From Methanobacteriota archaeon (lineage in GTDB: Archaea; Thermoplasmatota; Poseidoniia; Poseidoniales; Thalassarchaeaceae): a DNA stretch of 57,760 nt. Shown here piece after piece: positions 1-57,760 of the stretch. The first letter of the stretch is position 1. The number at the start of each line of letters is the position of its first letter. The stretch lies in NCBI GenBank assembly GCA_011523055.1, contig WTHQ01000023.1, positions 10,915-68,674 of the forward strand, given 5' to 3'. The notes under the pieces are model-generated. The model saw nothing but the letters and a program-made list of their open reading frames with translations, was not told where the DNA came from and made no database searches. A program made the translations under genes and the position numbers.

Positions 1-418
1 TGCTGAGCCTCCCTCTTTCGAATTTTTGCTCCAGTTGGTCCATCTCTATGCGGATTCTGGAGGGTGATCGATTGCCTCTCATATCACCTTCCTTATTCGA
101 TTGTTTAGTTTCAGAGATTTCCTCTTGAACTGCCTTCAGCGCTATCCGTTTTTCCTTGAGAGTCTTGGAATGCTCAGCGCGTAGGTTTTTGAGATCCTTT
201 ACTTTTTGATTCGCAGCATCGCGGATGGATTTCTTTATTTGGACCTCAGAGATTAGTTCCTGTACCTGGAGATTAAATCCATTCCTTTCCCCGGAGCGCT
301 GTTTTACCTTGTCATTCCATTCGTCCCTCATTTCTTTGTAGCTAGACGCCTCTAGCTCGATGACCTTTTGCTTATCCTCGAAGAGCTTTGTGAGGGTCGT
401 CGAGTCTAGGCCGCTCAT
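1..418 (-). CDS. Coiled-coil protein, COG1340-like (3' part cut off by window edge)
   Basis: The frame is open from an ATG at 418 down to base 1, so only the first 139 residues are visible and the C-terminus lies outside. The sequence is almost entirely charged heptad-like helix, rich in Lys, Glu, Arg and Gln, with no membrane segment. A KKSIRDAANQK stretch near residue 70 resembles QKSIRDTAKQH in the coiled-coil protein encoded at 6223-7212. The end of the visible part, IRIEMDQLEQKFERGRLS, resembles the 'I..LE...T..LS' signature I associate with archaeal COG1340 coiled-coil proteins. It lies 54 nt downstream of the next leftward gene and probably belongs to the same operon of three. No biochemical function is established that I can name; a structural or scaffold role is inference. 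Confidence 0.8.
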   Translation of the reverse strand, partial: MSGLDSTTLTKLFEDKQKVIELEASSYKEMRDEWNDKVKQRSGERNGFNLQVQELISEVQIKKSIRDAANQKVKDLKNLRAEHSKTLKEKRIALKAVQEEISETKQSNKEGDMRGNRSPSRIRIEMDQLEQKFERGRLS

Positions 419-471
419 TAGTTATCATGCAGCCCTACAATATTGAACATATAATTGCCACGTTCGTAATA

Positions 472-1347
472 CTACTTATCTGGTCGCTGCCTTGTCTTTC
501 TAGGGCCGCCCCTAGCAGGGGAAATCCTCCTTGATTTCTGTTTGTTCTGGATATTGCTGGATGGTCTGTTCACAGGCTCCGACGGCATTTTAGCTAAGTC
601 ATCGAGAATACTCCCTCCTTCAAGTAACAAGGCAATGTCTCCAGCAGCGATGTTTGAGCCACTCAGAACCCTGCTTTTGGCATCCTTGATCCTATTTTGA
701 CTCTTCAAATCCTTCTTCCTATTGACCATCTTCTTGATATCTGAGGATATGCTTTCAATCTCTTTGTCTAATTTCTCAATTCTCTTAGAAATCTTCCTTA
801 TTTCCTTCATATTGGATTTAATCTTTAAACCGCTTTCACCCTCTAGATCCTCCTTGGGGTGCTCTTTCTCCAATTCGTCCATTGTTTGTTTCATAAGTCC
901 GATGTGCTCAACATAACTAGAATGTGCAAGCTCCCCCTTTCTCTTTACCTCAATAGCAGCTATCAATTCAAAATACCTGCTGAATTCTCGTATTTCTCTC
1001 GATAATGTGGGCATTGCAGTTAGGTCGTTGTCTACTCCTTGAAGTTTCGTCAAGCTTTTCGAGGCCCACTCCTCAAGAACAGATACAGGTGGCGGGATTG
1101 CTAAGTTTATGTCATCCCTCTCCTTCCTCTTCGCATTAGCAATTTCCTTATTTTCATTGAAAAGAGAGAGATATTTTTTCCTGGATAGCGATCTACCCTT
1201 CGATTCAGAAGTTGTCGCTCGCAAACCTCTGACAGTCTCTACGAGCAACCCTCTCTCGGCTCTCAATGATCCTTTCTTGCTCTTTAGTTCGGATATATGC
1301 TTCTCAATATCCTCTGGTGAGGGTATTTGATCTGGCCCCTCACTCAC
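472..1347 (-). CDS. Coiled-coil protein with basic C-terminal tail (COG1340-like paralogue)
   Basis: A long helical, highly charged protein of about 291 residues. The frame extends upstream to an ATG at 1392, but that region overlaps the 3' end of the upstream gene. I prefer the GTG at 1347, which overlaps the upstream TGA (1342-1340) and has a GGGGGG stretch about 9 nt before it. Near the C-terminus the motif IALLLEGGSI is followed by a low-complexity tail rich in Arg, Lys and Pro. The protein at 6223-7212 ends in the same way (LANLLISSGSI, then a basic tail), which marks the two as paralogues. No catalytic motif or membrane segment is visible. The basic tail could bind nucleic acid or ribosomes, but that is inference. 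It is the middle gene of a leftward coiled-coil trio. Confidence 0.8.
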   Translation of the reverse strand: MSEGPDQIPSPEDIEKHISELKSKKGSLRAERGLLVETVRGLRATTSESKGRSLSRKKYLSLFNENKEIANAKRKERDDINLAIPPPVSVLEEWASKSLTKLQGVDNDLTAMPTLSREIREFSRYFELIAAIEVKRKGELAHSSYVEHIGLMKQTMDELEKEHPKEDLEGESGLKIKSNMKEIRKISKRIEKLDKEIESISSDIKKMVNRKKDLKSQNRIKDAKSRVLSGSNIAAGDIALLLEGGSILDDLAKMPSEPVNRPSSNIQNKQKSRRISPARGGPRKTRQRPDK

Positions 1348-2158
1348 TCTCGCTTCCCCCCACAACTCGACTCTTCTTAGTATTCTTTGCAAATGATGCC
1401 CTTTTTCCCGATCTTACCGAAATTGCATTCCTCATCAGGTCAAACCCAGCTCCTTTTTCGAAACCTGAAGTCACTACATTCTTCCAATAAGCCACAGAGG
1501 CCTCGGATTGTGAGTCTAGTTCCTTTGCTCTGTCCAACTGTTTACGCAGTTCAATGTGTTCACGTTCAAGCTCCTGCCTAGTCGAGTGCAATGGCTGCCC
1601 CTTTTCAACCAGATCAATCATTTTGGCATGATACTTATCGGCCTCTCTAAATAGCCTGGTCATCTCTTTCCTCTTTGAAACGTATTCTACCACCAGTGGG
1701 TTAGAGTCCCTTCGATTTTTTAGCCATTTTTCATTATCTTTCAATAGATTGGACCTTATAGAAATCAATTTTTTCTCTGCTTTGTGATCAAGTGCTTGAG
1801 TTTCGATTTTGTTCTCCAAATCGAGTAATTTCTCCTCCAATTTTTCCTTGGCCCAGTTTGGGTCGAGTATGATCATACCGCCAGATTCTTCGATCTGCAG
1901 TCGTAAGGATTTGACATCTTTCAACAATATGCCGGCCTTTTTTTGAAGTGCGTCTCTTTTGCTTTTACTCTCCGATACCACCATGTTAGATTTGTCGTGT
2001 CTTTCAACACTCCTCCTCAGTTTAGGTAATATTGCCTCCTCTTCAGCCTCTAGGTTTCTGATAATCCCGGGTAATGCCTCCCGTAGCATAATTCTCCTTG
2101 ACAATAATGTTTCAGCCAATTCCATTGGCTGTGGGTCAGATCCTTCGGTGGTTGTCAC
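1340..2158 (-). CDS. Coiled-coil protein (COG1340-like paralogue)
   Basis: A 272-residue protein made of heptad-like charged helices, first gene of the leftward coiled-coil operon. Residues around 110-130 read LEEKLLDLENKIETQALDHK, a good match to the 'I..LE..I.T..L....E..LI' pattern of COG1340 proteins. Further on, ADKYHAKMIDL resembles GDRYHAIFVSS of the protein at 6223-7212, supporting common ancestry. The C-terminus is basic (SVRSGKRASFAKNTKKSR). The stop codon overlaps the start of the next gene, which suggests translational coupling. The 74-nt gap to the divergent gene at 2233 must hold both promoters. The function is unknown; oligomeric structural proteins are the general expectation for such sequences. 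Confidence 0.82.
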   Translation of the reverse strand: MTTTEGSDPQPMELAETLLSRRIMLREALPGIIRNLEAEEEAILPKLRRSVERHDKSNMVVSESKSKRDALQKKAGILLKDVKSLRLQIEESGGMIILDPNWAKEKLEEKLLDLENKIETQALDHKAEKKLISIRSNLLKDNEKWLKNRRDSNPLVVEYVSKRKEMTRLFREADKYHAKMIDLVEKGQPLHSTRQELEREHIELRKQLDRAKELDSQSEASVAYWKNVVTSGFEKGAGFDLMRNAISVRSGKRASFAKNTKKSRVVGGSESE

Positions 2159-2232
2159 GACTGGTGGTCAAACACGCCCTGCTTAAACCACTCGTTGTTC
2201 CCTTAGTTATCCGTTGAATTGAAACCTGTTGG

Positions 2233-4035
2233 GTGTTAGTGTTGAGTGTGGTTAGATATCGGCCGGCCTTGGCAATAGCCATTGCGCTGCTCATTTCCCC
2301 TGGCACGGGAGTGATGGGTCAATCCAGCCAGTCCCCAATAGTTCAATGGGATTTAGAAACCAGAAATGGACTATCAGGAGAAATCTCCCCGAATTCCTCG
2401 ATAGTGGTAGTCGGAGATCTAGTTAGTGTCAGTTTTAGTGTGAATCAAGATGATGTAGGTAATGATGAGAATTGGGAACTATGGGTAAAAAATAATGGAA
2501 TTTGGACATTACTCAGCAGTGGATCCATCAGTGATGACGAATCTTTAATTGTGGATGATATAACCATTCATGTTAATGAGACAGGCTTACATGAAATTCA
2601 CCTAAGATTGTTTCCGAGTAGTCGAACAGAAACTATCAATTTTCATTCGGACCAAAACCCACTCGATCTAGTTCCCGCTGGAAAGGGCGGGGTTGCAGTT
2701 CAAGGTGAGCCTGTTCACGTGGGGGATTACATCACGTTGTCCGCCTTGGTTCATAATAGAGGGGATAGGACGGTTGAACCACACATGGAGTTATCCTCAG
2801 GTAGTCAACAAGGGTTAGGACCAGCAGTGTCGATTAAACCTGGATCCTCAAAGGAGCTAGAAGCGAGCTTGAGGCTGGCAGAGGCAGGACCCACTACCAT
2901 TCATTGGTCAATTTCAGGCGCCGGGATCGGAGTGTCTCATTCCCTCTCTGGCTCCATTGAAGTTTCTGTGTCCCCAATTCAGTCAATCGAAATATCCTCA
3001 GTTTTCCACAACAGAATAACTAATTCTCTTGAGATAGCAGTATTGCTTTCCGAGGGAAGGAGTCGCATAGTATCAATTTCCTCGACATCTACTACCTCTG
3101 ATTCGAACACACAGACCTCAGAAATTATCGCCAACATTATTCCTGGCTTGCAATCCATCAGCTTCCCTGTTCCCAGCGATATATCTGGGCAAGTGGAGGT
3201 CTATGCGGAACCAATAGGCTGGTTTGGAGATAGGGCTGTGGAACAGCTTGTCCTGGTGCCCCTGGCCTCTGATGCCACCTTGCTCTCCGAATTGTCCCCT
3301 TGGGATGATGGCCAATCAGCACAAGAAGTCTCTTTCTCGATCAGAAATTCTGGCACTTCTACGCTGGGCGAAGGTGAACTAGAGGCGATATGGGTTATTG
3401 ACGGCAGAGTGATCTCGTCCTATGAAATCCCCTCAATTGAACCATCTGAAACTTACCAGTCCACAGTTTCTTTTTCCAAGGAAGGCATAAGCTCCTCAGG
3501 CGAAATCAGACTCACATACAAAACGGGCTCAGATGCCTATTCTACCACTTTTCAATACGTACCTAAAATCCAAGGCAATGGTGGGCTGGACCTTCCATTC
3601 CAACCACAGGCCGCAGGCATAGGAGGCATCTTAGGACTCGTGATTGTGTTGCTGTCTGTTTTGATCATGAGGACGCTGGAAACAGAAGTCTCCAAGACAG
3701 GGGGATCAAAGGGCGAAATCAAGAAGGCCAAAGAAGATAGTATTGACTGCTATAACTGCGGTTTGATGTTGAGAATCGACAATTCAAGGGACGTTGTGAG
3801 GTGCCCAGCGTGCTCGACTATCAATACACTACAAGTGAAAATGAATATCGATGAGAAACAAGTTGAAACCCACGCTCCCCCCAGTCCTCCAGACTCGGCT
3901 ATTGCAACGTCATCCACCGATCTAATTTCATGCCCAAACTGTGATCAAGCACTCAAGGTTCCGATTGACCGAAGACCGGTCATGGCCAGGTGCCCTGCAT
4001 GCAAGTGCACTTTCAAGGCAACAAAAGGAGAATGA
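2233..4035 (+). CDS. Secreted/membrane protein with large ectodomain and two cytoplasmic zinc ribbons
   Basis: A 600-residue protein starting at GTG 2233 (a TTG at 2242 is an alternative). A signal peptide covers roughly residues 5-30 and ends in VMGQS. The ectodomain (about 30-455) looks all-beta, rich in Ser, Ile and Val with repeated CARDB- or Ig-like phrases such as SVSFSVNQ and SFSIRNSG. One membrane helix spans about 461-482. The cytoplasmic tail carries two four-Cys zinc ribbons, with Cys at 506/509/524/527 and 567/570/587/590, joined by a Pro/Ser linker. The topology suggests an outside sensor or adhesin coupled to an inside zinc-ribbon pair. The stop overlaps the start region of a DtxR-like regulator, implying co-expression. 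No named family recognised for the whole protein. Confidence 0.85.
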   Translation: MLVLSVVRYRPALAIAIALLISPGTGVMGQSSQSPIVQWDLETRNGLSGEISPNSSIVVVGDLVSVSFSVNQDDVGNDENWELWVKNNGIWTLLSSGSISDDESLIVDDITIHVNETGLHEIHLRLFPSSRTETINFHSDQNPLDLVPAGKGGVAVQGEPVHVGDYITLSALVHNRGDRTVEPHMELSSGSQQGLGPAVSIKPGSSKELEASLRLAEAGPTTIHWSISGAGIGVSHSLSGSIEVSVSPIQSIEISSVFHNRITNSLEIAVLLSEGRSRIVSISSTSTTSDSNTQTSEIIANIIPGLQSISFPVPSDISGQVEVYAEPIGWFGDRAVEQLVLVPLASDATLLSELSPWDDGQSAQEVSFSIRNSGTSTLGEGELEAIWVIDGRVISSYEIPSIEPSETYQSTVSFSKEGISSSGEIRLTYKTGSDAYSTTFQYVPKIQGNGGLDLPFQPQAAGIGGILGLVIVLLSVLIMRTLETEVSKTGGSKGEIKKAKEDSIDCYNCGLMLRIDNSRDVVRCPACSTINTLQVKMNIDEKQVETHAPPSPPDSAIATSSTDLISCPNCDQALKVPIDRRPVMARCPACKCTFKATKGE

Positions 4036-4037
4036 AT

Positions 4038-4685
4038 ATGGAAACAGATCTCTCCAGAGGAGAAGAGCAGTATCTGAAGAGGACACTGGAAGCTTTTGAA
4101 GACAACCCCTCAGAGATTGTCAAAACTAGCGAGCTTGCATCCAGGCTGAATGTCAGTCCAGCATCTGTCACCGAGATGATAAAGAAACTTGCATCTCGCA
4201 ATCTCGTCACACACATACCTTACAAGGGCTCGAGACTAACCTCAGAGGGATTCATCCTAGCAAATATAGTGAAACGACGACAACTCCTCATCGAGATTTT
4301 GCTCTCTGATGTAGCAGGAATGAAGTCAAATGTCGCCCAACTAGCTGCAGATTTTGAGCACCACTTGGACAAGGAATCGGAGTACGAACTCGACAAGGCA
4401 CTAGGATTCCCATCTGAGACACTAGACGGAAGGAAGATTTCGGAAATAGAGAGGCCCAAAACGGAGCTACCTATGTCTATGACGGTTAATGAGTTGAGGT
4501 CTGGAGAGACAGGCCTTGTGTATGCAATGAGGTTAAGGGGCACCACTCTGGAGGCCCTTGCGAACCTTAGACTCCAGATTGGTCAATCTATAGTTAGGAC
4601 GGATACCGGAATAAACATAGGTGGGGAAGACTTCGCACTGGACGCTTGTCACATGGAGTCTATATTTGTCCGAAGGGGTGAGTAG
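4038..4685 (+). CDS. DtxR/MntR-family transcriptional regulator with FeoA-like C-terminal domain
   Basis: A winged helix-turn-helix occupies about residues 8-70 (TSELASRLNVSPASVTEMIKKL), followed by a dimerisation domain with the EHHLDKESEYELDKALG segment and a C-terminal SH3/FeoA-like domain (about 145-212). I chose ATG 4038 because GGAG at 4027-4030 sits 7 nt upstream; an ATG at 4032 overlapping the previous stop is the alternative. DtxR proteins repress metal-uptake genes when loaded with Fe or Mn. By eye only Glu107 and His108 of the usual primary metal site are kept: the positions matching DtxR Met10, Cys102 and His79 appear to be Gln, Ala and Arg. Metal responsiveness is therefore uncertain. 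The gene sits in a tight three-gene operon between two membrane-protein genes. Confidence 0.88.
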   Translation: METDLSRGEEQYLKRTLEAFEDNPSEIVKTSELASRLNVSPASVTEMIKKLASRNLVTHIPYKGSRLTSEGFILANIVKRRQLLIEILLSDVAGMKSNVAQLAADFEHHLDKESEYELDKALGFPSETLDGRKISEIERPKTELPMSMTVNELRSGETGLVYAMRLRGTTLEALANLRLQIGQSIVRTDTGINIGGEDFALDACHMESIFVRRGE

Positions 4686-4687
4686 TG

Positions 4688-6184
4688 ATGGCCGAGAAGT
4701 CTACAAATCCCGATAATGCTACAAACTTAGATGGGGATTTGGTAGCTGAAGATCCACTCACCGGCGTTGGAAGGGAGAATGGATTGCACCAAATCATCCT
4801 GAGGCTGGAGAGGCTCTTCATTACCGATGGTTTGAGGATGGACTTCATTACACCCGCAGTACTTCTCCTGGTCCTTGGGTCGTCGGTGGCCTATGCAGAG
4901 ACCTCGCCATCTTGGTGGGTTGATGACCTTCAAACTCAAACTGGCACCAGCCTCTCAGCATTCCTTCTATTTTTGTCTGTCTTTATCATACTGGCCAATA
5001 TCTTCCTTATTCTCATCCTCTTCTTGAGCTTGAGATTGAACATCTCGATGTTTGATGATCATGAGAGAGCTATGTCCCAAATGGGAATGGTGATGAGTAA
5101 CTCCCATGGATACGCAGAGGTAAGAAGAATTTTTGATGTCACAAGGAGGATTCTGACCGGCCGTTTGGTCGTTCTAATCGTTAGTTTGGGCCTAGTCACT
5201 CTCTCATTGAACCCCTTATTGGAGGACTTTCAGGCTGTTTTTTCTGTAATCGCCTTGTCTACCATACTGGCATCACTGGGACTACAGATAACTGCCCCAC
5301 TTGTATCTTTCAATACATTGGAGCCTTGGGGGCTACTAGAGACATACCAACCAGCTGTGCACAAAACCTTGCTGTCTGACCCATTCCTAGATCTGGTAAG
5401 GGCTCATGCTGACCCCCTCCTGCATTCAAGGATGTCCTTACACCTCAAAGAAATATCAATTAGACTCCCTGAATTAGATATGGTTACGTTTCAAGAGAGA
5501 CTGCTCCATTTGCTACATCTGAGAGCTCAAACTGCCATAGATGACAAAGAAATGAGGACAAGGTTGACAGAATACATTGATGATGACACGATCAATGAGC
5601 TATTCGGACACAATGAATTGGGTGAGACGACTTGGGTTAGGTTACTATCTCATTCCGCAGGCTCCTGCGCCCCCTTCTTCAGGCTTTATGACCGTATGAG
5701 ACGCCAACAGGTTGGGAACACTTTCGATAATGTGTGGTTTGACGTGGACATTGAAAATCTTGCACGAGGGAGGACTAACATGATGGCCCTCATATTGAAC
5801 AACGGAAGCGAGCCATTAGATCTGATACTACGTGTTCAGACACCTGATTTCAGACCTAAGGAGGGTATATATCGACTTACTGTACCACCCTCCGAACTTT
5901 CCCACGAGGATGGTGTCGACCGTCAGATAGAGGCTTTGGAACAGAGTACTATAGTTTGGCAGTCCCTAATCCCCAGCGTTTTCGGCGAAGCCACCGTGTC
6001 CATCAGGTTGGAGAACCCCAATGGCAGCCTCGTGAATGGCCGAGTCCTAAATGTGCAATCTAGAGCAGATTTGACCACGAGATTCAGGCGAGGCGTAGGA
6101 TCATTGATGATCGTAACGGCTATTCTCACCGCAATGATTCCTGCGATTTCAGCTATCAATGCAATCTTGTCTGTGATTTCATGA
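4688..6184 (+). CDS. Multi-pass membrane protein, unknown function
   Basis: About 498 residues from ATG 4688, with GGGGTG 7 nt upstream; a GTG at 4685 overlapping the previous TAG is possible. Hydrophobic segments lie at about 55-75, 95-122, 158-178 and 182-205, and a last one at the C-terminus (about 475-497). Between them is a large soluble part with a mixed alpha and then beta-rich composition (about 215-465). The helical part includes LLHLLHLRAQ and a stretch resembling helical-repeat proteins. I recognise no catalytic motif. It follows the DtxR-like gene with no gap, so it is probably co-transcribed with it and the zinc-ribbon protein. A role in the same signalling or metal-linked module is inference. 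Confidence 0.8.
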   Translation: MAEKSTNPDNATNLDGDLVAEDPLTGVGRENGLHQIILRLERLFITDGLRMDFITPAVLLLVLGSSVAYAETSPSWWVDDLQTQTGTSLSAFLLFLSVFIILANIFLILILFLSLRLNISMFDDHERAMSQMGMVMSNSHGYAEVRRIFDVTRRILTGRLVVLIVSLGLVTLSLNPLLEDFQAVFSVIALSTILASLGLQITAPLVSFNTLEPWGLLETYQPAVHKTLLSDPFLDLVRAHADPLLHSRMSLHLKEISIRLPELDMVTFQERLLHLLHLRAQTAIDDKEMRTRLTEYIDDDTINELFGHNELGETTWVRLLSHSAGSCAPFFRLYDRMRRQQVGNTFDNVWFDVDIENLARGRTNMMALILNNGSEPLDLILRVQTPDFRPKEGIYRLTVPPSELSHEDGVDRQIEALEQSTIVWQSLIPSVFGEATVSIRLENPNGSLVNGRVLNVQSRADLTTRFRRGVGSLMIVTAILTAMIPAISAINAILSVIS

Positions 6185-6222
6185 TCCAATCCTTTCAATA
6201 GTAAACTGCTCTTCGACCGTCT

Positions 6223-7212
6223 GTGGATCATTCGGATGCCCCACCTGAGAATGACGATCTGAGGACCAGGCTTCACGCCATGGAGACCAAAGCCAAACGG
6301 TTGAGAAACCAGAGGAACTCATACAGCGATGATGCTAGGTCCTCTGCTGAAAAACGCGATACAATTCAATCTCAGGGCAGAGAAGTCAAAGACCAGATTA
6401 ACGAAAGGATGGAAGAGCAAAAATCTATCAGGGATACGGCAAAACAACATCGAGACAGACGAGATGAGATTCAGACAAGGATAAGGGAGTTAATTGGTAA
6501 GAGCAAAGGCAAAAGGGACGATGACCGAAACTCTCGGTCAGCAGTCGTAGAGCTAGCAGAGGTAGAATCTGGGATTTCAAATATCGAAGACAGAATCATG
6601 ACCGATGGTAGATTGAGTTTAGACAAAGAAAACAAACTGCTGAAACAACTCAAATCACTGAAGTCAAGACGGAATCAATTGATGCCTGAGGTCGAGGAAA
6701 ATTCAATCATCAAGTTGGACCTCAAAGATCTTGATGGGAGCATTCTGACACTTAAGGCAGAAGCCGACTCCGAGCATAATTTGATGCTGGAGGCCCATAA
6801 GAAGGCGGACGAGATCTGGGAAGAAATTAAGCCGCTCTTCGAAGAGAGAGATTTCCTGAGATCTGAAGGCGACAGATATCATGCGATTTTCGTATCCAGT
6901 AGGAGAGCTGCAGACGAGGTTCACGCCACATTAGTTGATTTGTACTCCGAGGTGGACGAAATAAAGAATGTACTTAAAGAACAAGAGCAGGATCAAAAGA
7001 AATCAATCGAAGAATACAACAGAGAAGCTAAGCGATCTCTGAATACTCCCTCCGAGTCAGAGGAAATGGCGAACGATCTCGCGAACTTGCTCATTTCATC
7101 GGGGTCCATCACGTTGGGGGGGACAGGCGTCAGTGAAGGAAGAGCGAAGAAAGGGAGCCTGTCTGACAAAAGAGCAGGGAGACGAAAAATTAAGGCGAGG
7201 CGTGGAAGGTAG
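6223..7212 (+). CDS. Coiled-coil protein, COG1340-like, with basic tail
   Basis: A 329-residue charged helical protein from GTG 6223 (an ATG at 6280-6282 would shorten it by about 19 residues). It contains ISNIEDRIMTDGRLSLDKEN, the clearest copy in this window of the COG1340 'LE..I.T..LS..KE' signature. The C-terminus has LANLLISSGSI followed by an Arg/Lys/Gly-rich tail ending KIKARRGR. It is the fourth coiled-coil paralogue of the region, on the opposite strand from the other three and separated from them by the zinc-ribbon/DtxR/membrane module. It follows the membrane-protein gene by 38 nt and could be in that operon. It ends convergently 1 nt from pdxS. The function is unknown. Confidence 0.85.
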   Translation: MDHSDAPPENDDLRTRLHAMETKAKRLRNQRNSYSDDARSSAEKRDTIQSQGREVKDQINERMEEQKSIRDTAKQHRDRRDEIQTRIRELIGKSKGKRDDDRNSRSAVVELAEVESGISNIEDRIMTDGRLSLDKENKLLKQLKSLKSRRNQLMPEVEENSIIKLDLKDLDGSILTLKAEADSEHNLMLEAHKKADEIWEEIKPLFEERDFLRSEGDRYHAIFVSSRRAADEVHATLVDLYSEVDEIKNVLKEQEQDQKKSIEEYNREAKRSLNTPSESEEMANDLANLLISSGSITLGGTGVSEGRAKKGSLSDKRAGRRKIKARRGR

Positions 7213-7213
7213 A

Positions 7214-8194
7214 TTACCAACCTCTCTCTTCCATCCTAACCCCGAGTGTCTCAATTTCCAAGCCTGGCATGGGTTCACCAATCATCGCGGATGCTTCGGC
7301 CACAGCACCCGGGTCGTTGTAGGAGTGAGTAGCGAGCACTATGGCTTCCGCAGTTCTCTGTGGGTCTGAGGACTTGAAAATTCCAGAACCCACGAAGACC
7401 CCGTCCATCCCCTGTCTCATCATTAATGCAGCATCAGCTGGTGTCGAGATGCCACCTGCGGAGAACGTGACTACAGGGAGTCGACCCAGTTCCTTGACCT
7501 CATTTGTGACCGCTTCCATTTCTGTGCGAAGTTCGTCCATGTTCCCAAAAGGTGTGGTTGTTGGTACGATGTCGAGACTACTCGCTGAGGAAATCCTGTG
7601 AAAACCCCTCATGAATTCATCGATTATCCCGTCGAGGTCCTTTGAGTTTCTGAGGTGCTCGATCTCAGACGCCACGATTCTGGCGTGCTGAACTGCGCTG
7701 ACTACATTTCCGGTACCAGCTTCCCCTTTCGTTCTAATCATTGCGGCCCCTTCGGAAATCCTCCTAACCGCTTCTCCAAGGTTGGTACATCCACAGACGA
7801 ATGGAATATCGAATGATTTTTTGTCGATGTGGTAGAATGGGTCAGCTGGGGTCAGGACCTCGGATTCATCAATCATGTCTACACCGAGAGATTGAAGCAC
7901 CCGTGCCTCATCTTCATGGCCTATTCTTGCTTTGGCCATCACCGGGATTGATGTTGTTTCAAGTATCCCCTTGATCATGTCCGGGTGACTCATCCTGGCC
8001 ACTCCTCCTGCAGCACGAATGTCTGCAGGTACCCGTTCAAGTGCCATTACTGCGACTGCGCCTGCATCCTCGGCAACAGCCGCCTCTTCAGCGTTAACTA
8101 CGTCCATGATCACGCCACCCTCTTGCATGGTCGCAAACCCGCGCTTCAACAGTTCTTGGCCATGCTTCATGGATGTCAAATCAATGGAGGGCAT
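7214..8194 (-). CDS. pdxS: Pyridoxal 5'-phosphate synthase lyase subunit PdxS
   Basis: PdxS makes PLP from ribose 5-phosphate, glyceraldehyde 3-phosphate and ammonia delivered by the glutaminase PdxT. The 326-residue sequence is unmistakable: [20 protein letters not shown] holds the Schiff-base Lys, [14 protein letters not shown] holds the second catalytic Lys and the phosphate loop, and [18 protein letters not shown] forms the C-terminal phosphate site. It is longer than bacterial PdxS (about 294), as in other archaea. It lies 11 nt downstream of a 7Fe ferredoxin gene on the same strand, so the two are likely co-transcribed. No pdxT is visible in the window, so the glutaminase must be encoded elsewhere. 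Confidence 0.97.
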
Positions 8195-8205
8195 AGTTTC
8201 ACACC

Positions 8206-8484
8206 CTAATCGCTAGCGAGAACAGGAGAATCCCCCTCTGCAATAGGAAGATTCGGGGATTCTGTTTCATTTCTCTCTATCCAGGCTTCTTGGTCATCTG
8301 GAACGTCTGTGTCGGCAAAGATTGCCTCAACAGGACATTCGGTGACGCACGCCGCGCAGTCGATACATTCATCCGGATCGATGACAAGGTAGTTGTCTGC
8401 TTCCCTGAATGCCTCTACGGGACATACTGCGACGCAATCTTGGTACTTGTGCATCACGCATGCTTCGGTAACTACGTGTGTCAT
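8206..8484 (-). CDS. 7Fe-type ferredoxin ([3Fe-4S][4Fe-4S])
   Basis: A 92-residue protein whose first 60 residues match FdxA/Azotobacter FdI-type ferredoxins. Cys9, Cys17 and Cys21-Pro form the first motif and [11 protein letters not shown] the second. The residue that is Cys11 in FdI is His12 here ([10 protein letters not shown]). That Cys is not an essential ligand of the [3Fe-4S] cluster, so the pattern still fits one 3Fe and one 4Fe cluster. A short acidic extension of about 30 residues follows. It would act as a low-potential electron carrier in the cytoplasm; the partner is not shown by the sequence. It is the first gene of a pair with pdxS. Confidence 0.93.
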
Positions 8485-8534
8485 GTTTAACCAGAGTAGG
8501 CCATCTTTTTTGAAGCCTCGTCTTTACCTCTGGA

Positions 8535-8969
8535 TCATGACCCCATACTAGAGAGATATTCTTCTGCAACTTGCAGGGGGTCCTGTCCTGGATAGGATTC
8601 AACCTTCATTCTGATTTTAACCGGGTGCCTACCCCTAATCCCCTTCCCCAACACAACTCTTCCCTTCACAAATTCCTGAAGGTCTAACCTAAAGTGTAGG
8701 GTTTTATTATCATCCATCATCTTTTCCAAGCCTACTTCCAGGAGTTCAGTCAACATTGTTTTAGGAAGATTTCCAGTTAATTGCCTTACATCCCTTTTCC
8801 TTGTAGCCATGGCCTCGATTGTGAATTGTGTTGCACCGTGGTATGTTTTGCTACTTGAGACACTGAGCTCCGCATCATCATGTAGCAATTTTACCATAGC
8901 CTCGCAGATCAGGTCGACATCATCTACCGCAGAGCAAATCACTTTGATGTGGATTGACAAAATAGACAT
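8535..8969 (-). CDS. Small RNA-binding-type archaeal protein (COG1325/UPF0201-like)
   Basis: A 144-residue protein. The C-terminal pattern, with LHFRLDLQEFVKGRVVLG followed by a beta strand VKIRMKVESYP, resembles the 'LRLDKQ.A..G' segment of archaeal COG1325 or UPF0201 proteins. Those are predicted RNA-binding proteins linked to the exosome and translation clusters. I cannot separate the two families by eye. It reads leftward, divergent from eS1. A TATA-like box about 26 nt before its ATG suggests a leaderless transcript. Residues 1-60 form an alternating beta/alpha pattern typical of these small domains. Confidence 0.7.
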   Translation of the reverse strand: MSILSIHIKVICSAVDDVDLICEAMVKLLHDDAELSVSSSKTYHGATQFTIEAMATRKRDVRQLTGNLPKTMLTELLEVGLEKMMDDNKTLHFRLDLQEFVKGRVVLGKGIRGRHPVKIRMKVESYPGQDPLQVAEEYLSSMGS

Positions 8970-8990
8970 GTAATGAAGGGATTGTCAGGA

Positions 8991-9000
8991 TGATATATCT
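8991..9000 (-). promoter_or_regulatory. TATA-like box of the small RNA-binding-type gene
   Basis: On the minus strand this reads AGATATATCA, centred about 26 nt before the ATG at 8969. Archaeal TATA boxes lie about 25-28 nt before the transcription start, so transcription would begin at or next to the start codon. That is the leaderless arrangement common in archaea. Prediction from spacing only. Confidence 0.4.
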
Positions 9001-9013
9001 CTTGCTGAATATC

Positions 9014-9021
9014 GTATAAAT
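9014..9021 (+). promoter_or_regulatory. TATA-like box upstream of eS1
   Basis: GTATAAAT lies 80-88 nt before the eS1 ATG. With the usual archaeal spacing the transcript would start near 9043-9047, leaving a leader of about 57 nt that contains the GAGG motif at 9090-9093. Inferred from motif and spacing. Confidence 0.45.
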
Positions 9022-9101
9022 GATCGGCCGTTTGAAATAGTGGTCAGTTTTCGCCCGCCTTGCAAACGGGGCAGCCCCCGGTATACTACGAGGCATAGAC
9101 C

Positions 9102-10004
9102 ATGGCAAAAAGCGCGAAATCCAGATTAGCGGCACGTAAGCAGAGGGATAAGTGGAGGGCCAAGAGATGGTTTACGGTCAGGGCACCCAGAAATCCGTGG
9201 TCCTACCGCAACATTGGAGAAACTTTGGCCGAGGAAGACTCAATGCTGACAGGTAGAGTGTTCGAGATGATGCAGAATGAATTGGACGGGGATTTTTCCA
9301 AGATGCATGTCAAGGTGAAGTTCCAGATAACTCACACCATAGGAAGCGATGCCATAACTGAATTCGTAGGGCATGAAGTGGCAAAGGACCACATACGGAG
9401 GCAAGTCCGACGAGCAAGGTCGAAGGTCGATGATACTGTAGACGTTGTAACCGAAGACGGTTACTACATACGGATCAAACCAATCATAATCACCCACAGA
9501 ACAGCGAAATCTAGTCAAAAACAAGAAATGAGAGCAAGGGCTAGGGATGTCATCCTGAAATTTGGAGCAACATCCACATGGGTAACGGTGCAGAAATCCA
9601 TTATGGATGGCACGCTTGAAAACTCAATAAAAGACTCTATCTCAGCCATACACCCTGTCAGAGCGGTCATGCTCAGGAAGAGTCAGTTGATCCAATCTGG
9701 AGTCACCGTGGACGATGGACCTACACTGGAAGAGATAAGGTCACAGGAGGCACCTAGCTCCGATTCCAATACGGAGGACGAGGGCCCCACAGATGATGAG
9801 CACCCTCCCAACACCGAGGAACCCGATGAAACCGATGAGATGACTAACGACCCAGCAATAAACTCCGAGGACATCGAGCCTTCAGGTGAAACTACACCTG
9901 ACTACGAAGCTATGACTGTCGCACAACTCAAAGAATTGCTAAAGTCTGCAGGGAAACCAGTATCAGGCAAGAAGGCAGACTTAATTTCTAGGTTAATGGA
10001 GTAG
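9102..10004 (+). CDS. rps3ae: 30S ribosomal protein eS1 (S3Ae) with acidic linker and C-terminal SAP domain
   Basis: Residues 1-203 are ordinary archaeal eS1, a small-subunit protein near the mRNA exit region: the N-terminal WRAKRWFTVRAP, then ETLAEEDSMLTGR, VKFQITHTIGSDA and HPVRAVMLRKSQL. A Glu/Asp/Pro/Thr-rich disordered linker of about 65 residues (204-268) follows. Then comes a compact SAP motif (270-300, MTVAQLKELLKSAGKPVSGK and a final ADLISRLME). SAP domains usually bind DNA or RNA. Normal archaeal eS1 is about 200-220 residues, so about 80 residues are extra. GAGG lies 8 nt before the ATG. The MTAP-family gene begins 2 nt after the stop, so the two are probably co-transcribed. Confidence 0.96.
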   Translation: MAKSAKSRLAARKQRDKWRAKRWFTVRAPRNPWSYRNIGETLAEEDSMLTGRVFEMMQNELDGDFSKMHVKVKFQITHTIGSDAITEFVGHEVAKDHIRRQVRRARSKVDDTVDVVTEDGYYIRIKPIIITHRTAKSSQKQEMRARARDVILKFGATSTWVTVQKSIMDGTLENSIKDSISAIHPVRAVMLRKSQLIQSGVTVDDGPTLEEIRSQEAPSSDSNTEDEGPTDDEHPPNTEEPDETDEMTNDPAINSEDIEPSGETTPDYEAMTVAQLKELLKSAGKPVSGKKADLISRLME

Positions 10005-10006
10005 AT

Positions 10007-10753
10007 ATGAAACAACGACTCTGCGTCATTTCTGGCACAGGCATGGAATCATTAGCAGAAGAATTCTCATTTCAGGAACTGTTCCCAATTAGATCAGACA
10101 CACCATGGGGCCAAGTCCCCTTGATCCACCTCTCGTCTGGTGATGTCGACCTATTCTTGATAGACAGGCACCACACTAAATTTGAGGACAAAAGAAATCC
10201 CCCCCATAATATCAATCACAGAGCTAACATATACGCTGCTGCATCACTAAATCCTAGTTTGATAATTAGTGTGAATTCCGTGGGATCCATGTTAGAGGAA
10301 TTCCCACCGGGATCCGTCGGCATTGTCGGCGATGTTCTAGACCTCTTTTCTCCACCCATCACATTTCATGAAGAAGATGCAGTGCATGTAGATAGAACGA
10401 GGTGCTTCTCAGAAGCGTACATTCAGAAAATAGTGGCGAGTAAACAGAACTTAGGGCATATCACGAGTGGAATCATTGTAGCCCAGACTAGTGGCCCCCA
10501 GTTTGAATCCCCCTCAGAAATCCTCGCTCTCAAGGCAATGGGCGCCCATGCTGTCGGTATGACTCTGGGCCCGGAATCTAGACTAATTCGTGAAAAGAAC
10601 ATTCCACACGTAGCATTATGTTGTTCTTCAAACTGGGCGGCAGGCCTGACCCCTGGAGACCCCTCCACCCCCATCAAGCATGACCAGGTCTCAAATCAAG
10701 CAGATGCAATAAAATCCAAGGTTGCTAGCTGCATTGCATCCCTAATTCGATGA
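10007..10753 (+). CDS. Purine nucleoside phosphorylase, MTAP/MTIP family
   Basis: The enzyme class phosphorolyses 5'-methylthioadenosine, methylthioinosine or related nucleosides for purine and methionine salvage. Family marks are the N-terminal ISGTGMESLAE glycine loop, INHRANIYAAASL, TSGPQFESPSEILALKAMGA (the GPxFET/S substrate loop) and VGMTLGPESRLIREKNI. Length (248) is normal for the family. Which base is used (adenine or hypoxanthine) cannot be read safely. It sits 2 nt behind the eS1 gene, and nothing in the sequence explains this pairing beyond shared transcription. Confidence 0.9.
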   Translation: MKQRLCVISGTGMESLAEEFSFQELFPIRSDTPWGQVPLIHLSSGDVDLFLIDRHHTKFEDKRNPPHNINHRANIYAAASLNPSLIISVNSVGSMLEEFPPGSVGIVGDVLDLFSPPITFHEEDAVHVDRTRCFSEAYIQKIVASKQNLGHITSGIIVAQTSGPQFESPSEILALKAMGAHAVGMTLGPESRLIREKNIPHVALCCSSNWAAGLTPGDPSTPIKHDQVSNQADAIKSKVASCIASLIR

Positions 10754-10992
10754 CCGTTCGATTTCAGATAGCGTTGCCGAATCAATGCCCTACGGCCAGG
10801 ACGTATTACCTGGAAAAATTCCCCCTGCCGTATTGATTTTGGATAGGAAAACTGCCCAATCTTACCTGACGGGTCAAGATTGAGATAAATGAGTATATTT
10901 GTAGGATTTAATTAGAAAAATCCACAATCAAAGGTGTACTGACAGGTGCGAATTTGCCGAAGGAAATCAGAATTTACGTATTCGGCGATTTT
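10754..10992. other. Intergenic gap with several inverted repeats between convergent genes
   Basis: No convincing gene. Perfect or near-perfect inverted repeats occur at 10857-10882 (CAATCTT / AAGATTG), 10904-10923 (GGATTT / AAATCC), 10956-10986 (GCCGAA / TTCGGC) and 10987-11000 (GATTTT / AAAATC). The last one runs into the end of the leftward DUF2892-like gene. The region is AT-rich and lies between two convergent genes, so bidirectional termination signals are the simplest reading. Confidence 0.5.
10857..10882. terminator. Stem-loop, possible bidirectional terminator
   Basis: CAATCTT pairs with AAGATTG across a 12-nt loop that can add an ACC/GGT pair with one bulge. It lies 104 nt after the phosphorylase stop and 111 nt beyond the end of the convergent DUF2892-like gene. 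There is no long T tract, so the terminator reading is weak. Confidence 0.3.
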
Positions 10993-11232
10993 TCAAAATC
11001 TTGTTTTGAAACCCAGTGCTCTTACCACACACCAGCCAGATCTGGCCTCAAAAATAGAAAATGCACCGGATAGGAGAACCAATGCTACGCCAATGTGTCC
11101 AAGTGTTTCTGGTATGGGCAGAATATCTTGATCGACTATGAAGTACCCGAACAGTCCACCTAGGATTGCCAAGAGGCCACCGATGAGCCGGATCGTCTTG
11201 CCTTTTGCGTCAATGTTGCAAGCTAGAGGCAT
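10993..11232 (-). CDS. Small DUF2892-like membrane protein
   Basis: A 79-residue protein starting with MPLACNIDAKGKTIRLIGG. This fits the 'cNid..dR..R...G' start of DUF2892/YgaP-type membrane domains. Two hydrophobic helices follow (about 17-32 and 46-62), and the protein ends in EARSGWCVVRALGFKTRF, matching the 'RWCpLraLlG' ending of the family. The role is unknown; in bacteria the domain is often fused to rhodanese. It stands alone between convergent and codirectional neighbours. Confidence 0.75.
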   Translation of the reverse strand: MPLACNIDAKGKTIRLIGGLLAILGGLFGYFIVDQDILPIPETLGHIGVALVLLSGAFSIFEARSGWCVVRALGFKTRF

Positions 11233-11288
11233 GTGTGAATGTACCTTGGGTGTAATATTAAGCCGTGTTTTAGTGGTGTTTGAGTGTA

Positions 11289-11807
11289 CTATTTTCGAAT
11301 CAGTATCGTGTATGTGCTTTCGAAGTCGTCGCCTTCATGGTCAAATACTCTCTCTACAGTTCTGACGTCCCATTCGTTTGTGTCTATCCCATCGAAGGTT
11401 GTATCGCCTTGTAGGCTTTGGTGTACTCGTGTCAAATGAATCTCATCACACCTTGCTAGAAACAGATTGTATATCTGGGAGCCGCCTATCACCCAGAGTT
11501 CTTCGCATCCTTCCGAATATGCTATTTCTATTGCTCGGCCATCATAAAGGGCCACTTCCGCGCCTTCCATGGACGTCCTTGAGTCTCGGGACATCACAAT
11601 GTTCAGCCTATCTGGCAACGGCCTGTTGGACTCTGGTATGGATTCCCAAGTCTTTCTACCCATCACCACTGCATTGTATCCATCCCCCTTGGTCAGTTTT
11701 TTGAATCTCCTGAGGTCAGAACTAAGCCTCCAAGGGAGGTCCCCCTGATCCCCAATTAGGTTACCTTCGTCCATTGCCAGAATCATCTTTATTTTCACTA
11801 TAATCAC
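11289..11807 (-). CDS. folA: Dihydrofolate reductase
   Basis: DHFR regenerates tetrahydrofolate from the dihydrofolate released by ThyA. Family marks are [19 protein letters not shown] (active-site loop), [23 protein letters not shown] and [15 protein letters not shown]. The catalytic acid is the Asp of the segment [11 protein letters not shown]. The start is GTG at 11807, forming a GTGA overlap with the thyA stop; an internal ATG at 11786 would remove seven N-terminal residues. At 172 residues it is close to bacterial DHFR length. The thyA-folA order with overlap is the classic bacterial arrangement and suggests acquisition of both genes together. Confidence 0.96.
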
Positions 11808-12598
11808 ACACTAATTGGGGCTTTGATATGGTCATGATGGGTGTAACCCTCGATCGAGATGTGCTCATATCTAAACTCGTCAATGTTCCTTATTTCCTTG
11901 TTCAAGATCAACTTGGGCAGAGGGAGTGGTTCTCTAGTGATCTGCAATTTGGCTTGTTCAAGATGATTGAGATACAAATGGCAATCTCCGCCTGTCCAAA
12001 CAAATTCACCAGGTCTCAATCCACATACCTGGGCCATCATGCACGTTAGTAGCGCATATGATGATATGTTGAATGGAACTCCGAGAAAGGCATCAGCACT
12101 CCTTTGATACAACTGGCAAGAAAGGCGATCCTCTGCGACATAGAATTGGAAAAGTGCGTGACATGGCATCAGGGCCATTTTGTCAAGCTCACCTACGTTC
12201 CACGCTGATACTATTATTCTGCGACTTTCGGGGTTGTTTTGAAGAAGATCCACGGCCTGATGTAGTTGGTCCAGTATACGACCATCTGTGGTTGCCCATT
12301 TCCTCCATTGTTTCCCATAAACAGGCCCTAGGTCACCATTCTGATCAGCCCACTCATTCCAGATCTTTATTTTGTTGTCCCTGAGATAGGATATGTTGGT
12401 ATCTCCACTGATGAACCACAACAATTCATGAATTACTGACGGCCAGTGTATCCTCTTTGTGGTAACGGCCGGAAATCCATTGTTCAGATCGAACCTCATT
12501 TGATGACCGAATACCGACAACGTGCCAGTGCCAGTGCGATCGCCCTTCTTGACACCCTCATCGAGAATCTTCCTAAGCAGGTCAAGATAGGTTTCCAC
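11804..12598 (-). CDS. thyA: Thymidylate synthase ThyA
   Basis: Converts dUMP to dTMP using methylene-tetrahydrofolate and leaves dihydrofolate. At 264 residues it has the length of the E. coli enzyme. The catalytic Cys146 lies in [14 protein letters not shown], followed by [20 protein letters not shown], and the protein ends in IKAPISV. It is the typical bacterial ThyA rather than the flavin-dependent ThyX or the distant archaeal ThyA form. Its stop overlaps the folA GTG by 4 nt. The leftward operon continues into folA, which recycles its product. Confidence 0.98.
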
Positions 12599-12636
12599 GA
12601 AATGGTTACGAAGTAGACAGTTTTTGTAATATGTGA

Positions 12637-13419
12637 TTAGGGGGCGCCCATATCCTCGAGGGTGCCCATCAATTGATCAGTGAACTTTCTGTAAATATCG
12701 CCCATCATCTCTTGGGATTCCCCTGGTTCTGACGACAACATCGATGAAATTTCCTCCTCGCTGAGATTATAGCCTTCTGGTGAGAGAATCCAATCCTTGA
12801 ATGTGATGGGAACTCCAAATTCCACAACAATAGGTGAGAAAAGGTTGATCTTTGATTTACCTGGCTTCATGAAATCTCGAGCCCCCTTGATACAAACGGG
12901 TACGATTTGAGCATGGGGGAATTTAGCCGCTAATCTGGCGATTCCGGTCTTGCCCTTCTGTAAGAAAGGGGGCGAGGCTCTTCTTGACCTAGTCCCTTCC
13001 GGGAAGATACCCATCCAACCCCCGTCAGTTAATACGTCAACTGCAATAGACAGTGCTTGTGTGCCACCCGCGTTCCTATTTGTCTCAATCTGTCCTGTGG
13101 ATAGCATAACTAACTTGGTAAGGCCCCCTGTGAAGTGTTCTGCCTTTGCTAGATATCTGACTGGTTTCCTAGCCCCCATAATCACTACTATGGGGTCAAC
13201 GTGTGATGTATGATTCCCCGCTAAAATTACCGGACCATTACCGGGTAGTCGATTTAGGCCAACGTACTTCACATTCGTAAGAGATCTGACTACAGGAGGA
13301 AGTGACGCCATCAAAGCCCTGTAGAAAAATGGAACACGCCTAGTCTGACCAGTGCCGGATAGGCCTGTCGCAGCGGAGAGCCTTGTGAATGGGTCCCCCA
13401 TCCTTCCCTCCTCAATCAA
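12637..13419 (-). CDS. 1-acylglycerol-3-phosphate acyltransferase-like (PlsC family)
   Basis: Contains the PlsC signature: HTSHVD (the HX4D catalytic block) at about 69-74 and [14 protein letters not shown] (block III) at about 136-150, with [11 protein letters not shown] between them. The length of 260 is normal. Bacterial homologues acylate lysophosphatidic acid on the inner membrane. Archaeal membranes are built from isoprenoid ethers, so the substrate here is not obvious. Such genes have been reported in Marine Group II archaea in discussions of the lipid divide. The start may be the ATG at 13401 instead of 13419. It stands alone, leftward, upstream of thyA. Confidence 0.9.
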
Positions 13420-13479
13420 TCAGGATTTGATGGTTTTTGCCGGACAAGCCTTCATGACCCGGGTAGCTGGCCACAAGCC

Positions 13480-14634
13480 ATGGGCATCAAGGTCACAGTG
13501 AAATCCATTGCTATGACCATAATGCTCGTTTCCGTGACTTCCATTCCCGTGTCCGCGGAATACAAGGAGGACACCTGGTTGGCGAACGTAATCGGGCCAG
13601 AACTGTTGGAGAAGGGTGACGAGTTTGGCTGCCAGGCCCCACATGACTCAGAACACTTGGCAAATTTTGATTTCGTTGTTGCATGCAAGGACTACCTTAA
13701 CGAGAGGATAAACTCATCGAGATGGGGGGTTGATCCCATCTCCTTCGCTACACCAAAGGGAAACATATCCCCCGAATTTACTGGGGCACTTCACAAGGCA
13801 GGTTTCACGATAATCGGCGACCTCAGCCAGACAGAAGATCAAAATTTTACCGTCATAAATAGAAACGGCGGTTCAATAGAGTCCGGTCTCGCCAATAGAA
13901 GTTTAATCGAATCGATCGAAGAAGGCAATCTAGTTTCCCTGTATTGGGTTGCTAGGGTCGATGACATGAATATCAGGAGGGACCGTCAATTGGTGTCTTG
14001 GATTTTGGAGCAAGATTATTGGTTCACAACTTGGGGTGAGTGGGTAACTCATCAGGGATCGTCATTGCGCATAACAGCACACGCTAACTCCACACATCTG
14101 ACGTTCACAAATCCCGAGGGCGGTCCTTGGAGGACCCCCGGAACGATATTCTATGACAGCCAGGGCAAGAACTCCTCTTTGTCTTGGTCCGACGAACAAT
14201 ACAACGAGCTTGGTATTGATGATAGAATACTCAGGGCGGGCTACAGGAATGTCACGGATCGTGGTATTTACATAACGATACCACAGGGAGAATCGGTATC
14301 TGTCGAGCGAATTGACGGGGGGGAAATCAACTTCCAACCAACCTTGTTCAATGGCCTCGAAAAAGGTTTGACCATAGCAGGCCATCATGCGACGAACATG
14401 AGGGAATGGAGCCAAGATTTTTCAGACACACCACTTCGATTCACCTGGTTGGTTGAAAGGGAAGAGATTCCAGCCCCCTCCTTGCTTTTACCAGCTCTTG
14501 CTATGTCTGTGCTTATCGCTACTCCGATTGCAATCAGACACATTATCGCCAAGGATCGTACTCAATTGAAAGTCGGGCCATCAATGGAGACTCCAGAATC
14601 CCTCATCTCTGAAACTATTCGAGATATCGCGTGA
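13480..14634 (+). CDS. Secreted protein with C-terminal membrane anchor, unknown function
   Basis: 384 residues with a signal peptide (about 1-27, ending in PVSAE), a long extracellular part and one C-terminal membrane helix (about 332-352, LLLPALAMSVLIATPIAIRH) with a short cytoplasmic tail. The extracellular part has aromatic-rich segments such as YWFTTWGEWVTHQG, and two or three Cys. I recognise no named domain. The last 73 nt overlap the 3' end of the leftward gene at 14562. Both frames read well, so the overlap looks real. The topology matches several other surface proteins in this window. Confidence 0.75.
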   Translation: MGIKVTVKSIAMTIMLVSVTSIPVSAEYKEDTWLANVIGPELLEKGDEFGCQAPHDSEHLANFDFVVACKDYLNERINSSRWGVDPISFATPKGNISPEFTGALHKAGFTIIGDLSQTEDQNFTVINRNGGSIESGLANRSLIESIEEGNLVSLYWVARVDDMNIRRDRQLVSWILEQDYWFTTWGEWVTHQGSSLRITAHANSTHLTFTNPEGGPWRTPGTIFYDSQGKNSSLSWSDEQYNELGIDDRILRAGYRNVTDRGIYITIPQGESVSVERIDGGEINFQPTLFNGLEKGLTIAGHHATNMREWSQDFSDTPLRFTWLVEREEIPAPSLLLPALAMSVLIATPIAIRHIIAKDRTQLKVGPSMETPESLISETIRDIA

Positions 14635-15617
14635 TCGGGCAAGACCTCAGGTGGGTGGACACCAAGTGGAACAAGGTCTTCGTCTTCAAGTATCATTTCT
14701 GCGCATATTGCTGTAACCAAGCCAGTCGTCCTAGCCATAGAGTGTCCATCTTTGCCACCGTTGTCCTCCAAAACCCATTCCACGGATTGACCTAGCCTAT
14801 TCTGAGCCTTGACTTTCAACCAAGTAAACTCTGGTGTTCCCGGATCATACTTCCATTCCTCGATCAACCTCGCTCGATCCAATTGTCCACTTTCTATGTG
14901 TTCGAGGTAGCATTGAATATGGCCAGGCCACCTTACCGTATACTCAGCCATTTCAGAACAAGGTATGCTGGTGGTTAATGACCTCAAGCCATCAGTGAGG
15001 AAGGCTTCCATTTCTCCATGCCCTGGAACGGATATCTCGTGACGATCAGATAGGGCGGGAATGATTACTTCTCGTCCTTCGATCATGACTCGAGCGGGCC
15101 TTGTGTACTCCTCGATAACATCAGTTGGTGAGAAGGGGGCCATGTAGCTCCATTTGCCCTCGGGATTAACGGGATTACCTCCAACCCATATTTTCAACGA
15201 TTCCAGGGGCCCTAAACTCCTGTGTCCTTGAATTGCGAACATGTTGGATAGTCCTGGGGCTATGCCCACGTCCCATAGTACCCTAGAGCCATGTTGAGCT
15301 GCTTCAGACGCACTGACATCAGGAGTAACCTCGCTGAATGACAAGTCAATTATCTTCATACGATGGCCGCACATTGCCCTTGTCCATTTACTGCCAATTG
15401 ATCCCGGTAGCATGTTCAGGACCAATGACCCGCTTATTCCGGCAAAAAACTGGTCCTTGGGAAAATCCGATGATATTTTGTGGGCTACTACATTTTCGAC
15501 GTTGTCGACTACAGATGGGTCGAGATCGTATGCATGGATGAGGTGGCCTTTCGCTGCCAAACGCCTAACGACGTAAGAGCCAACTAGACCAACTCCGAAA
15601 CAGTGAATTGTTTCCAT
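14562..15617 (-). CDS. Saccharopine dehydrogenase-like NAD(P)-dependent oxidoreductase
   Basis: The N-terminus, IHCFGVGLVGSYVVRRLA, is a Rossmann dinucleotide-binding loop (GxGxxGxxxxxxL), and HAYDLDPS supplies the acidic end of beta 2. The middle part (DVGIAPGLSNMFA) resembles the 'DaG..PGl.n~~a' segment of saccharopine dehydrogenase, lysine 6-dehydrogenase and related enzymes. The length of 351 is typical. The true substrate (saccharopine, lysine, or a carboxynorspermidine-type compound) cannot be told from the sequence. It is transcribed leftward, divergent from trpS, and its 3' end overlaps the convergent secreted-protein gene. Confidence 0.82.
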   Translation of the reverse strand: METIHCFGVGLVGSYVVRRLAAKGHLIHAYDLDPSVVDNVENVVAHKISSDFPKDQFFAGISGSLVLNMLPGSIGSKWTRAMCGHRMKIIDLSFSEVTPDVSASEAAQHGSRVLWDVGIAPGLSNMFAIQGHRSLGPLESLKIWVGGNPVNPEGKWSYMAPFSPTDVIEEYTRPARVMIEGREVIIPALSDRHEISVPGHGEMEAFLTDGLRSLTTSIPCSEMAEYTVRWPGHIQCYLEHIESGQLDRARLIEEWKYDPGTPEFTWLKVKAQNRLGQSVEWVLEDNGGKDGHSMARTTGLVTAICAEMILEDEDLVPLGVHPPEVLPDHAISRIVSEMRDSGVSIDGPTFN

Positions 15618-15702
15618 CGTACACCTGTGTTGGCATTCTTTATTCGATTTATCGGCATAATTCCAGCAAAGGCTTGATTTCTATCTTTGAGTGCCGCTTG
15701 GC

Positions 15703-17082
15703 ATGGAGGACGTGAAGATTGACCCTTGGGCCTCCGATCATTCAACGGACTATGATCTAATAACCCGTAAATTTGGCCTTGACCAGATCAACGTAGATGA
15801 GCTAACTAATCCCAGCATGCTGCATAGACGTGGCTTGGTCTTTGCACATAGAGACCTGAACGTCATTTTGGAAGCCGCGAACAATAATTCGCCTTTTGGA
15901 GTTTTAACAGGGCTGATGCCATCTGGCAGAATGCATCTTGGCCACACTATGGTCATCGAGCAGGCCAAGTGGTACCAAGCCCAAGGTGCAGATGTCTCTG
16001 TTGCAGTTGCGGATTTGGAATCCTTGGCTACCAGGGGCGTGTCATTGGAAAAGGGTAGGAAGGTAGCTCTAGAGGAGTATGTCTCTAACTATGCTGCGAT
16101 GGGGTTGGATCCGGAAAAAACCAGTGTCTATTTTCAATCTACTCGCTCTGACGTCCAAAAGCTAGGTTTTTCATTGGGCAGGAGGACCAATTTGTCAGAA
16201 TTGGGTTCCATATACGGATTCGAGGGTGAAACTAACCTAGCTCATGTTCAAGCACCACTTGTCCAGGTGGGGGATATCGTTCACCCAATGTTGGATAGGT
16301 ACGGGGGTATCAGGCCTATCGTCGTCCCCGTTGGTGTGGATCAGGACCCGCACATTCGACTCACAAGGGACATAGTCAGTAAATCACAGTGGTTCAACCT
16401 AAAAGCACAGAGAGGGGGAGGCTTACTACTTTCCCTTAGCATCCAACCAGAAAATTTCGACGTTTTTGGGATGGCTGAAAGTGGCAGGGTAGATAGGAAA
16501 ATCAGAGGTCAGGTCTTTCAAAGGATACATGATCTACTCTCAAATTTAGGATATGCTGATATCGCTTCAAACGCAAAACACGGAACTGTCACCATACCAG
16601 CAGCGACCCGTAGGGACATGATCTCTATCAGGTCCCACTTGGCTCATCTGGAAAGGGATATGGGGGGCCTTGGGCTTATGGCCCCTTCTTCGAGCTATCA
16701 TAGGTTCGCCATGGGTCTGACAGGTGGGAAGATGTCATCATCGAAGCCAGAAACAACCATCTTTCTTGATGACTCGATAAGCGAAATGAGATCAAAGGTC
16801 AAGAAGGCACACAGCGGGGGCAGACCAACCGTGGAAGAACATCGGAGATACGGGGGCGACCCATCTAGGGACGTCGCATTCCAGTACCTCAAGTTCTTTT
16901 TTGAGCCCGATGACGATGAACTGCGCAGAGTAGCGAACGACTACCAATCAGGGAAAATGCTAGCGGGAGAGATGAAAGTCATGTGCGCTGACCAAGCGGA
17001 GATTTGGATGTCGGAACTAAAAGAGAACCGTGATCAATGGTCAGATCGGCTAGGTGAATTCCTTGCGCCTGACGCGGCCTAG
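15703..17082 (+). CDS. trpS: Tryptophanyl-tRNA synthetase (archaeal/eukaryotic type)
   Basis: A class I synthetase that charges tRNA-Trp. The HIGH-type motif is PSGRMHLGHTMV and the KMSKS-type motif is GGKMSSSKPETTIF, both in the form seen in archaeal and eukaryotic TrpRS. GVDQDPHIRLTRDI matches the tryptophan-site region. The N-terminus, VKIDPWASDHSTDYDLI, also matches archaeal TrpRS. I place the start at ATG 15703; GTG at 15691 would add four residues. The 3' end overlaps the zpr1-like gene by 4 nt, tail to tail. Confidence 0.96.
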   Translation: MEDVKIDPWASDHSTDYDLITRKFGLDQINVDELTNPSMLHRRGLVFAHRDLNVILEAANNNSPFGVLTGLMPSGRMHLGHTMVIEQAKWYQAQGADVSVAVADLESLATRGVSLEKGRKVALEEYVSNYAAMGLDPEKTSVYFQSTRSDVQKLGFSLGRRTNLSELGSIYGFEGETNLAHVQAPLVQVGDIVHPMLDRYGGIRPIVVPVGVDQDPHIRLTRDIVSKSQWFNLKAQRGGGLLLSLSIQPENFDVFGMAESGRVDRKIRGQVFQRIHDLLSNLGYADIASNAKHGTVTIPAATRRDMISIRSHLAHLERDMGGLGLMAPSSSYHRFAMGLTGGKMSSSKPETTIFLDDSISEMRSKVKKAHSGGRPTVEEHRRYGGDPSRDVAFQYLKFFFEPDDDELRRVANDYQSGKMLAGEMKVMCADQAEIWMSELKENRDQWSDRLGEFLAPDAA

Positions 17083-17678
17083 AATCCCAAATCAGATGCG
17101 TCAAGAATCGGTATTGATGGTCCAGTGCTCAACTTTTCAGCATCCTCTTCGGCCAAGGTACTTTTCCTTGCGGTCTGGTGAAGAATTTTTGAATTTCCCA
17201 TTGGATCCAAAAGCACTAGTGTGAGCTTCGAGTTTTCATCCGACATTGAGGAGAGAAGCCTCGCGATGTAATCCTCGCATTTGCTAGCGTCCTCGTGGAC
17301 CTCATCCTCCAGAGCTTGCCGCTGGAGCATTCTTATGGCCGAAATAAATCTATTCAGAACCCCCTCAACATTTGAAACGTAGCCATCAGCGGCGATTCCT
17401 GGCTCCACCTCGAGGTCTAACTCCTCTACCCTAACAGTACATGATGAAGACCTGACGATCCTGGCACTAATGGTGTCAATGTCTATCGGAATTTCCCATT
17501 TAGTTGGAGTGTTATCCTCACCGGCCAGAAAGTCAGTCTTCCTCCAACCGCATTCCCGACAGGACAAGGTGAGCTCTGTGTGTTCCCCAAAGTAAGGGAT
17601 TTCGTGTACGTTCACCATCATGGTTACAGAACCATCAGTGAAACACATGGGACAGGCTTGTTCAATCACGGTCTCCAT
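17079..17678 (-). CDS. ZPR1-type zinc-finger protein
   Basis: A 199-residue protein with a four-Cys zinc finger: CPMCFTDGS (Cys9, Cys12) and LSCRECGWRKTDF (Cys40, Cys43), then a beta-rich domain including TARI-like strands and an acidic helical part. Archaeal ZPR1 proteins have one such module, whereas eukaryotic ZPR1 has two and binds eEF1A. The archaeal role is not established. It follows the SepF-like gene by 3 nt, so the two are co-transcribed leftward, and it ends convergently against trpS. Confidence 0.87.
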   Translation of the reverse strand: METVIEQACPMCFTDGSVTMMVNVHEIPYFGEHTELTLSCRECGWRKTDFLAGEDNTPTKWEIPIDIDTISARIVRSSSCTVRVEELDLEVEPGIAADGYVSNVEGVLNRFISAIRMLQRQALEDEVHEDASKCEDYIARLLSSMSDENSKLTLVLLDPMGNSKILHQTARKSTLAEEDAEKLSTGPSIPILDASDLGF

Positions 17679-17681
17679 AGG

Positions 17682-18062
17682 TCAAGCACCGTCCCCTGAG
17701 TCGATTGCAACGTTGGGGGGCAATAACAGTAGTCTACTCCTTCCGAAATTAAGAATTTCTCCCCCAACCTGATTCTCTAGCATGAGCATCAGAGGATCTA
17801 TGATCTCTTTGATTCGGCTTTCGTTCTCCATAACTGGAGCCACGTCAAGAATTACGATGTCGCCTTGAGATACCCAATCCAAAACCTCGGGTAAGCCATC
17901 AGGTCCGTCAATCGTCGCGTTTCTCAGGATCACGCCACCGTCAACCGGTATCGGTGCATGTGGGAATAGCTTGTCTAAATCGTGAAAAGTTGATCCATCC
18001 GAAGGGCCGCGAAAGTCAGCGTTGTCACCCTTCGCAGGCTTCATGATCCCGAGAGGCAACAC
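17682..18062 (-). CDS. SepF-like cell division protein (DUF552 family)
   Basis: A 126-residue protein. The last 85 residues fit the SepF fold: PEVLDWVSQGDIVILDVAPV (helix, then the central strand), a long helix with IIDPLMLMLENQVGGEI, and FGRSRLLLLPPNVAI at the end. In archaea SepF anchors FtsZ to the membrane through an N-terminal amphipathic helix. Here the N-terminus MLPLGIMKPAKGD is short and only weakly amphipathic. Start alternatives are ATG 18062 and ATG 18044. It is the first gene of the sepF-zpr1 pair, divergent from psmB. The family call rests on pattern recognition alone. Confidence 0.72.
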   Translation of the reverse strand: MLPLGIMKPAKGDNADFRGPSDGSTFHDLDKLFPHAPIPVDGGVILRNATIDGPDGLPEVLDWVSQGDIVILDVAPVMENESRIKEIIDPLMLMLENQVGGEILNFGRSRLLLLPPNVAIDSGDGA

Positions 18063-18155
18063 CCCGACATTAGTCCATCGATTCCTCCGCTCTAAATGGC
18101 TTCATAAAGGAGGCCTGACATTCGCAACCAGCGGACAGTTGCCGTTGGTGATGTA

Positions 18156-18782
18156 ATGTCAGAACAAATGGATGCCATCAAGACCGGAACGAGTACTGTA
18201 GGCATCACATTTGACGGTGGTGTGGTAGTCGGGGCAGATCACAGAGCTACAATGGGCAACTTTATTGCCAACAAAAACGTAAAGAAACTCTTCAAGATTT
18301 CTGGAAGGGTCGCACTAACGACAGCGGGTCTAGTAGGTCACGCCCAATCTCTGGCCCGGATGCTTTCAGCTGAATTGGCGCTCTATGAGCTCAAGAGGGA
18401 TGCCCCGATGACCGTCAAGGGCGCTGCAACTTTGACCGCTAATATCCTAGTGGGAAGACCTCACTATGTACAACTACTCATTGTCGGGGTAGATGAGAGT
18501 GGACCAAGCGTCTACAGCATAGACTCCGCTGGTGGTTCAATTCCAGATCTCTATTGTGCTACCGGGTCCGGTAGCCCATTCATGTATGGCGTGCTAGAAG
18601 ATCAGTTCTCCAAAGGAATGAAGAAAGAAGAAGCGATATCCCTAGCTGCAAAGGCGCTATTGGCATCCGCACAACGAGACAGTGCGAGTGGAAATGGAAT
18701 GGATTTGGCCGTAATTACTATGAAAGATGGCTATGTGCAATTAACAGAAGAAGAGATTTCTAAAGTTCTCTCAAGCCTTTGA
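18156..18782 (+). CDS. psmB: Proteasome beta subunit (archaeal 20S)
   Basis: Catalytic subunit of the 20S proteasome. Autoprocessing is expected after Gly11, exposing Thr12 in KTGTSTVGITFDGG. Asp28 (GADHRATMGN) and Lys44 (NVKKLFKIS) match the Thermoplasma catalytic residues Asp17 and Lys33, numbered from Thr1. The SGNGMDLAVITMKDG segment near the C-terminus is also typical. The propeptide is only 11 residues long. It is followed within about 70 nt by aCPSF1, an arrangement I associate with several euryarchaeal genomes. The alpha subunit is not in the window. Confidence 0.97.
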   Translation: MSEQMDAIKTGTSTVGITFDGGVVVGADHRATMGNFIANKNVKKLFKISGRVALTTAGLVGHAQSLARMLSAELALYELKRDAPMTVKGAATLTANILVGRPHYVQLLIVGVDESGPSVYSIDSAGGSIPDLYCATGSGSPFMYGVLEDQFSKGMKKEEAISLAAKALLASAQRDSASGNGMDLAVITMKDGYVQLTEEEISKVLSSL

Positions 18783-18848
18783 AAATACTCCTTGGCTAGT
18801 GCTAAGCACACAAGCCTATGTCTAGCCGAAGGAAAAGCGAGTGATACT

Positions 18849-20768
18849 ATGAGACTGACCCTAAATGAGGTGAAAAAGAGGATTGAGGGGATCATCCCCA
18901 AGACCCTAGAGTATGAAATCGACGTCGAGGCCGGATCGATCGCGATAATCACAAGGGCGCCACAGGAGTTTGGCAAAGGAGGTGGAGAAAGCCTCACCGT
19001 CAAAATCGCGAAGGCGATTAGGCGACGAGTCGTAATTCGACCTCATGGGGATTTACTGCTCGCTGAAGAAGAAGTGGAACAGAGGATTTTAGAAACTATA
19101 CCACAAGATGCTCAGGTTCGCAATGTATTCATTGATCCAGCACTGTCCGAGGTTACCATCGAGTGTGATGACCCTTCTATCGCTGTTGGACACAAGGGTT
19201 CCATCATTCAATCTCTCAGAGACGACATTGGTTGGTTGATAAATATCGCCAGAGCACCCGCGTTCGAGAGTAGAACGCAGCACGACATTCGCAGGTATCG
19301 AAGGGAGATGGCAGATGAAAGAAGGGCGCTCCTCAGAAAATTTGGAACGAGGATTTACCGCCCTAAGAGGCCGGGCCAGCCTTGGGCCAGGATCACGGCA
19401 TTAGGATCCTACAGGGAGGTTGGCAGAGCGATGCATCTCGTTACCACAAACGAATCAAAGGTGCTTGTAGACGTCGGGGCCAAACCAACTGTGAATAAGA
19501 ACGAAATTCAACCATTCTTCAATGCCCCCGAGCTCCTACCGTTGGACAACATCGATGCAGTTGTCATAACACACGCACATGTCGATCACATAGCAATGCT
19601 TCCAGTTCTCTTCAGGTATGGTTACAGAGGGCCAGTTTACTGCACACCACCAACAAGGGACTTGATGACGCTGTTGCAGATAGACTACGTTAAAGTCTCG
19701 CAAGCAGAGGGCAATGACCCGCCATACTCAAAGGCCGATATACAGGAGTGTATCAAGCATGTCGTTGATATCGGTCATGGAGAGAAAACAGACATCGCGC
19801 CCGACATTAAAATATCAATGGAAAATGCGGGTCACATACTTGGCTCGTCGTCTGTCTACATGCACATAGGTGAGGGTAGTAATGAGCACAGACTTTTATT
19901 TTCTGGCGATATCAAATATGAAAAATCATGGTTATTCGACGCCGCTACTGTTAGGTTTCCCAAGGCAGACACCCTAGTAATAGAATCAACCTATGGGGGC
20001 CCACAGGACTTCCAACCTAACAGAATTGACGCGACACACGAAATTCAGGATCTAGTGAGGCTGGCTGTATCAAGAAGTGGTAAGATTTTCTGCCCTGTGT
20101 TCGCTGTTGGAAGATCACAGGAAGTCATGCTAGCCATAGATCAACTCTTCAAGAGCGGTGATGTTTCTCCCGTAACAGTATGGCTTGACGGTATGATTTC
20201 AGAGGCGACGGCAATACATGCCAGTCATCCGGACTACCTGAATAGAGAACTGCGCAAGCAAGTGTTACGGGGCGGGGAAGAAAATCCATTCAACTCCCCA
20301 TGGTTCAAACAAGTAGACTCTAGGGAACAGAGAGAATCAATCATCAATGACCCATCTCCTTGCATAGTGCTTGCCACCTCTGGAATGATGACCGGTGGGC
20401 CAATCATGGAGTACTTCAAAAACTGGGCCCCTGAATTGAACAACACTCTGTGCTTTGTGGGTTACCAGGCATCTGGGACAATGGGCAGGCGGCTACAATC
20501 CGGCCACCCGGAAGTTCCGATGGTGGATAGGGGGCAGACACACATGGTTCCCGTTGCCTGCAATGTGGTGACAATCGATGGGTTTAGCGGCCACTCTGAT
20601 CGTAAACAACTCATGGATTATGTCAAAGCATTGAACCCAACCCCAAGGAGAATTATCTGTCACCACGGGGACCCCCAGACATGTAATGCCTTCAGACAAG
20701 GTCTGAGAGACGCATTTAGGGTACAGACCCACGCGCCAGCAAACTTGGAAACAATTAGGCTGATGTGA
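18849..20768 (+). CDS. fttA: aCPSF1/FttA: KH-domain beta-CASP ribonuclease, transcription termination factor
   Basis: About 639 residues. Two KH-like regions at the N-terminus (the GHKGSIIQSLRDDIGW loop belongs to the second) precede a metallo-beta-lactamase domain with VITHAHVDHIAMLP (HxHxDH), then a beta-CASP domain with GMISEATAIHASHPDY and VATSGMM-type motifs, and the C-terminal HSDR and CHHGD motifs. Archaeal homologues cut RNA at U-rich sites and terminate transcription genome-wide. A TTG at 18792 would extend the frame by 19 residues. ATG 18849 gives the usual N-terminus (MRLTLNEVKKRIEGIIPK). It follows psmB and ends 1 nt from a convergent small membrane-protein gene. Confidence 0.96.
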   Translation: MRLTLNEVKKRIEGIIPKTLEYEIDVEAGSIAIITRAPQEFGKGGGESLTVKIAKAIRRRVVIRPHGDLLLAEEEVEQRILETIPQDAQVRNVFIDPALSEVTIECDDPSIAVGHKGSIIQSLRDDIGWLINIARAPAFESRTQHDIRRYRREMADERRALLRKFGTRIYRPKRPGQPWARITALGSYREVGRAMHLVTTNESKVLVDVGAKPTVNKNEIQPFFNAPELLPLDNIDAVVITHAHVDHIAMLPVLFRYGYRGPVYCTPPTRDLMTLLQIDYVKVSQAEGNDPPYSKADIQECIKHVVDIGHGEKTDIAPDIKISMENAGHILGSSSVYMHIGEGSNEHRLLFSGDIKYEKSWLFDAATVRFPKADTLVIESTYGGPQDFQPNRIDATHEIQDLVRLAVSRSGKIFCPVFAVGRSQEVMLAIDQLFKSGDVSPVTVWLDGMISEATAIHASHPDYLNRELRKQVLRGGEENPFNSPWFKQVDSREQRESIINDPSPCIVLATSGMMTGGPIMEYFKNWAPELNNTLCFVGYQASGTMGRRLQSGHPEVPMVDRGQTHMVPVACNVVTIDGFSGHSDRKQLMDYVKALNPTPRRIICHHGDPQTCNAFRQGLRDAFRVQTHAPANLETIRLM

Positions 20769-21056
20769 TCACAAAACCGGTAGGTCATCGGGCTCTATGT
20801 CCGACTCCTGCAAATCGAAATCCCCGATGGGATCCAATGTGGTCGTCGATATTTGACGCGGTGCCTCTTCATTCCGATTACCGCCCAATCCGAAGGATAG
20901 TGTGATTGGGACAAGTAGCAACAAAGCCCAAGAGAGCGTCGTAGTAGAACCGTTATTCACAACTAGAAATGCTGAAATTGTCGTTATTGCCAAAGCGAAT
21001 ATTATCGAAAATCGACGTAGCATCCACATTACTCCGTACCCGGTGGCCACGCTCAA
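20769..21056 (-). CDS. Small membrane protein, two helices and acidic tail
   Basis: Up to 95 residues; the start could also be the internal ATG giving MWMLRRFS or MLRRFS. Two hydrophobic helices lie at about 16-34 and 40-58, in a positive-inside arrangement after LRR. They are followed by an acidic tail with LDPIGDFDLQESDIEPDD. I see no family match. It is convergent with aCPSF1, with its stop immediately adjacent. The hydrophobic pattern argues for a real gene, but the evidence is modest. Confidence 0.55.
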   Translation of the reverse strand: MSVATGYGVMWMLRRFSIIFALAITTISAFLVVNNGSTTTLSWALLLLVPITLSFGLGGNRNEEAPRQISTTTLDPIGDFDLQESDIEPDDLPVL

Positions 21057-21089
21057 CCCTCATGAACCTCCTGCCTTTGGTAGAGACCA

Positions 21090-21530
21090 GTGAATCCGAA
21101 ATTCATACTGGCTAGGTGTATTTGCGGTTTTGCAACAGGGGGTGTTCTCGGCAGGAGAATCTCATGTGGCCGCTGCGGATCCAACGTAGGACTTACTACA
21201 GAATCCTCTTATGATAATGGTGCTGAACTAGCTCAATCCGTGATGCTTGCAAACACGCCAGAGGAGTTGAGGACGGAATTGGAAGAACGATTATCCAAGG
21301 CAGAAAAATCGGTATCGCACGGAGGCAGGGGAGATGGCATCAATGGCCTCATTAGGTCATTATCGAACATCGCAGATCACAACGGACTTCTCACTATCGA
21401 CCAGCTAGAGAAGCTTTCCTCTATTTGGAGTATCACCAGGAAAGAGTTAGATCGCTTTCTGTCTATAGCCGAGGCTGAAGGATTGCTGTCAAGGACGGGA
21501 ACCGGAACTTGGATATTGATGGAATCCTAG
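21090..21530 (+). CDS. Zinc-ribbon protein with helical C-terminal domain
   Basis: 146 residues. The first 35 hold a treble-clef or ribbon-like Cys set, CICGFATGGVLGRRISCGRCG (CxC and CxxC). The middle is a charged helix (ELAQSVMLANTPEELRTELEERLSKAEKS, shown here only as a region at about 48-76). The end (about 85-146) looks like a small helical, possibly winged-helix, domain with a LDRFLSIAEAEGLLSRTG recognition-like segment. The front half recalls the archaeal DUF5817-type zinc proteins, but I am not sure. A nucleic-acid-binding role is inference. It lies just upstream of tRNA-Pro. Confidence 0.72.
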   Translation: MNPKFILARCICGFATGGVLGRRISCGRCGSNVGLTTESSYDNGAELAQSVMLANTPEELRTELEERLSKAEKSVSHGGRGDGINGLIRSLSNIADHNGLLTIDQLEKLSSIWSITRKELDRFLSIAEAEGLLSRTGTGTWILMES

Positions 21531-21572
21531 GTTAGGTTCATTTCCTCCACTCTGTTCGCTCAGATCACTCAC

Positions 21573-21650
21573 GGGCCTGTGGGTTAGTCTGGTCTATGCT
21601 AGATGCTTTGGGAGCATTTGACCCTGGTTCGAATCCAGGCAGGCCCACCA
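21573..21650 (+). tRNA. tRNA-Pro (anticodon TGG), CCA encoded
   Basis: The acceptor stem GGGCCTG (21573-21579) pairs perfectly with CAGGCCC (21640-21646), followed by A and an encoded CCA. The T arm is CCTGG TTCGAAT CCAGG. The anticodon arm is GATGC TTTGGGA GCATT, giving anticodon TGG (Pro) with G37. The D arm is weak (GG/TC plus GU pairs) with AGTCTGGTCTA as its loop. No intron. It stands alone between a zinc-ribbon gene and a small membrane-protein gene. No promoter box is obvious in the short upstream gap. Confidence 0.96.
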
Positions 21651-21714
21651 AACATAATAATGCCACCCTTCAAAGGTAAAATCCAATCGCAAAAGTATCC
21701 GAAGAGGTCCTAGG

Positions 21715-21921
21715 ATGTCGAGTTGGTATTCTCAGGGCTTCAGTGTAGGAATCATTGTTGCCTGGTTCAAAGAAACTAGTATCGTAGACGGCGTGATAAT
21801 CTCCGAGGCTGCTCCAACTGACATGCTTGTCTACGGTGCTGTCTTCTCCCTTGCCTTCGGCTACATCCATAATTTCCTTACATTGATCATTAAACACGTC
21901 GATCAATTAGAATCAGAATAG
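21715..21921 (+). CDS. Small membrane protein, unknown
   Basis: 68 residues starting at ATG 21715, with GAGG at 21704-21707 giving a good 7-nt spacing. One hydrophobic helix is clear (about 37-60, MLVYGAVFSLAFGYIHNFLT), with a moderately hydrophobic N-terminal half and a short acidic end. A competing frame on the other strand covers nearly the same bases but has polar, unstructured content and no ribosome-binding site. The family is unknown; the call rests on the start signal and hydrophobicity. Confidence 0.55.
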   Translation: MSSWYSQGFSVGIIVAWFKETSIVDGVIISEAAPTDMLVYGAVFSLAFGYIHNFLTLIIKHVDQLESE

Positions 21922-21928
21922 AATTTAC

Positions 21929-22708
21929 CTAGTCTACCATGGTCTTGATAGCGTCTCTGTCGAAAACGGATATTGCCTTGGAGATGGCCTCATCACGATT
22001 AAACCAACGGGCTTCCTCAATCTCATCGTCTTTGGGGATTATTCTCTGCTTGTCATCTACGTAGTTGGCCTTGTATGTCAATGATATCCAATCGATCCCC
22101 TCGTCATTGAAAATCGCCTCTTTTAGTATAGAATCTGATCGCTCAAGTGTTTTATCACCCGATTCACCGTGATGGTCTGGAATAGTAATCGTAAGACCCA
22201 GCTCTTCCTTGACCTCCCGGACTGCCCCTGCTCTTGGGTGTTCTCCGTAGTCAACGAATCCACCAGGTAGTGTCCAATGACCGGCAAAAAAACCCCTCGT
22301 CACTTTAACCAAAAGGACCTGTCCAGCATGGTTTAACAGTACAACTTTGCTCACTACACGGTGCAATGTACGGTATACTGATTCCCTAGCAATCGGGTCC
22401 ACAGCATTATCTGAAATCAGTGAATCTTTCCATGCCCAGCTAGAGGGCCAGGGAATATTGGGCGTCGATACCTCGATCCGAACTATGCGATCCCCTAACT
22501 TGAAGTGGTTGATTCTCCTTGGGGAATATTGAATTCCCATAGTTTTCGCTTCTAAGGGCGTGGGTAGCCTCAGAACCTCATTATTACTGTAATTAGTTCT
22601 GCCTGGCATGGGTCTTCTCGGACCATTCCCCTGAGAATCCACGAGGAGGATCCTCCCATCATGTTCTAGATGGGCAAAACTTTCTATTTGCGTGATTTCT
22701 ATCCCCAT
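21929..22708 (-). CDS. Nudix hydrolase
   Basis: 259 residues. A Nudix box is present at about 167-190: GGFVDYGEHPRAGAVREV with the following KEELGLTI (GX5EX7REUXEEXGU). The preceding strands VVLLNHAGQVLLVKVTRGF and HWTLPG are also typical. The N-terminal 100 residues are not Nudix and recall the extra domain of some NUDIX/NADH-pyrophosphatase-like proteins, without zinc Cys. The substrate is a nucleoside diphosphate linked to another group and cannot be specified. The gene overlaps the mdh 3' end by 10 nt, so the two are co-transcribed, which makes a dinucleotide substrate attractive but unproven. Confidence 0.92.
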   Translation of the reverse strand: MGIEITQIESFAHLEHDGRILLVDSQGNGPRRPMPGRTNYSNNEVLRLPTPLEAKTMGIQYSPRRINHFKLGDRIVRIEVSTPNIPWPSSWAWKDSLISDNAVDPIARESVYRTLHRVVSKVVLLNHAGQVLLVKVTRGFFAGHWTLPGGFVDYGEHPRAGAVREVKEELGLTITIPDHHGESGDKTLERSDSILKEAIFNDEGIDWISLTYKANYVDDKQRIIPKDDEIEEARWFNRDEAISKAISVFDRDAIKTMVD

Positions 22709-23640
22709 CCAAGTACTTCCGATAGTTGGGATTTGTAGAACGATCCTGATTCTTGTAGTCTCTCCAATTCATCCTGCTCCAGGTTTAATTCTACGATTTT
22801 TTCTACTCCATTCTTCCCAAGTATCACCGGCACACCGATGTACACATCTTCCATTCCGTATTGACCCGTGAGATAGGCTGAGCATGGCAACAATCTCTTT
22901 CTGTCCCCCACCACAGATTCCGCCATTATGGCTGCTGCATTTCCCGGTGCGTAAAATGCCGAACCACGTTCTAACAGCTTTACGATCTCACCACCACCGC
23001 CAGCAGTTCTTTTTCCTATCGATTCGATTGTCTCGGTATCTAACAGTTGAGTGATTGGTATCCCGGAAACGGTTGTGTAACGAGGTAGTGGGACCATGGT
23101 ATCCCCATGTCCTCCAAGTACCATGGCATGGACGTCCTCATTCGAAACTCCAACAGCATCGGCAACGAAATGGGTCATCCTGGCTGAGTCCAATATGCCA
23201 GCCTGGCCTATGACTCGTTGGTGGGGAAAACCCGTTGCCTTCCACATATGGTATGTCATTAGGTCCAATGGATTAGTTACCACAATTACCACAGAGTCAG
23301 GAGCGTGGTCCTTGATCCCTGCACCCACTTCTGAGATTATGCTCGCATTCTTCGATATTAGGTCCTCTCTAGTCATACCAGGCTTCCTAGGAAAACCAGA
23401 AGTGACGATTACAACATCCGAGCCCGATATGTCTTCGTAAGAGGAAGTTCCCGTAACAATTCCATCATAATTGAGAATCTGACCGGCTTGGCTCATGTCG
23501 AGTGCCTTGCCCTTGGCAAATCCCTCAAAGATATCCAACATTACTATGTCTCCCAATTTCCTTTCTGCTAGTGAAAAGGCACAGGTGGCTCCCACATTTC
23601 CTGCTCCGATCACTGAGATTTTCCGCTTGCCATTGGCCAT
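22699..23640 (-). CDS. mdh: Malate dehydrogenase (LDH-like type)
   Basis: Interconverts malate and oxaloacetate with NAD(P). The Rossmann loop is ISVIGAGNVGATCAFSL. TSGFPRKPGMTREDL carries the substrate-loop Arg pair typical of malate rather than lactate enzymes, VVTNPLDLMTY the Asn, and AMVLGGHGDTMVPLPRY the catalytic His. Asp41 of VMLDIFEG suggests an NAD preference. At 313 residues it is the normal size. It is followed by a Nudix gene with overlap and is divergent from the transhydrogenase genes, forming a redox neighbourhood. Confidence 0.96.
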   Translation of the reverse strand: MANGKRKISVIGAGNVGATCAFSLAERKLGDIVMLDIFEGFAKGKALDMSQAGQILNYDGIVTGTSSYEDISGSDVVIVTSGFPRKPGMTREDLISKNASIISEVGAGIKDHAPDSVVIVVTNPLDLMTYHMWKATGFPHQRVIGQAGILDSARMTHFVADAVGVSNEDVHAMVLGGHGDTMVPLPRYTTVSGIPITQLLDTETIESIGKRTAGGGGEIVKLLERGSAFYAPGNAAAIMAESVVGDRKRLLPCSAYLTGQYGMEDVYIGVPVILGKNGVEKIVELNLEQDELERLQESGSFYKSQLSEVLGWG

Positions 23641-23771
23641 GGTCTCACCACGATGGACCCAGTACTTGTGCTTTCTCGATGGCTTGACTCCTGAAACTTA
23701 TCCGACGTGTTCAAGAGTCGCCTCCGTGACCACCCATCATCACGGGAACCATTGGTGGGGGGCTATCACAA

Positions 23772-24932
23772 ATGCGGATTGGTGTTTTCAAGGAAAAAGA
23801 CTCGGAAAATAGAGTTTCGATTGTCCCCAATTCAGTCAGGAAATTGGTAAAGGCCGGTTACGACGTTGTAATTGAAAGTGGGGCTGGAGTTAAATCAAAC
23901 TACCATGACTCTGAGTACAAATCGGCTGGTGCAAATGTAGAAGATCGAGGGACAGTTCGGAACGCAGAGATACTAGTTTCAATCGGATTTCCAAACCCCG
24001 ATGACATATCCGAAAAGGGAGTTGTCGTTTGCATTGGTGACCCATTCAGGAACACCGATAGAATTCACATCTGCAATAACAAGAATGCTACGTTGCTTAG
24101 CCTTGACATGATTCCTAGGAGAATATCCAGGGCCCAATCGATGGACGTAAATTCTAGTCAAGACAACCTTGCTGGATACAAAGCCGTTCTACTTGGAGCC
24201 TCCATGGTGCCCAAAGCCGTACCGATGATGACCACGTCAGCAGGCACCGTTAGGCCTTCGAAAGTGGTTGTTATGGGATCAGGCGTCGCAGGCCTACAAG
24301 CAATTGCCACAGCAAAGAGATTGGGTGCAGTGGTGTACGCTTCCGATGTCAGGAAATCTGCAGCCGAACAAATTGAATCAGTCGGAGGGAGGTTTATTCA
24401 CGTGGATGGGATGGATGACTTTGAGGACGAGTCTGGCTACGCCAAACCACTTACCCCCGAATTCATTAAAAAAGTCAATGAAAGTGTGTGCGAGGTCGCA
24501 TCAGATGCCGATCTTATCATCACCACAGCTCGTATTTTCGGACGCCCTGCCCCGATTACAATACCGGATAGCGCAATTAATAATTTCAAATCAGGATCCG
24601 TAATTGTCGACTTAAACGCGGATGTTGGTGGGAATTGTGAATCGACTGTGAAGGATGAGGTGATCAAAACCAAAAACGGTGTTCAAATAGTTGGAATAAG
24701 CAACTTACCGGGCACTATCCCAACTACGGCTAGCATGTTATTTTCGAACAATGTGACTTCTGTGTTGACGTCACTGATCAAAGACGGGGCATTCATCCTA
24801 TCGCCGGATGACGACATCTTGGTCGGCTCTCCTAAGGGGTCTGATTTCCACGTCAGTGGGATGGGCGGGATACTCGTTTGCCAAAATGGCGTCATTCACG
24901 AAAACCAAACCAAGTTATCCGAGGTAGCATAA
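23772..24932 (+). CDS. pntAA: NAD(P) transhydrogenase subunit alpha part 1 (NAD-binding domain)
   Basis: Domain I of proton-translocating transhydrogenase, which binds NAD(H). Visible marks are the N-terminal MRIGVFKEKDSENRVSIVP, the RQD-loop equivalent MDVNSSQDNLAGYKAV, and the Rossmann loop VVVMGSGVAGLQAIATAKRLGA with DVR. It ends before the membrane part, so this organism has the three-gene split form. A GGTGGGGGG stretch 9 nt before the ATG is a strong ribosome-binding site. The stop TAA shares one base with the ATG of the next gene. It drives NADPH formation at the expense of the proton gradient. Confidence 0.96.
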   Translation: MRIGVFKEKDSENRVSIVPNSVRKLVKAGYDVVIESGAGVKSNYHDSEYKSAGANVEDRGTVRNAEILVSIGFPNPDDISEKGVVVCIGDPFRNTDRIHICNNKNATLLSLDMIPRRISRAQSMDVNSSQDNLAGYKAVLLGASMVPKAVPMMTTSAGTVRPSKVVVMGSGVAGLQAIATAKRLGAVVYASDVRKSAAEQIESVGGRFIHVDGMDDFEDESGYAKPLTPEFIKKVNESVCEVASDADLIITTARIFGRPAPITIPDSAINNFKSGSVIVDLNADVGGNCESTVKDEVIKTKNGVQIVGISNLPGTIPTTASMLFSNNVTSVLTSLIKDGAFILSPDDDILVGSPKGSDFHVSGMGGILVCQNGVIHENQTKLSEVA

Positions 24933-25246
24933 TGGAACCTACTACTCTTATATCCAGCCTAACTTTGTTTGCACTGGCTATCTTCCTTGGGTTCGAGCTC
25001 ATAACCAAGGTACCACCAACACTGCATACACCTCTCATGAGCGGTGCTAATGCGATTTCTGGAATTAGTATTGTCGGGGCAATCATCGGAGCTAACGTGA
25101 TGTTCGAGGCGGGACAGACTGAGATATCAGGCGTAATTGCGTTCCTCGCACTTGTTTTAGCCAGCGTGAACGTGGTAGGTGGTTTCGCGGTCACGAACAG
25201 GATGCTTCAGATGATTGCAGGAAGAAGAAAGCGGGGGGGTGAGTGA
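24932..25246 (+). CDS. pntAB: NAD(P) transhydrogenase subunit alpha part 2 (membrane domain)
   Basis: About 104 residues with three membrane helices (LTLFALAIFLGFELI; NAISGISIVGAIIGANVM; VIAFLALVLASVNVVGGFAV) and the conserved PPTLHTPLMSGANAISG segment. It is part of the proton channel (domain II). The start is the ATG at 24932, overlapping the previous TAA by one base. An upstream in-frame ATG lies inside pntAA and is unlikely. The next gene starts immediately after its TGA. Confidence 0.95.
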   Translation: MEPTTLISSLTLFALAIFLGFELITKVPPTLHTPLMSGANAISGISIVGAIIGANVMFEAGQTEISGVIAFLALVLASVNVVGGFAVTNRMLQMIAGRRKRGGE

Positions 25247-26656
25247 GTGGACAATCAATGGTTCCAACTCGGATATCTCGTATCAGCCGGCTTCTTTATC
25301 TTCGGTTTGAAGATGCTAGGCCACCCAAGAACGGCCCCCCGAGGAAACCAATTCGGAGCTATCGGCATGTTGATTGCCGTCATTACTGTCCTCCTTGAGA
25401 CAGATCTCGTCGCGTCCCCCTTGTTGATAATCGCTGGAATCCTCACCGGGACAATAATCGGGACTTGGCTCGCTGTAAAGGTCGAAATGACCGGTATGCC
25501 AGAGTTAGTGGCGTTGTTCAACGGATTCGGTGGAGCGGCAAGTGCACTCGTGGCCCTCGCCGAGGTCTACTCAGCTGTCCAATCAGAGGCCATACCTCGC
25601 GGCTTGGAATTGCACGTGGCCTGGTCGGCGATTGGATTGTCTGCGCTTGTGGGTTGGATGACCTTGACAGGATCGCTAGTAGCATTTGCCAAACTAAAGG
25701 GGGGATTCAACATTCTCGGTAAATGGAGAAGGTTTCCCACATGGGGTCCACCATGGCTAAACCCAGTCAAGGCCATTTCCGTCATAGCCGCCATAGCCCT
25801 GATTTACATTTCAGTGATTACGCCGGACGATCTAAACATCATCTGGGGATTGATAGCTCTGTCCTGCATACTCGGAGTCATACTCGTCATGCCCATAGGC
25901 GGCGCCGACATGCCCGTTGTAGTCAGCCTCCTGAACTCACTCTCCGGCATAGCTGCGGCATTCACTGGTTTCATCATCTCAAATCCAGTGCTGATAATCG
26001 CTGGGTCCCTGGTGGGAGCGAGCGGGTTGATTCTGACATTCATAATGTGCAAGGCCATGAATAGGAGATTGGTTGATGTTTTGTTCAAGTCATTTGGCGG
26101 CACTGAGAAGGAATCGGTCACGAGGACCAAGGTTGGAAGCGACCCTGACGAGGTAGCGATGATATTGGATGGTGCTGAGAAGGTCATAATTGTACCCGGC
26201 TATGGCATGGCGGTTAGCCAATGCCAGCATCAGGTCAAGGAATTTGCAGACCTCCTGGTAGAAAAGTTTGGAACCGAGGTGAAATACGCTATTCACCCCG
26301 TCGCAGGAAGAATGCCGGGTCACATGAATGTCCTACTAGCGGAGGCCAGCGTGCCATACGATCAACTCATTGAGATGGATGAAATCAATCCTGAGCTACC
26401 TGAGGCTGATGCAGCGATAATCATCGGTGCTAACGACACCTGCAATCCTGTCGCGAGATCTAGTGAGGGGCCACTGGCGGGAATGCCGATAATAGACGCA
26501 GACCTTGCCAGGACAGTCGTCATAGTCAAGAGGAGCCTATCCGTTGGTTACGCAGGCGTGGATAATGACCTATTCTACATGGACAAAACAATGATGTTGT
26601 TTGGAGATGGGAAGAAGATGATGACAGCACTCAACACTGCAATCAAAGAGTCTTGA
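25247..26656 (+). CDS. pntB: NAD(P) transhydrogenase subunit beta
   Basis: 469 residues starting with GTG directly after the previous stop, behind a GGGGGGG stretch. About eight or nine membrane helices make up domain II (up to about residue 265). The NADP-binding domain III carries VIIVPGYGMAVSQCQHQV, HPVAGRMPGHMNVLLAEA, GANDTCNPVAR and the final VKRSLSVGYAGVDNDLFY. All hallmark motifs are intact, so the enzyme should be active with the two preceding subunits in the cytoplasmic membrane. Confidence 0.97.
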   Translation: MDNQWFQLGYLVSAGFFIFGLKMLGHPRTAPRGNQFGAIGMLIAVITVLLETDLVASPLLIIAGILTGTIIGTWLAVKVEMTGMPELVALFNGFGGAASALVALAEVYSAVQSEAIPRGLELHVAWSAIGLSALVGWMTLTGSLVAFAKLKGGFNILGKWRRFPTWGPPWLNPVKAISVIAAIALIYISVITPDDLNIIWGLIALSCILGVILVMPIGGADMPVVVSLLNSLSGIAAAFTGFIISNPVLIIAGSLVGASGLILTFIMCKAMNRRLVDVLFKSFGGTEKESVTRTKVGSDPDEVAMILDGAEKVIIVPGYGMAVSQCQHQVKEFADLLVEKFGTEVKYAIHPVAGRMPGHMNVLLAEASVPYDQLIEMDEINPELPEADAAIIIGANDTCNPVARSSEGPLAGMPIIDADLARTVVIVKRSLSVGYAGVDNDLFYMDKTMMLFGDGKKMMTALNTAIKES

Positions 26657-26704
26657 TGGTTAGGTCCGGGAATGATTATGAGCGTGAGAACAGGGGGGCA
26701 AAAC

Positions 26705-27703
26705 ATGGGCCGTGGAATCCTTCGGAGGGCTACTCTCGCCCTGATAGCAATCGGCCTACTTTCTCTGCCAGCTCTAGGGAACAGCGGTGGCCCACCATAC
26801 CTAAATGGAGATGGCAATCTAACTTCCGAGTATGGCTGTAGTTGCCATAATAATGGTCAGATATCAGACAGGGCGGTAGTTATGGTAACCGGCGTCCCCA
26901 TACAATACTCACTAGGCGAACAATATCAATTCACCATACATGTAGCCGACGCACATGTCCTCGCAGGGGACGATGGAAATGTCAAGGCTGGTTTTGTGAT
27001 TACCTCTGGCAATGTTGGGTCGTTTACCTGGGAACCCGATCAAAACCTACGGATAGCAGAAGACTCAGAGGGGGATGTTTCACATTCTGAAACCTCTGAC
27101 ACTGGCATCTGGGCACTGACATGGCAAGCACCAAGTGCCGATGAAGGCAATGTCCACTTTTGGGTCGCAGGAAACTCCGTGAATGGAGACGGGGCCCCAG
27201 GCGATGATGACTACTGGAATATGCTTTCATTCACCATCAACGCTCCTGGAACACTGGAAAATGATGACCAAGCCCAAACTTTGGAGACTAGGACCGTTTC
27301 CGTCGGAGCCTATGATTCGCTGTTCCTGGTGGAGGAATCCCCTGAGGCCGAGGAACAGGAGAGACAATCGAGAATCGCTGAATCGGTGTTTTCTAATGGA
27401 AACCAACTGTACTGGGCATCACTGGTGGCGCTGCTAGTCGGAGCGGTTCTCCAGAAGGAGATCCTAGAGAGGAGGTACGACGAAGGTCCAGAACCACTAG
27501 CATCAGAGCTGGCCTATCCACAAGCAATCCGCAGGGGAATAGCATGCATACTCTCCCTTTATGTGGCCGTCTTGTGGACCTCTGAAGACTACAATTGGTT
27601 CCTGACCGGGGTAGCGTACTTCTGCTCTGCCTGGGCTGCCTATGGCGTCTACAGGACGTATCTGGCCGCCAGAGCCCCCGTCAAGCCTAAAGACATGCTC
27701 TGA
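26705..27703 (+). CDS. Secreted Reeler/choice-of-anchor-V-like protein with CxCH motif and C-terminal membrane helices
   Basis: About 332 residues from ATG 26705 (GGGGGG 6 nt upstream); an ATG at 26672 is the alternative. The signal peptide is about residues 1-25 (ending PALGNS). Right after it comes NSGGPPYLNGDGN and then GCSCHNNG, a CxCH motif resembling the Cys-His segment at the start of 'choice-of-anchor V'/Reeler-like domains. A beta-rich ectodomain follows (GNVKAGFVITSGNVGSFTW). Three hydrophobic segments lie near the C-terminus (about 238-255, 276-292, 300-320). The CxCH spacing is one residue shorter than the haem c CxxCH, so haem attachment is doubtful. It precedes tatC closely, in the same frame. 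Confidence 0.75.
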   Translation: MGRGILRRATLALIAIGLLSLPALGNSGGPPYLNGDGNLTSEYGCSCHNNGQISDRAVVMVTGVPIQYSLGEQYQFTIHVADAHVLAGDDGNVKAGFVITSGNVGSFTWEPDQNLRIAEDSEGDVSHSETSDTGIWALTWQAPSADEGNVHFWVAGNSVNGDGAPGDDDYWNMLSFTINAPGTLENDDQAQTLETRTVSVGAYDSLFLVEESPEAEEQERQSRIAESVFSNGNQLYWASLVALLVGAVLQKEILERRYDEGPEPLASELAYPQAIRRGIACILSLYVAVLWTSEDYNWFLTGVAYFCSAWAAYGVYRTYLAARAPVKPKDML

Positions 27704-27706
27704 GGA
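27701..27706 (+). promoter_or_regulatory. Shine-Dalgarno-like site overlapping a stop, placing a CTG start for tatC
   Basis: TGAGGA contains the TGA stop of the upstream gene and lies 6 nt before CTG 27713. The conserved TatC N-terminus HLEELRK is encoded just upstream of the first ATG/GTG/TTG-type codon (TTG 27743), so a start at CTG 27713 explains both the motif and this site. It is a prediction. Confidence 0.45.
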
Positions 27707-27712
27707 ATCGAT

Positions 27713-28432
27713 CTGCAAGCGAAAAAAACGGTCCAAGGTCACTTGGAAGAGCTTCGTAAATCGATCATGCCAGCCCTTCTGGTATGCTCTATAGTTGCCT
27801 TAACCACGAGTTTCTACATAAGGGGTGTCATAGAAATTTGGATTGGGTCGTTTGAATTAAACGATGACATAGCCTTGGCCCTATACTCACCTTACGATTG
27901 GTATACGATGAGGTGGTCATTTTCCATTTTGTTTGGCGTAATCATATCCTTCCCTTTGCTGTGTCTAGGTTTCTACAGATTCATGGAAAGTGGATTACTA
28001 TCCACGGAGAAGCGGAGCATACGGTCGCTCTTTCTTGTAATTTCCTTTATCATCCCAATGGGTGTATCAATAATTGTCGCACTCAATCCAATCGTTGCTT
28101 CTGCAGTGGCCTCGTCAGATCGCATTGAAGGTGTGGTCACGAAGATAGACCCGATTTCAATCGTTGAGTTCTCTTTATCGGCATCATGGGTATTTACCGT
28201 ATTTACATTGCTTGTGTGCACTTTGACCACAACAAGAATTCTAATTTCTGACAATGAAATCGGAGCATCGATCAGGGTCAGGTTTCATCTTATTTTCGCC
28301 GCGTTACTATTTGTCGCTATGTCGAACGATTTTAGGGGCCTTAGAGCGATAATAATATTCGCTTCTGCAGTTGTCTCGGACGCACTGTCCAAGAGGCTCG
28401 CTCAGTTGTTTTTTGGGATCTATAGGGGTTAA
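27713..28432 (+). CDS. tatC: Sec-independent translocase TatC-like protein, probable non-AUG start
   Basis: A polytopic membrane protein of about 239 residues if it starts at CTG 27713. From there it reads LQAKKTVQGHLEELRKSIMP, where HLEELRK is the N-terminal signature of TatC. Six hydrophobic segments follow, at about 17-37, 65-85, 98-120, 150-175, 195-210 and 212-226. FMESGLLSTEKRS matches the 'F..PGL...Er' segment after helix 2. TatC recruits twin-arginine precursors of folded proteins at the membrane. No ATG, GTG or TTG precedes HLEELRK in frame after the upstream TGA, so the start codon is unusual or the first residues are lost. The sequence is divergent. No TatA gene is visible. Confidence 0.78.
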   Translation: MQAKKTVQGHLEELRKSIMPALLVCSIVALTTSFYIRGVIEIWIGSFELNDDIALALYSPYDWYTMRWSFSILFGVIISFPLLCLGFYRFMESGLLSTEKRSIRSLFLVISFIIPMGVSIIVALNPIVASAVASSDRIEGVVTKIDPISIVEFSLSASWVFTVFTLLVCTLTTTRILISDNEIGASIRVRFHLIFAALLFVAMSNDFRGLRAIIIFASAVVSDALSKRLAQLFFGIYRG

Positions 28433-28486
28433 CCTAGTTGATCGGGTTAGGGTTCCTTTCAAGTCTACTAATCAGTTCGATTGACC

Positions 28487-30517
28487 ATGGCGGCTGTTAG
28501 ATGGGCTTGGACGGTTCTTCTGATCCTTGCCGTCAGCACCATACAACTTTTCTCAAGCGAAATTAACGAATCATTTCGAACCACCAATACATCTAACTCT
28601 CAGAATACTGGACTTCTTTCTATTCAGGAGCAAGAAAATTGGCTAGTTTTGCCAATTCACTTCAGGGACCTCAACGGTAATCTCGTAGGAATCGAGGAGT
28701 CGGAAATTACTGAGCTCATGGAGGAAGATGGAGGCGCTATCGACTATATTTTTGAGGCGACTGGTGGAAGGTCCCTCCTCACGTATGTGGTGGCTGATGC
28801 CTACATCCCAACCTATTCTATCGGGTGGTATGGGAGTGATAACCCAGATCGGGACTATCTCGTCCAGGATCTCGCGTCTGAGACATTTGAGAACATCAAC
28901 TCAGATATCTCTGGTCACGACCTCGACGGCGATGGTGTTATCGATAGGGTTTTGTTACTTCACGGCGTGGAACCTCAAGAATCTGGTGGTGGTCCAGACT
29001 CTATTTGGTCACATTTCTCCCAATTGGAAAATGAGGTCCAATCAGGTGGGAATACGCTTCAACATTATACAATTTCATCAATAAAATCTGGATTGGGTAC
29101 CTTGGTCCATGAGATGATGCATCAAATGGGTGCTTACGACCTCTATGATGTACATGGCGATGTGCCCTCGCGAGATTGGAATGGGATAGGGGATTGGGGA
29201 ATTATGGCCAGTGGCAATTGGAACGGGGGAGGTTTGACCCCAGCTCTCCCCACTGCATCGACTTTATCTATCATCGACCCATTGAGAGAGATTACTCATT
29301 TCAACCCATCTGCAAATAGTGAATATGCTCTATCTCCATTCAGCCAAACAGGGGAGATAGGTTCGATATCTATCTCTGATACTGAGACTATTTTCGTAAC
29401 CTTAAGGGACAGCACAGGCTTCGATCGGGGCCTACCCGGAGACGGCCTACTCGTGGAATATCAAGATAGGGCAAACGGAGACCATGAAGATAATATGTTA
29501 AATTCAGATCCTAATTACCCTTGGACATACATAATCGAAGCCGATGGAAACGACGCGCTGAGACTAGGTGATAACGATGGAGAATACACAGACACTTTCC
29601 AGGTGGGTCAATCCTTCGGGAACTCAGGAGTTGAGATAAGGGACGCCAGTGGAAAGTTGGTCCCTTGGACAGTATCAGTTGTCGACATAAATAATGGAAG
29701 TAGTACTATAATCCTCAATGTTTCTAATTATAGTTTGCATTCTAGCCTTCCAAGATCTCCCATTGTGCTTCTGAAGAACGAGACGCTCGATCTCTCTATA
29801 AAAATGAGGGAAAGCTGTGAAGTATTGATTCAATCATCATTTTCTAATTCAAACTCAGATCGACAGGAGCTTCGAACTACTTTGCCTTCGGGATACCACA
29901 ACATCACCGTTATCGACTTGGAGGATAGCAGTAAAACAAAAGGTGACTTGTTGGCAAATATAGGCTGTATCGGAGATGATGGAATTCTCAACGTTGAGGG
30001 CGACTTCCACGCTAGGTGGTATCTTGTTGACCATAAAATCATAGAGAAGGAATACAAGTTTGACGTACGCTCTAAAGGAGAGCAGACCATCATTATCTTG
30101 CCCGAAATTGTCGGGACGGGAACTATGCTATACAACGCACACATTGATGGCCCTGCTTCGCAAGTCGTGCAAATCAATGATGCCATCTCCATAGATGAGG
30201 ATGGTTCAATCCTGCTACGGCTTAACCCCGATGAATTGTTGAGACCAGGGATGTTAGCAAGAGGGGACGTAGTTCTCATTGATAACAATGGAATAGAATC
30301 CCGTCTGCCTTTTGTTCTCTTTACAGAGAACGCCATAAGCGACATTCCCGTAGTTGGGTGGCTGTCGATACCCTCTAATGGACTTTCCATAGCCTTGGCC
30401 CTCCTTGTTTTCTCATCTTTTAGGACCAAGTCGGTGGAACCAGAAACAAATTCCATCCAATCCAAGCGAGTAACCTCTGAAGATGAGCCGCTCACCTTCT
30501 TTTCAGATTCCATCTAG
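28487..30517 (+). CDS. Secreted M6-type (immune inhibitor A-like) metalloprotease
   Basis: About 676 residues from ATG 28487 (TTG 28481 is possible). A signal peptide spans about 1-25. The zinc motif is LVHEMMHQMGAYDLYD near residue 208, with HExxH and the downstream DLYD and GDWGIMASGNWNG (Met turn) typical of M6 peptidases. GHDLDGDGVIDRVLLLHG just before it resembles a Ca-binding DxDxDG loop. A beta-rich C-terminal part and one membrane helix near the end (about 625-645) anchor it outside. It probably degrades extracellular protein. Its 3' end overlaps endA, tail to tail, by 26 nt. Confidence 0.9.
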   Translation: MAAVRWAWTVLLILAVSTIQLFSSEINESFRTTNTSNSQNTGLLSIQEQENWLVLPIHFRDLNGNLVGIEESEITELMEEDGGAIDYIFEATGGRSLLTYVVADAYIPTYSIGWYGSDNPDRDYLVQDLASETFENINSDISGHDLDGDGVIDRVLLLHGVEPQESGGGPDSIWSHFSQLENEVQSGGNTLQHYTISSIKSGLGTLVHEMMHQMGAYDLYDVHGDVPSRDWNGIGDWGIMASGNWNGGGLTPALPTASTLSIIDPLREITHFNPSANSEYALSPFSQTGEIGSISISDTETIFVTLRDSTGFDRGLPGDGLLVEYQDRANGDHEDNMLNSDPNYPWTYIIEADGNDALRLGDNDGEYTDTFQVGQSFGNSGVEIRDASGKLVPWTVSVVDINNGSSTIILNVSNYSLHSSLPRSPIVLLKNETLDLSIKMRESCEVLIQSSFSNSNSDRQELRTTLPSGYHNITVIDLEDSSKTKGDLLANIGCIGDDGILNVEGDFHARWYLVDHKIIEKEYKFDVRSKGEQTIIILPEIVGTGTMLYNAHIDGPASQVVQINDAISIDEDGSILLRLNPDELLRPGMLARGDVVLIDNNGIESRLPFVLFTENAISDIPVVGWLSIPSNGLSIALALLVFSSFRTKSVEPETNSIQSKRVTSEDEPLTFFSDSI

Positions 30518-31439
30518 AGTCAGGGGGAGGCCGCAAAAGCCCAAGGTACCTCACATGATCATCAACGACCGGTATCAACATTATTTTTCCAACTCCAGAG
30601 GAGAGTCTTGAGCCCTGGCATGCTGATATCCAATTTTCTGGTGTTGAGTCTGGTTGGCAAATTAGCCAAGGCGCGTGTTCTGAGAAATCAGGTTTTGAGT
30701 AAGCCCTCCACCTCACTCCGTACTTGAAACCACTACGAACGAACAGCCCTCTTGTGATCAAGTCATTGAACACCCTTGAATTAGAATTATCCTCGACACC
30801 TAATTGGAAATTATCGACAACATAACCATTCATGTAGCCGGGAAACATTGTATTATCCATTTCGGGGACAAATTTCGATTCACTAGAAATTGGAATCAAT
30901 TTTGGATGAGAATGATCTGGAGGCTGTGCACTACCTGTTGGGTCAAACTCTCTGACTCTGTAACTGACTACATCCAAATCGTCATCGACAATCAACACCT
31001 CTGGAATTCTCTTGGACTCCAAAACAGTGTTTGCCCAATCTAGTAGTTCCAATGGTTCGAATTTCGATCGTGAGTGAAACCATCTAACTTCTCCATCAGG
31101 GTTGTTCTTGTCAGGGTGATTGTTGGAATTCCACCTCAATGCATTAGATTCGTTCGCGTGCTCTAGGTGCATGAAATCAAAGTGGTCATGCCACATTACC
31201 TTATTTCCCGGTGATCTAAGCGCCTCATTAACTAGTGACTCAAAAATCAGCTCCGGACGGTGGCGAAGAATAGTGTCCATCCATCCTACATCGGGGAATG
31301 GCATGTTTCTATTTTCATGGCAGTAAACAATGTCAGTGGGTGTTAGGATTATTCCCCCTCCATCCGGCCTGCCCAAGGAAGATCTATCCCACCATTTCCT
31401 GGAATTTACCCGGATTTGATGGAAATCAACGGATTCCAT
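30492..31439 (-). CDS. endA: tRNA-splicing endonuclease EndA (two-repeat form)
   Basis: Cuts the bulge-helix-bulge of tRNA introns. The C-terminal catalytic domain is clear: FNDLITRGLFVRSGFKYGVRW with the catalytic Tyr, SEHAPWLICQ with His, and LSSGVGKIMLIPVVD with Lys, ending VRYLGLLRPPPD. At about 315 residues it has room for a degenerate N-terminal repeat, as in homodimeric alpha-2 enzymes. The start is uncertain: ATG 31439 is used here, and the frame is open to 31511, which would overlap the divergent kinase gene. Convergent overlap with the M6 protease gene. Confidence 0.9.
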   Translation of the reverse strand: MESVDFHQIRVNSRKWWDRSSLGRPDGGGIILTPTDIVYCHENRNMPFPDVGWMDTILRHRPELIFESLVNEALRSPGNKVMWHDHFDFMHLEHANESNALRWNSNNHPDKNNPDGEVRWFHSRSKFEPLELLDWANTVLESKRIPEVLIVDDDLDVVSYRVREFDPTGSAQPPDHSHPKLIPISSESKFVPEMDNTMFPGYMNGYVVDNFQLGVEDNSNSRVFNDLITRGLFVRSGFKYGVRWRAYSKPDFSEHAPWLICQPDSTPENWISACQGSRLSSGVGKIMLIPVVDDHVRYLGLLRPPPDSRWNLKRR

Positions 31440-31517
31440 GTCCATCCCATGCTGATACAGGCCTTGGACCCGTCGGTCCCCCCAAACCTGATAGTTGATA
31501 CTCAAGCACACAATATC

Positions 31518-32579
31518 GTGGACAACTCTGACATAAGTGGCGACGAAAGGAAATCCATCCTTACAAGCCTCATTAAATCATTGCAATCATCCAGAAACCA
31601 GAATGTTCTCTTGATCGGCGATGTGATCCTAGACAGATATCATCATGGCCATTCAAATAACCTTAGTTCGATTGGACCAGTCCCCGTGCTAAAAATCACA
31701 AGAACCGAGGAAAACGCCGGTGCAGCAGCGCACATAGCCCAGAGCCTCACATCGTTAGGTATCCTTGTGGACTTCCACACCGCAGTTGGTAATGATGAGG
31801 AGGGGAAAGCTATCATTGAGAACCTTGGTGATTACGAAGTCGATGTTAAGAGTATTGAGGTCATTGACAACCACACCACATTGGTGAAAACTCGATACTT
31901 CGGATCTAGGGAAAGCCTCCTAGATAGGCCTCAGTTAATGCTGCAGGCAGATGTCGAGGACCCCAATGACATACCTAAATTATACACAGATAACATTCAC
32001 AACAAGGCGTTGCAAGCTGTAGAGGGATCGAGTGCAATTGTGATTTCAGACTATGACAAGGGGGTAGTTAACAACGAAGCCTCAATTAGACTTATTCAGG
32101 CGGCCAACGATCTAGAAATCCCCATCGTCATGGACCCGAAACTTACAGGGTTGGAACGTAGTGCTGGCGCGACCGTTGTTATATTTGAACGGAGGGGCAT
32201 AGAGTTGCTTCGAAGAAGAATGGAAGTATTTAGCACTCGAGAAGCGGCCATGGCTCTAGTTAGAAAACACAACTGGGGGGCTTTACTCATTTTGGGTGGT
32301 AGCGATGGCGTAACATTGTACCACTCGGACGGTAGAGTCGTCTCCACATCTTCTTCTATAGAAAATCCACGCCAACAAGTGGGGCTGCACGATGCAGCTG
32401 CTTCAGCGATTTGCTTTGCACTTGGAAACGGCCATGATCTGATCGCTTCCTCCGTCTTAGCGAGCGCTGCATGTGATTGCATCTTGGAATCCTTGGATGG
32501 AGATTCCATCCTCACAAGAGAGGCCTTAATGCTTAGAATCGAAGAAATATCTTGGAAAATGCAAATATCCGATCGATGA
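31518..32579 (+). CDS. PfkB-family sugar kinase, RfaE/HldE kinase-domain-like
   Basis: About 353 residues from GTG 31518; in-frame ATGs at 31416 and 31449 overlap endA. NVLLIGDVILDRYHHGHSNN, ENAGAAAHIAQSLTSLG and AVGNDEEGKAI match the kinase half of HldE (heptose 7-phosphate kinase). ISDYDKGVV and VMDPKL follow in the expected order. Near the C-terminus the PfkB anion-hole motif DTxGAGD appears as QVGLHDAAASA: the catalytic Asp is kept but the Gly-Ala-Gly is changed. No nucleotidyltransferase domain is attached. The substrate is unknown; a surface-sugar role is inference. Confidence 0.85.
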   Translation: MDNSDISGDERKSILTSLIKSLQSSRNQNVLLIGDVILDRYHHGHSNNLSSIGPVPVLKITRTEENAGAAAHIAQSLTSLGILVDFHTAVGNDEEGKAIIENLGDYEVDVKSIEVIDNHTTLVKTRYFGSRESLLDRPQLMLQADVEDPNDIPKLYTDNIHNKALQAVEGSSAIVISDYDKGVVNNEASIRLIQAANDLEIPIVMDPKLTGLERSAGATVVIFERRGIELLRRRMEVFSTREAAMALVRKHNWGALLILGGSDGVTLYHSDGRVVSTSSSIENPRQQVGLHDAAASAICFALGNGHDLIASSVLASAACDCILESLDGDSILTREALMLRIEEISWKMQISDR

Positions 32580-32624
32580 TCAACAATCCGTATTCTTCAT
32601 AACCGTCCTTGTCAAGATGGACCT

Positions 32625-33452
32625 GTGAAAGGAAATCATCACATCGGTGTAAATTTCACACTATTGCTAACTACTCTAATGATGTCACATATTCCTGGTG
32701 CGGTGTCAGCTGATGATAATTCAGATACAGTTCCACCAATCCCAATTTTTGATTTAGTCGAATTCCGCTATGAAGATTCTACCCCCTTAGTAATAGATGG
32801 TTCATCCAGCTACGATCCAAACGGAAATAGCGGGTTAACCTACGTCTGGTCTGCTGACTTTAAGGGAGACATTGTCACATTGGGGACCGTCGACAATGGC
32901 AGTCAAGTGTTATTACCCATTTCCAAGGCTGGAACGTATAAGGTCAGGCTTACCGTTTTCGACGAGTCATTAAACTCAGCAACATTGGAGAGAGAAATCA
33001 AAATTGAGGACATGTCACCGATCATAGACGCAGTATTCGGCGAGACAAGTTTGTTTGATGAATCCATTATCGCAGAGCCCGAAAGTTTGGGACCTTGGAT
33101 TATCGAAGCCGAAGCTACAAATCAGGGGGACGTCGATAGGATCGAATGTGAATGGTATTTTGATTCCAAGATATGGCTTGAGGGTTGCAAACACAGCATA
33201 CAGGATTGGCCACTAGGTTCTAGGGAGAGCAGACAAGGCATTCTTGTGGTGATTGATGATGATGGGTCAGAGTCCACATTACAATTTACCCTGGTAAAAC
33301 ACGAGGATGCCACGACTTTCCCCATATTGTTTATTCCACTCTTGATAGTTCTTATTCTCGCATTCGCAATCACGATTAGAGATCGTCGATCAAAGTTCAG
33401 AATTCCGAAATGGCAACATACCTATGAGGAAACAGACCACATGCTCAAGTAG
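32625..33452 (+). CDS. Secreted PKD-domain protein with C-terminal membrane anchor
   Basis: 275 residues from GTG 32625. A signal peptide covers about 1-29 (ends GAVSADD). A PKD-type beta domain spans about 35-125: PLVIDGSSSYDPNGNSGLTY then SKAGTYKVRLTVFDE, the usual 'DGS.SyDPdG' and 'aGtY.V.LtV.D' motifs. A second less clear beta domain follows. One membrane helix lies at about 228-248 (FPILFIPLLIVLILAFAI), then a basic cytoplasmic tail. It likely serves as a surface adhesin or scaffold. It stands 45 nt behind the kinase gene and 20 nt before a peptidase gene. Confidence 0.82.
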   Translation: MKGNHHIGVNFTLLLTTLMMSHIPGAVSADDNSDTVPPIPIFDLVEFRYEDSTPLVIDGSSSYDPNGNSGLTYVWSADFKGDIVTLGTVDNGSQVLLPISKAGTYKVRLTVFDESLNSATLEREIKIEDMSPIIDAVFGETSLFDESIIAEPESLGPWIIEAEATNQGDVDRIECEWYFDSKIWLEGCKHSIQDWPLGSRESRQGILVVIDDDGSESTLQFTLVKHEDATTFPILFIPLLIVLILAFAITIRDRRSKFRIPKWQHTYEETDHMLK

Positions 33453-33472
33453 AATCATTATATCGATTGACC

Positions 33473-34822
33473 ATGGTTGATGGCCCAGTGCTTGAAACAT
33501 CTGAGTATCTTACAAGACAGTCCACACTATTGAGCCAATTGGATGTTAATTCTATTCTTCTTATTCCGACCAACCCAAAACAAGTCAGAACACATGATGT
33601 TTATTTTCCGTTCAGGCCATCATCTGACATACTGTATCTGTCTGGTTGGGATGAGCCTTCATCACTATTCGCGGCCAAACACAACGGCGTAGAGTGGGAG
33701 ACGGCTCTTTTCGTGCAGGATAACGATGAATTGGCAGAAAGATGGGAAGGAAGGAGAGTAGGAGTCGATGGGGCCGCGCAGAAATGGCCCGTCGATAAGG
33801 GCTATGATTGGAATGAGAGGACCAAAATATTACAAAATTGGCTAATCAGTTCGAAGTCAGTTTTTATTCAACAGGGCTTGGATCCTCAACTGGACAAATT
33901 AGTACAAGATGAAGTCACGAAATCTTCTAGGATAAAGACAACCACGGGAGTAGGCCCTACCACTGTAGTCGACCCTTCGCAAATGATAGCAGAAATGAGG
34001 ATGAGGAAATCTGAATCTGAGATATCATTGATGCGGAGTGCAGCAAAAATAGCCTCAAGCGCTCACATTCTGGCCATGAAAAGTACCTTGGGGAGGACCA
34101 CCGAATTCAACTTACAATCTATCATAGAATCAACTTTTACGATGAACCAGTCGACACCAAGTTACAGTTCTATTGTGGCCGGTGGCGATAACGCAACAAT
34201 TCTGCATTATCACAAGAACAACTCAATAATAGAATCAGGCGAACTAGTATTGATAGACGCTGGTTGCGAAATAAATGGCTATGCATCTGACATAACCAGG
34301 ACGTGGCCCGTCAACGGAAAATTTTCGGCCCCCCAAAAAGAGATCTATGAACTTGTTCTCAAGGCCCAGACTGACGCCATTGCCGAGTGTAGGGCGGGTA
34401 AATATTGGTCCGATCCCCACAAAGCGGCTGTCACTACCCTCGCTTATGGACTGCTGGAACTCGGAATATTGACTTGCAGTACTTCAGAGGCTTTGGGCAA
34501 TGATTTCGATGGAAGAGTAAGAGAATTCTTCATGCACGGGACGAGTCACTCCTTGGGTCTCGACGTTCATGACGTAGGAATGACGAAACCCCCGGGTGAC
34601 CCTAATGGCAGAATGCTAGAGCCTGGAATGGTGATCACAGTAGAACCAGGTCTTTATTTCCCCAAATGGGTAGAAGGCATGGATTTTGATTCAAAATACC
34701 TAGGCATAGGGATTAGGATTGAGGATGACGTCCTAATCACAGACGGTGATCCGATAATACTGACAAATGACTGTCCTAAAACCGTCGTTGATATAGAGAG
34801 TACGATCGGTAGGGACTTGTAA
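33473..34822 (+). CDS. M24B Xaa-Pro aminopeptidase (PepP-type)
   Basis: Removes N-terminal residues preceding proline. About 449 residues. The N-terminal creatinase-like domain includes SSDILYLSGWDEPSSLF, typical of PepP. The catalytic pita-bread domain keeps the five metal ligands: two Asp in LIDAGCEINGYASDITRTWPV (read as DAG and DIT), His in HGTSHSLGLDVHD, Glu in VITVEPGLYFP and Glu in GIRIEDDVLI. Start ATG 33473 is preferred over TTG 33467. It is followed 2 nt later by mqnC, with which it is probably co-transcribed. No functional link between the two is evident. Confidence 0.95.
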   Translation: MVDGPVLETSEYLTRQSTLLSQLDVNSILLIPTNPKQVRTHDVYFPFRPSSDILYLSGWDEPSSLFAAKHNGVEWETALFVQDNDELAERWEGRRVGVDGAAQKWPVDKGYDWNERTKILQNWLISSKSVFIQQGLDPQLDKLVQDEVTKSSRIKTTTGVGPTTVVDPSQMIAEMRMRKSESEISLMRSAAKIASSAHILAMKSTLGRTTEFNLQSIIESTFTMNQSTPSYSSIVAGGDNATILHYHKNNSIIESGELVLIDAGCEINGYASDITRTWPVNGKFSAPQKEIYELVLKAQTDAIAECRAGKYWSDPHKAAVTTLAYGLLELGILTCSTSEALGNDFDGRVREFFMHGTSHSLGLDVHDVGMTKPPGDPNGRMLEPGMVITVEPGLYFPKWVEGMDFDSKYLGIGIRIEDDVLITDGDPIILTNDCPKTVVDIESTIGRDL

Positions 34823-34824
34823 AC

Positions 34825-35925
34825 ATGCAAAAAAATGCGACCCAGACTTACGAAAATCCCGGCAGGTTATCGATCGAAGATGCTGTCTATTTGTACGAAA
34901 AAGCGCCTTTCTTCGAGCTATTGAGGTCTGCTGACGAAAAGAGGAAGGCAATGCTACCCAATAACGAGGTGACCTACCTCGTTGACAGGAACATCAACTA
35001 CACTAATGCATGCACCATAAATTGTCAATTTTGCTCGTTCTACCGGCCTCCAGGCCACCCTGAAGTCTATACTCAGACGATAGACCAAATCAGCCAACGA
35101 GTATCAGAGTTAGAAATGGTAGGTGGAACGAGAATCCTAATGCAGGGTGGTGTGAACCCGGACCTCCCCATTGAATGGTATGTCAGGATACTAAATGAGC
35201 TAAGGGCTCGACATCCAAAAGTTGCATTGGATTGCTTTTCGCCGATAGAGATAGAGGGAATTTCCAATGTGACGAAGATTACCACTATTGAGGTCCTAAA
35301 GATATTGAAAAACGCGGGTATGACGGGCCTACCAGGCGGGGGGGCGGAAATGCTCGTGGATGAGGTTAGGTCAGACGTGTCGCCTATCAAAGGGTCCTCC
35401 AATAATTGGCTACGCATTATGGAGGAGGCCCAAAATTTAGGTCTGACAACTTCTGCAACCAACGTGATTGGATTTGGTGAATCATTACATCAGAGAATAG
35501 AGCACCTTAACAAAATTCGAGATCTACAGGAGAGGTCGTTAAGACTTGGTAATGTGGGATTTACATCGTTTATCGCTTGGCCAGTTCAGTTAGAAAATAA
35601 TTCCTTTGGCAAAAGGAACCGTGGCAATAACAGGAGGGATATGGGCGCGGGTGCTGTTGAATATCTACGCCACATAGCCATCTCTAGGCTTTTCTTGGAT
35701 AATATTCCCCATATACAGGCATCCTGGCCAACTATGGGATTAGAGGTAGCTCAACTGGGGTTGTCAGCGGGTGCCGATGACATAGGCTCCACCATGATGG
35801 AGGAAAATGTGGTATCCGCATCTGGGACTAAAAAGACTTCAGCAGCAGAAGAAGAATTGAGAGATGCAATCATCAAGGCCGGTTTTATACCCCGGAAGCG
35901 CGATTCCGATTACAACCTAATTTGA
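34825..35925 (+). CDS. mqnC: Cyclic dehypoxanthinyl futalosine synthase MqnC (radical SAM)
   Basis: A radical SAM enzyme of the futalosine route to menaquinone. The cluster motif is NACTINCQFCSFYR (Cys63, Cys67, Cys70). Family marks are RILMQGGVNPDLP, FSPIEIEGISN, TGLPGGGAEMLVDEVR and the C-terminal AGADDIGSTMMEENVVSA. LPGGGAEML and MMEENVVSASG separate it from the related CofH/FO synthase. The length of 366 is normal. The other mqn genes are not in this window. Its 3' end overlaps a convergent membrane-protein gene by 9 nt. Confidence 0.9.
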   Translation: MQKNATQTYENPGRLSIEDAVYLYEKAPFFELLRSADEKRKAMLPNNEVTYLVDRNINYTNACTINCQFCSFYRPPGHPEVYTQTIDQISQRVSELEMVGGTRILMQGGVNPDLPIEWYVRILNELRARHPKVALDCFSPIEIEGISNVTKITTIEVLKILKNAGMTGLPGGGAEMLVDEVRSDVSPIKGSSNNWLRIMEEAQNLGLTTSATNVIGFGESLHQRIEHLNKIRDLQERSLRLGNVGFTSFIAWPVQLENNSFGKRNRGNNRRDMGAGAVEYLRHIAISRLFLDNIPHIQASWPTMGLEVAQLGLSAGADDIGSTMMEENVVSASGTKKTSAAEEELRDAIIKAGFIPRKRDSDYNLI

Positions 35926-37050
35926 GTCTGGCCATATTCCAAGAGGATCAAGTTCTCGCACGGCGGAAAGTGGCATATTTGATATGATTACGTCTGCTTC
36001 TCTTTCTGGCATTATAATCTCCTGTGACCAGCCTAGGTCGATATCGAGATCCAAATTTTGAACACGGGATTGTACTGGTTCCCTCTTTCCAATTATTTGA
36101 ATTTCCCAATGGATCGAGAAAAGGGTGGAGTATATGGAGCCAGGCCATTTGATGTCTGGAACTGGTAGGATAACTGCCTTGTCGCCAGCATCTAAAGCTA
36201 CCCAAGGACCAGAATCTGAGACTCTCAACGGTTCAAGAAGTAAATTTCCAGATGGGTCGAGTGCCATAGGAACGCTTTCGCCAACACTGGAACCGTCATA
36301 TTCTCCAAGTGCCACCACATTAACGGGTGTGGGTGTAGAGAGTCCTGGCGGAGGTTGGCCATCGAGGTCCCTATCGACAGCATCAAGGATCACATCTCTT
36401 TCTGGTACCAACATACCTACCACTACTCTTGCCTGTGTCGGTCTGAAGGCATTGGGGCAATTCAGTATCTCAAATTCAATGGCATCTTGAATTGAAACGA
36501 TGGCTATATCCAGAGGTTCCAACGGGCTGTTTTGTAGCATGCGTTGCATCCTGATATCCCTTAAGTTTGATACGTTCCTCAGAATGATGGGAATTATGAA
36601 GAGTGGGAATGCGATAAATAGCACAGCTGGGTAATCTAACGGTCCCAGTGTTATGGGCGTTCCGAGAAATTTACCGAAATGTGGAATTCTTGCCAGGTCG
36701 TCGCCAAATAGTGCTTGTAAAATAAGTGCTGAGAATATTGCAATGACGCCAAATGGTAGGAATTTCCGTGAGAATCTGTGCAATGAATTCGGTCTGATGA
36801 ACCACCCTCTTCGGGTGGAAATTATTTTATTGCCGGGTGTTCTAGAAAATTTTAATTCTTTCACTGTGCCACTGTAGTCATTTTCTATCGGTGTCATGTG
36901 AGCATGCCATCCGGATATGTCCCCGATCTGGATTTTCCCAGGCTGCTCAAGATCGCAAGAGACAACACAATCGACAGCATCCAAAATTTCAGGTTTCGTT
37001 CTGTCTCTGTCAAAAGGTGGGTATCTCATAGAAATTTTATACAGAGGCAT
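35917..37050 (-). CDS. Membrane protein with two helices, unknown function
   Basis: 377 residues. An N-terminal cytoplasmic-looking beta-rich part (1-95) is followed by two membrane helices (about 99-117 and 140-158, the latter YPAVLFIAFPLFIIPIIL), then a long soluble C-terminal part with mixed alpha/beta pattern and Pro-rich loops (EYDGSSVGESVPMALDPSG). I recognise no domain. It follows the geranylgeranyl reductase-like gene by 4 nt on the same strand, so it may be co-transcribed with it, but no functional link is visible. Confidence 0.78.
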   Translation of the reverse strand: MPLYKISMRYPPFDRDRTKPEILDAVDCVVSCDLEQPGKIQIGDISGWHAHMTPIENDYSGTVKELKFSRTPGNKIISTRRGWFIRPNSLHRFSRKFLPFGVIAIFSALILQALFGDDLARIPHFGKFLGTPITLGPLDYPAVLFIAFPLFIIPIILRNVSNLRDIRMQRMLQNSPLEPLDIAIVSIQDAIEFEILNCPNAFRPTQARVVVGMLVPERDVILDAVDRDLDGQPPPGLSTPTPVNVVALGEYDGSSVGESVPMALDPSGNLLLEPLRVSDSGPWVALDAGDKAVILPVPDIKWPGSIYSTLFSIHWEIQIIGKREPVQSRVQNLDLDIDLGWSQEIIMPEREADVIISNMPLSAVRELDPLGIWPDSN

Positions 37051-37054
37051 ATAA

Positions 37055-38242
37055 TCACGCGAAAATAATTGAATTTGCGGCTCTCATAGCGATGTTCCTG
37101 AATTCTGGCACATCTTTTAGCATCTTCAGTCCGAGGGGAATAGGATTTTCAATCTCACCATATTTTTGTATAATGTCCAATACCTCTGGTTTTGACCATA
37201 TCTTGAAAATTGATTCTAATTCCTCATCAGTGCTGTTGGTTAGAAAGGCATCCCGTAGCGCCCTTGCTCTATCGTGCTTCTTTGCTATTGGTTTGATGAT
37301 CTGTCTCGCTTTCTTATCGGTCCATCTTGAGTTGATTTCGTCGGAGCTAATTATTGTCGAAATAAGGTCGATACTGTTCTCGACATGAGTGAATCCTGGT
37401 CCTATTCCACCGCCTGTAGTAGGTTTACATAGACCAGCAGCGTCCCCGAATACCATTATTCTTCCTTTGGCGGGGTTCATTATTGGCTTGGCTGGAACCG
37501 GCCCACAATATCTTCCCACTTCTGAACATCCATCAAATCGCCCCTTCCACAATTTATGATTGAGTAAATTTGAAATCGTCTCTTCGCTGGACTTATTCCC
37601 CAAGAGATCTGGTCTACTGAAAGTGCCAATACGGGTAGTTGTGCCGGTTGGAATAGCCCAGGAAAAAAATCCTGGAGCGATTTCTTTGCCCGTGTACATG
37701 TCTAATTTTCCTTCCTCATGTTGATATCCTGTTACATCTATCTGAAATCCAATCATATTTTCCCTAATCCTCCCCATACGGTGATATCTTCTGACCCATG
37801 AATGAGCACCGTCGCATCCTAGGATCACCCTAGATGACACAATAATTTCCGAACCCTCACTAATCAGTGTAGTAGTTACCTTATCGTTATTGACTGAAGT
37901 CTCGACTGGTATGGTATTCAACAGTATAGAAGACCCAGCGGAAAGGGCTTGAGAAACCACAGATTCATCGAACAATTTCCTGCAAACTGACCAAGTTCTG
38001 GTGCGATTGGGCGTTCCGATGTCTACTAGGGTTCCATTGGGCCCGTGAATTCTAGCTCCCCATATTCTCGAAAGGGCAGTATGTTCTAGACCGACCTTTT
38101 CCATTGAACCTGGGTTGATCAAGCCTGCACACTGAAATGGCCTTCCCACTTGATCATGTTCCTCCACCATGAGTGTGCTATGGCCTGATTCGGCTAGCTT
38201 TCTGGCCAGATATCCGCCGATTGGCCCGGCACCTATGATCAA
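37055..38242 (-). CDS. Geranylgeranyl reductase-family FAD protein
   Basis: 395 residues. The FAD-binding loop IIGAGPIGGYLARKLAESG and VEEHDQVGRPFQCAGLINP (Cys after the second Gly/Arg) match archaeal digeranylgeranylglycerophospholipid reductases. GDAAGLCKPTTGGGIGPG is the FAD-pyrophosphate motif near the end. Such enzymes saturate the isoprenoid side chains of archaeal lipids or of quinones. The first usable start is TTG 38242. In-frame codons just before it read HVDAL, as if the protein began slightly earlier, but no ATG, GTG or TTG is available there. It lies 19 nt behind topA, leftward. Confidence 0.88.
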   Translation of the reverse strand: MIIGAGPIGGYLARKLAESGHSTLMVEEHDQVGRPFQCAGLINPGSMEKVGLEHTALSRIWGARIHGPNGTLVDIGTPNRTRTWSVCRKLFDESVVSQALSAGSSILLNTIPVETSVNNDKVTTTLISEGSEIIVSSRVILGCDGAHSWVRRYHRMGRIRENMIGFQIDVTGYQHEEGKLDMYTGKEIAPGFFSWAIPTGTTTRIGTFSRPDLLGNKSSEETISNLLNHKLWKGRFDGCSEVGRYCGPVPAKPIMNPAKGRIMVFGDAAGLCKPTTGGGIGPGFTHVENSIDLISTIISSDEINSRWTDKKARQIIKPIAKKHDRARALRDAFLTNSTDEELESIFKIWSKPEVLDIIQKYGEIENPIPLGLKMLKDVPEFRNIAMRAANSIIFA

Positions 38243-38261
38243 AGCGTCAACATGTATGGGA

Positions 38262-40574
38262 TCACTTCCTCTTTTTCCCTCTACCCTTTATGCCCAATTG
38301 ATCTCTGAGTTCCATTATTGAGAGACTAACTTGGTTGGAATCCATATCCGCTATCGATTCTATGGATCTGCTTCTGCAAAACACGGACTCCTCAGTCTCG
38401 GCTTTCTGCAACAGTGACCTGAGGTAACTCAATTGCTTATCCGTTGGAGGCCTCGGTATATCGTTCTTCATAGCAATTAGCTTGGAGATCAATTGAGAAG
38501 CAGACCCTGATCTACCACCTGAAAGCTCTTCCAGGGATTCTAATCCAACTATTTTGGATGCATCATTTTCGGTTATATTGATTTGATCACACAGCTTGAA
38601 GATGAGATTCATCTGTTTGTCCGAGGGCCCTGCAACCACGTTCATCTCAGTGAGTTTGTCTATCAGGGCCTTAGCAGAATTGCCGTCAATTTCATCAAGA
38701 GAGCGTCCCTCTAAAATTCTAATAGATTCCTCATCTGTCAATGACCTTAGAAGCTGCTTGAGGAAAGAGAGTTGTTTCGGGGTAGGTTTGGACCTTCTTT
38801 TTTCTAGAGCAGAGCTGTGGGATTCTGAGAACTCGTCAACAAATTCTGCCCAGACAACTGTCGCCTCTTGACTTCTGTGCTCTATTCCATCAAGACTGTC
38901 CTCCATCCGAGCAGTAAAGGCTGAGTCAAAGACTCCCCTATTTCCGTCCGATCCATACATCGGAGCTATTTCCTGCCACAGTAGAATTCCTTTTTCGGAG
39001 GGTACGAGGGCGCCATTTTCGTTGATGACGTATCTTCTCTTTTCATCAAGTAATTTCTCCACGGTAGTAGCATAGGTAGAGGGTCTTCCTATACCTGCCT
39101 TTTGCATGCTCTCCACTAGTGTATGTTGTCTGAACCTACTAGGAGGTTTAGTCTCGTCCACAATTAGCTTGGGTGAGTCTTCATTGCAAATAACTTTGAT
39201 TTTTGAACCAGTCTCTAAATTTGCATTTGGTGGACTTAACTTGGGCGTTTCGCGTAGATCCCCATACGCACATTCCCATCCAGCTTCTGTGCGCCAGGAT
39301 GAACTTGAGGTTAGAACTTTCTCAAATTCACCTATTACTCCTCGAACAGATACGGTAGAATATACCGAATCTCTCATCATGCTAGCTGCAAACCTGCTCC
39401 ATATCAGCTTGTACAGAGTTAGTTGGGGCTTTTCGAGCCCTGCAGGTTCGCGAACACTGGGATCTGTTGGCCTTATGGCCTCGTGCGCATCCTGTGTCGT
39501 ACTTGACCCCTTTTCTTGTAGCGCCTCAGAGTCGGGCCTAAGGTAGCTCTCACCAAATTCACTACTAATGTAATTGGCCATACTTGACCTCGCTTCCGGG
39601 CTCGTTCTAGTTGAGTCTGTTCTCAGGTATGTAATGAGCCCTTGTTGATACAGATCGTTGGCTACTTGCATGATTCTCTTGCTTCCCCATCCTAAGCTAG
39701 GGTGTGAACCCGCAGTCCTAAGTAACGTCGGAGTAGAGAAAGGAAGTTGTGGTTTTGACTTTCTTTCCCCGAACTTTACCTCGGTCAGTGTGATCTCACC
39801 AACATTGTTAGCCTCGATTACAGCCATGTTTGCGAGTTTTTCATCATCTGTTCTATCCGGATGGTGCTTCGGCTTGTCAGTTGAGGTGTCGAACCAAGCA
39901 TCTGCCTCACCCTTCTCGTGGAACCTCACCTTAAATTTGAGCTCATCAGTGTCAACAGTGACTGAATAATACGGTTGAGGGACGAAATCCATCCTGAGCA
40001 ACTCCCTCTCTACTAAAATTCCGAGCGTGGGTGTTTGCACTCTCCCCATTGATGTTAGATTCCATGATCTAGAAAACTTCGATGCCCTGTACCCTACCAG
40101 CCTGTCCATAAATCGCCTTACTTTAGCAGCGTCGACAAGATCCATATCGACATCTCTTGGATTCTCAATGGCCTGCAGAATCGCCCTCTTGGTAACTTCA
40201 TTGAAGGTCACCCTCTTAGTTTCGTATTCACTGAATATTTCAGCTAGTCTCCAGGCTATGAATTCCCCTTCTCTGTCAGGATCTGTTGCAATGTAGATAG
40301 TATCCACTTTGTTCTTCTTAGCCTTGGCAATCATATTTTTGATAGTATTTTGAGCGCTCTTGCCACTGTGATCTGTCCATGCCCAAGGGGGCTCAGGGAG
40401 CTGATCCTTTTTCGATGCCCACATAGCCTTACTTGCTTGCTTCTTATCCTTGTAGCCCCTCCCAGGTAGATCTTGAACGTGGCCCCTGCAAGACTCCACG
40501 ATAAAGGATGGGCCAAGATACCCCTGAATCTTCTTTCCCTTGGCACCGGACTCTACTATGACTAAGCTGCTCAT
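38262..40574 (-). CDS. topA: DNA topoisomerase I, bacterial TopA type, with three C-terminal helical repeats
   Basis: 770 residues. TOPRIM motifs LVIVESGAKGKKI and ATDPDREGEFIAW are intact. The catalytic Tyr316 lies in GLITYLRTDSTR, and GIGRPSTYATTVEKL follows as in bacterial TopA. It relaxes negative supercoils. In place of the Cys4 zinc fingers of bacterial TopA, residues about 597-770 hold three units of 52-62 residues, each starting 'xKQLxxLxxLL' (TPKQLSFLKQLL, SDKQMNLIFKLC, TDKQLSYLRSLL) and ending in a second helix with LIDKL, LISKL or IMELR. A GGGAGG ribosome-binding site lies before the ATG. It ends in a basic GRGKKRK tail. Confidence 0.95.
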   Translation of the reverse strand: MSSLVIVESGAKGKKIQGYLGPSFIVESCRGHVQDLPGRGYKDKKQASKAMWASKKDQLPEPPWAWTDHSGKSAQNTIKNMIAKAKKNKVDTIYIATDPDREGEFIAWRLAEIFSEYETKRVTFNEVTKRAILQAIENPRDVDMDLVDAAKVRRFMDRLVGYRASKFSRSWNLTSMGRVQTPTLGILVERELLRMDFVPQPYYSVTVDTDELKFKVRFHEKGEADAWFDTSTDKPKHHPDRTDDEKLANMAVIEANNVGEITLTEVKFGERKSKPQLPFSTPTLLRTAGSHPSLGWGSKRIMQVANDLYQQGLITYLRTDSTRTSPEARSSMANYISSEFGESYLRPDSEALQEKGSSTTQDAHEAIRPTDPSVREPAGLEKPQLTLYKLIWSRFAASMMRDSVYSTVSVRGVIGEFEKVLTSSSSWRTEAGWECAYGDLRETPKLSPPNANLETGSKIKVICNEDSPKLIVDETKPPSRFRQHTLVESMQKAGIGRPSTYATTVEKLLDEKRRYVINENGALVPSEKGILLWQEIAPMYGSDGNRGVFDSAFTARMEDSLDGIEHRSQEATVVWAEFVDEFSESHSSALEKRRSKPTPKQLSFLKQLLRSLTDEESIRILEGRSLDEIDGNSAKALIDKLTEMNVVAGPSDKQMNLIFKLCDQINITENDASKIVGLESLEELSGGRSGSASQLISKLIAMKNDIPRPPTDKQLSYLRSLLQKAETEESVFCRSRSIESIADMDSNQVSLSIMELRDQLGIKGRGKKRK

Positions 40575-40619
40575 GTTATTATCCTCCCGCCCAACACATA
40601 CTGTATAATCTGAGTGGCA

Positions 40620-41027
40620 TCATTGTAGGCCATATAGTTCCGTGTTACGCCATTCTGATTCTGACCACTCCGTGTCATCGACACAACCCGAACAACCTGG
40701 GTAGCCTGCGGCTGCCAACTCGACAATGGACTTGCAGATATGATTTACATTCTCAGTTGAGTCATTCCTTATCCATAGTGTATTCATCTCGGGGGCAATG
40801 TTTCCCCCTATCACTATTCCATGAGCACCCATCAATGTCATTGTTGTGGGACCATCCCTGGACAAGATAATCTCTTCAAAATGCACATTAATTCTCGGAT
40901 TAGCGTCTGACGCAGATATCAATGCTTGCTGAATCGAATTAAGACTTTCAGGACATCCATTGTATAGGATACCCCTTGACCTGAGTAACCTCTTGGCTAC
41001 CTCGTTGCCCCCTTTGTTCTGCGCCAT
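40620..41027 (-). CDS. Hypothetical protein with C-terminal CxxC
   Basis: 135 residues with an alpha/beta feel: NGCPESLNSIQQALISASD, then FEEIILSRDGPTTMTLMGAHG. A C-terminal PGCSGCVDDTEW segment could bind a metal or form a disulfide. No family recognised. It precedes topA by 45 nt on the same strand. The ATG at 41027 is only 12 nt from the first ATG of the divergent pyrD frame, so either the pyrD start is downstream (preferred) or the promoters overlap. Confidence 0.7.
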   Translation of the reverse strand: MAQNKGGNEVAKRLLRSRGILYNGCPESLNSIQQALISASDANPRINVHFEEIILSRDGPTTMTLMGAHGIVIGGNIAPEMNTLWIRNDSTENVNHICKSIVELAAAGYPGCSGCVDDTEWSESEWRNTELYGLQ

Positions 41028-41084
41028 TACCGATGCGAGATGCCAATGCTTGAAGAACCTGTCATTTCATGGATCTACAGAGAT

Positions 41085-42194
41085 ATGACATACGGACTCA
41101 TAGTTAGGCCTGTTCTGAAGTTTTTCGACTCAGAAAATGCCCATGGTCTCAGCATCAAGGTCGGTTCAGTATTAGCCTCTACATATGCCGGGCAAAAAAT
41201 GCTCGGCTACCTGTACAAGACCCCCTCGCTGCCTATCGAGGCACTTGGCCTTAACTTCAGACACCCATTGGGGCTCGCCGCTGGGATGGATAAGAAGTGT
41301 GAAGCCCTTCAACTATGGCCATCTATTGGTTTTTCCTGGACTGAGGGCGGGGGAATTACCTATCATCCACAAGAAGGAAATCCAAGACCAAGAATGTTTA
41401 GATCTGATTCTGAGAGGGCGTTGGTAAACAGGATGGGATTCAACAACCCAGGTGCAGTTGCGTCGAGAAACAATCTAGTATCAATTATGGACAGTGGAAA
41501 TTGGCCTAGAACCCCGTTAGCACTTAACATCGGCTGTAGCAAAATTTCGGTGAATGATGAGAGACCAGAAGACGACTATATTGCGACGCTGAACCAACTA
41601 TGGGATTTGGGCGACCTGTTCGTCATTAACGCCTCCTCACCAAACACAGTTGGACTTCGAGACCTCGGTCAATCTAACAAGTTGAATAACCTATTGCGGT
41701 CTATTGACAACTTCAGATCCACCAGGGGGGAATCCCGTCCAGTGTTGTTCAAAATTTCCCCTGATGCTTCGGACTCAGAGATCGAAATGATGGTTGATGT
41801 TGCACTGGATAACGGCATAGATGGATTTGTTGCAGTGAACACCACCACAAGCAGGCCCAGACCCACCTCCACAAGATCTCGTAAAGCCTTCAGCGAAGAT
41901 GGCGGTCTGTCTGGAAGGCCCCTGAGGGATAGAAGCCTGGACGTAATTCGCATCATTCACAACAGAGCCGGGAGAAATTATCCAATAGTGGGTGTGGGGG
42001 GAATAGACGGCCCAGATTCTGCTTGGCACGCCATCACATCAGGAGCAACTCTCTTGCAATTATACTCCGCCTTAGTCTTCAACGGACCCTCAGTGGTCAG
42101 GAAGACTATTCGAGGCCTAAAGCGGAAATTGGACCAAGAAGGTATAGAGAATATACAAGATGCTGTCGGCATTCACTCGAGCACCAATCAATAA
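41085..42194 (+). CDS. pyrD: Dihydroorotate dehydrogenase (quinone), class 2
   Basis: Oxidises dihydroorotate to orotate in pyrimidine synthesis and passes electrons to a quinone. The class 2 marks are the membrane-associating N-terminal helix YGLIVRPVLKFFDSENAHG, PLGLAAGMDKKCEAL and the catalytic Ser in NASSPNTVGLRDL. The FMN-site segments VGVGGIDGPDSAWHAI and ATLLQLYSALVF are also present. The usual GTVTPxPQ segment is altered to GGGITYHPQ. I prefer ATG 41085; ATG 41040 would crowd the divergent gene. The C-terminal end overlaps one possible start of the ccmE-like gene. Confidence 0.95.
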   Translation: MTYGLIVRPVLKFFDSENAHGLSIKVGSVLASTYAGQKMLGYLYKTPSLPIEALGLNFRHPLGLAAGMDKKCEALQLWPSIGFSWTEGGGITYHPQEGNPRPRMFRSDSERALVNRMGFNNPGAVASRNNLVSIMDSGNWPRTPLALNIGCSKISVNDERPEDDYIATLNQLWDLGDLFVINASSPNTVGLRDLGQSNKLNNLLRSIDNFRSTRGESRPVLFKISPDASDSEIEMMVDVALDNGIDGFVAVNTTTSRPRPTSTRSRKAFSEDGGLSGRPLRDRSLDVIRIIHNRAGRNYPIVGVGGIDGPDSAWHAITSGATLLQLYSALVFNGPSVVRKTIRGLKRKLDQEGIENIQDAVGIHSSTNQ

Positions 42195-42225
42195 GCCTGA
42201 TGAACGACCCTTCGGACCGAGAGTC

Positions 42226-42615
42226 ATGGGGACAACTAGGGCGGGTAGGCTTGTAGTTGTAGGTATAATGATGACCGTCCTTGTTTTTGCTATGTTAATC
42301 CAAGCCAAACCGTTACCTCAGATGTCCGTTGACCAGATGGTGGATGAGGCGACAATACATGAAAACAATGAGGTCCATGTCAGAGGCACGGTGAAGCCGA
42401 ATACTGTCTCAGATGAAGGGAACACATTCACGCTATCGGGGGAAGACAGCGATGTTCACATAGATGCGTCCGGAATATCATTGCCAGATGGTCTTATTGA
42501 GGGTACGACAGTTGCTGTCGAAGGGAAGCTGAAAGCGACCGAGAACGGCTGGACCATAAAGGCGACACAAGTACAGACAGGATGTCCTTCCAAGTACGAG
42601 ACAACCAATGAATAG
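42226..42615 (+). CDS. ccmE: Cytochrome c maturation haem chaperone CcmE, Cys-type (CxxxY)
   Basis: About 129 residues from ATG 42226; the frame is open to ATG 42160, but that overlaps pyrD. One N-terminal membrane helix (about 9-26, RLVVVGIMMTVLVFAML) is followed by an OB-fold domain: EVHVRGTVKPNTVSDEGNTF, then VAVEGKLKATENGWTIKAT. It ends with TGCPSKYE. In E. coli the haem-binding residue is His in HxxxY; here the motif is Cys-Pro-Ser-Lys-Tyr, the CxxxY variant known from archaea and some bacteria. CcmE passes haem to apocytochromes outside the membrane. No other ccm gene is in the window. Confidence 0.87.
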   Translation: MGTTRAGRLVVVGIMMTVLVFAMLIQAKPLPQMSVDQMVDEATIHENNEVHVRGTVKPNTVSDEGNTFTLSGEDSDVHIDASGISLPDGLIEGTTVAVEGKLKATENGWTIKATQVQTGCPSKYETTNE

Positions 42616-42619
42616 GGTT

Positions 42620-42629
42620 TGTATAAATG
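42620..42629 (+). promoter_or_regulatory. TATA-like box of the SRP RNA gene
   Basis: TGTATAAATG lies about 26 nt before G42651, where helix-forming sequence of the SRP RNA begins. Spacing and sequence fit an archaeal promoter. It is located just after the ccmE stop, or overlapping it by a few bases. Confidence 0.6.
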
Positions 42630-42650
42630 CGATTGCCCTCTGGAACAGAC

Positions 42651-42952
42651 GGGCTAGGGGGTGTGCTGACGTGCGCTGTATCACAAATCGTCAATATGGT
42701 GACCTGAAGTCTGAGGGCGGCGGAGACGATTTGCGCATGTGTCATTGGTTGACTACGATGCCTCGCCCCCGAGAGATCGAGGTTGATGGAGGCCAATACC
42801 GGAGGGGATTGGTGACTGTGTTACCCGGGAATCAGGTCAGGCGCGGAAGCGAGCAGCCCGACTGGGAACTCTGGATGCCTCGGGACCGCGGGGCGGAGAA
42901 GATCAGTGGAACCACTTTCGCGAATACGACCGTCCACCGATGACACGCCCAC
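42651..42952 (+). ncRNA. Signal recognition particle RNA (7S/SRP RNA)
   Basis: About 300 nt, the usual archaeal size. Domain IV is diagnostic: at 42835-42858, GGTCAGGC is followed by GCGGAAGCGAGCAGCC, with a GGAA tetraloop and the AGCAG / TCAGG asymmetric loop that binds SRP54. Helix 6 for SRP19 lies at 42793-42812: CCAATACC, tetraloop GGAG, GGGATTGG. The ends pair as GGGTGTG (about 42659-42665) with CACGCCC (42944-42950), and a TGTAT motif in the Alu part follows the 5' helix. The region is more GC-rich than the flanks. Ends are estimated to within about 10 nt. It targets nascent membrane and secreted proteins with SRP54 and SRP19. Confidence 0.93.
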
Positions 42953-42967
42953 AATAGAGTGCTCTAC

Positions 42968-43435
42968 CTACATTTTGCCAGGATCAATTCCACCCATCGC
43001 GCATATCTCTCGGAAGAAGCCCTCATCCACAGGTTGTACGGACAATCTCTGACCTCTGGCCAGCAAAGGCATACCTTCCAGATTAGGGTTAGTCCTGAGG
43101 TCATTGAGGCTAACTGGTTTCATTTCGATTACGGGCTCTATATCTACCATGTACCACCTCGGGTTTTCTGGTGTTGATTTTGGATCAAAGTACTTTGATT
43201 TTGAATCCCATGAGGTGTGATCTGGGTAGCCTTCTTTGGTTACCCTAGCCACACCAGCAACATGAGGCGGTTTACAGTTAGAATGATAGAATAGAACCAA
43301 ATCGCCCATTTTGATCGAATCTCTCATGAAATTTCTGGCTTGGTAGTTCCTCACACCATCCCAATGGGTATTTCCATCATTGACTAATTGGCTCCATGGG
43401 TATACATCTAATTCGCTTTTCATCAACCATTTCAT
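42968..43435 (-). CDS. EVE-domain protein
   Basis: About 155 residues starting at ATG 43435, giving MKWLMKSELDVYPWSQLVN, the typical start of EVE proteins (WLMKSEP..YS...L). Next comes HWDGVRNYQARNFMRD and GDLVLFYHSN, with the conserved Trp and Arg contacts. EVE domains resemble PUA and YTH folds and recognise modified bases in RNA or DNA. The frame is open upstream but would enter the 3' end of the transporter gene. It follows that gene by 4 nt, so the two are co-transcribed leftward. Confidence 0.93.
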   Translation of the reverse strand: MKWLMKSELDVYPWSQLVNDGNTHWDGVRNYQARNFMRDSIKMGDLVLFYHSNCKPPHVAGVARVTKEGYPDHTSWDSKSKYFDPKSTPENPRWYMVDIEPVIEMKPVSLNDLRTNPNLEGMPLLARGQRLSVQPVDEGFFREICAMGGIDPGKM

Positions 43436-43439
43436 ATTT

Positions 43440-46385
43440 CTACCACGCTTCCTTCGCCTCGTATACTGGAATGTGAACTTCTTGATCACTATTAGATCTC
43501 ATGTTTCCTGAAATCTTCATGATCATGGATGTAGAGCCGCCAGTGAGGGGTATTCCTGATTTAACTAGGAACGAATAGATAGCAGGTAACAATAGAAGAG
43601 CTGACAATGCCGCAACGACTAGAAGTATGATAATGACAGTGATGAAGGGTTTTATGGCTGGAATTGGGATTAGATATGCACATGTCATCCCAGATGCCGT
43701 TACTATCGTGGCTTCGAATAGGCTCAGCCCTGTACTAGCACATGATGTTTGAATGGCTTCTAGTGTACCGCCGAGCTTTTTTACGCGATTTGCAATATGG
43801 ATGGAGAAATCTACGCCAACCCCCACTAGGATAGAACCTATCATTACGGTAACGAGAGAGAGGGTAACATTGCCTGAATCCATAACTAGCCATTGCATCC
43901 CAACTGTGAATCCGACTGGCACAGTGGTTAAGAGTGCGAACCTCAGATCTCTGAAAACCAAACCAAGTGTAATTACTGTGAACAAGAGAGCGAAACCCAA
44001 TGAACTCCATTGTGAGTTAACGATTAATTCATTGACTTCTATTGTGATTGAAGCAACACCAACAAGCGGTGAGGACGTGAGTGCCCCAGTCGTGTCTTGA
44101 CTAGCGTAGAGGTTAATTTGCTCAGTCGCAGCCTTGGTCCTTTGAACATCCATAAATGGCATGTCGATGTATATGAGACTAGATTGGAAATCAGGGGATA
44201 TGAAGAACTCTCGCATCTCCAGAGATAGGCTATTGTAGAACACATAGATCAAGAAATTTTGAGTTTGGACGCCACCGGTCTCTTGTGCATCAAGGAGGTC
44301 TAGCGCACCCCAGAAAGAAACGTTCCCACTCCTGCTATTATTGAATAAAATATCAGATACCTCACCAACAGGTTCCTTCACAGGATCGGGTAAAGGAAGA
44401 TCCTCAATTATGTCATTGATTGGTGTGCCTGACACATTGATTCCAACTGCAATAGCCTTCATCAAGAATACAACGGATAGAGCCGTTGTACTTTCGACTT
44501 GGTTGCACTTCGCCTCTAATTCTTCCATCCCCTCCAGATTGGAGTAAGGGTCACCAAGTAGTGTGGGATCGCTGAACAAAGAGGGATTTGCAGATATGTC
44601 AGTTTCAATAAGCAAGAAACCAGGTTGACCGCCGTCAAACTCATCTGAATAGGTTCCGAGCTTCTGGACGGCATCTACGTCTTGAGGTGCCATTTCGAGT
44701 AAATCGATATTTTCCTCTACGTTGGTCCGGCTAACACCAGCCGAAATTAGAACAAATACCAGGAAGACAGTAAGTGTGATCTTGCTCCATTTTGTTGGAA
44801 CTCCGACCCCAGTGGAAAAGATCCTTGGAGGTGGATGGGAAGGTTTCTTCAGATCGAGAATCATCGTGAGATTTGGCACCATAAGCATCGTCATCAGGTA
44901 AACTACAATGATTCCCATTGCCAAGCACCAACCTACGGTTTGTATGGGCGCCATTGGCGTAAAGGTCAGAGATATGAATCCGATAATTGTTGTAATGGCC
45001 GATAATAGGACAGCTCTCCCAGTTGAGTCCAGCGCCTTCTTGATCTTCTCGCGGGGGGTTCCCTTGTTCTCGGCGTAACTATTTGTGATATGCAACCCAT
45101 AGGAAACACCGAGGGCCAGAACTATTGGACCCACGATAATAACGGTCATCGTGACCTCGTAATTTGTGAAGCCAATTATTCCCATTGTTATGAAAACAGA
45201 GCATAGAGTGGGGAGGCCCGAAATAATGACTACCTTCACACCTTGGACAAATCTTATCCTGCCTGTTTGTAGAAGGTCACAGTGAAAGAAGAAAAGCGAG
45301 AGGACGACCATAACACACCCAATCGGGAAAACCTTCCAGAACAACTTGAAGGACTCCTCTGTCACTGCATTCGTCAACGGAACTGGGCCAGTGAGTGTCA
45401 TTTTCAGGTTTAGACACCGCTCACCGTCAGTTGAATTAGCGTCTTGCACACAATTCGACTCATCACTATTCCAATTATTTTCTGCTGCTACCGTTGTGAT
45501 GATCCCCTGTGTTCTCTCTATGAGCTCTGCAACAGTTGAGTCTGCTTTCCCGTCGCCGTCCCTGTCTATCCCGTCAGCAACACCGATGATTATGACGGCC
45601 CTATTCCAGTATCCTGCTTTTTCTGCTTCTTTTATACCGTCGTTGTTGTAATCCCTACCAACATCCCGAACTAGTTTATCCAAGGCGTTTTGTGGCATTT
45701 CGTCCAAGATTTGGTCAATACGTTGTTGTTCGTCTGGAATGTCATAGTTCCCCACGAAGTCTTCGTTTTGAGATAGGGTAGCATTGATACTTTCCGCAAG
45801 ATCCTCATTTCCAATTGCAGTGGCGATTCCAGACCCGAATGAGCTGATTACTCTGCCCGCACTAGAATTTACTTCCTTCACGACAGTGGAAATCGAAAGT
45901 GCGTAGATAATGTCGTCATTGAGTCCATTGTCATCCCTAACTGTGTTCAAACCACGCTCAACTTTGTCCATTTCCTCAAGTATTCTGACGGTGGTAATGT
46001 TGTAATCTTCTGATTCTACGTAGATGATCATGACGTTGGTCGTCCATATCTCCTCCACTCTGAATAGGTCCTGACTCACACTGGAACCTTGGGGGAGATA
46101 GACCTCTAGGTCCCCATTAACATTCATAGCTGACTCTTCATAACACCACGATGGTTGGTAACCGTCTCTGCAATCGTTTATTCCTGAGTGCCCAAGGAAG
46201 AATCCTGTAGCTAGAAGGCATATGATCACCGTTACAATAGGTGCTCGAATGATCAAATCACTGCTATCAAAGCCATCTGATGAGTTTCCAGATTTCTTGA
46301 TTGTTTCCAATCCGTTACTGAGTTTGTTTTTCGCGATGGTACCCAGGGTTTTGAACCTGGACAAAGCCCCATCGGCGCCTGTCAT
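43440..46385 (-). CDS. RND superfamily (MMPL-type) membrane transporter
   Basis: 981 residues with the double RND layout. There is a membrane helix near residue 50, a large outside loop (about 75-340), five or six helices (about 340-540), a second outside loop (about 555-790), and five or six helices (about 795-945). Helix-4-like motifs are GVSYGLHITNSYAENKG in the first half and GVGVDFSIHIANRVKKLGG in the second. Substrates of the archaeal MMPL-like group are unknown; lipids or hydrophobic compounds are usual. The first outside loop carries DNNGLNDD and GVADGIDRDGDGKADS, a calcium-binding-like Asp repeat. The EVE gene follows directly. Confidence 0.9.
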   Translation of the reverse strand: MTGADGALSRFKTLGTIAKNKLSNGLETIKKSGNSSDGFDSSDLIIRAPIVTVIICLLATGFFLGHSGINDCRDGYQPSWCYEESAMNVNGDLEVYLPQGSSVSQDLFRVEEIWTTNVMIIYVESEDYNITTVRILEEMDKVERGLNTVRDDNGLNDDIIYALSISTVVKEVNSSAGRVISSFGSGIATAIGNEDLAESINATLSQNEDFVGNYDIPDEQQRIDQILDEMPQNALDKLVRDVGRDYNNDGIKEAEKAGYWNRAVIIIGVADGIDRDGDGKADSTVAELIERTQGIITTVAAENNWNSDESNCVQDANSTDGERCLNLKMTLTGPVPLTNAVTEESFKLFWKVFPIGCVMVVLSLFFFHCDLLQTGRIRFVQGVKVVIISGLPTLCSVFITMGIIGFTNYEVTMTVIIVGPIVLALGVSYGLHITNSYAENKGTPREKIKKALDSTGRAVLLSAITTIIGFISLTFTPMAPIQTVGWCLAMGIIVVYLMTMLMVPNLTMILDLKKPSHPPPRIFSTGVGVPTKWSKITLTVFLVFVLISAGVSRTNVEENIDLLEMAPQDVDAVQKLGTYSDEFDGGQPGFLLIETDISANPSLFSDPTLLGDPYSNLEGMEELEAKCNQVESTTALSVVFLMKAIAVGINVSGTPINDIIEDLPLPDPVKEPVGEVSDILFNNSRSGNVSFWGALDLLDAQETGGVQTQNFLIYVFYNSLSLEMREFFISPDFQSSLIYIDMPFMDVQRTKAATEQINLYASQDTTGALTSSPLVGVASITIEVNELIVNSQWSSLGFALLFTVITLGLVFRDLRFALLTTVPVGFTVGMQWLVMDSGNVTLSLVTVMIGSILVGVGVDFSIHIANRVKKLGGTLEAIQTSCASTGLSLFEATIVTASGMTCAYLIPIPAIKPFITVIIILLVVAALSALLLLPAIYSFLVKSGIPLTGGSTSMIMKISGNMRSNSDQEVHIPVYEAKEAW

Positions 46386-46504
46386 GATCTTGGGAGAGGG
46401 TGCGACTGCTTCAATACCACTCCTCTATCGAACCTCCAAGAGTCAATTATCGAGTGCAATCACAATCGTCAAGAGTGGGGGCGGAGCCCTTCTGTACGAG
46501 ATCA

Positions 46505-48961
46505 ATGCCTAAGCCGAGGTTGGAAGATAAGAGGTGGTCCGTGGACCTAGAATACAAAATTCTCGAATCTTTAAATCAGGATGGTCGTGGGCTTACGGAT
46601 TTCTCATTCAAACCTGACTCTGGCAAAGAGGTGTTCATCATCGATACACCGCCGCCTTACCCTAGTGGAACATGGCACATAGGAGCGGTAGCCCAGTACA
46701 GTATGATCGATGTCATAGCAAGAAGCCAAAGGCTTCTTGGGAAGGAAGTCTATTTTCCATGGGGTGTTGACAGAAATGGAATCAACATCGAATTCACTGT
46801 TGAAAAGAAACACAAAAGGAAAATGAGGACGTTCCAGAGAAACGATTTCATTGAAGAATGCAAACAGACCATCGATTCTTTTACACACCAAATGAAGGAT
46901 ACTGCCAAAAGGGTAGGCCTGTCTTGTGATTTCTCAACCGAGTACCACACGGATTCCCCTGAATACAGAGCAGTAACTCAAACCATTTTCAAAGAGTTGC
47001 TATTAAATGGGGTGATAGTTGAAGATCTTAGGCCGAATCTGTATGACCCGGTTGAAGGAACTACGATAGCAGATGCTGAGGTGAAGAGAATCACCAGGGA
47101 GACGAAACTCGCCCATGTAAAGTGGGAGACTGAAAGTGGTAGGGAGGTAATTATCTCAACAACAAGGCCTGAGTTGATTTGCGCTTGCGGAGTTGTTTTA
47201 GTCCATCCTGATGATGAAAGGTATACTGATCTAATCGGTGAAAAAGTAATGTTGCCATTGGAGGTATCGGATAGAGGAATCAGCGTGAATGTTGAGGCAC
47301 ACCCCTCTGTGAAGAAGGAATTCGGCTCGGGTGTTTTGATGGTATGCAGTTTTGGCGATCAAAATGACGTCTCTGTCTTCCGGGAACTCAAATTAAACCC
47401 ATTCCAAGCAATAGATCTCGATGGCAGAATGACGAATATTGCAGGACCCCTTAGTGGTATGCTCGTGTCTGACGCTAGAACAAAGGCGATCCAATTACTC
47501 GCCAGTATGGGCAAGATACACGAATTAGAAGATCGTCAACAAGAAATCCCCGTTAGTGAGAGAGGTGAAAATCCAATCGAGATTATTCTCCTCAAGGAAT
47601 GGTATGTTAAACAGGTAGGGGCACAAGACAGAATGAGGCATATCATCGACGATATTCGATTCATTCCAGAGAGAAACAAACAATTGTTGCTTGATTGGAT
47701 GGATAACATAACCATAGACTGGCCCATCAGTAGGAGAAGGTGGTACCACACAGAAATCCCAATCTGGTATGCAGATGGAGGTAGAGTCCTGGTCCTGCCT
47801 CCAGCCGGGACTTACGTTAGACCTTGGTGCGAGGAACCACCCGATGGATCGATTTGTGTGGATCGGGAGACGAGAGATGTCATTGGCACCATAGACGAAA
47901 ACCCATACCACGACATCGTGGGGGAGGAGAAGGTGTTCGACACATGGATGGATTCTTCTAACTCCAATCTTTTCGTATCTGGTTTCGGTAGGGATGAAGT
48001 GGATTTCTCCAAAACGTTTCCAACATCACTTAGGCCCCAGGGGAAAGAGATTGTAAGAACATGGTTGTACTACACGCTATTGAAGAGTGTCCATCTACTC
48101 GACAAGCCTGCCTTTAAGTCAGTTTGGATAGATGGTTTGGGGATGGATCCTTGGGGTCGTAAGATGTCCAAGTCATGGGGGAACGGTATTGACGCTGACT
48201 CAGTGTTAGACTGCGGCCTCTCTGGGAAGACAGGATCCTGGCAAATAAGGGGGCCGGAGGGTAAAACCGTGAAGCTTAAGGCTAACAAGATAGGATCCGA
48301 GTGCTTTAGATTATGGAAGGCTGCTGAGGCCCAGGTCGGTGATGATTTCCACATAAACCCCGAAGAGATAGAAGCAAAGTACTTCGGGGTATTGACCAAG
48401 ATCTTCAATGTGGCTAGATTTGCGAGTCAATTCCCAGTGGCTAATGAGAGGCCCGATTCCATTATGCCAGAGGACCAATGGATATTGTCGGAATATGACA
48501 AACTAGTCTCAAGTACAAAAGTACACTGGGAACAAATCGACATCTACTCAGCTACCCAGGGGGTCAAAACCTTTCTGACCGGAATATTCTCTAGCCACTG
48601 GATGGAGCTCGCCAAAAGTCGAATGTATGATTTCGATCAAAGCTCCCTCTGGACAATACACCAGATTCTAAGGGGCTGCCTCAAGCTATTTTCGCCAGTG
48701 TGCCCATTGTTTTGCCACCACCTCTCTACAACTTTGTACGGGGAGAGCACAATGAACGCTGATACATACCCTGTGAAATTGGGATACACAATAGATAACC
48801 TAGCAGAGGTCACTCAGGCAATAGTGAGTTTCAACACTGACGTCTGGAAATCAAAGAAGATGCTAAATTTATCGCTCAAATCAGAGATTAGCGACGTAGA
48901 GATACCACTAGTGTTAGCAGAATACGAAGACGGCCTCACAGCCATGCATAATTTGCTTTAG
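46505..48961 (+). CDS. valS: Valyl-tRNA synthetase
   Basis: About 818 residues, class I. The HIGH-type motif is PPPYPSGTWHIGAVAQYSM and the KMSKS motif GRKMSKSWGNGIDADS. WGVDRNGINIEFTVEKK matches the segment after the first motif in the archaeal ValRS subgroup. The editing (CP1) domain includes STTRPELICACGVVLVHPDD. ISRRRWYHTEIPIWYADGG fits ValRS/IleRS-type enzymes. I favour Val over Ile from overall pattern, and this is the main uncertainty. The frame opens at 46400, but ATG 46505 gives the expected N-terminus (MPKPRLEDKRW). Tail-to-tail overlap of 4 nt with the serA-like gene. Confidence 0.88.
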   Translation: MPKPRLEDKRWSVDLEYKILESLNQDGRGLTDFSFKPDSGKEVFIIDTPPPYPSGTWHIGAVAQYSMIDVIARSQRLLGKEVYFPWGVDRNGINIEFTVEKKHKRKMRTFQRNDFIEECKQTIDSFTHQMKDTAKRVGLSCDFSTEYHTDSPEYRAVTQTIFKELLLNGVIVEDLRPNLYDPVEGTTIADAEVKRITRETKLAHVKWETESGREVIISTTRPELICACGVVLVHPDDERYTDLIGEKVMLPLEVSDRGISVNVEAHPSVKKEFGSGVLMVCSFGDQNDVSVFRELKLNPFQAIDLDGRMTNIAGPLSGMLVSDARTKAIQLLASMGKIHELEDRQQEIPVSERGENPIEIILLKEWYVKQVGAQDRMRHIIDDIRFIPERNKQLLLDWMDNITIDWPISRRRWYHTEIPIWYADGGRVLVLPPAGTYVRPWCEEPPDGSICVDRETRDVIGTIDENPYHDIVGEEKVFDTWMDSSNSNLFVSGFGRDEVDFSKTFPTSLRPQGKEIVRTWLYYTLLKSVHLLDKPAFKSVWIDGLGMDPWGRKMSKSWGNGIDADSVLDCGLSGKTGSWQIRGPEGKTVKLKANKIGSECFRLWKAAEAQVGDDFHINPEEIEAKYFGVLTKIFNVARFASQFPVANERPDSIMPEDQWILSEYDKLVSSTKVHWEQIDIYSATQGVKTFLTGIFSSHWMELAKSRMYDFDQSSLWTIHQILRGCLKLFSPVCPLFCHHLSTTLYGESTMNADTYPVKLGYTIDNLAEVTQAIVSFNTDVWKSKKMLNLSLKSEISDVEIPLVLAEYEDGLTAMHNLL

Positions 48962-49908
48962 CGCAGTGTTGATTCTATTATCGCCACGATCTCGTCACCA
49001 ATTCTTCGCTGTGCCTCCATTGTAGAAGCCCCTGTATGTGGTGTTGATGTGACGTTTCTATGTTGGGACAAAGCCAAATTTCCCTGAGGTTCATTTTCAA
49101 ACACATCGAGTCCAAGAGAAGAAAGAAACCCTGAATCCAAAAGTTCGAGCATATCATGTTCGTTGATAATTCCCCCCCTAGCACAATTTACGACATGTCT
49201 ACCACATTCTATTCCACTTGGTGATCTGTGTGGCATCAGGCTGATTAGATCTTTATTGACCATAGATTCAGTCTCCTTCGTCTTAGAACAGTGTACGCTT
49301 ATATGGGTACAATTGGAGAAAAGAGATTCTACTGTGTCATGGTATACGACGCCGTCTTCATTGAGCAATTTCTGGTCTACAAAAGGGTCATATGCATGGG
49401 GAATCATTCCGAGCGTTGAGGCTATTCTAGCCACCCCTCTGGCAATTCGGCCATAACCGATTAATCCGAGATTTTTCCCCCTTAATTCTGAGCCGACCAA
49501 TTTTTTCTTTGTCCATTTTCCATTCTTCATATCTAAATTCGCTGCAACAATTTTACGGGATCCACTAAGTAAGTGAGAGATCGTCATTTCCACAACAGAG
49601 TTTGTAGATGCATTTGGGGTATTTCTTACTATCAATCCTACGCTTTCCGCAAAAGTAGTGTCAATGTTGTCCAAACCTACACCGGCCCTAATTAGTAGTT
49701 TCAATTGGGAGCCATTCCCCGTGTTAGCTTGGATTACTTCCTTGGTAAGATTTGTAGCGGATCTGACGATTATGCAGTCGAATTCTTTGGCCAAGCCCCC
49801 CTGAAGCTCTTCATGGCTTAACTTATTTTCAACCACTACGTCACCACTTGATTCCAATTTCCTCCGACATCGCTGGTCTACCCCGTCGTTAGCGAGTATC
49901 ATTGCCAT
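48958..49908 (-). CDS. serA: D-3-phosphoglycerate dehydrogenase-like D-2-hydroxyacid dehydrogenase
   Basis: About 316 residues from ATG 49908; the frame extends to 49962. D-2-hydroxyacid dehydrogenase signatures are IRAGVGLDNIDTTFAE (catalytic Arg region), LGLIGYGRIARGVARIASTLG (NAD loop), NCARGGIINEHDMLELL and TPHTGASTMEAQRRIG (catalytic His). The spacing and the TPHTGAST motif fit SerA, the first step of serine synthesis. There is no C-terminal ACT domain, so feedback by serine through ACT is not expected. It is divergent from the superoxide dismutase gene. Confidence 0.92.
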   Translation of the reverse strand: MAMILANDGVDQRCRRKLESSGDVVVENKLSHEELQGGLAKEFDCIIVRSATNLTKEVIQANTGNGSQLKLLIRAGVGLDNIDTTFAESVGLIVRNTPNASTNSVVEMTISHLLSGSRKIVAANLDMKNGKWTKKKLVGSELRGKNLGLIGYGRIARGVARIASTLGMIPHAYDPFVDQKLLNEDGVVYHDTVESLFSNCTHISVHCSKTKETESMVNKDLISLMPHRSPSGIECGRHVVNCARGGIINEHDMLELLDSGFLSSLGLDVFENEPQGNLALSQHRNVTSTPHTGASTMEAQRRIGDEIVAIIESTLR

Positions 49909-49983
49909 GCTCGAGGACCAGTGATAATGGTAGGTTATATTTGCCCTCGACACCTTATTCAATATCCCGCCCTTGGCAATACC

Positions 49984-50592
49984 ATGCCTTTTGACCTGCC
50001 CGACCTAAATTACGCTTATTCAGACCTAGAACCGCACTTGGATGCTACAACTATGGAGATTCACCATTCCAAACATCATGCTGGCTACACCAGGAATCTC
50101 AATTCCGCCATTGATGGAACAAACATGGCAGATCAAGATATAGAAGAGATCCTTTCAAAATGTGCTGATAATCCAGCTGTCAGGAATAATGGTGGTGGAT
50201 ACTGGAACCACTGCTTTTTCTGGGATTCGATGTGCCCTCCTGATCAGTCTTTAGGACCAAGCGGCGCACTTATGGATGCAATTAACGATGCCTTCGGCTC
50301 ATTTGAAGAATTCAAGTCTAAGTTCAAGGCCGCTGCATTGACTAGATTCGGCTCAGGTTGGGCGTGGTTGTGCAGCGATTCAGGGACACTGACGATATGC
50401 AGCACTCCAAATCAAGACAATCCCCTAATGGAAACAGTTGGTTGTGGTCAAACGCCGATCCTAGGTATCGATGTATGGGAACATGCCTATTACAAGAAAT
50501 TCGGTCCCGGAAGGGGGGATTACGTAGAAGCTTGGTGGAATGTAGTCAATTGGACAAAGGTCGAGGATAGGTTCAACTCCACCATCCAATGA
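49984..50592 (+). CDS. Fe/Mn superoxide dismutase
   Basis: About 202 residues from ATG 49984 (MPFDLPDLNYAYSDLEP), the usual start of the family; the open frame begins earlier at 49921. Metal ligands are His of MEIHHSKHHAGY, His of NGGGYWNHCFFWDSM, and Asp and His of GIDVWEHAYYKKFG. It converts superoxide to peroxide and oxygen in the cytoplasm. The Fe or Mn preference cannot be settled by eye. No signal peptide. It is followed by a membrane-protein gene 9 nt later. Confidence 0.96.
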   Translation: MPFDLPDLNYAYSDLEPHLDATTMEIHHSKHHAGYTRNLNSAIDGTNMADQDIEEILSKCADNPAVRNNGGGYWNHCFFWDSMCPPDQSLGPSGALMDAINDAFGSFEEFKSKFKAAALTRFGSGWAWLCSDSGTLTICSTPNQDNPLMETVGCGQTPILGIDVWEHAYYKKFGPGRGDYVEAWWNVVNWTKVEDRFNSTIQ

Positions 50593-50601
50593 GACCATAA
50601 C

Positions 50602-51627
50602 GTGACAGCTCAATCGGATGGATTATTTTCAGCCATCCTGATCCTAATAATCCCAGTACTTTTGACAGTACCCCTCAGGGTGCTTTGGTCTTGGTGGATA
50701 GGGAATGAGCCGGAACACCTCCACTACCGAGAGAAGTTCACCTCTGTGATCGACTCTGGATATCCAATCAAGGATTTCAGACACGAATTGGATCGAACGG
50801 CTAGGCAGTTTGAGATAGACCTAGAAAGGCAGACTAGAATCGAAACGGATATGTTGCACCCATTGGATATGCGCCATTTTTTACTAGTCCCCTCTTTGGT
50901 TGTATGGCCCGTGCTTAGCATTCCCGCTGGATTCGTGTTCATCCCTCTCATACCAGTCACGAGGTTTTTCGAATGGATTTTGATTGAGAAGAGGGTCCTG
51001 TTGCGTATACTCCTTATTGTCAAATCATTAACAGGTTGGGATATTGTTTGGATGGATAGGCCTGGTGACCCGACTCGACCACCGGAGCCGGTTATAGCTG
51101 CTATACACAGATTACCAATTACTGTACTGTTGGGTGTTTTCGCTTACCTAATTGTCTCGTACCTATCTTTTTCCTTCACAACGATAGCGATGATCACAAT
51201 CGGCCTCTATGTTATACTTGTAGCCGCGATTTCAATCATCAGAGCGGCCACAAGTGGATCCCTTGTGTTCATAGATGCAAGGAACAGAAAGGTGATCCCA
51301 TCCGATACTTTTGTCGAACAATTAATTGGACCTTGGGTGGGAGTTGGTCTCATATTCCTACTTTCACGTCAGATCGCACTATCATCTACGATCAGGGATG
51401 GATCATTGTCTGATCCTTCCTTGTTCGCAATGACCGTGGTGCTGGTACTTTACATTGCGACCTTGATCGGGATTTCATTGGAGTTGTCATTCTTCAGAAC
51501 CAGGGGGAAGGCGGTTGGTATTCTGTTTGAATCGCAGGTAGAGGAGACCCTGTCCCCAGATGATTACAGCTTAATTAGGCACCTTGGAAAGTATCAATTG
51601 GTTGATGGTAGGAAGGGGAGGTCGTAG
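50602..51627 (+). CDS. Multi-pass membrane protein, unknown function
   Basis: 341 residues from GTG 50602. Hydrophobic segments lie at about 8-28, 92-120, 168-188, 192-215, 238-256 and 270-295. Between the first and second is a soluble helical part with YREKFTSVIDSGYPIKDFRHE. The loop RPGDPTRPPEPVIAAIHRLP is Pro-rich. No catalytic motif recognised. It follows the superoxide dismutase gene by 9 nt, so shared transcription is likely. It ends convergently 15 nt from the TPR gene. Confidence 0.78.
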   Translation: MTAQSDGLFSAILILIIPVLLTVPLRVLWSWWIGNEPEHLHYREKFTSVIDSGYPIKDFRHELDRTARQFEIDLERQTRIETDMLHPLDMRHFLLVPSLVVWPVLSIPAGFVFIPLIPVTRFFEWILIEKRVLLRILLIVKSLTGWDIVWMDRPGDPTRPPEPVIAAIHRLPITVLLGVFAYLIVSYLSFSFTTIAMITIGLYVILVAAISIIRAATSGSLVFIDARNRKVIPSDTFVEQLIGPWVGVGLIFLLSRQIALSSTIRDGSLSDPSLFAMTVVLVLYIATLIGISLELSFFRTRGKAVGILFESQVEETLSPDDYSLIRHLGKYQLVDGRKGRS

Positions 51628-51642
51628 CCTCACTCGACCTCA

Positions 51643-53403
51643 TCAACAGCATCCACAACTATCCTTGGCTATTTCCTGGGCACAGAAACAGGTTCTAGTA
51701 GGAACTATGTCAGCCCTCGCGCTTCTTTCATTGAATAACTTGGTCACCGCCTCTAGCTCGCCCGTCTTGTCCCCCTTGGCTTCCAGACAGAGCTTCAGAC
51801 CCAACAGCCCCCACATGTTGTCCTTCCACAGTGCTATATCTTCCCTGTAAACCTCTTCAGCTTCTTCTATGTGACCTTGTTCCAGAAGTAATGCACCAAG
51901 TATGTGCCTAACTGGTTGCATTTGCCCCCAGGGTTCATTGTAAGCGAGATTTAGTGATAGCTGAACTCCTCTTCTGAGCTCCTCGAAAGCATGGGAGAAA
52001 TCATAATCGAAACCTTTGTTCTTGGCTATGTATTGTCTTCGATATTCTATTTCAGCCTCAAGTATAGATGCATTTACGTTCAAAATCGATGGTCCCTCCA
52101 TAGGATCTTGGTACATGAAATTGTTATGCATCATCCTACCACTTAGTGCGGGGTTACCTAGAGCTTCTTTGAATAGAACCTGTTCGGCTTCTGCCTCCTC
52201 TACCATGCCCAGCGAGGCATATGCAACCCCTCTAGCATAATGCTGCGTGGCAATCGTGGCAGGAAATGCCTCCTTGTCATCGTAAGTGGGCTCATTGAGA
52301 ATTTCTTCCCATTTTCCGAACCTTATCATTACATGCCAGGGCATGGTCACATAGGACTCTAGGAAGATGGCGCCCATCGGGATTATGCCAGCGAGCATGA
52401 ACTTGACACCACCGTTTTCGTCACCGATCGGTAGGGTTTCAACGGCCTTTCTTGCGTATTTCAAGGCCGTTTCATACTGACCGTCGAACATAGCGCACCA
52501 CACAATGAAATGATGGTTGTGCATTCTGTAGAATTTGTAGAACTGCGATTCGTTGCCTGTCAACGCGACATATTTGTCATCTGCCTCGACTGCAGCGATG
52601 TTGCAATCTATGGCCTCCTTCCATTGTCCAACCCATGCGTCTATGTGTGAGGGCATGTGGACTAGATGTCCTAGGCCGGGCATTCTTGTTCTCAGAACAT
52701 CTGCGGCTGGTAGAGCCCTCTCTGGGAATGGGGATAGTTCCAATGCATGACAGTAAAGGTGACAGAGCGCAGGATGGACCCTTGCCTCATCGTATTCTTC
52801 AAACGTATCTTCCATGATCTTTACCAAGAGCAGCGTATTCTCATCGGCTGGTGTGATGATTCCCGTTTTGGTATCCTTTTCCCACAACTGCCATGCCTTC
52901 AGATTCATGAGGGCCTCAACGTAAATTGCAGTGACGTCCAGATTCCCTCTGTATTTCTCATAAAGTGGGGCCATTTCTTCGGCGAAGGCAATGTTTAGCT
53001 CTGGGCTATTGCCCATGTTCAGGACCGCTGGGTCTGCGGAGTCTCTGGCTTCCTTACTGTGCCTCTTGGAGAGGGCTCTGATTAGGTCCTTCTCTAGCTC
53101 TGAGCAGTGATCCATGACTGAGAGTGCTTGTTGGATAGCATCGTAACCAGATCCTAATCCAGGTGCCCAATTGTAGTTCGATGAAACACAATACGCTATT
53201 CCCCACCATGCCATAGCACAATCCGGGTCTAATTCTGTACACCTCGAGAAACAGGCTATTGCCTCCTCATGATTGTAGTTTAGCATATGCCCGTATGCTA
53301 AGGTCCACATTTTTCTTGTCTCGGTATCTGCACAGGTTATATGGTTTGCAAACGAGTAGTTTGCCGGATCTCCAAAGTCGTAGTCCATCGGTTTCAATGT
53401 CAT
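51643..53403 (-). CDS. TPR-repeat protein with GHLVHMPSHI motif and Cys-rich C-terminus
   Basis: 586 residues of helical repeats, for example YGHMLNYNHEEAIACFSRC with ELDPDCAMAWWGIAYCVS, and TALKYARKAVETL. The centre has the motif PGLGHLVHMPSHIDAWVGQW with several His, typical of a widespread TPR family whose function is unknown to me; the His could bind a metal. The C-terminal 17 residues are CFCAQEIAKDSCGCC, with five Cys, which look able to bind a metal or form a disulfide set. No signal peptide, so probably cytoplasmic. It stands last in the leftward series downstream of the M14 gene, with its own 53-nt gap. Confidence 0.85.
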   Translation of the reverse strand: MTLKPMDYDFGDPANYSFANHITCADTETRKMWTLAYGHMLNYNHEEAIACFSRCTELDPDCAMAWWGIAYCVSSNYNWAPGLGSGYDAIQQALSVMDHCSELEKDLIRALSKRHSKEARDSADPAVLNMGNSPELNIAFAEEMAPLYEKYRGNLDVTAIYVEALMNLKAWQLWEKDTKTGIITPADENTLLLVKIMEDTFEEYDEARVHPALCHLYCHALELSPFPERALPAADVLRTRMPGLGHLVHMPSHIDAWVGQWKEAIDCNIAAVEADDKYVALTGNESQFYKFYRMHNHHFIVWCAMFDGQYETALKYARKAVETLPIGDENGGVKFMLAGIIPMGAIFLESYVTMPWHVMIRFGKWEEILNEPTYDDKEAFPATIATQHYARGVAYASLGMVEEAEAEQVLFKEALGNPALSGRMMHNNFMYQDPMEGPSILNVNASILEAEIEYRRQYIAKNKGFDYDFSHAFEELRRGVQLSLNLAYNEPWGQMQPVRHILGALLLEQGHIEEAEEVYREDIALWKDNMWGLLGLKLCLEAKGDKTGELEAVTKLFNERSARADIVPTRTCFCAQEIAKDSCGCC

Positions 53404-53456
53404 AATTTGCTCTATCGACGGGGTACTATAACGTTGTTCGCTGTATAATTATATAT

Positions 53457-54791
53457 CTAGAGAGATTTTTTTCTAAACAATCCAGAAAACAACAGCGCCA
53501 TGAGGGTGGTTGCAAACCCTGGATGGGGTAGGAAACCTGAACTATCTACTTTAACTAGAATCCTATCTGATTCTACGGATTCTGTTACCCACTTGGAAGA
53601 GTCGATGACCCTTTTTTGGTATCGGAGGAACCACTCCCCATCCTGAACAGTCTCCCCCAAGTAGGGGCCTATGTTTTCTGACGTTACTGAAGTTGCGTTT
53701 ACTGTAAAGTTGGTCGATTCCCAAAGCACCTCACCCGAATCAGTCATTTGTACCAGTGTTGCATTCCTTGTCGTCGCGTGGCCGAGATTTTCTACATCAA
53801 TCAGAACGTCGCCTTGTCTTAGCTCAATTGAATTCACATTCAACCTGGCTCGCCAATACCATACATTCTCAATGAGGTATTCCATAACGTTCAATTCTTC
53901 TTCTAGCCTATCTGACAATGCCTCCACTGTCCCCAAGAGGAATTGCTCATCATCAGTTTCGAAAGTGAATGTGGGGAATCCCATGACACCATAGCCATAG
54001 TCTCTGCTTGTCCCACAGTTGGGGTACAACCCCTGGTTCGCATTCCTGATCGGGATCTCGGAGATATTTTCATTCACTTCATCTCGGACATGGTGAAAGA
54101 GCTCCCAATCAGCGGGTTGTTCAGGCCACTTTCCCCAGGGATACAACATAATCCATACCCCAGTGTGCATGGTAACGTACAGGTCAGCATCAGATACAAC
54201 GTCCCTCATGTACACGGAGTTAGCTAGTGTCTCTGATTCACTAAATGCAGATGATCCTGGTTGAGTCGTTGGGCAAGTATTCCAATAATGGTCGTAATTT
54301 CTGTTAAGATCCACTTGGTTCACGTTCCACCTGGTATCAAAATCGTTGCCATCAGCATTCAACATGATCAGAATATGGATTTCTGTTGTTTTGAGTGTGG
54401 AAATCACATTGAGATCATTCGATGCCCAACCATCGATGTAGTGCTTAGCAGTTAGAAATGCTAGTTCTGTGCCCAAGTGCTCGTTACCATGGTGACCTCC
54501 ATCGATGTAGACTACCTCCTTGGGTTCACCATTCTCCTTTTGCGTTAAGGACCAGTCAGATATTTGCAGAACCCATAGATTCCTACCTAATTCTGTTTGG
54601 CCCGCTATCACAAGCCTCACGATGTCCGGGTTATCATCTGCCCATTCGTTTACGTCCAGAGTGAGAGTTGCGTATGAATGATACCAGTGCTCCTGAATGA
54701 TGTCGGGTTGCCCGATCTGACCGGAGGCAATCGGTGAAAAGGTAAATCCGAGCATTATGCTCACTAGGACCACGTGATACCTGTGAGGCAT
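53457..54791 (-). CDS. Secreted M14 zinc carboxypeptidase with PGF-CTERM-like anchor
   Basis: 444 residues. Signal peptide about 1-24 (ends IASGQ). The M14 catalytic domain has the zinc ligands of DGGHHGNEHLGTELAF (HxxE) and the third His in MHTGVWIMLYPWG. LNADGNDFDTRWNVNQVDLNRNYDHYW supplies the substrate-binding Asn-Arg; only parts of this stretch are conserved. The catalytic Glu is in FETDDEQF. A beta domain follows, and the protein ends PHPGFATTLMALLFSGLFRKKSL: Pro-Gly-Phe, a hydrophobic helix, then basic residues. This resembles a PGF-CTERM signal for archaeosortase processing. It likely trims peptides outside the cell. Confidence 0.9.
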   Translation of the reverse strand: MPHRYHVVLVSIMLGFTFSPIASGQIGQPDIIQEHWYHSYATLTLDVNEWADDNPDIVRLVIAGQTELGRNLWVLQISDWSLTQKENGEPKEVVYIDGGHHGNEHLGTELAFLTAKHYIDGWASNDLNVISTLKTTEIHILIMLNADGNDFDTRWNVNQVDLNRNYDHYWNTCPTTQPGSSAFSESETLANSVYMRDVVSDADLYVTMHTGVWIMLYPWGKWPEQPADWELFHHVRDEVNENISEIPIRNANQGLYPNCGTSRDYGYGVMGFPTFTFETDDEQFLLGTVEALSDRLEEELNVMEYLIENVWYWRARLNVNSIELRQGDVLIDVENLGHATTRNATLVQMTDSGEVLWESTNFTVNATSVTSENIGPYLGETVQDGEWFLRYQKRVIDSSKWVTESVESDRILVKVDSSGFLPHPGFATTLMALLFSGLFRKKSL

Positions 54792-54848
54792 GACCCAAAC
54801 GAGTTTCCATCACAGACATATTTGTTTTGATCGACTCAGATTCCTAGG

Positions 54849-55625
54849 TCATAGAGCGTTGAGGATATCTAGTGTGTTTACAGTGCCAATGGCGGTATCA
54901 TGGAACCCCACTTCCGTGGAGTCCTCAATGATGCCGTGAACAATCCTTCCTCCTGAGGGGGTTATGAACTTGCAATTGAACCCGGAGATTATCAGGGAAT
55001 TTTGGTTGGGTGGGTCCTCGAACTCGATCCAAATCATCTTCTTCTTGTTGGGATTACGTGAGTCCATCCTAGCATGGATCTCCTGTCCTGGGTAACAGCC
55101 GTTGTCCAAACGCACATAATCTGCTAATCCGATGTGATGTGGTAGATACCGACCCTTCAAATGATCATCAGTCAGTCCACCGATTTCGATCAGGACCTCG
55201 GGGGTTAATCTTGTGTTTGTCCATTTTTCCGATCTAGTGGGATTCAAAACAATCGAGTATTTTCCCATGACGCCCAGGTTATCAATAACCAAACCTGCCT
55301 GGTCAGGGCATTGGTCTCTATGACAGAGGAATCTATCTATGGCTCCAGTTGCATCCATTACCTGTCCAGAACCCTTGCTGAGAGTTCTCGCAACCGACTT
55401 CAAGTAGTCAGGCTTGTAGGATGTTGTGTGCAATAAAATCACCCCGCTTTCATCCCAGACAATGTGGGGGGCATCTAGTACTCTACCACTGCCGTCACAA
55501 ACAACCGCTCTTTCTACGTTGTTTTCTTTGTTTACTGAAAGTCGATTTGTGGATAACTTGGATATGGCCTCTACAGCTGAGTGCCCCGTTAAGAGGGAAA
55601 TGGGTCGAGGATCATCGTAGAGCAT
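54849..55625 (-). CDS. ygfZ: Folate-binding Fe-S maturation protein, YgfZ/IBA57-like
   Basis: 258 residues of the GcvT-like fold. The YgfZ signature appears as DNGCYPGQEIHARMDSR (KGCYxGQE type, with Lys replaced by Asn). YgfZ and its mitochondrial relative IBA57 work with A-type carriers in Fe-S cluster assembly, using tetrahydrofolate. It follows the iscA-type gene by 6 nt on the same strand, which fits this partnership. The sequence is short for YgfZ (about 320 residues in E. coli) but the core is complete. Confidence 0.88.
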   Translation of the reverse strand: MLYDDPRPISLLTGHSAVEAISKLSTNRLSVNKENNVERAVVCDGSGRVLDAPHIVWDESGVILLHTTSYKPDYLKSVARTLSKGSGQVMDATGAIDRFLCHRDQCPDQAGLVIDNLGVMGKYSIVLNPTRSEKWTNTRLTPEVLIEIGGLTDDHLKGRYLPHHIGLADYVRLDNGCYPGQEIHARMDSRNPNKKKMIWIEFEDPPNQNSLIISGFNCKFITPSGGRIVHGIIEDSTEVGFHDTAIGTVNTLDILNAL

Positions 55626-55631
55626 CTCAAA

Positions 55632-55982
55632 TCAACCAAACGACTGTCCGCAGCCGCAGGACTTACTCGCATTGGGGTTTGTAATTTGGAATCCACCGCC
55701 CATGAGAGTATCCTTGTAGTCCAACTCTATGCCATTTAATAGATCAGAGTCACGGTCATGGATAAGAATAGATTTACCCCCCACAACTATCTCTTGGTAT
55801 CCATCCTCCTCTGGCCGTTCTACTACTTTCATGTCGTACATATATCCTGAGCAGCCACCCGAGTCAGCGCTGATGATCAATACTTGATCATCATCATCGT
55901 TAGACATGGTTTCTAGAATGGCATTCTCAGCGGCTTTTGTGACTGATATGTCCACGTTCACAACGTCAATTTCCACAGCCAT
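55632..55982 (-). CDS. A-type Fe-S carrier protein (IscA/ErpA/HesB family)
   Basis: About 116 residues from ATG 55982 (MAVEIDVVNVDISVTKAA). The frame is open to 56069, but that start would overlap the divergent fdhD ATG. The three cluster Cys are in SADSGGCSGYMYDMKV and ASKSCGCGQSF, the CGC pair of the family. It carries or assembles Fe-S clusters for target enzymes. It is the first gene of the leftward iscA-ygfZ pair and is divergent from fdhD, whose partner molybdoenzyme needs an Fe-S cluster. Confidence 0.93.
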   Translation of the reverse strand: MAVEIDVVNVDISVTKAAENAILETMSNDDDDQVLIISADSGGCSGYMYDMKVVERPEEDGYQEIVVGGKSILIHDRDSDLLNGIELDYKDTLMGGGFQITNPNASKSCGCGQSFG

Positions 55983-56067
55983 TGGCAAACCGAGGCCACC
56001 GCCCCCTACTAGGCTCATGAACTCCCGTCGGTCTGTTGATATTTGAACCCGTTTAGGATAAGGCGCC

Positions 56068-56874
56068 ATGAAGCCCGATCCGACTGTTCAACAATCTCAA
56101 TGGGTTGTCATAGAGTCGAGGCAATTAGGTAGGCATGAAGCGCATTCCAAGGGTTACAAGGCTGCTATTGAATCCCCCCTCAGGATAGTAATTTCCGGTG
56201 ATTCTGTGCTTGACATGGGACTCTATATGAGGACACCTGGGAATGATAGGGAACTTGTGACAGGGCTACTTTACAACGAAGGGATAATTGAAGATTCAGA
56301 CGAGATCCTAGCCTTGGATATTGAGGAGGGGGTCGCAAGGGTCTCCTTGCCTGAGGAGAGGCTCGAGGGACTTATGGCTATGCGTGGACCACTCATAGTG
56401 CCGGGTTCATGTGGCGTCTGTGGTAGGCTGAGCCTCCACAAACACAAACGGGTAGTCTCCAGTGACTTAGTTTCTGAGGCGGACCTTTACCAATATCACC
56501 AAAGAGCAGGGTCTGAACAAAGCCTGTTCAATGAAACTGGGGGCACACATAGTGCCACTGCATACGATCGCCAGGGTGTGCTATTATCCTCGATGGAAGA
56601 TGTTGGTAGGCACAATGCTATGGACAAGTTGAGTGGGGTTATCACCATCAAACGGATGCTCCCTTCTGTATGCATACTCTCAGGTAGGATATCCTACGAG
56701 TTAGTCCAAAAGGCACTAACTACGGGTTATTCTATAGTTTCAGGAGTGGGTTCCGCAACGTCCCTTGCTGTGGAGCTTGCGAAGGAAAATGACTTGACAT
56801 TGATCAGCTTTTCTCGCCGCGATAGGATGACGATCCTGTCAGCACCCAGAAGGGTGATTTCCCATGATATATGA
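56068..56874 (+). CDS. fdhD: Formate dehydrogenase accessory sulfurtransferase FdhD
   Basis: 268 residues. FdhD passes sulfur to the molybdenum cofactor of formate dehydrogenases. The catalytic Cys pair is in PGSCGVCGRLSL. Also seen are FNETGGTHSATAYD and SSMEDVGRHNAMDKLSG, both diagnostic. LVTGLLYNEGIIEDSDEI is the N-terminal family segment. It is followed after 78 nt by a molybdopterin oxidoreductase gene of the FdhF/YdeP type, its probable client. Confidence 0.96.
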   Translation: MKPDPTVQQSQWVVIESRQLGRHEAHSKGYKAAIESPLRIVISGDSVLDMGLYMRTPGNDRELVTGLLYNEGIIEDSDEILALDIEEGVARVSLPEERLEGLMAMRGPLIVPGSCGVCGRLSLHKHKRVVSSDLVSEADLYQYHQRAGSEQSLFNETGGTHSATAYDRQGVLLSSMEDVGRHNAMDKLSGVITIKRMLPSVCILSGRISYELVQKALTTGYSIVSGVGSATSLAVELAKENDLTLISFSRRDRMTILSAPRRVISHDI

Positions 56875-56952
56875 CCAATAATCCATTCATAGGCTTGGAA
56901 TCTGAACAAGTCTGTTATACATAGACACGGGATGGAGATATGTGAGGTAATC

Positions 56953-57760
56953 ATGGCACGCAATGTATCCCGGTATGGTCCAATTGAAACCGGCCGTCCG
57001 CATATCGTCCCTCCCAAAGAGAGCGCGGCTGGAATTCCTGCTGTGATCTCTGCATGGAAACATGGTATATCTCGCATGGGGGTCACAGGTTCATTGGTCA
57101 CACTCGGTAAGGCCAACCAAGTTGAAGGATTTGATTGTCCGGGATGTGCTTGGCCTGACCCGACCCACAGGTCGCCATTCGAATACTGTGAGAACGGAGC
57201 TAAGGCGATGTCGGATGAGGGTACGACGAGCACTATCCCTGATTCTTTCTGGAAGGAATATTCCGTACATGCTTTGGCAAGGAAGTCGGATCAGTGGCTT
57301 AACTCTCAGGGGAGGCTATCAAGGCCGCTAATACTAGATCGCCGTTCCAATCACTACGAGCCGATCGATTGGGACAGGGCCATAGGTGTAATTGCATCAG
57401 AATTGAACAACTTGGATACCCCCGATGACGCGTATTTCTACACATCCGGCAGGGCCTCGAATGAAGCGGCGTTCCTCTGGCAACTCTTGGCAAGGCAGTT
57501 CGGTACTAACAATCTCCCAGACTGCTCCAATATGTGCCATGAGAGCTCTGGCGTGGCCCTGACTGATTCCATAGGAATCGGGAAAGGAACAGTTAGATTG
57601 GAGGACTTCGATCACGCAGACCTGATCGTGATAGTTGGCCAAAATCCTGGGAGTAACCACCCTCGGATGTTAAGTGCACTAAAGTCTGCAAAAAAGGCAG
57701 GCGCTTCCATACTAAGCGTCAATCCTCTGCTGGAGACAGGTATGAGGGAATTCAGGCACC
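56953..57760 (+). CDS. Molybdopterin oxidoreductase alpha subunit, YdeP/FdhF-like (3' end cut off by window edge)
   Basis: The frame is open from ATG 56953 to the last base, so 269 residues are visible. It matches the YdeP group: QVEGFDCPGCAWPDP (cluster Cys pair), FEYCENGAKAMSDE, FYTSGRASNEAAFLWQLLAR, NNLPDCSNMCHESSGVAL and VGQNPGSNHPRML. These are formate-dehydrogenase-like enzymes whose true substrate is often unclear. In E. coli YdeP is linked to acid resistance. Together with fdhD next to it, a Mo or W bis-MGD enzyme is expected. The catalytic Cys/Sec region and the C-terminal MGD domain are only partly visible or outside the window. Confidence 0.93.
   Translation, partial: MARNVSRYGPIETGRPHIVPPKESAAGIPAVISAWKHGISRMGVTGSLVTLGKANQVEGFDCPGCAWPDPTHRSPFEYCENGAKAMSDEGTTSTIPDSFWKEYSVHALARKSDQWLNSQGRLSRPLILDRRSNHYEPIDWDRAIGVIASELNNLDTPDDAYFYTSGRASNEAAFLWQLLARQFGTNNLPDCSNMCHESSGVALTDSIGIGKGTVRLEDFDHADLIVIVGQNPGSNHPRMLSALKSAKKAGASILSVNPLLETGMREFRH

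Follow-up and report, generated by a model that had tools for sequence, protein, structure and literature searches.

The left end of the window—the 57,760-nucleotide stretch of archaeal contig WTHQ01000023.1 analysed here—carries a seven-gene module that is conserved in both families of the order Poseidoniales, and in one branch of the sister family the coiled-coil protein CC2 of this module is fused at its N-terminus to a predicted terminal uridylyltransferase (TUT) of eukaryotic type. Taking the evidence jointly, we read the module as a membrane-associated, RNA-handling coiled-coil scaffold to which 3'-uridylation was added in the Poseidoniaceae, and we assign this reading a probability of about 0.5. 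Proteins of the COG1340/DUF7121 family, to which the coiled coils are related, are widespread in archaea and without known function, and the seven-gene module with its fused RNA-end enzyme provides a first concrete, testable hypothesis for them. If the enzyme does uridylate RNA, then TUT-driven tailing, regarded as eukaryotic, is at work in marine archaea that are uncultured and abundant worldwide—the Poseidoniaceae being among the most abundant archaea of the surface ocean—and would have arisen there through a single event, a transfer with fusion, whose place on a tree can be given.

A seven-gene module conserved across the Poseidoniales

Two divergent gene sets occupy positions 2-7212 of the window, with CC3-CC2-CC1 running leftward and MP1-DtxR-MP2-CC4 rightward, as follows:

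2..418, strand -: CC1, N-terminal 139 aa of a DUF7121/COG1340 coiled coil (orthologues match DUF7121)
G000:C25:10275-10802, outside the window, beyond a 100-N gap: remainder of CC1, to ~300 aa
472..1347, strand -: CC2, coiled coil with basic C-terminal tail, here without a nucleotidyltransferase domain
1340..2158, strand -: CC3, coiled coil, most orthologues of which end in -EEE; 8-nt overlap with the CC2 start
2159..2232, no strand: divergent intergenic region of 74 bp, from the gene coordinates
2233..4035, strand +: MP1, signal/TM start, CARDB-type beta domains, one TM and two zinc ribbons (Pfam, CxxC pairs)
4032..4685, strand +: DtxR/MntR-family regulator with a weak FeoA-like C-terminal domain (Pfam)
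4685..6184, strand +: MP2, predicted membrane-spanning N-terminal helices and an Ig-like beta domain (AF2 model)
6223..7212, strand +: CC4, DUF7121/COG1340 coiled coil with basic tail (Pfam DUF7121, 4e-8)

All seven genes lie in the places and orientations given by the original prediction, which was made from the sequence alone, and what had to be revised concerns gene ends. The leftmost coiled-coil gene is present but incomplete, as the window start truncates CC1 after a 100-N scaffold gap (L002 10815-10914, in G000:C25) that lies directly left of position 1 and splits the gene. Because an identical 42 bp, encoding the 14 residues MDQLEQKFERGRLS, flank this gap on each side, the gap is spurious—an assembly artefact between contigs that in fact overlap—and CC1 is one gene of ~300 aa. 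The DtxR-like gene was also correctly recognised, with its start at ATG 4032 (an ATGA overlap with the MP1 stop) rather than at GTG 3990. CC2, which is ~290-306 aa long in the window, probably starts at GTG 1347, giving the 8-nt overlap with CC3, in a reading frame that stays open to 1392. The promoters of both operons presumably lie within 2159..2232. Judging by their sequences, we take the genes upstream of CC1 to be rpoB, rpoA1, rpoA2 and rpl30e, and those downstream of CC4 to be pdxS, a ferredoxin gene and rps3ae.

The module is ancestral and order-wide in the Poseidoniales. Under the scheme of PMC6461757 the window's family would correspond to Ca. Thalassarchaeaceae, its sister family being Ca. 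Poseidoniaceae; among loci spanning CC1 to CC4, with a few genomes fetched twice, the exact order CC1< CC2< CC3< MP1> DtxR> MP2> CC4> occurs in 86 of 88, distributed over both families (17/18 loci in Thalassarchaeaceae, 69/70 in Poseidoniaceae), so that the expectation of conserved gene order in related genomes was well founded. Across 40 loci from ~21 genera of the two families, all seven gene families are represented save for contig-edge or single losses, and CC4 was found in 139 of the 146 genomes of the order.

Single or double COG1340/DUF7121 genes occur across the phylum, and the CC4 profile matched 155 of 214 genomes of the phylum, those of the order among them, whereas the Poseidoniales hold two family members together with the diverged paralogues CC2 and CC3 in a seven-gene module of fixed order. 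MP1, DtxR or MP2 neighbours were not seen elsewhere in the phylum: neither DtxR nor MP2 stood beside a CC4-type gene in any of 18 outgroup loci, which yielded only weak matches to the beta domains of MP1. A search of class-level relatives did not find CC2, and no conserved context of DUF7121 genes was obvious in five loci from outside the order. The arrangement had been put forward as undescribed, and we likewise found no account of it in the open-access literature searched.

Relationships among the four coiled-coil proteins

We compared the four coiled-coil families profile against profile with hhalign, using ~40 orthologues per family and, as composition-keeping controls, alignments reversed end to end. 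Five of the six pairs were significant—CC1-CC4 (E=3e-18, 99%), CC3-CC4 (8e-11), CC1-CC3 (1e-10), CC2-CC4 (4e-7) and CC1-CC2 (4e-6)—and the direct comparison of CC2 with CC3 gave no significant match. Reversed-alignment controls between families returned E values of ~0.1-0.5, which rules out chance coiled-coil similarity as the cause of the paralogy. Against the Pfam model DUF7121 (PF23435), which we take to correspond to COG1340, CC4 scored 33.3 bits (4e-8), above the gathering score of 29, and CC1 orthologues from relatives scored 51-66 bits (1e-13 to 7e-18), also above the cut-off. CC3 gave one weak match below it (8e-5, 22.5 bits) and CC2 gave none, so these two proteins join the coiled-coil family by profile-profile comparison only. 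The proposal that the four are COG1340/DUF7121-like paralogues is thus borne out by hhalign together with the Pfam matches.

The motifs on which that proposal had drawn are real: KSIRDAA in CC1, KSIRDTA in CC4, KYHA in CC3 and RYHA in CC4, as well as the GSI motif shared by two of the proteins (IALLLEGGSI in CC2, LANLLISSGSI in CC4). Basic tails had also been attributed to two coiled coils, and these are CC2 and CC4, where the last 40 residues carry a median net charge of +11 and +8, respectively; the C-terminus of CC1 is acidic. COG1340 has been listed among highly conserved archaeal groups whose function is unknown (PMC1322226), and we found no function for it in the open-access literature.

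Membrane proteins and regulator

MP1 is the zinc-ribbon membrane protein that had been predicted, with a match to Pfam CARDB (E=7e-8) and paired CxxC motifs kept in nearly all orthologues; it probably crosses the membrane once, at about residue 460, placing a tail with the two zinc ribbons in the cytosol. A role as surface sensor had been suggested for this part of the cluster; the CARDB repeats of MP1 would be the sole basis for it. MP2 proved to be the second membrane protein, as expected; its AF2 model (pLDDT 84) comprises N-terminal helices, a helical domain, an Ig-like beta domain (345-463) and a C-terminal helix. It has no family match, fold searches for its function returned a common Ig-like domain as the sole match, and it was not found outside the order. 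A second, weaker MP2 paralogue occurs elsewhere in most Poseidoniales genomes (e.g. G002:C1:108260-109246).

The regulator between them, correctly recognised as DtxR-like, is a true member of the DtxR family, matching both the N-terminal (PF01325, 9e-15) and the C-terminal (PF02742, 7e-11) Pfam domains; its score against the MntR-type NCBIfam model (3e-24) is below that model's cut-off. It shares the N- and C-terminal domains with DtxR/MntR metal-dependent regulators but differs from them in that the metal ligands appear partly lost, more so in the window copy: the family consensus keeps the metal motif ACrlEH (ligands C..EH) and has Arg at the ancillary His position, whereas the window copy reads AADFEH (A..EH) and lacks the Cys.

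A terminal nucleotidyltransferase fused to CC2 in the Poseidoniaceae

In most genera of the Poseidoniaceae, CC2 is ~700 aa long and begins with a terminal nucleotidyltransferase domain of the Cid1/TUT7/URT1 type (TUT domain), in which Pfam recognises an NTase palm (PF22600, 5e-30) and a PAP_assoc domain (PF03828, 3e-11), both above cut-off. PF22600 was detected in 50 of 146 genomes of the order, all of them Poseidoniaceae, with no match in the window genome (G000) or any other searched genome of its family; a search for a separate TUT gene in that family likewise found none. The TUT domain occupies the CC2 slot throughout 80 retrieved loci, including the closed chromosome CM001443.1 (L101), and the fusion also appears in apparent single-cell genome records (L158, L173, L180). 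An assembly or contamination artefact is ruled out by these ~80 same-slot loci, the closed chromosome, the apparent single-cell records and the vertical inheritance of the fusion. One contig filed under a Rhodobiaceae MAG (L170) carries the same Poseidoniaceae cluster as L172 and is probably mis-binned.

Profiles of the TUT domain matched structures of TUT4, TUT7, URT1, Cid1 and CutA at 1e-58 to 1e-83, and enzymes of the Trf4/MTPAP type much more weakly. In the AF2 model of the fusion protein (pLDDT 81) a long helical hairpin (residues 398-622) comes after the TUT fold, and Foldseek placed the model close to TUT7 (TMt 0.84, E 9e-22) and URT1 (0.90). Among 33 sequences, the catalytic aspartates are essentially invariant—D104 in 33, D106 in 32 with one unreadable residue, and D158 in 33—and a His equivalent to Cid1 H336 stands at position 338 in 31, with Arg in the other two. 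The use of UTP over ATP has been attributed to this type of His (PMC6240794). For closely related pairs, median omega is 0.053 in the enzyme part and 0.041 in the coil; the fused enzyme is under purifying selection. From these features we predict that the Poseidoniaceae fusion protein adds UMP to RNA 3' ends, with a probable preference for UTP.

The fused enzyme thus has in common with eukaryotic Cid1, TUT4-TUT7 and URT1 the palm and PAP_assoc domains, the three catalytic Asp, the IEDPF...H segment and the fold (TM 0.84-0.90). It differs from them in being archaeal, in the fusion of the predicted enzyme to an archaeal coiled coil and in bearing a basic tail in place of their zinc knuckles or other RNA-binding domains. 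The domain was probably transferred from eukaryotes, a direction read from the graded similarity, with URT1, TUT4/7 and Cid1 well above Trf4/MTPAP. We found no archaeal TUT in the open-access literature, nor any description there of a eukaryote-type TUT fused into a conserved archaeal module.

On a tree of MP2, CC4 and DtxR, the TUT domain requires two state changes, a single gain, by fusion, after genera g17 and g21 split off and a single loss in genus g13. The module is present without the enzyme in the window's family, in g17, g20 and g21 and in part of g13. In g17, the N-terminus of CC2 is a low-complexity KSQSKG repeat with no enzyme domain (L038:7236-8759 (-)). A genome scan for relatives of the TUT domain, resting on two peptide patterns, returned 107 relatives, and 79 of the best 80 are titled Poseidoniales or generic (eury)archaeota. 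Matches in other Thermoplasmatota were discarded as partial and weak, many of them falling in frames of the length of CCA-adding enzymes, and a viral, phage or plasmid source found no backing, searches of IMG/VR and of phage and plasmid collections, at the sensitivity used, having returned no relative.

Proposed function of the module

The predicted RNA-tailing enzyme in the fusion strongly hints at an RNA-handling role of the cluster; through the terminal nucleotidyltransferase of the sister family, the first functional clue to the module points to RNA. In the mechanism that we propose, CC1-CC4 would form a hetero-oligomeric coiled-coil scaffold, the basic tails of CC2 and CC4 would bind RNA or ribonucleoprotein, MP1 and MP2 would tie the complex to the membrane, and the DtxR-like protein would regulate the module, possibly placing it under metal control. 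In the one Poseidoniaceae branch with the putative uridylyltransferase at the CC2 N-terminus, the complex would probably add 3' (oligo)U tails to the RNAs that it holds, marking them for decay, and the window's genome would possess the scaffold without the enzyme. Since the window's family has the module but not the enzyme, any tailing must have been added to an older scaffold function and is not the core one. The module may have an RNA role in that family too, an argument that is indirect. The same retention of the whole module without the enzyme also counts against the RNA reading, as RNA may not be the core function either; further, the DUF7121 loci inspected elsewhere in the phylum gave no obvious sign of an RNA context, and DNA or acidic lipid would be equally possible ligands of the basic tails.

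As had been proposed from the sequence, a scaffold connected to the membrane stays plausible, whereas nothing points to a filament, and the suggested chromosome association found no support, the SMC coiled-coil matches being at a generic level. Those generic matches, the long helical hairpin of the model and the persistence of the module without the enzyme would nevertheless suit a purely structural role, as a membrane-attached cytoskeletal or chromosome-organising assembly with the nucleotidyltransferase an opportunistic passenger in one lineage. This we consider unlikely, given that the fused enzyme has been kept in the same gene over many speciations at an omega of ~0.05, and that the order-wide core lacks an ATPase, a GTPase or a partner that forms filaments. 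Ribosome-associated proteins commonly have long basic coiled coils and zinc ribbons, and in the window's family the cluster is flanked by the RNA polymerase/L30e operon on one side and the S3ae gene on the other, which would be in keeping with a translation-linked factor: at the membrane, DUF7121 coils would bind ribosomes or nascent chains, and a fused enzyme, whose known relatives act on RNA ends, would edit the 3' ends of tRNA, rRNA or mRNA there. However, the rpo-adjacent genes are not conserved on the CC1 side in the Poseidoniaceae and no protein has a ribosome-binding family match, and we regard such a role as improbable.

The tight linkage of DtxR, the paired zinc ribbons and the ACrlEH motif of the family consensus, along with the MntR-type score, albeit below cut-off, would instead be expected of a metal- or envelope-stress module in which DtxR controls an MP1/MP2 complex and the coils are PspA-like peripheral-membrane effectors unrelated to RNA. 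The loss of the metal-ligand Cys from the window regulator and the lack of a transporter in the core make this very unlikely, and the fusion to a nucleotidyltransferase would be left unexplained. Nor is it at all probable that the fused domain transfers nucleotides to a protein or small molecule rather than to RNA 3' ends: the DNA polymerase beta-like superfamily includes enzymes with non-RNA acceptors, but here the palm and PAP_assoc domains and the IEDPF...H base-recognition segment are both present, and the similarity to RNA 3'-uridylyltransferases extends over the full length.

Candidate RNA decay partners and other linked genes

An RNase II/R-family (RNB) exonuclease, scoring best against bacterial RNase R and then DIS3L2, is encoded in 38 of 48 Poseidoniaceae genomes; it was absent from all 49 genomes of the window's family:

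L181:4876-7263 and relatives, strand -: RNase R/VacB-type exonuclease, Poseidoniaceae only

Returning to the RNA-handling scaffold, we tentatively suggest, and with some doubt, that the Poseidoniaceae run an RNA 3'-uridylation pathway in which the captured TUT tails RNAs on the membrane-linked complex and the RNase R-type enzyme, whose confinement to this family hints at such a coupling, possibly degrades the tailed RNAs. If true, such a pathway would be the first case in archaea of RNA decay that depends on uridylation. It would resemble TUT4/7-DIS3L2 decay in that its TUT and its RNase II/R-family 3'-5' exonuclease share a restriction to the Poseidoniaceae, and would differ from it in that the exonuclease is nearest to bacterial RNase R. 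Within the Poseidoniaceae the exonuclease accompanies the TUT domain in 30 of 35 genomes as against 8 of 13 without it, an association that is not significant (Fisher p=0.11), so the parallel is suggestive only. A further difference is that no Lsm/Sm-like protein was detected in 50 Poseidoniales genomes, with positive controls in three other archaea, so that the classical U-tail reader is missing. RNase PH-type exosome genes are present in 97 of 97 genomes.

In the Poseidoniaceae, additional genes stand between CC2 and CC1:

L139:10136-11733 and L101:10150-11065, CC2-CC1 interval: GNAT acetyltransferase, ~110-aa protein and, in some genomes, a KaiC-type ATPase

We read the ~110-residue protein, which has no Pfam match, as Roadblock-like. 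In the window itself, a PF01877 gene at 8535-8969 (-) lies two genes from PdxS and 1.3 kb from the module; we take PF01877 to be a COG1325-type RNA-binding protein, predicted to be exosome-associated. A PF01877 gene also occurs near the module in many relatives.
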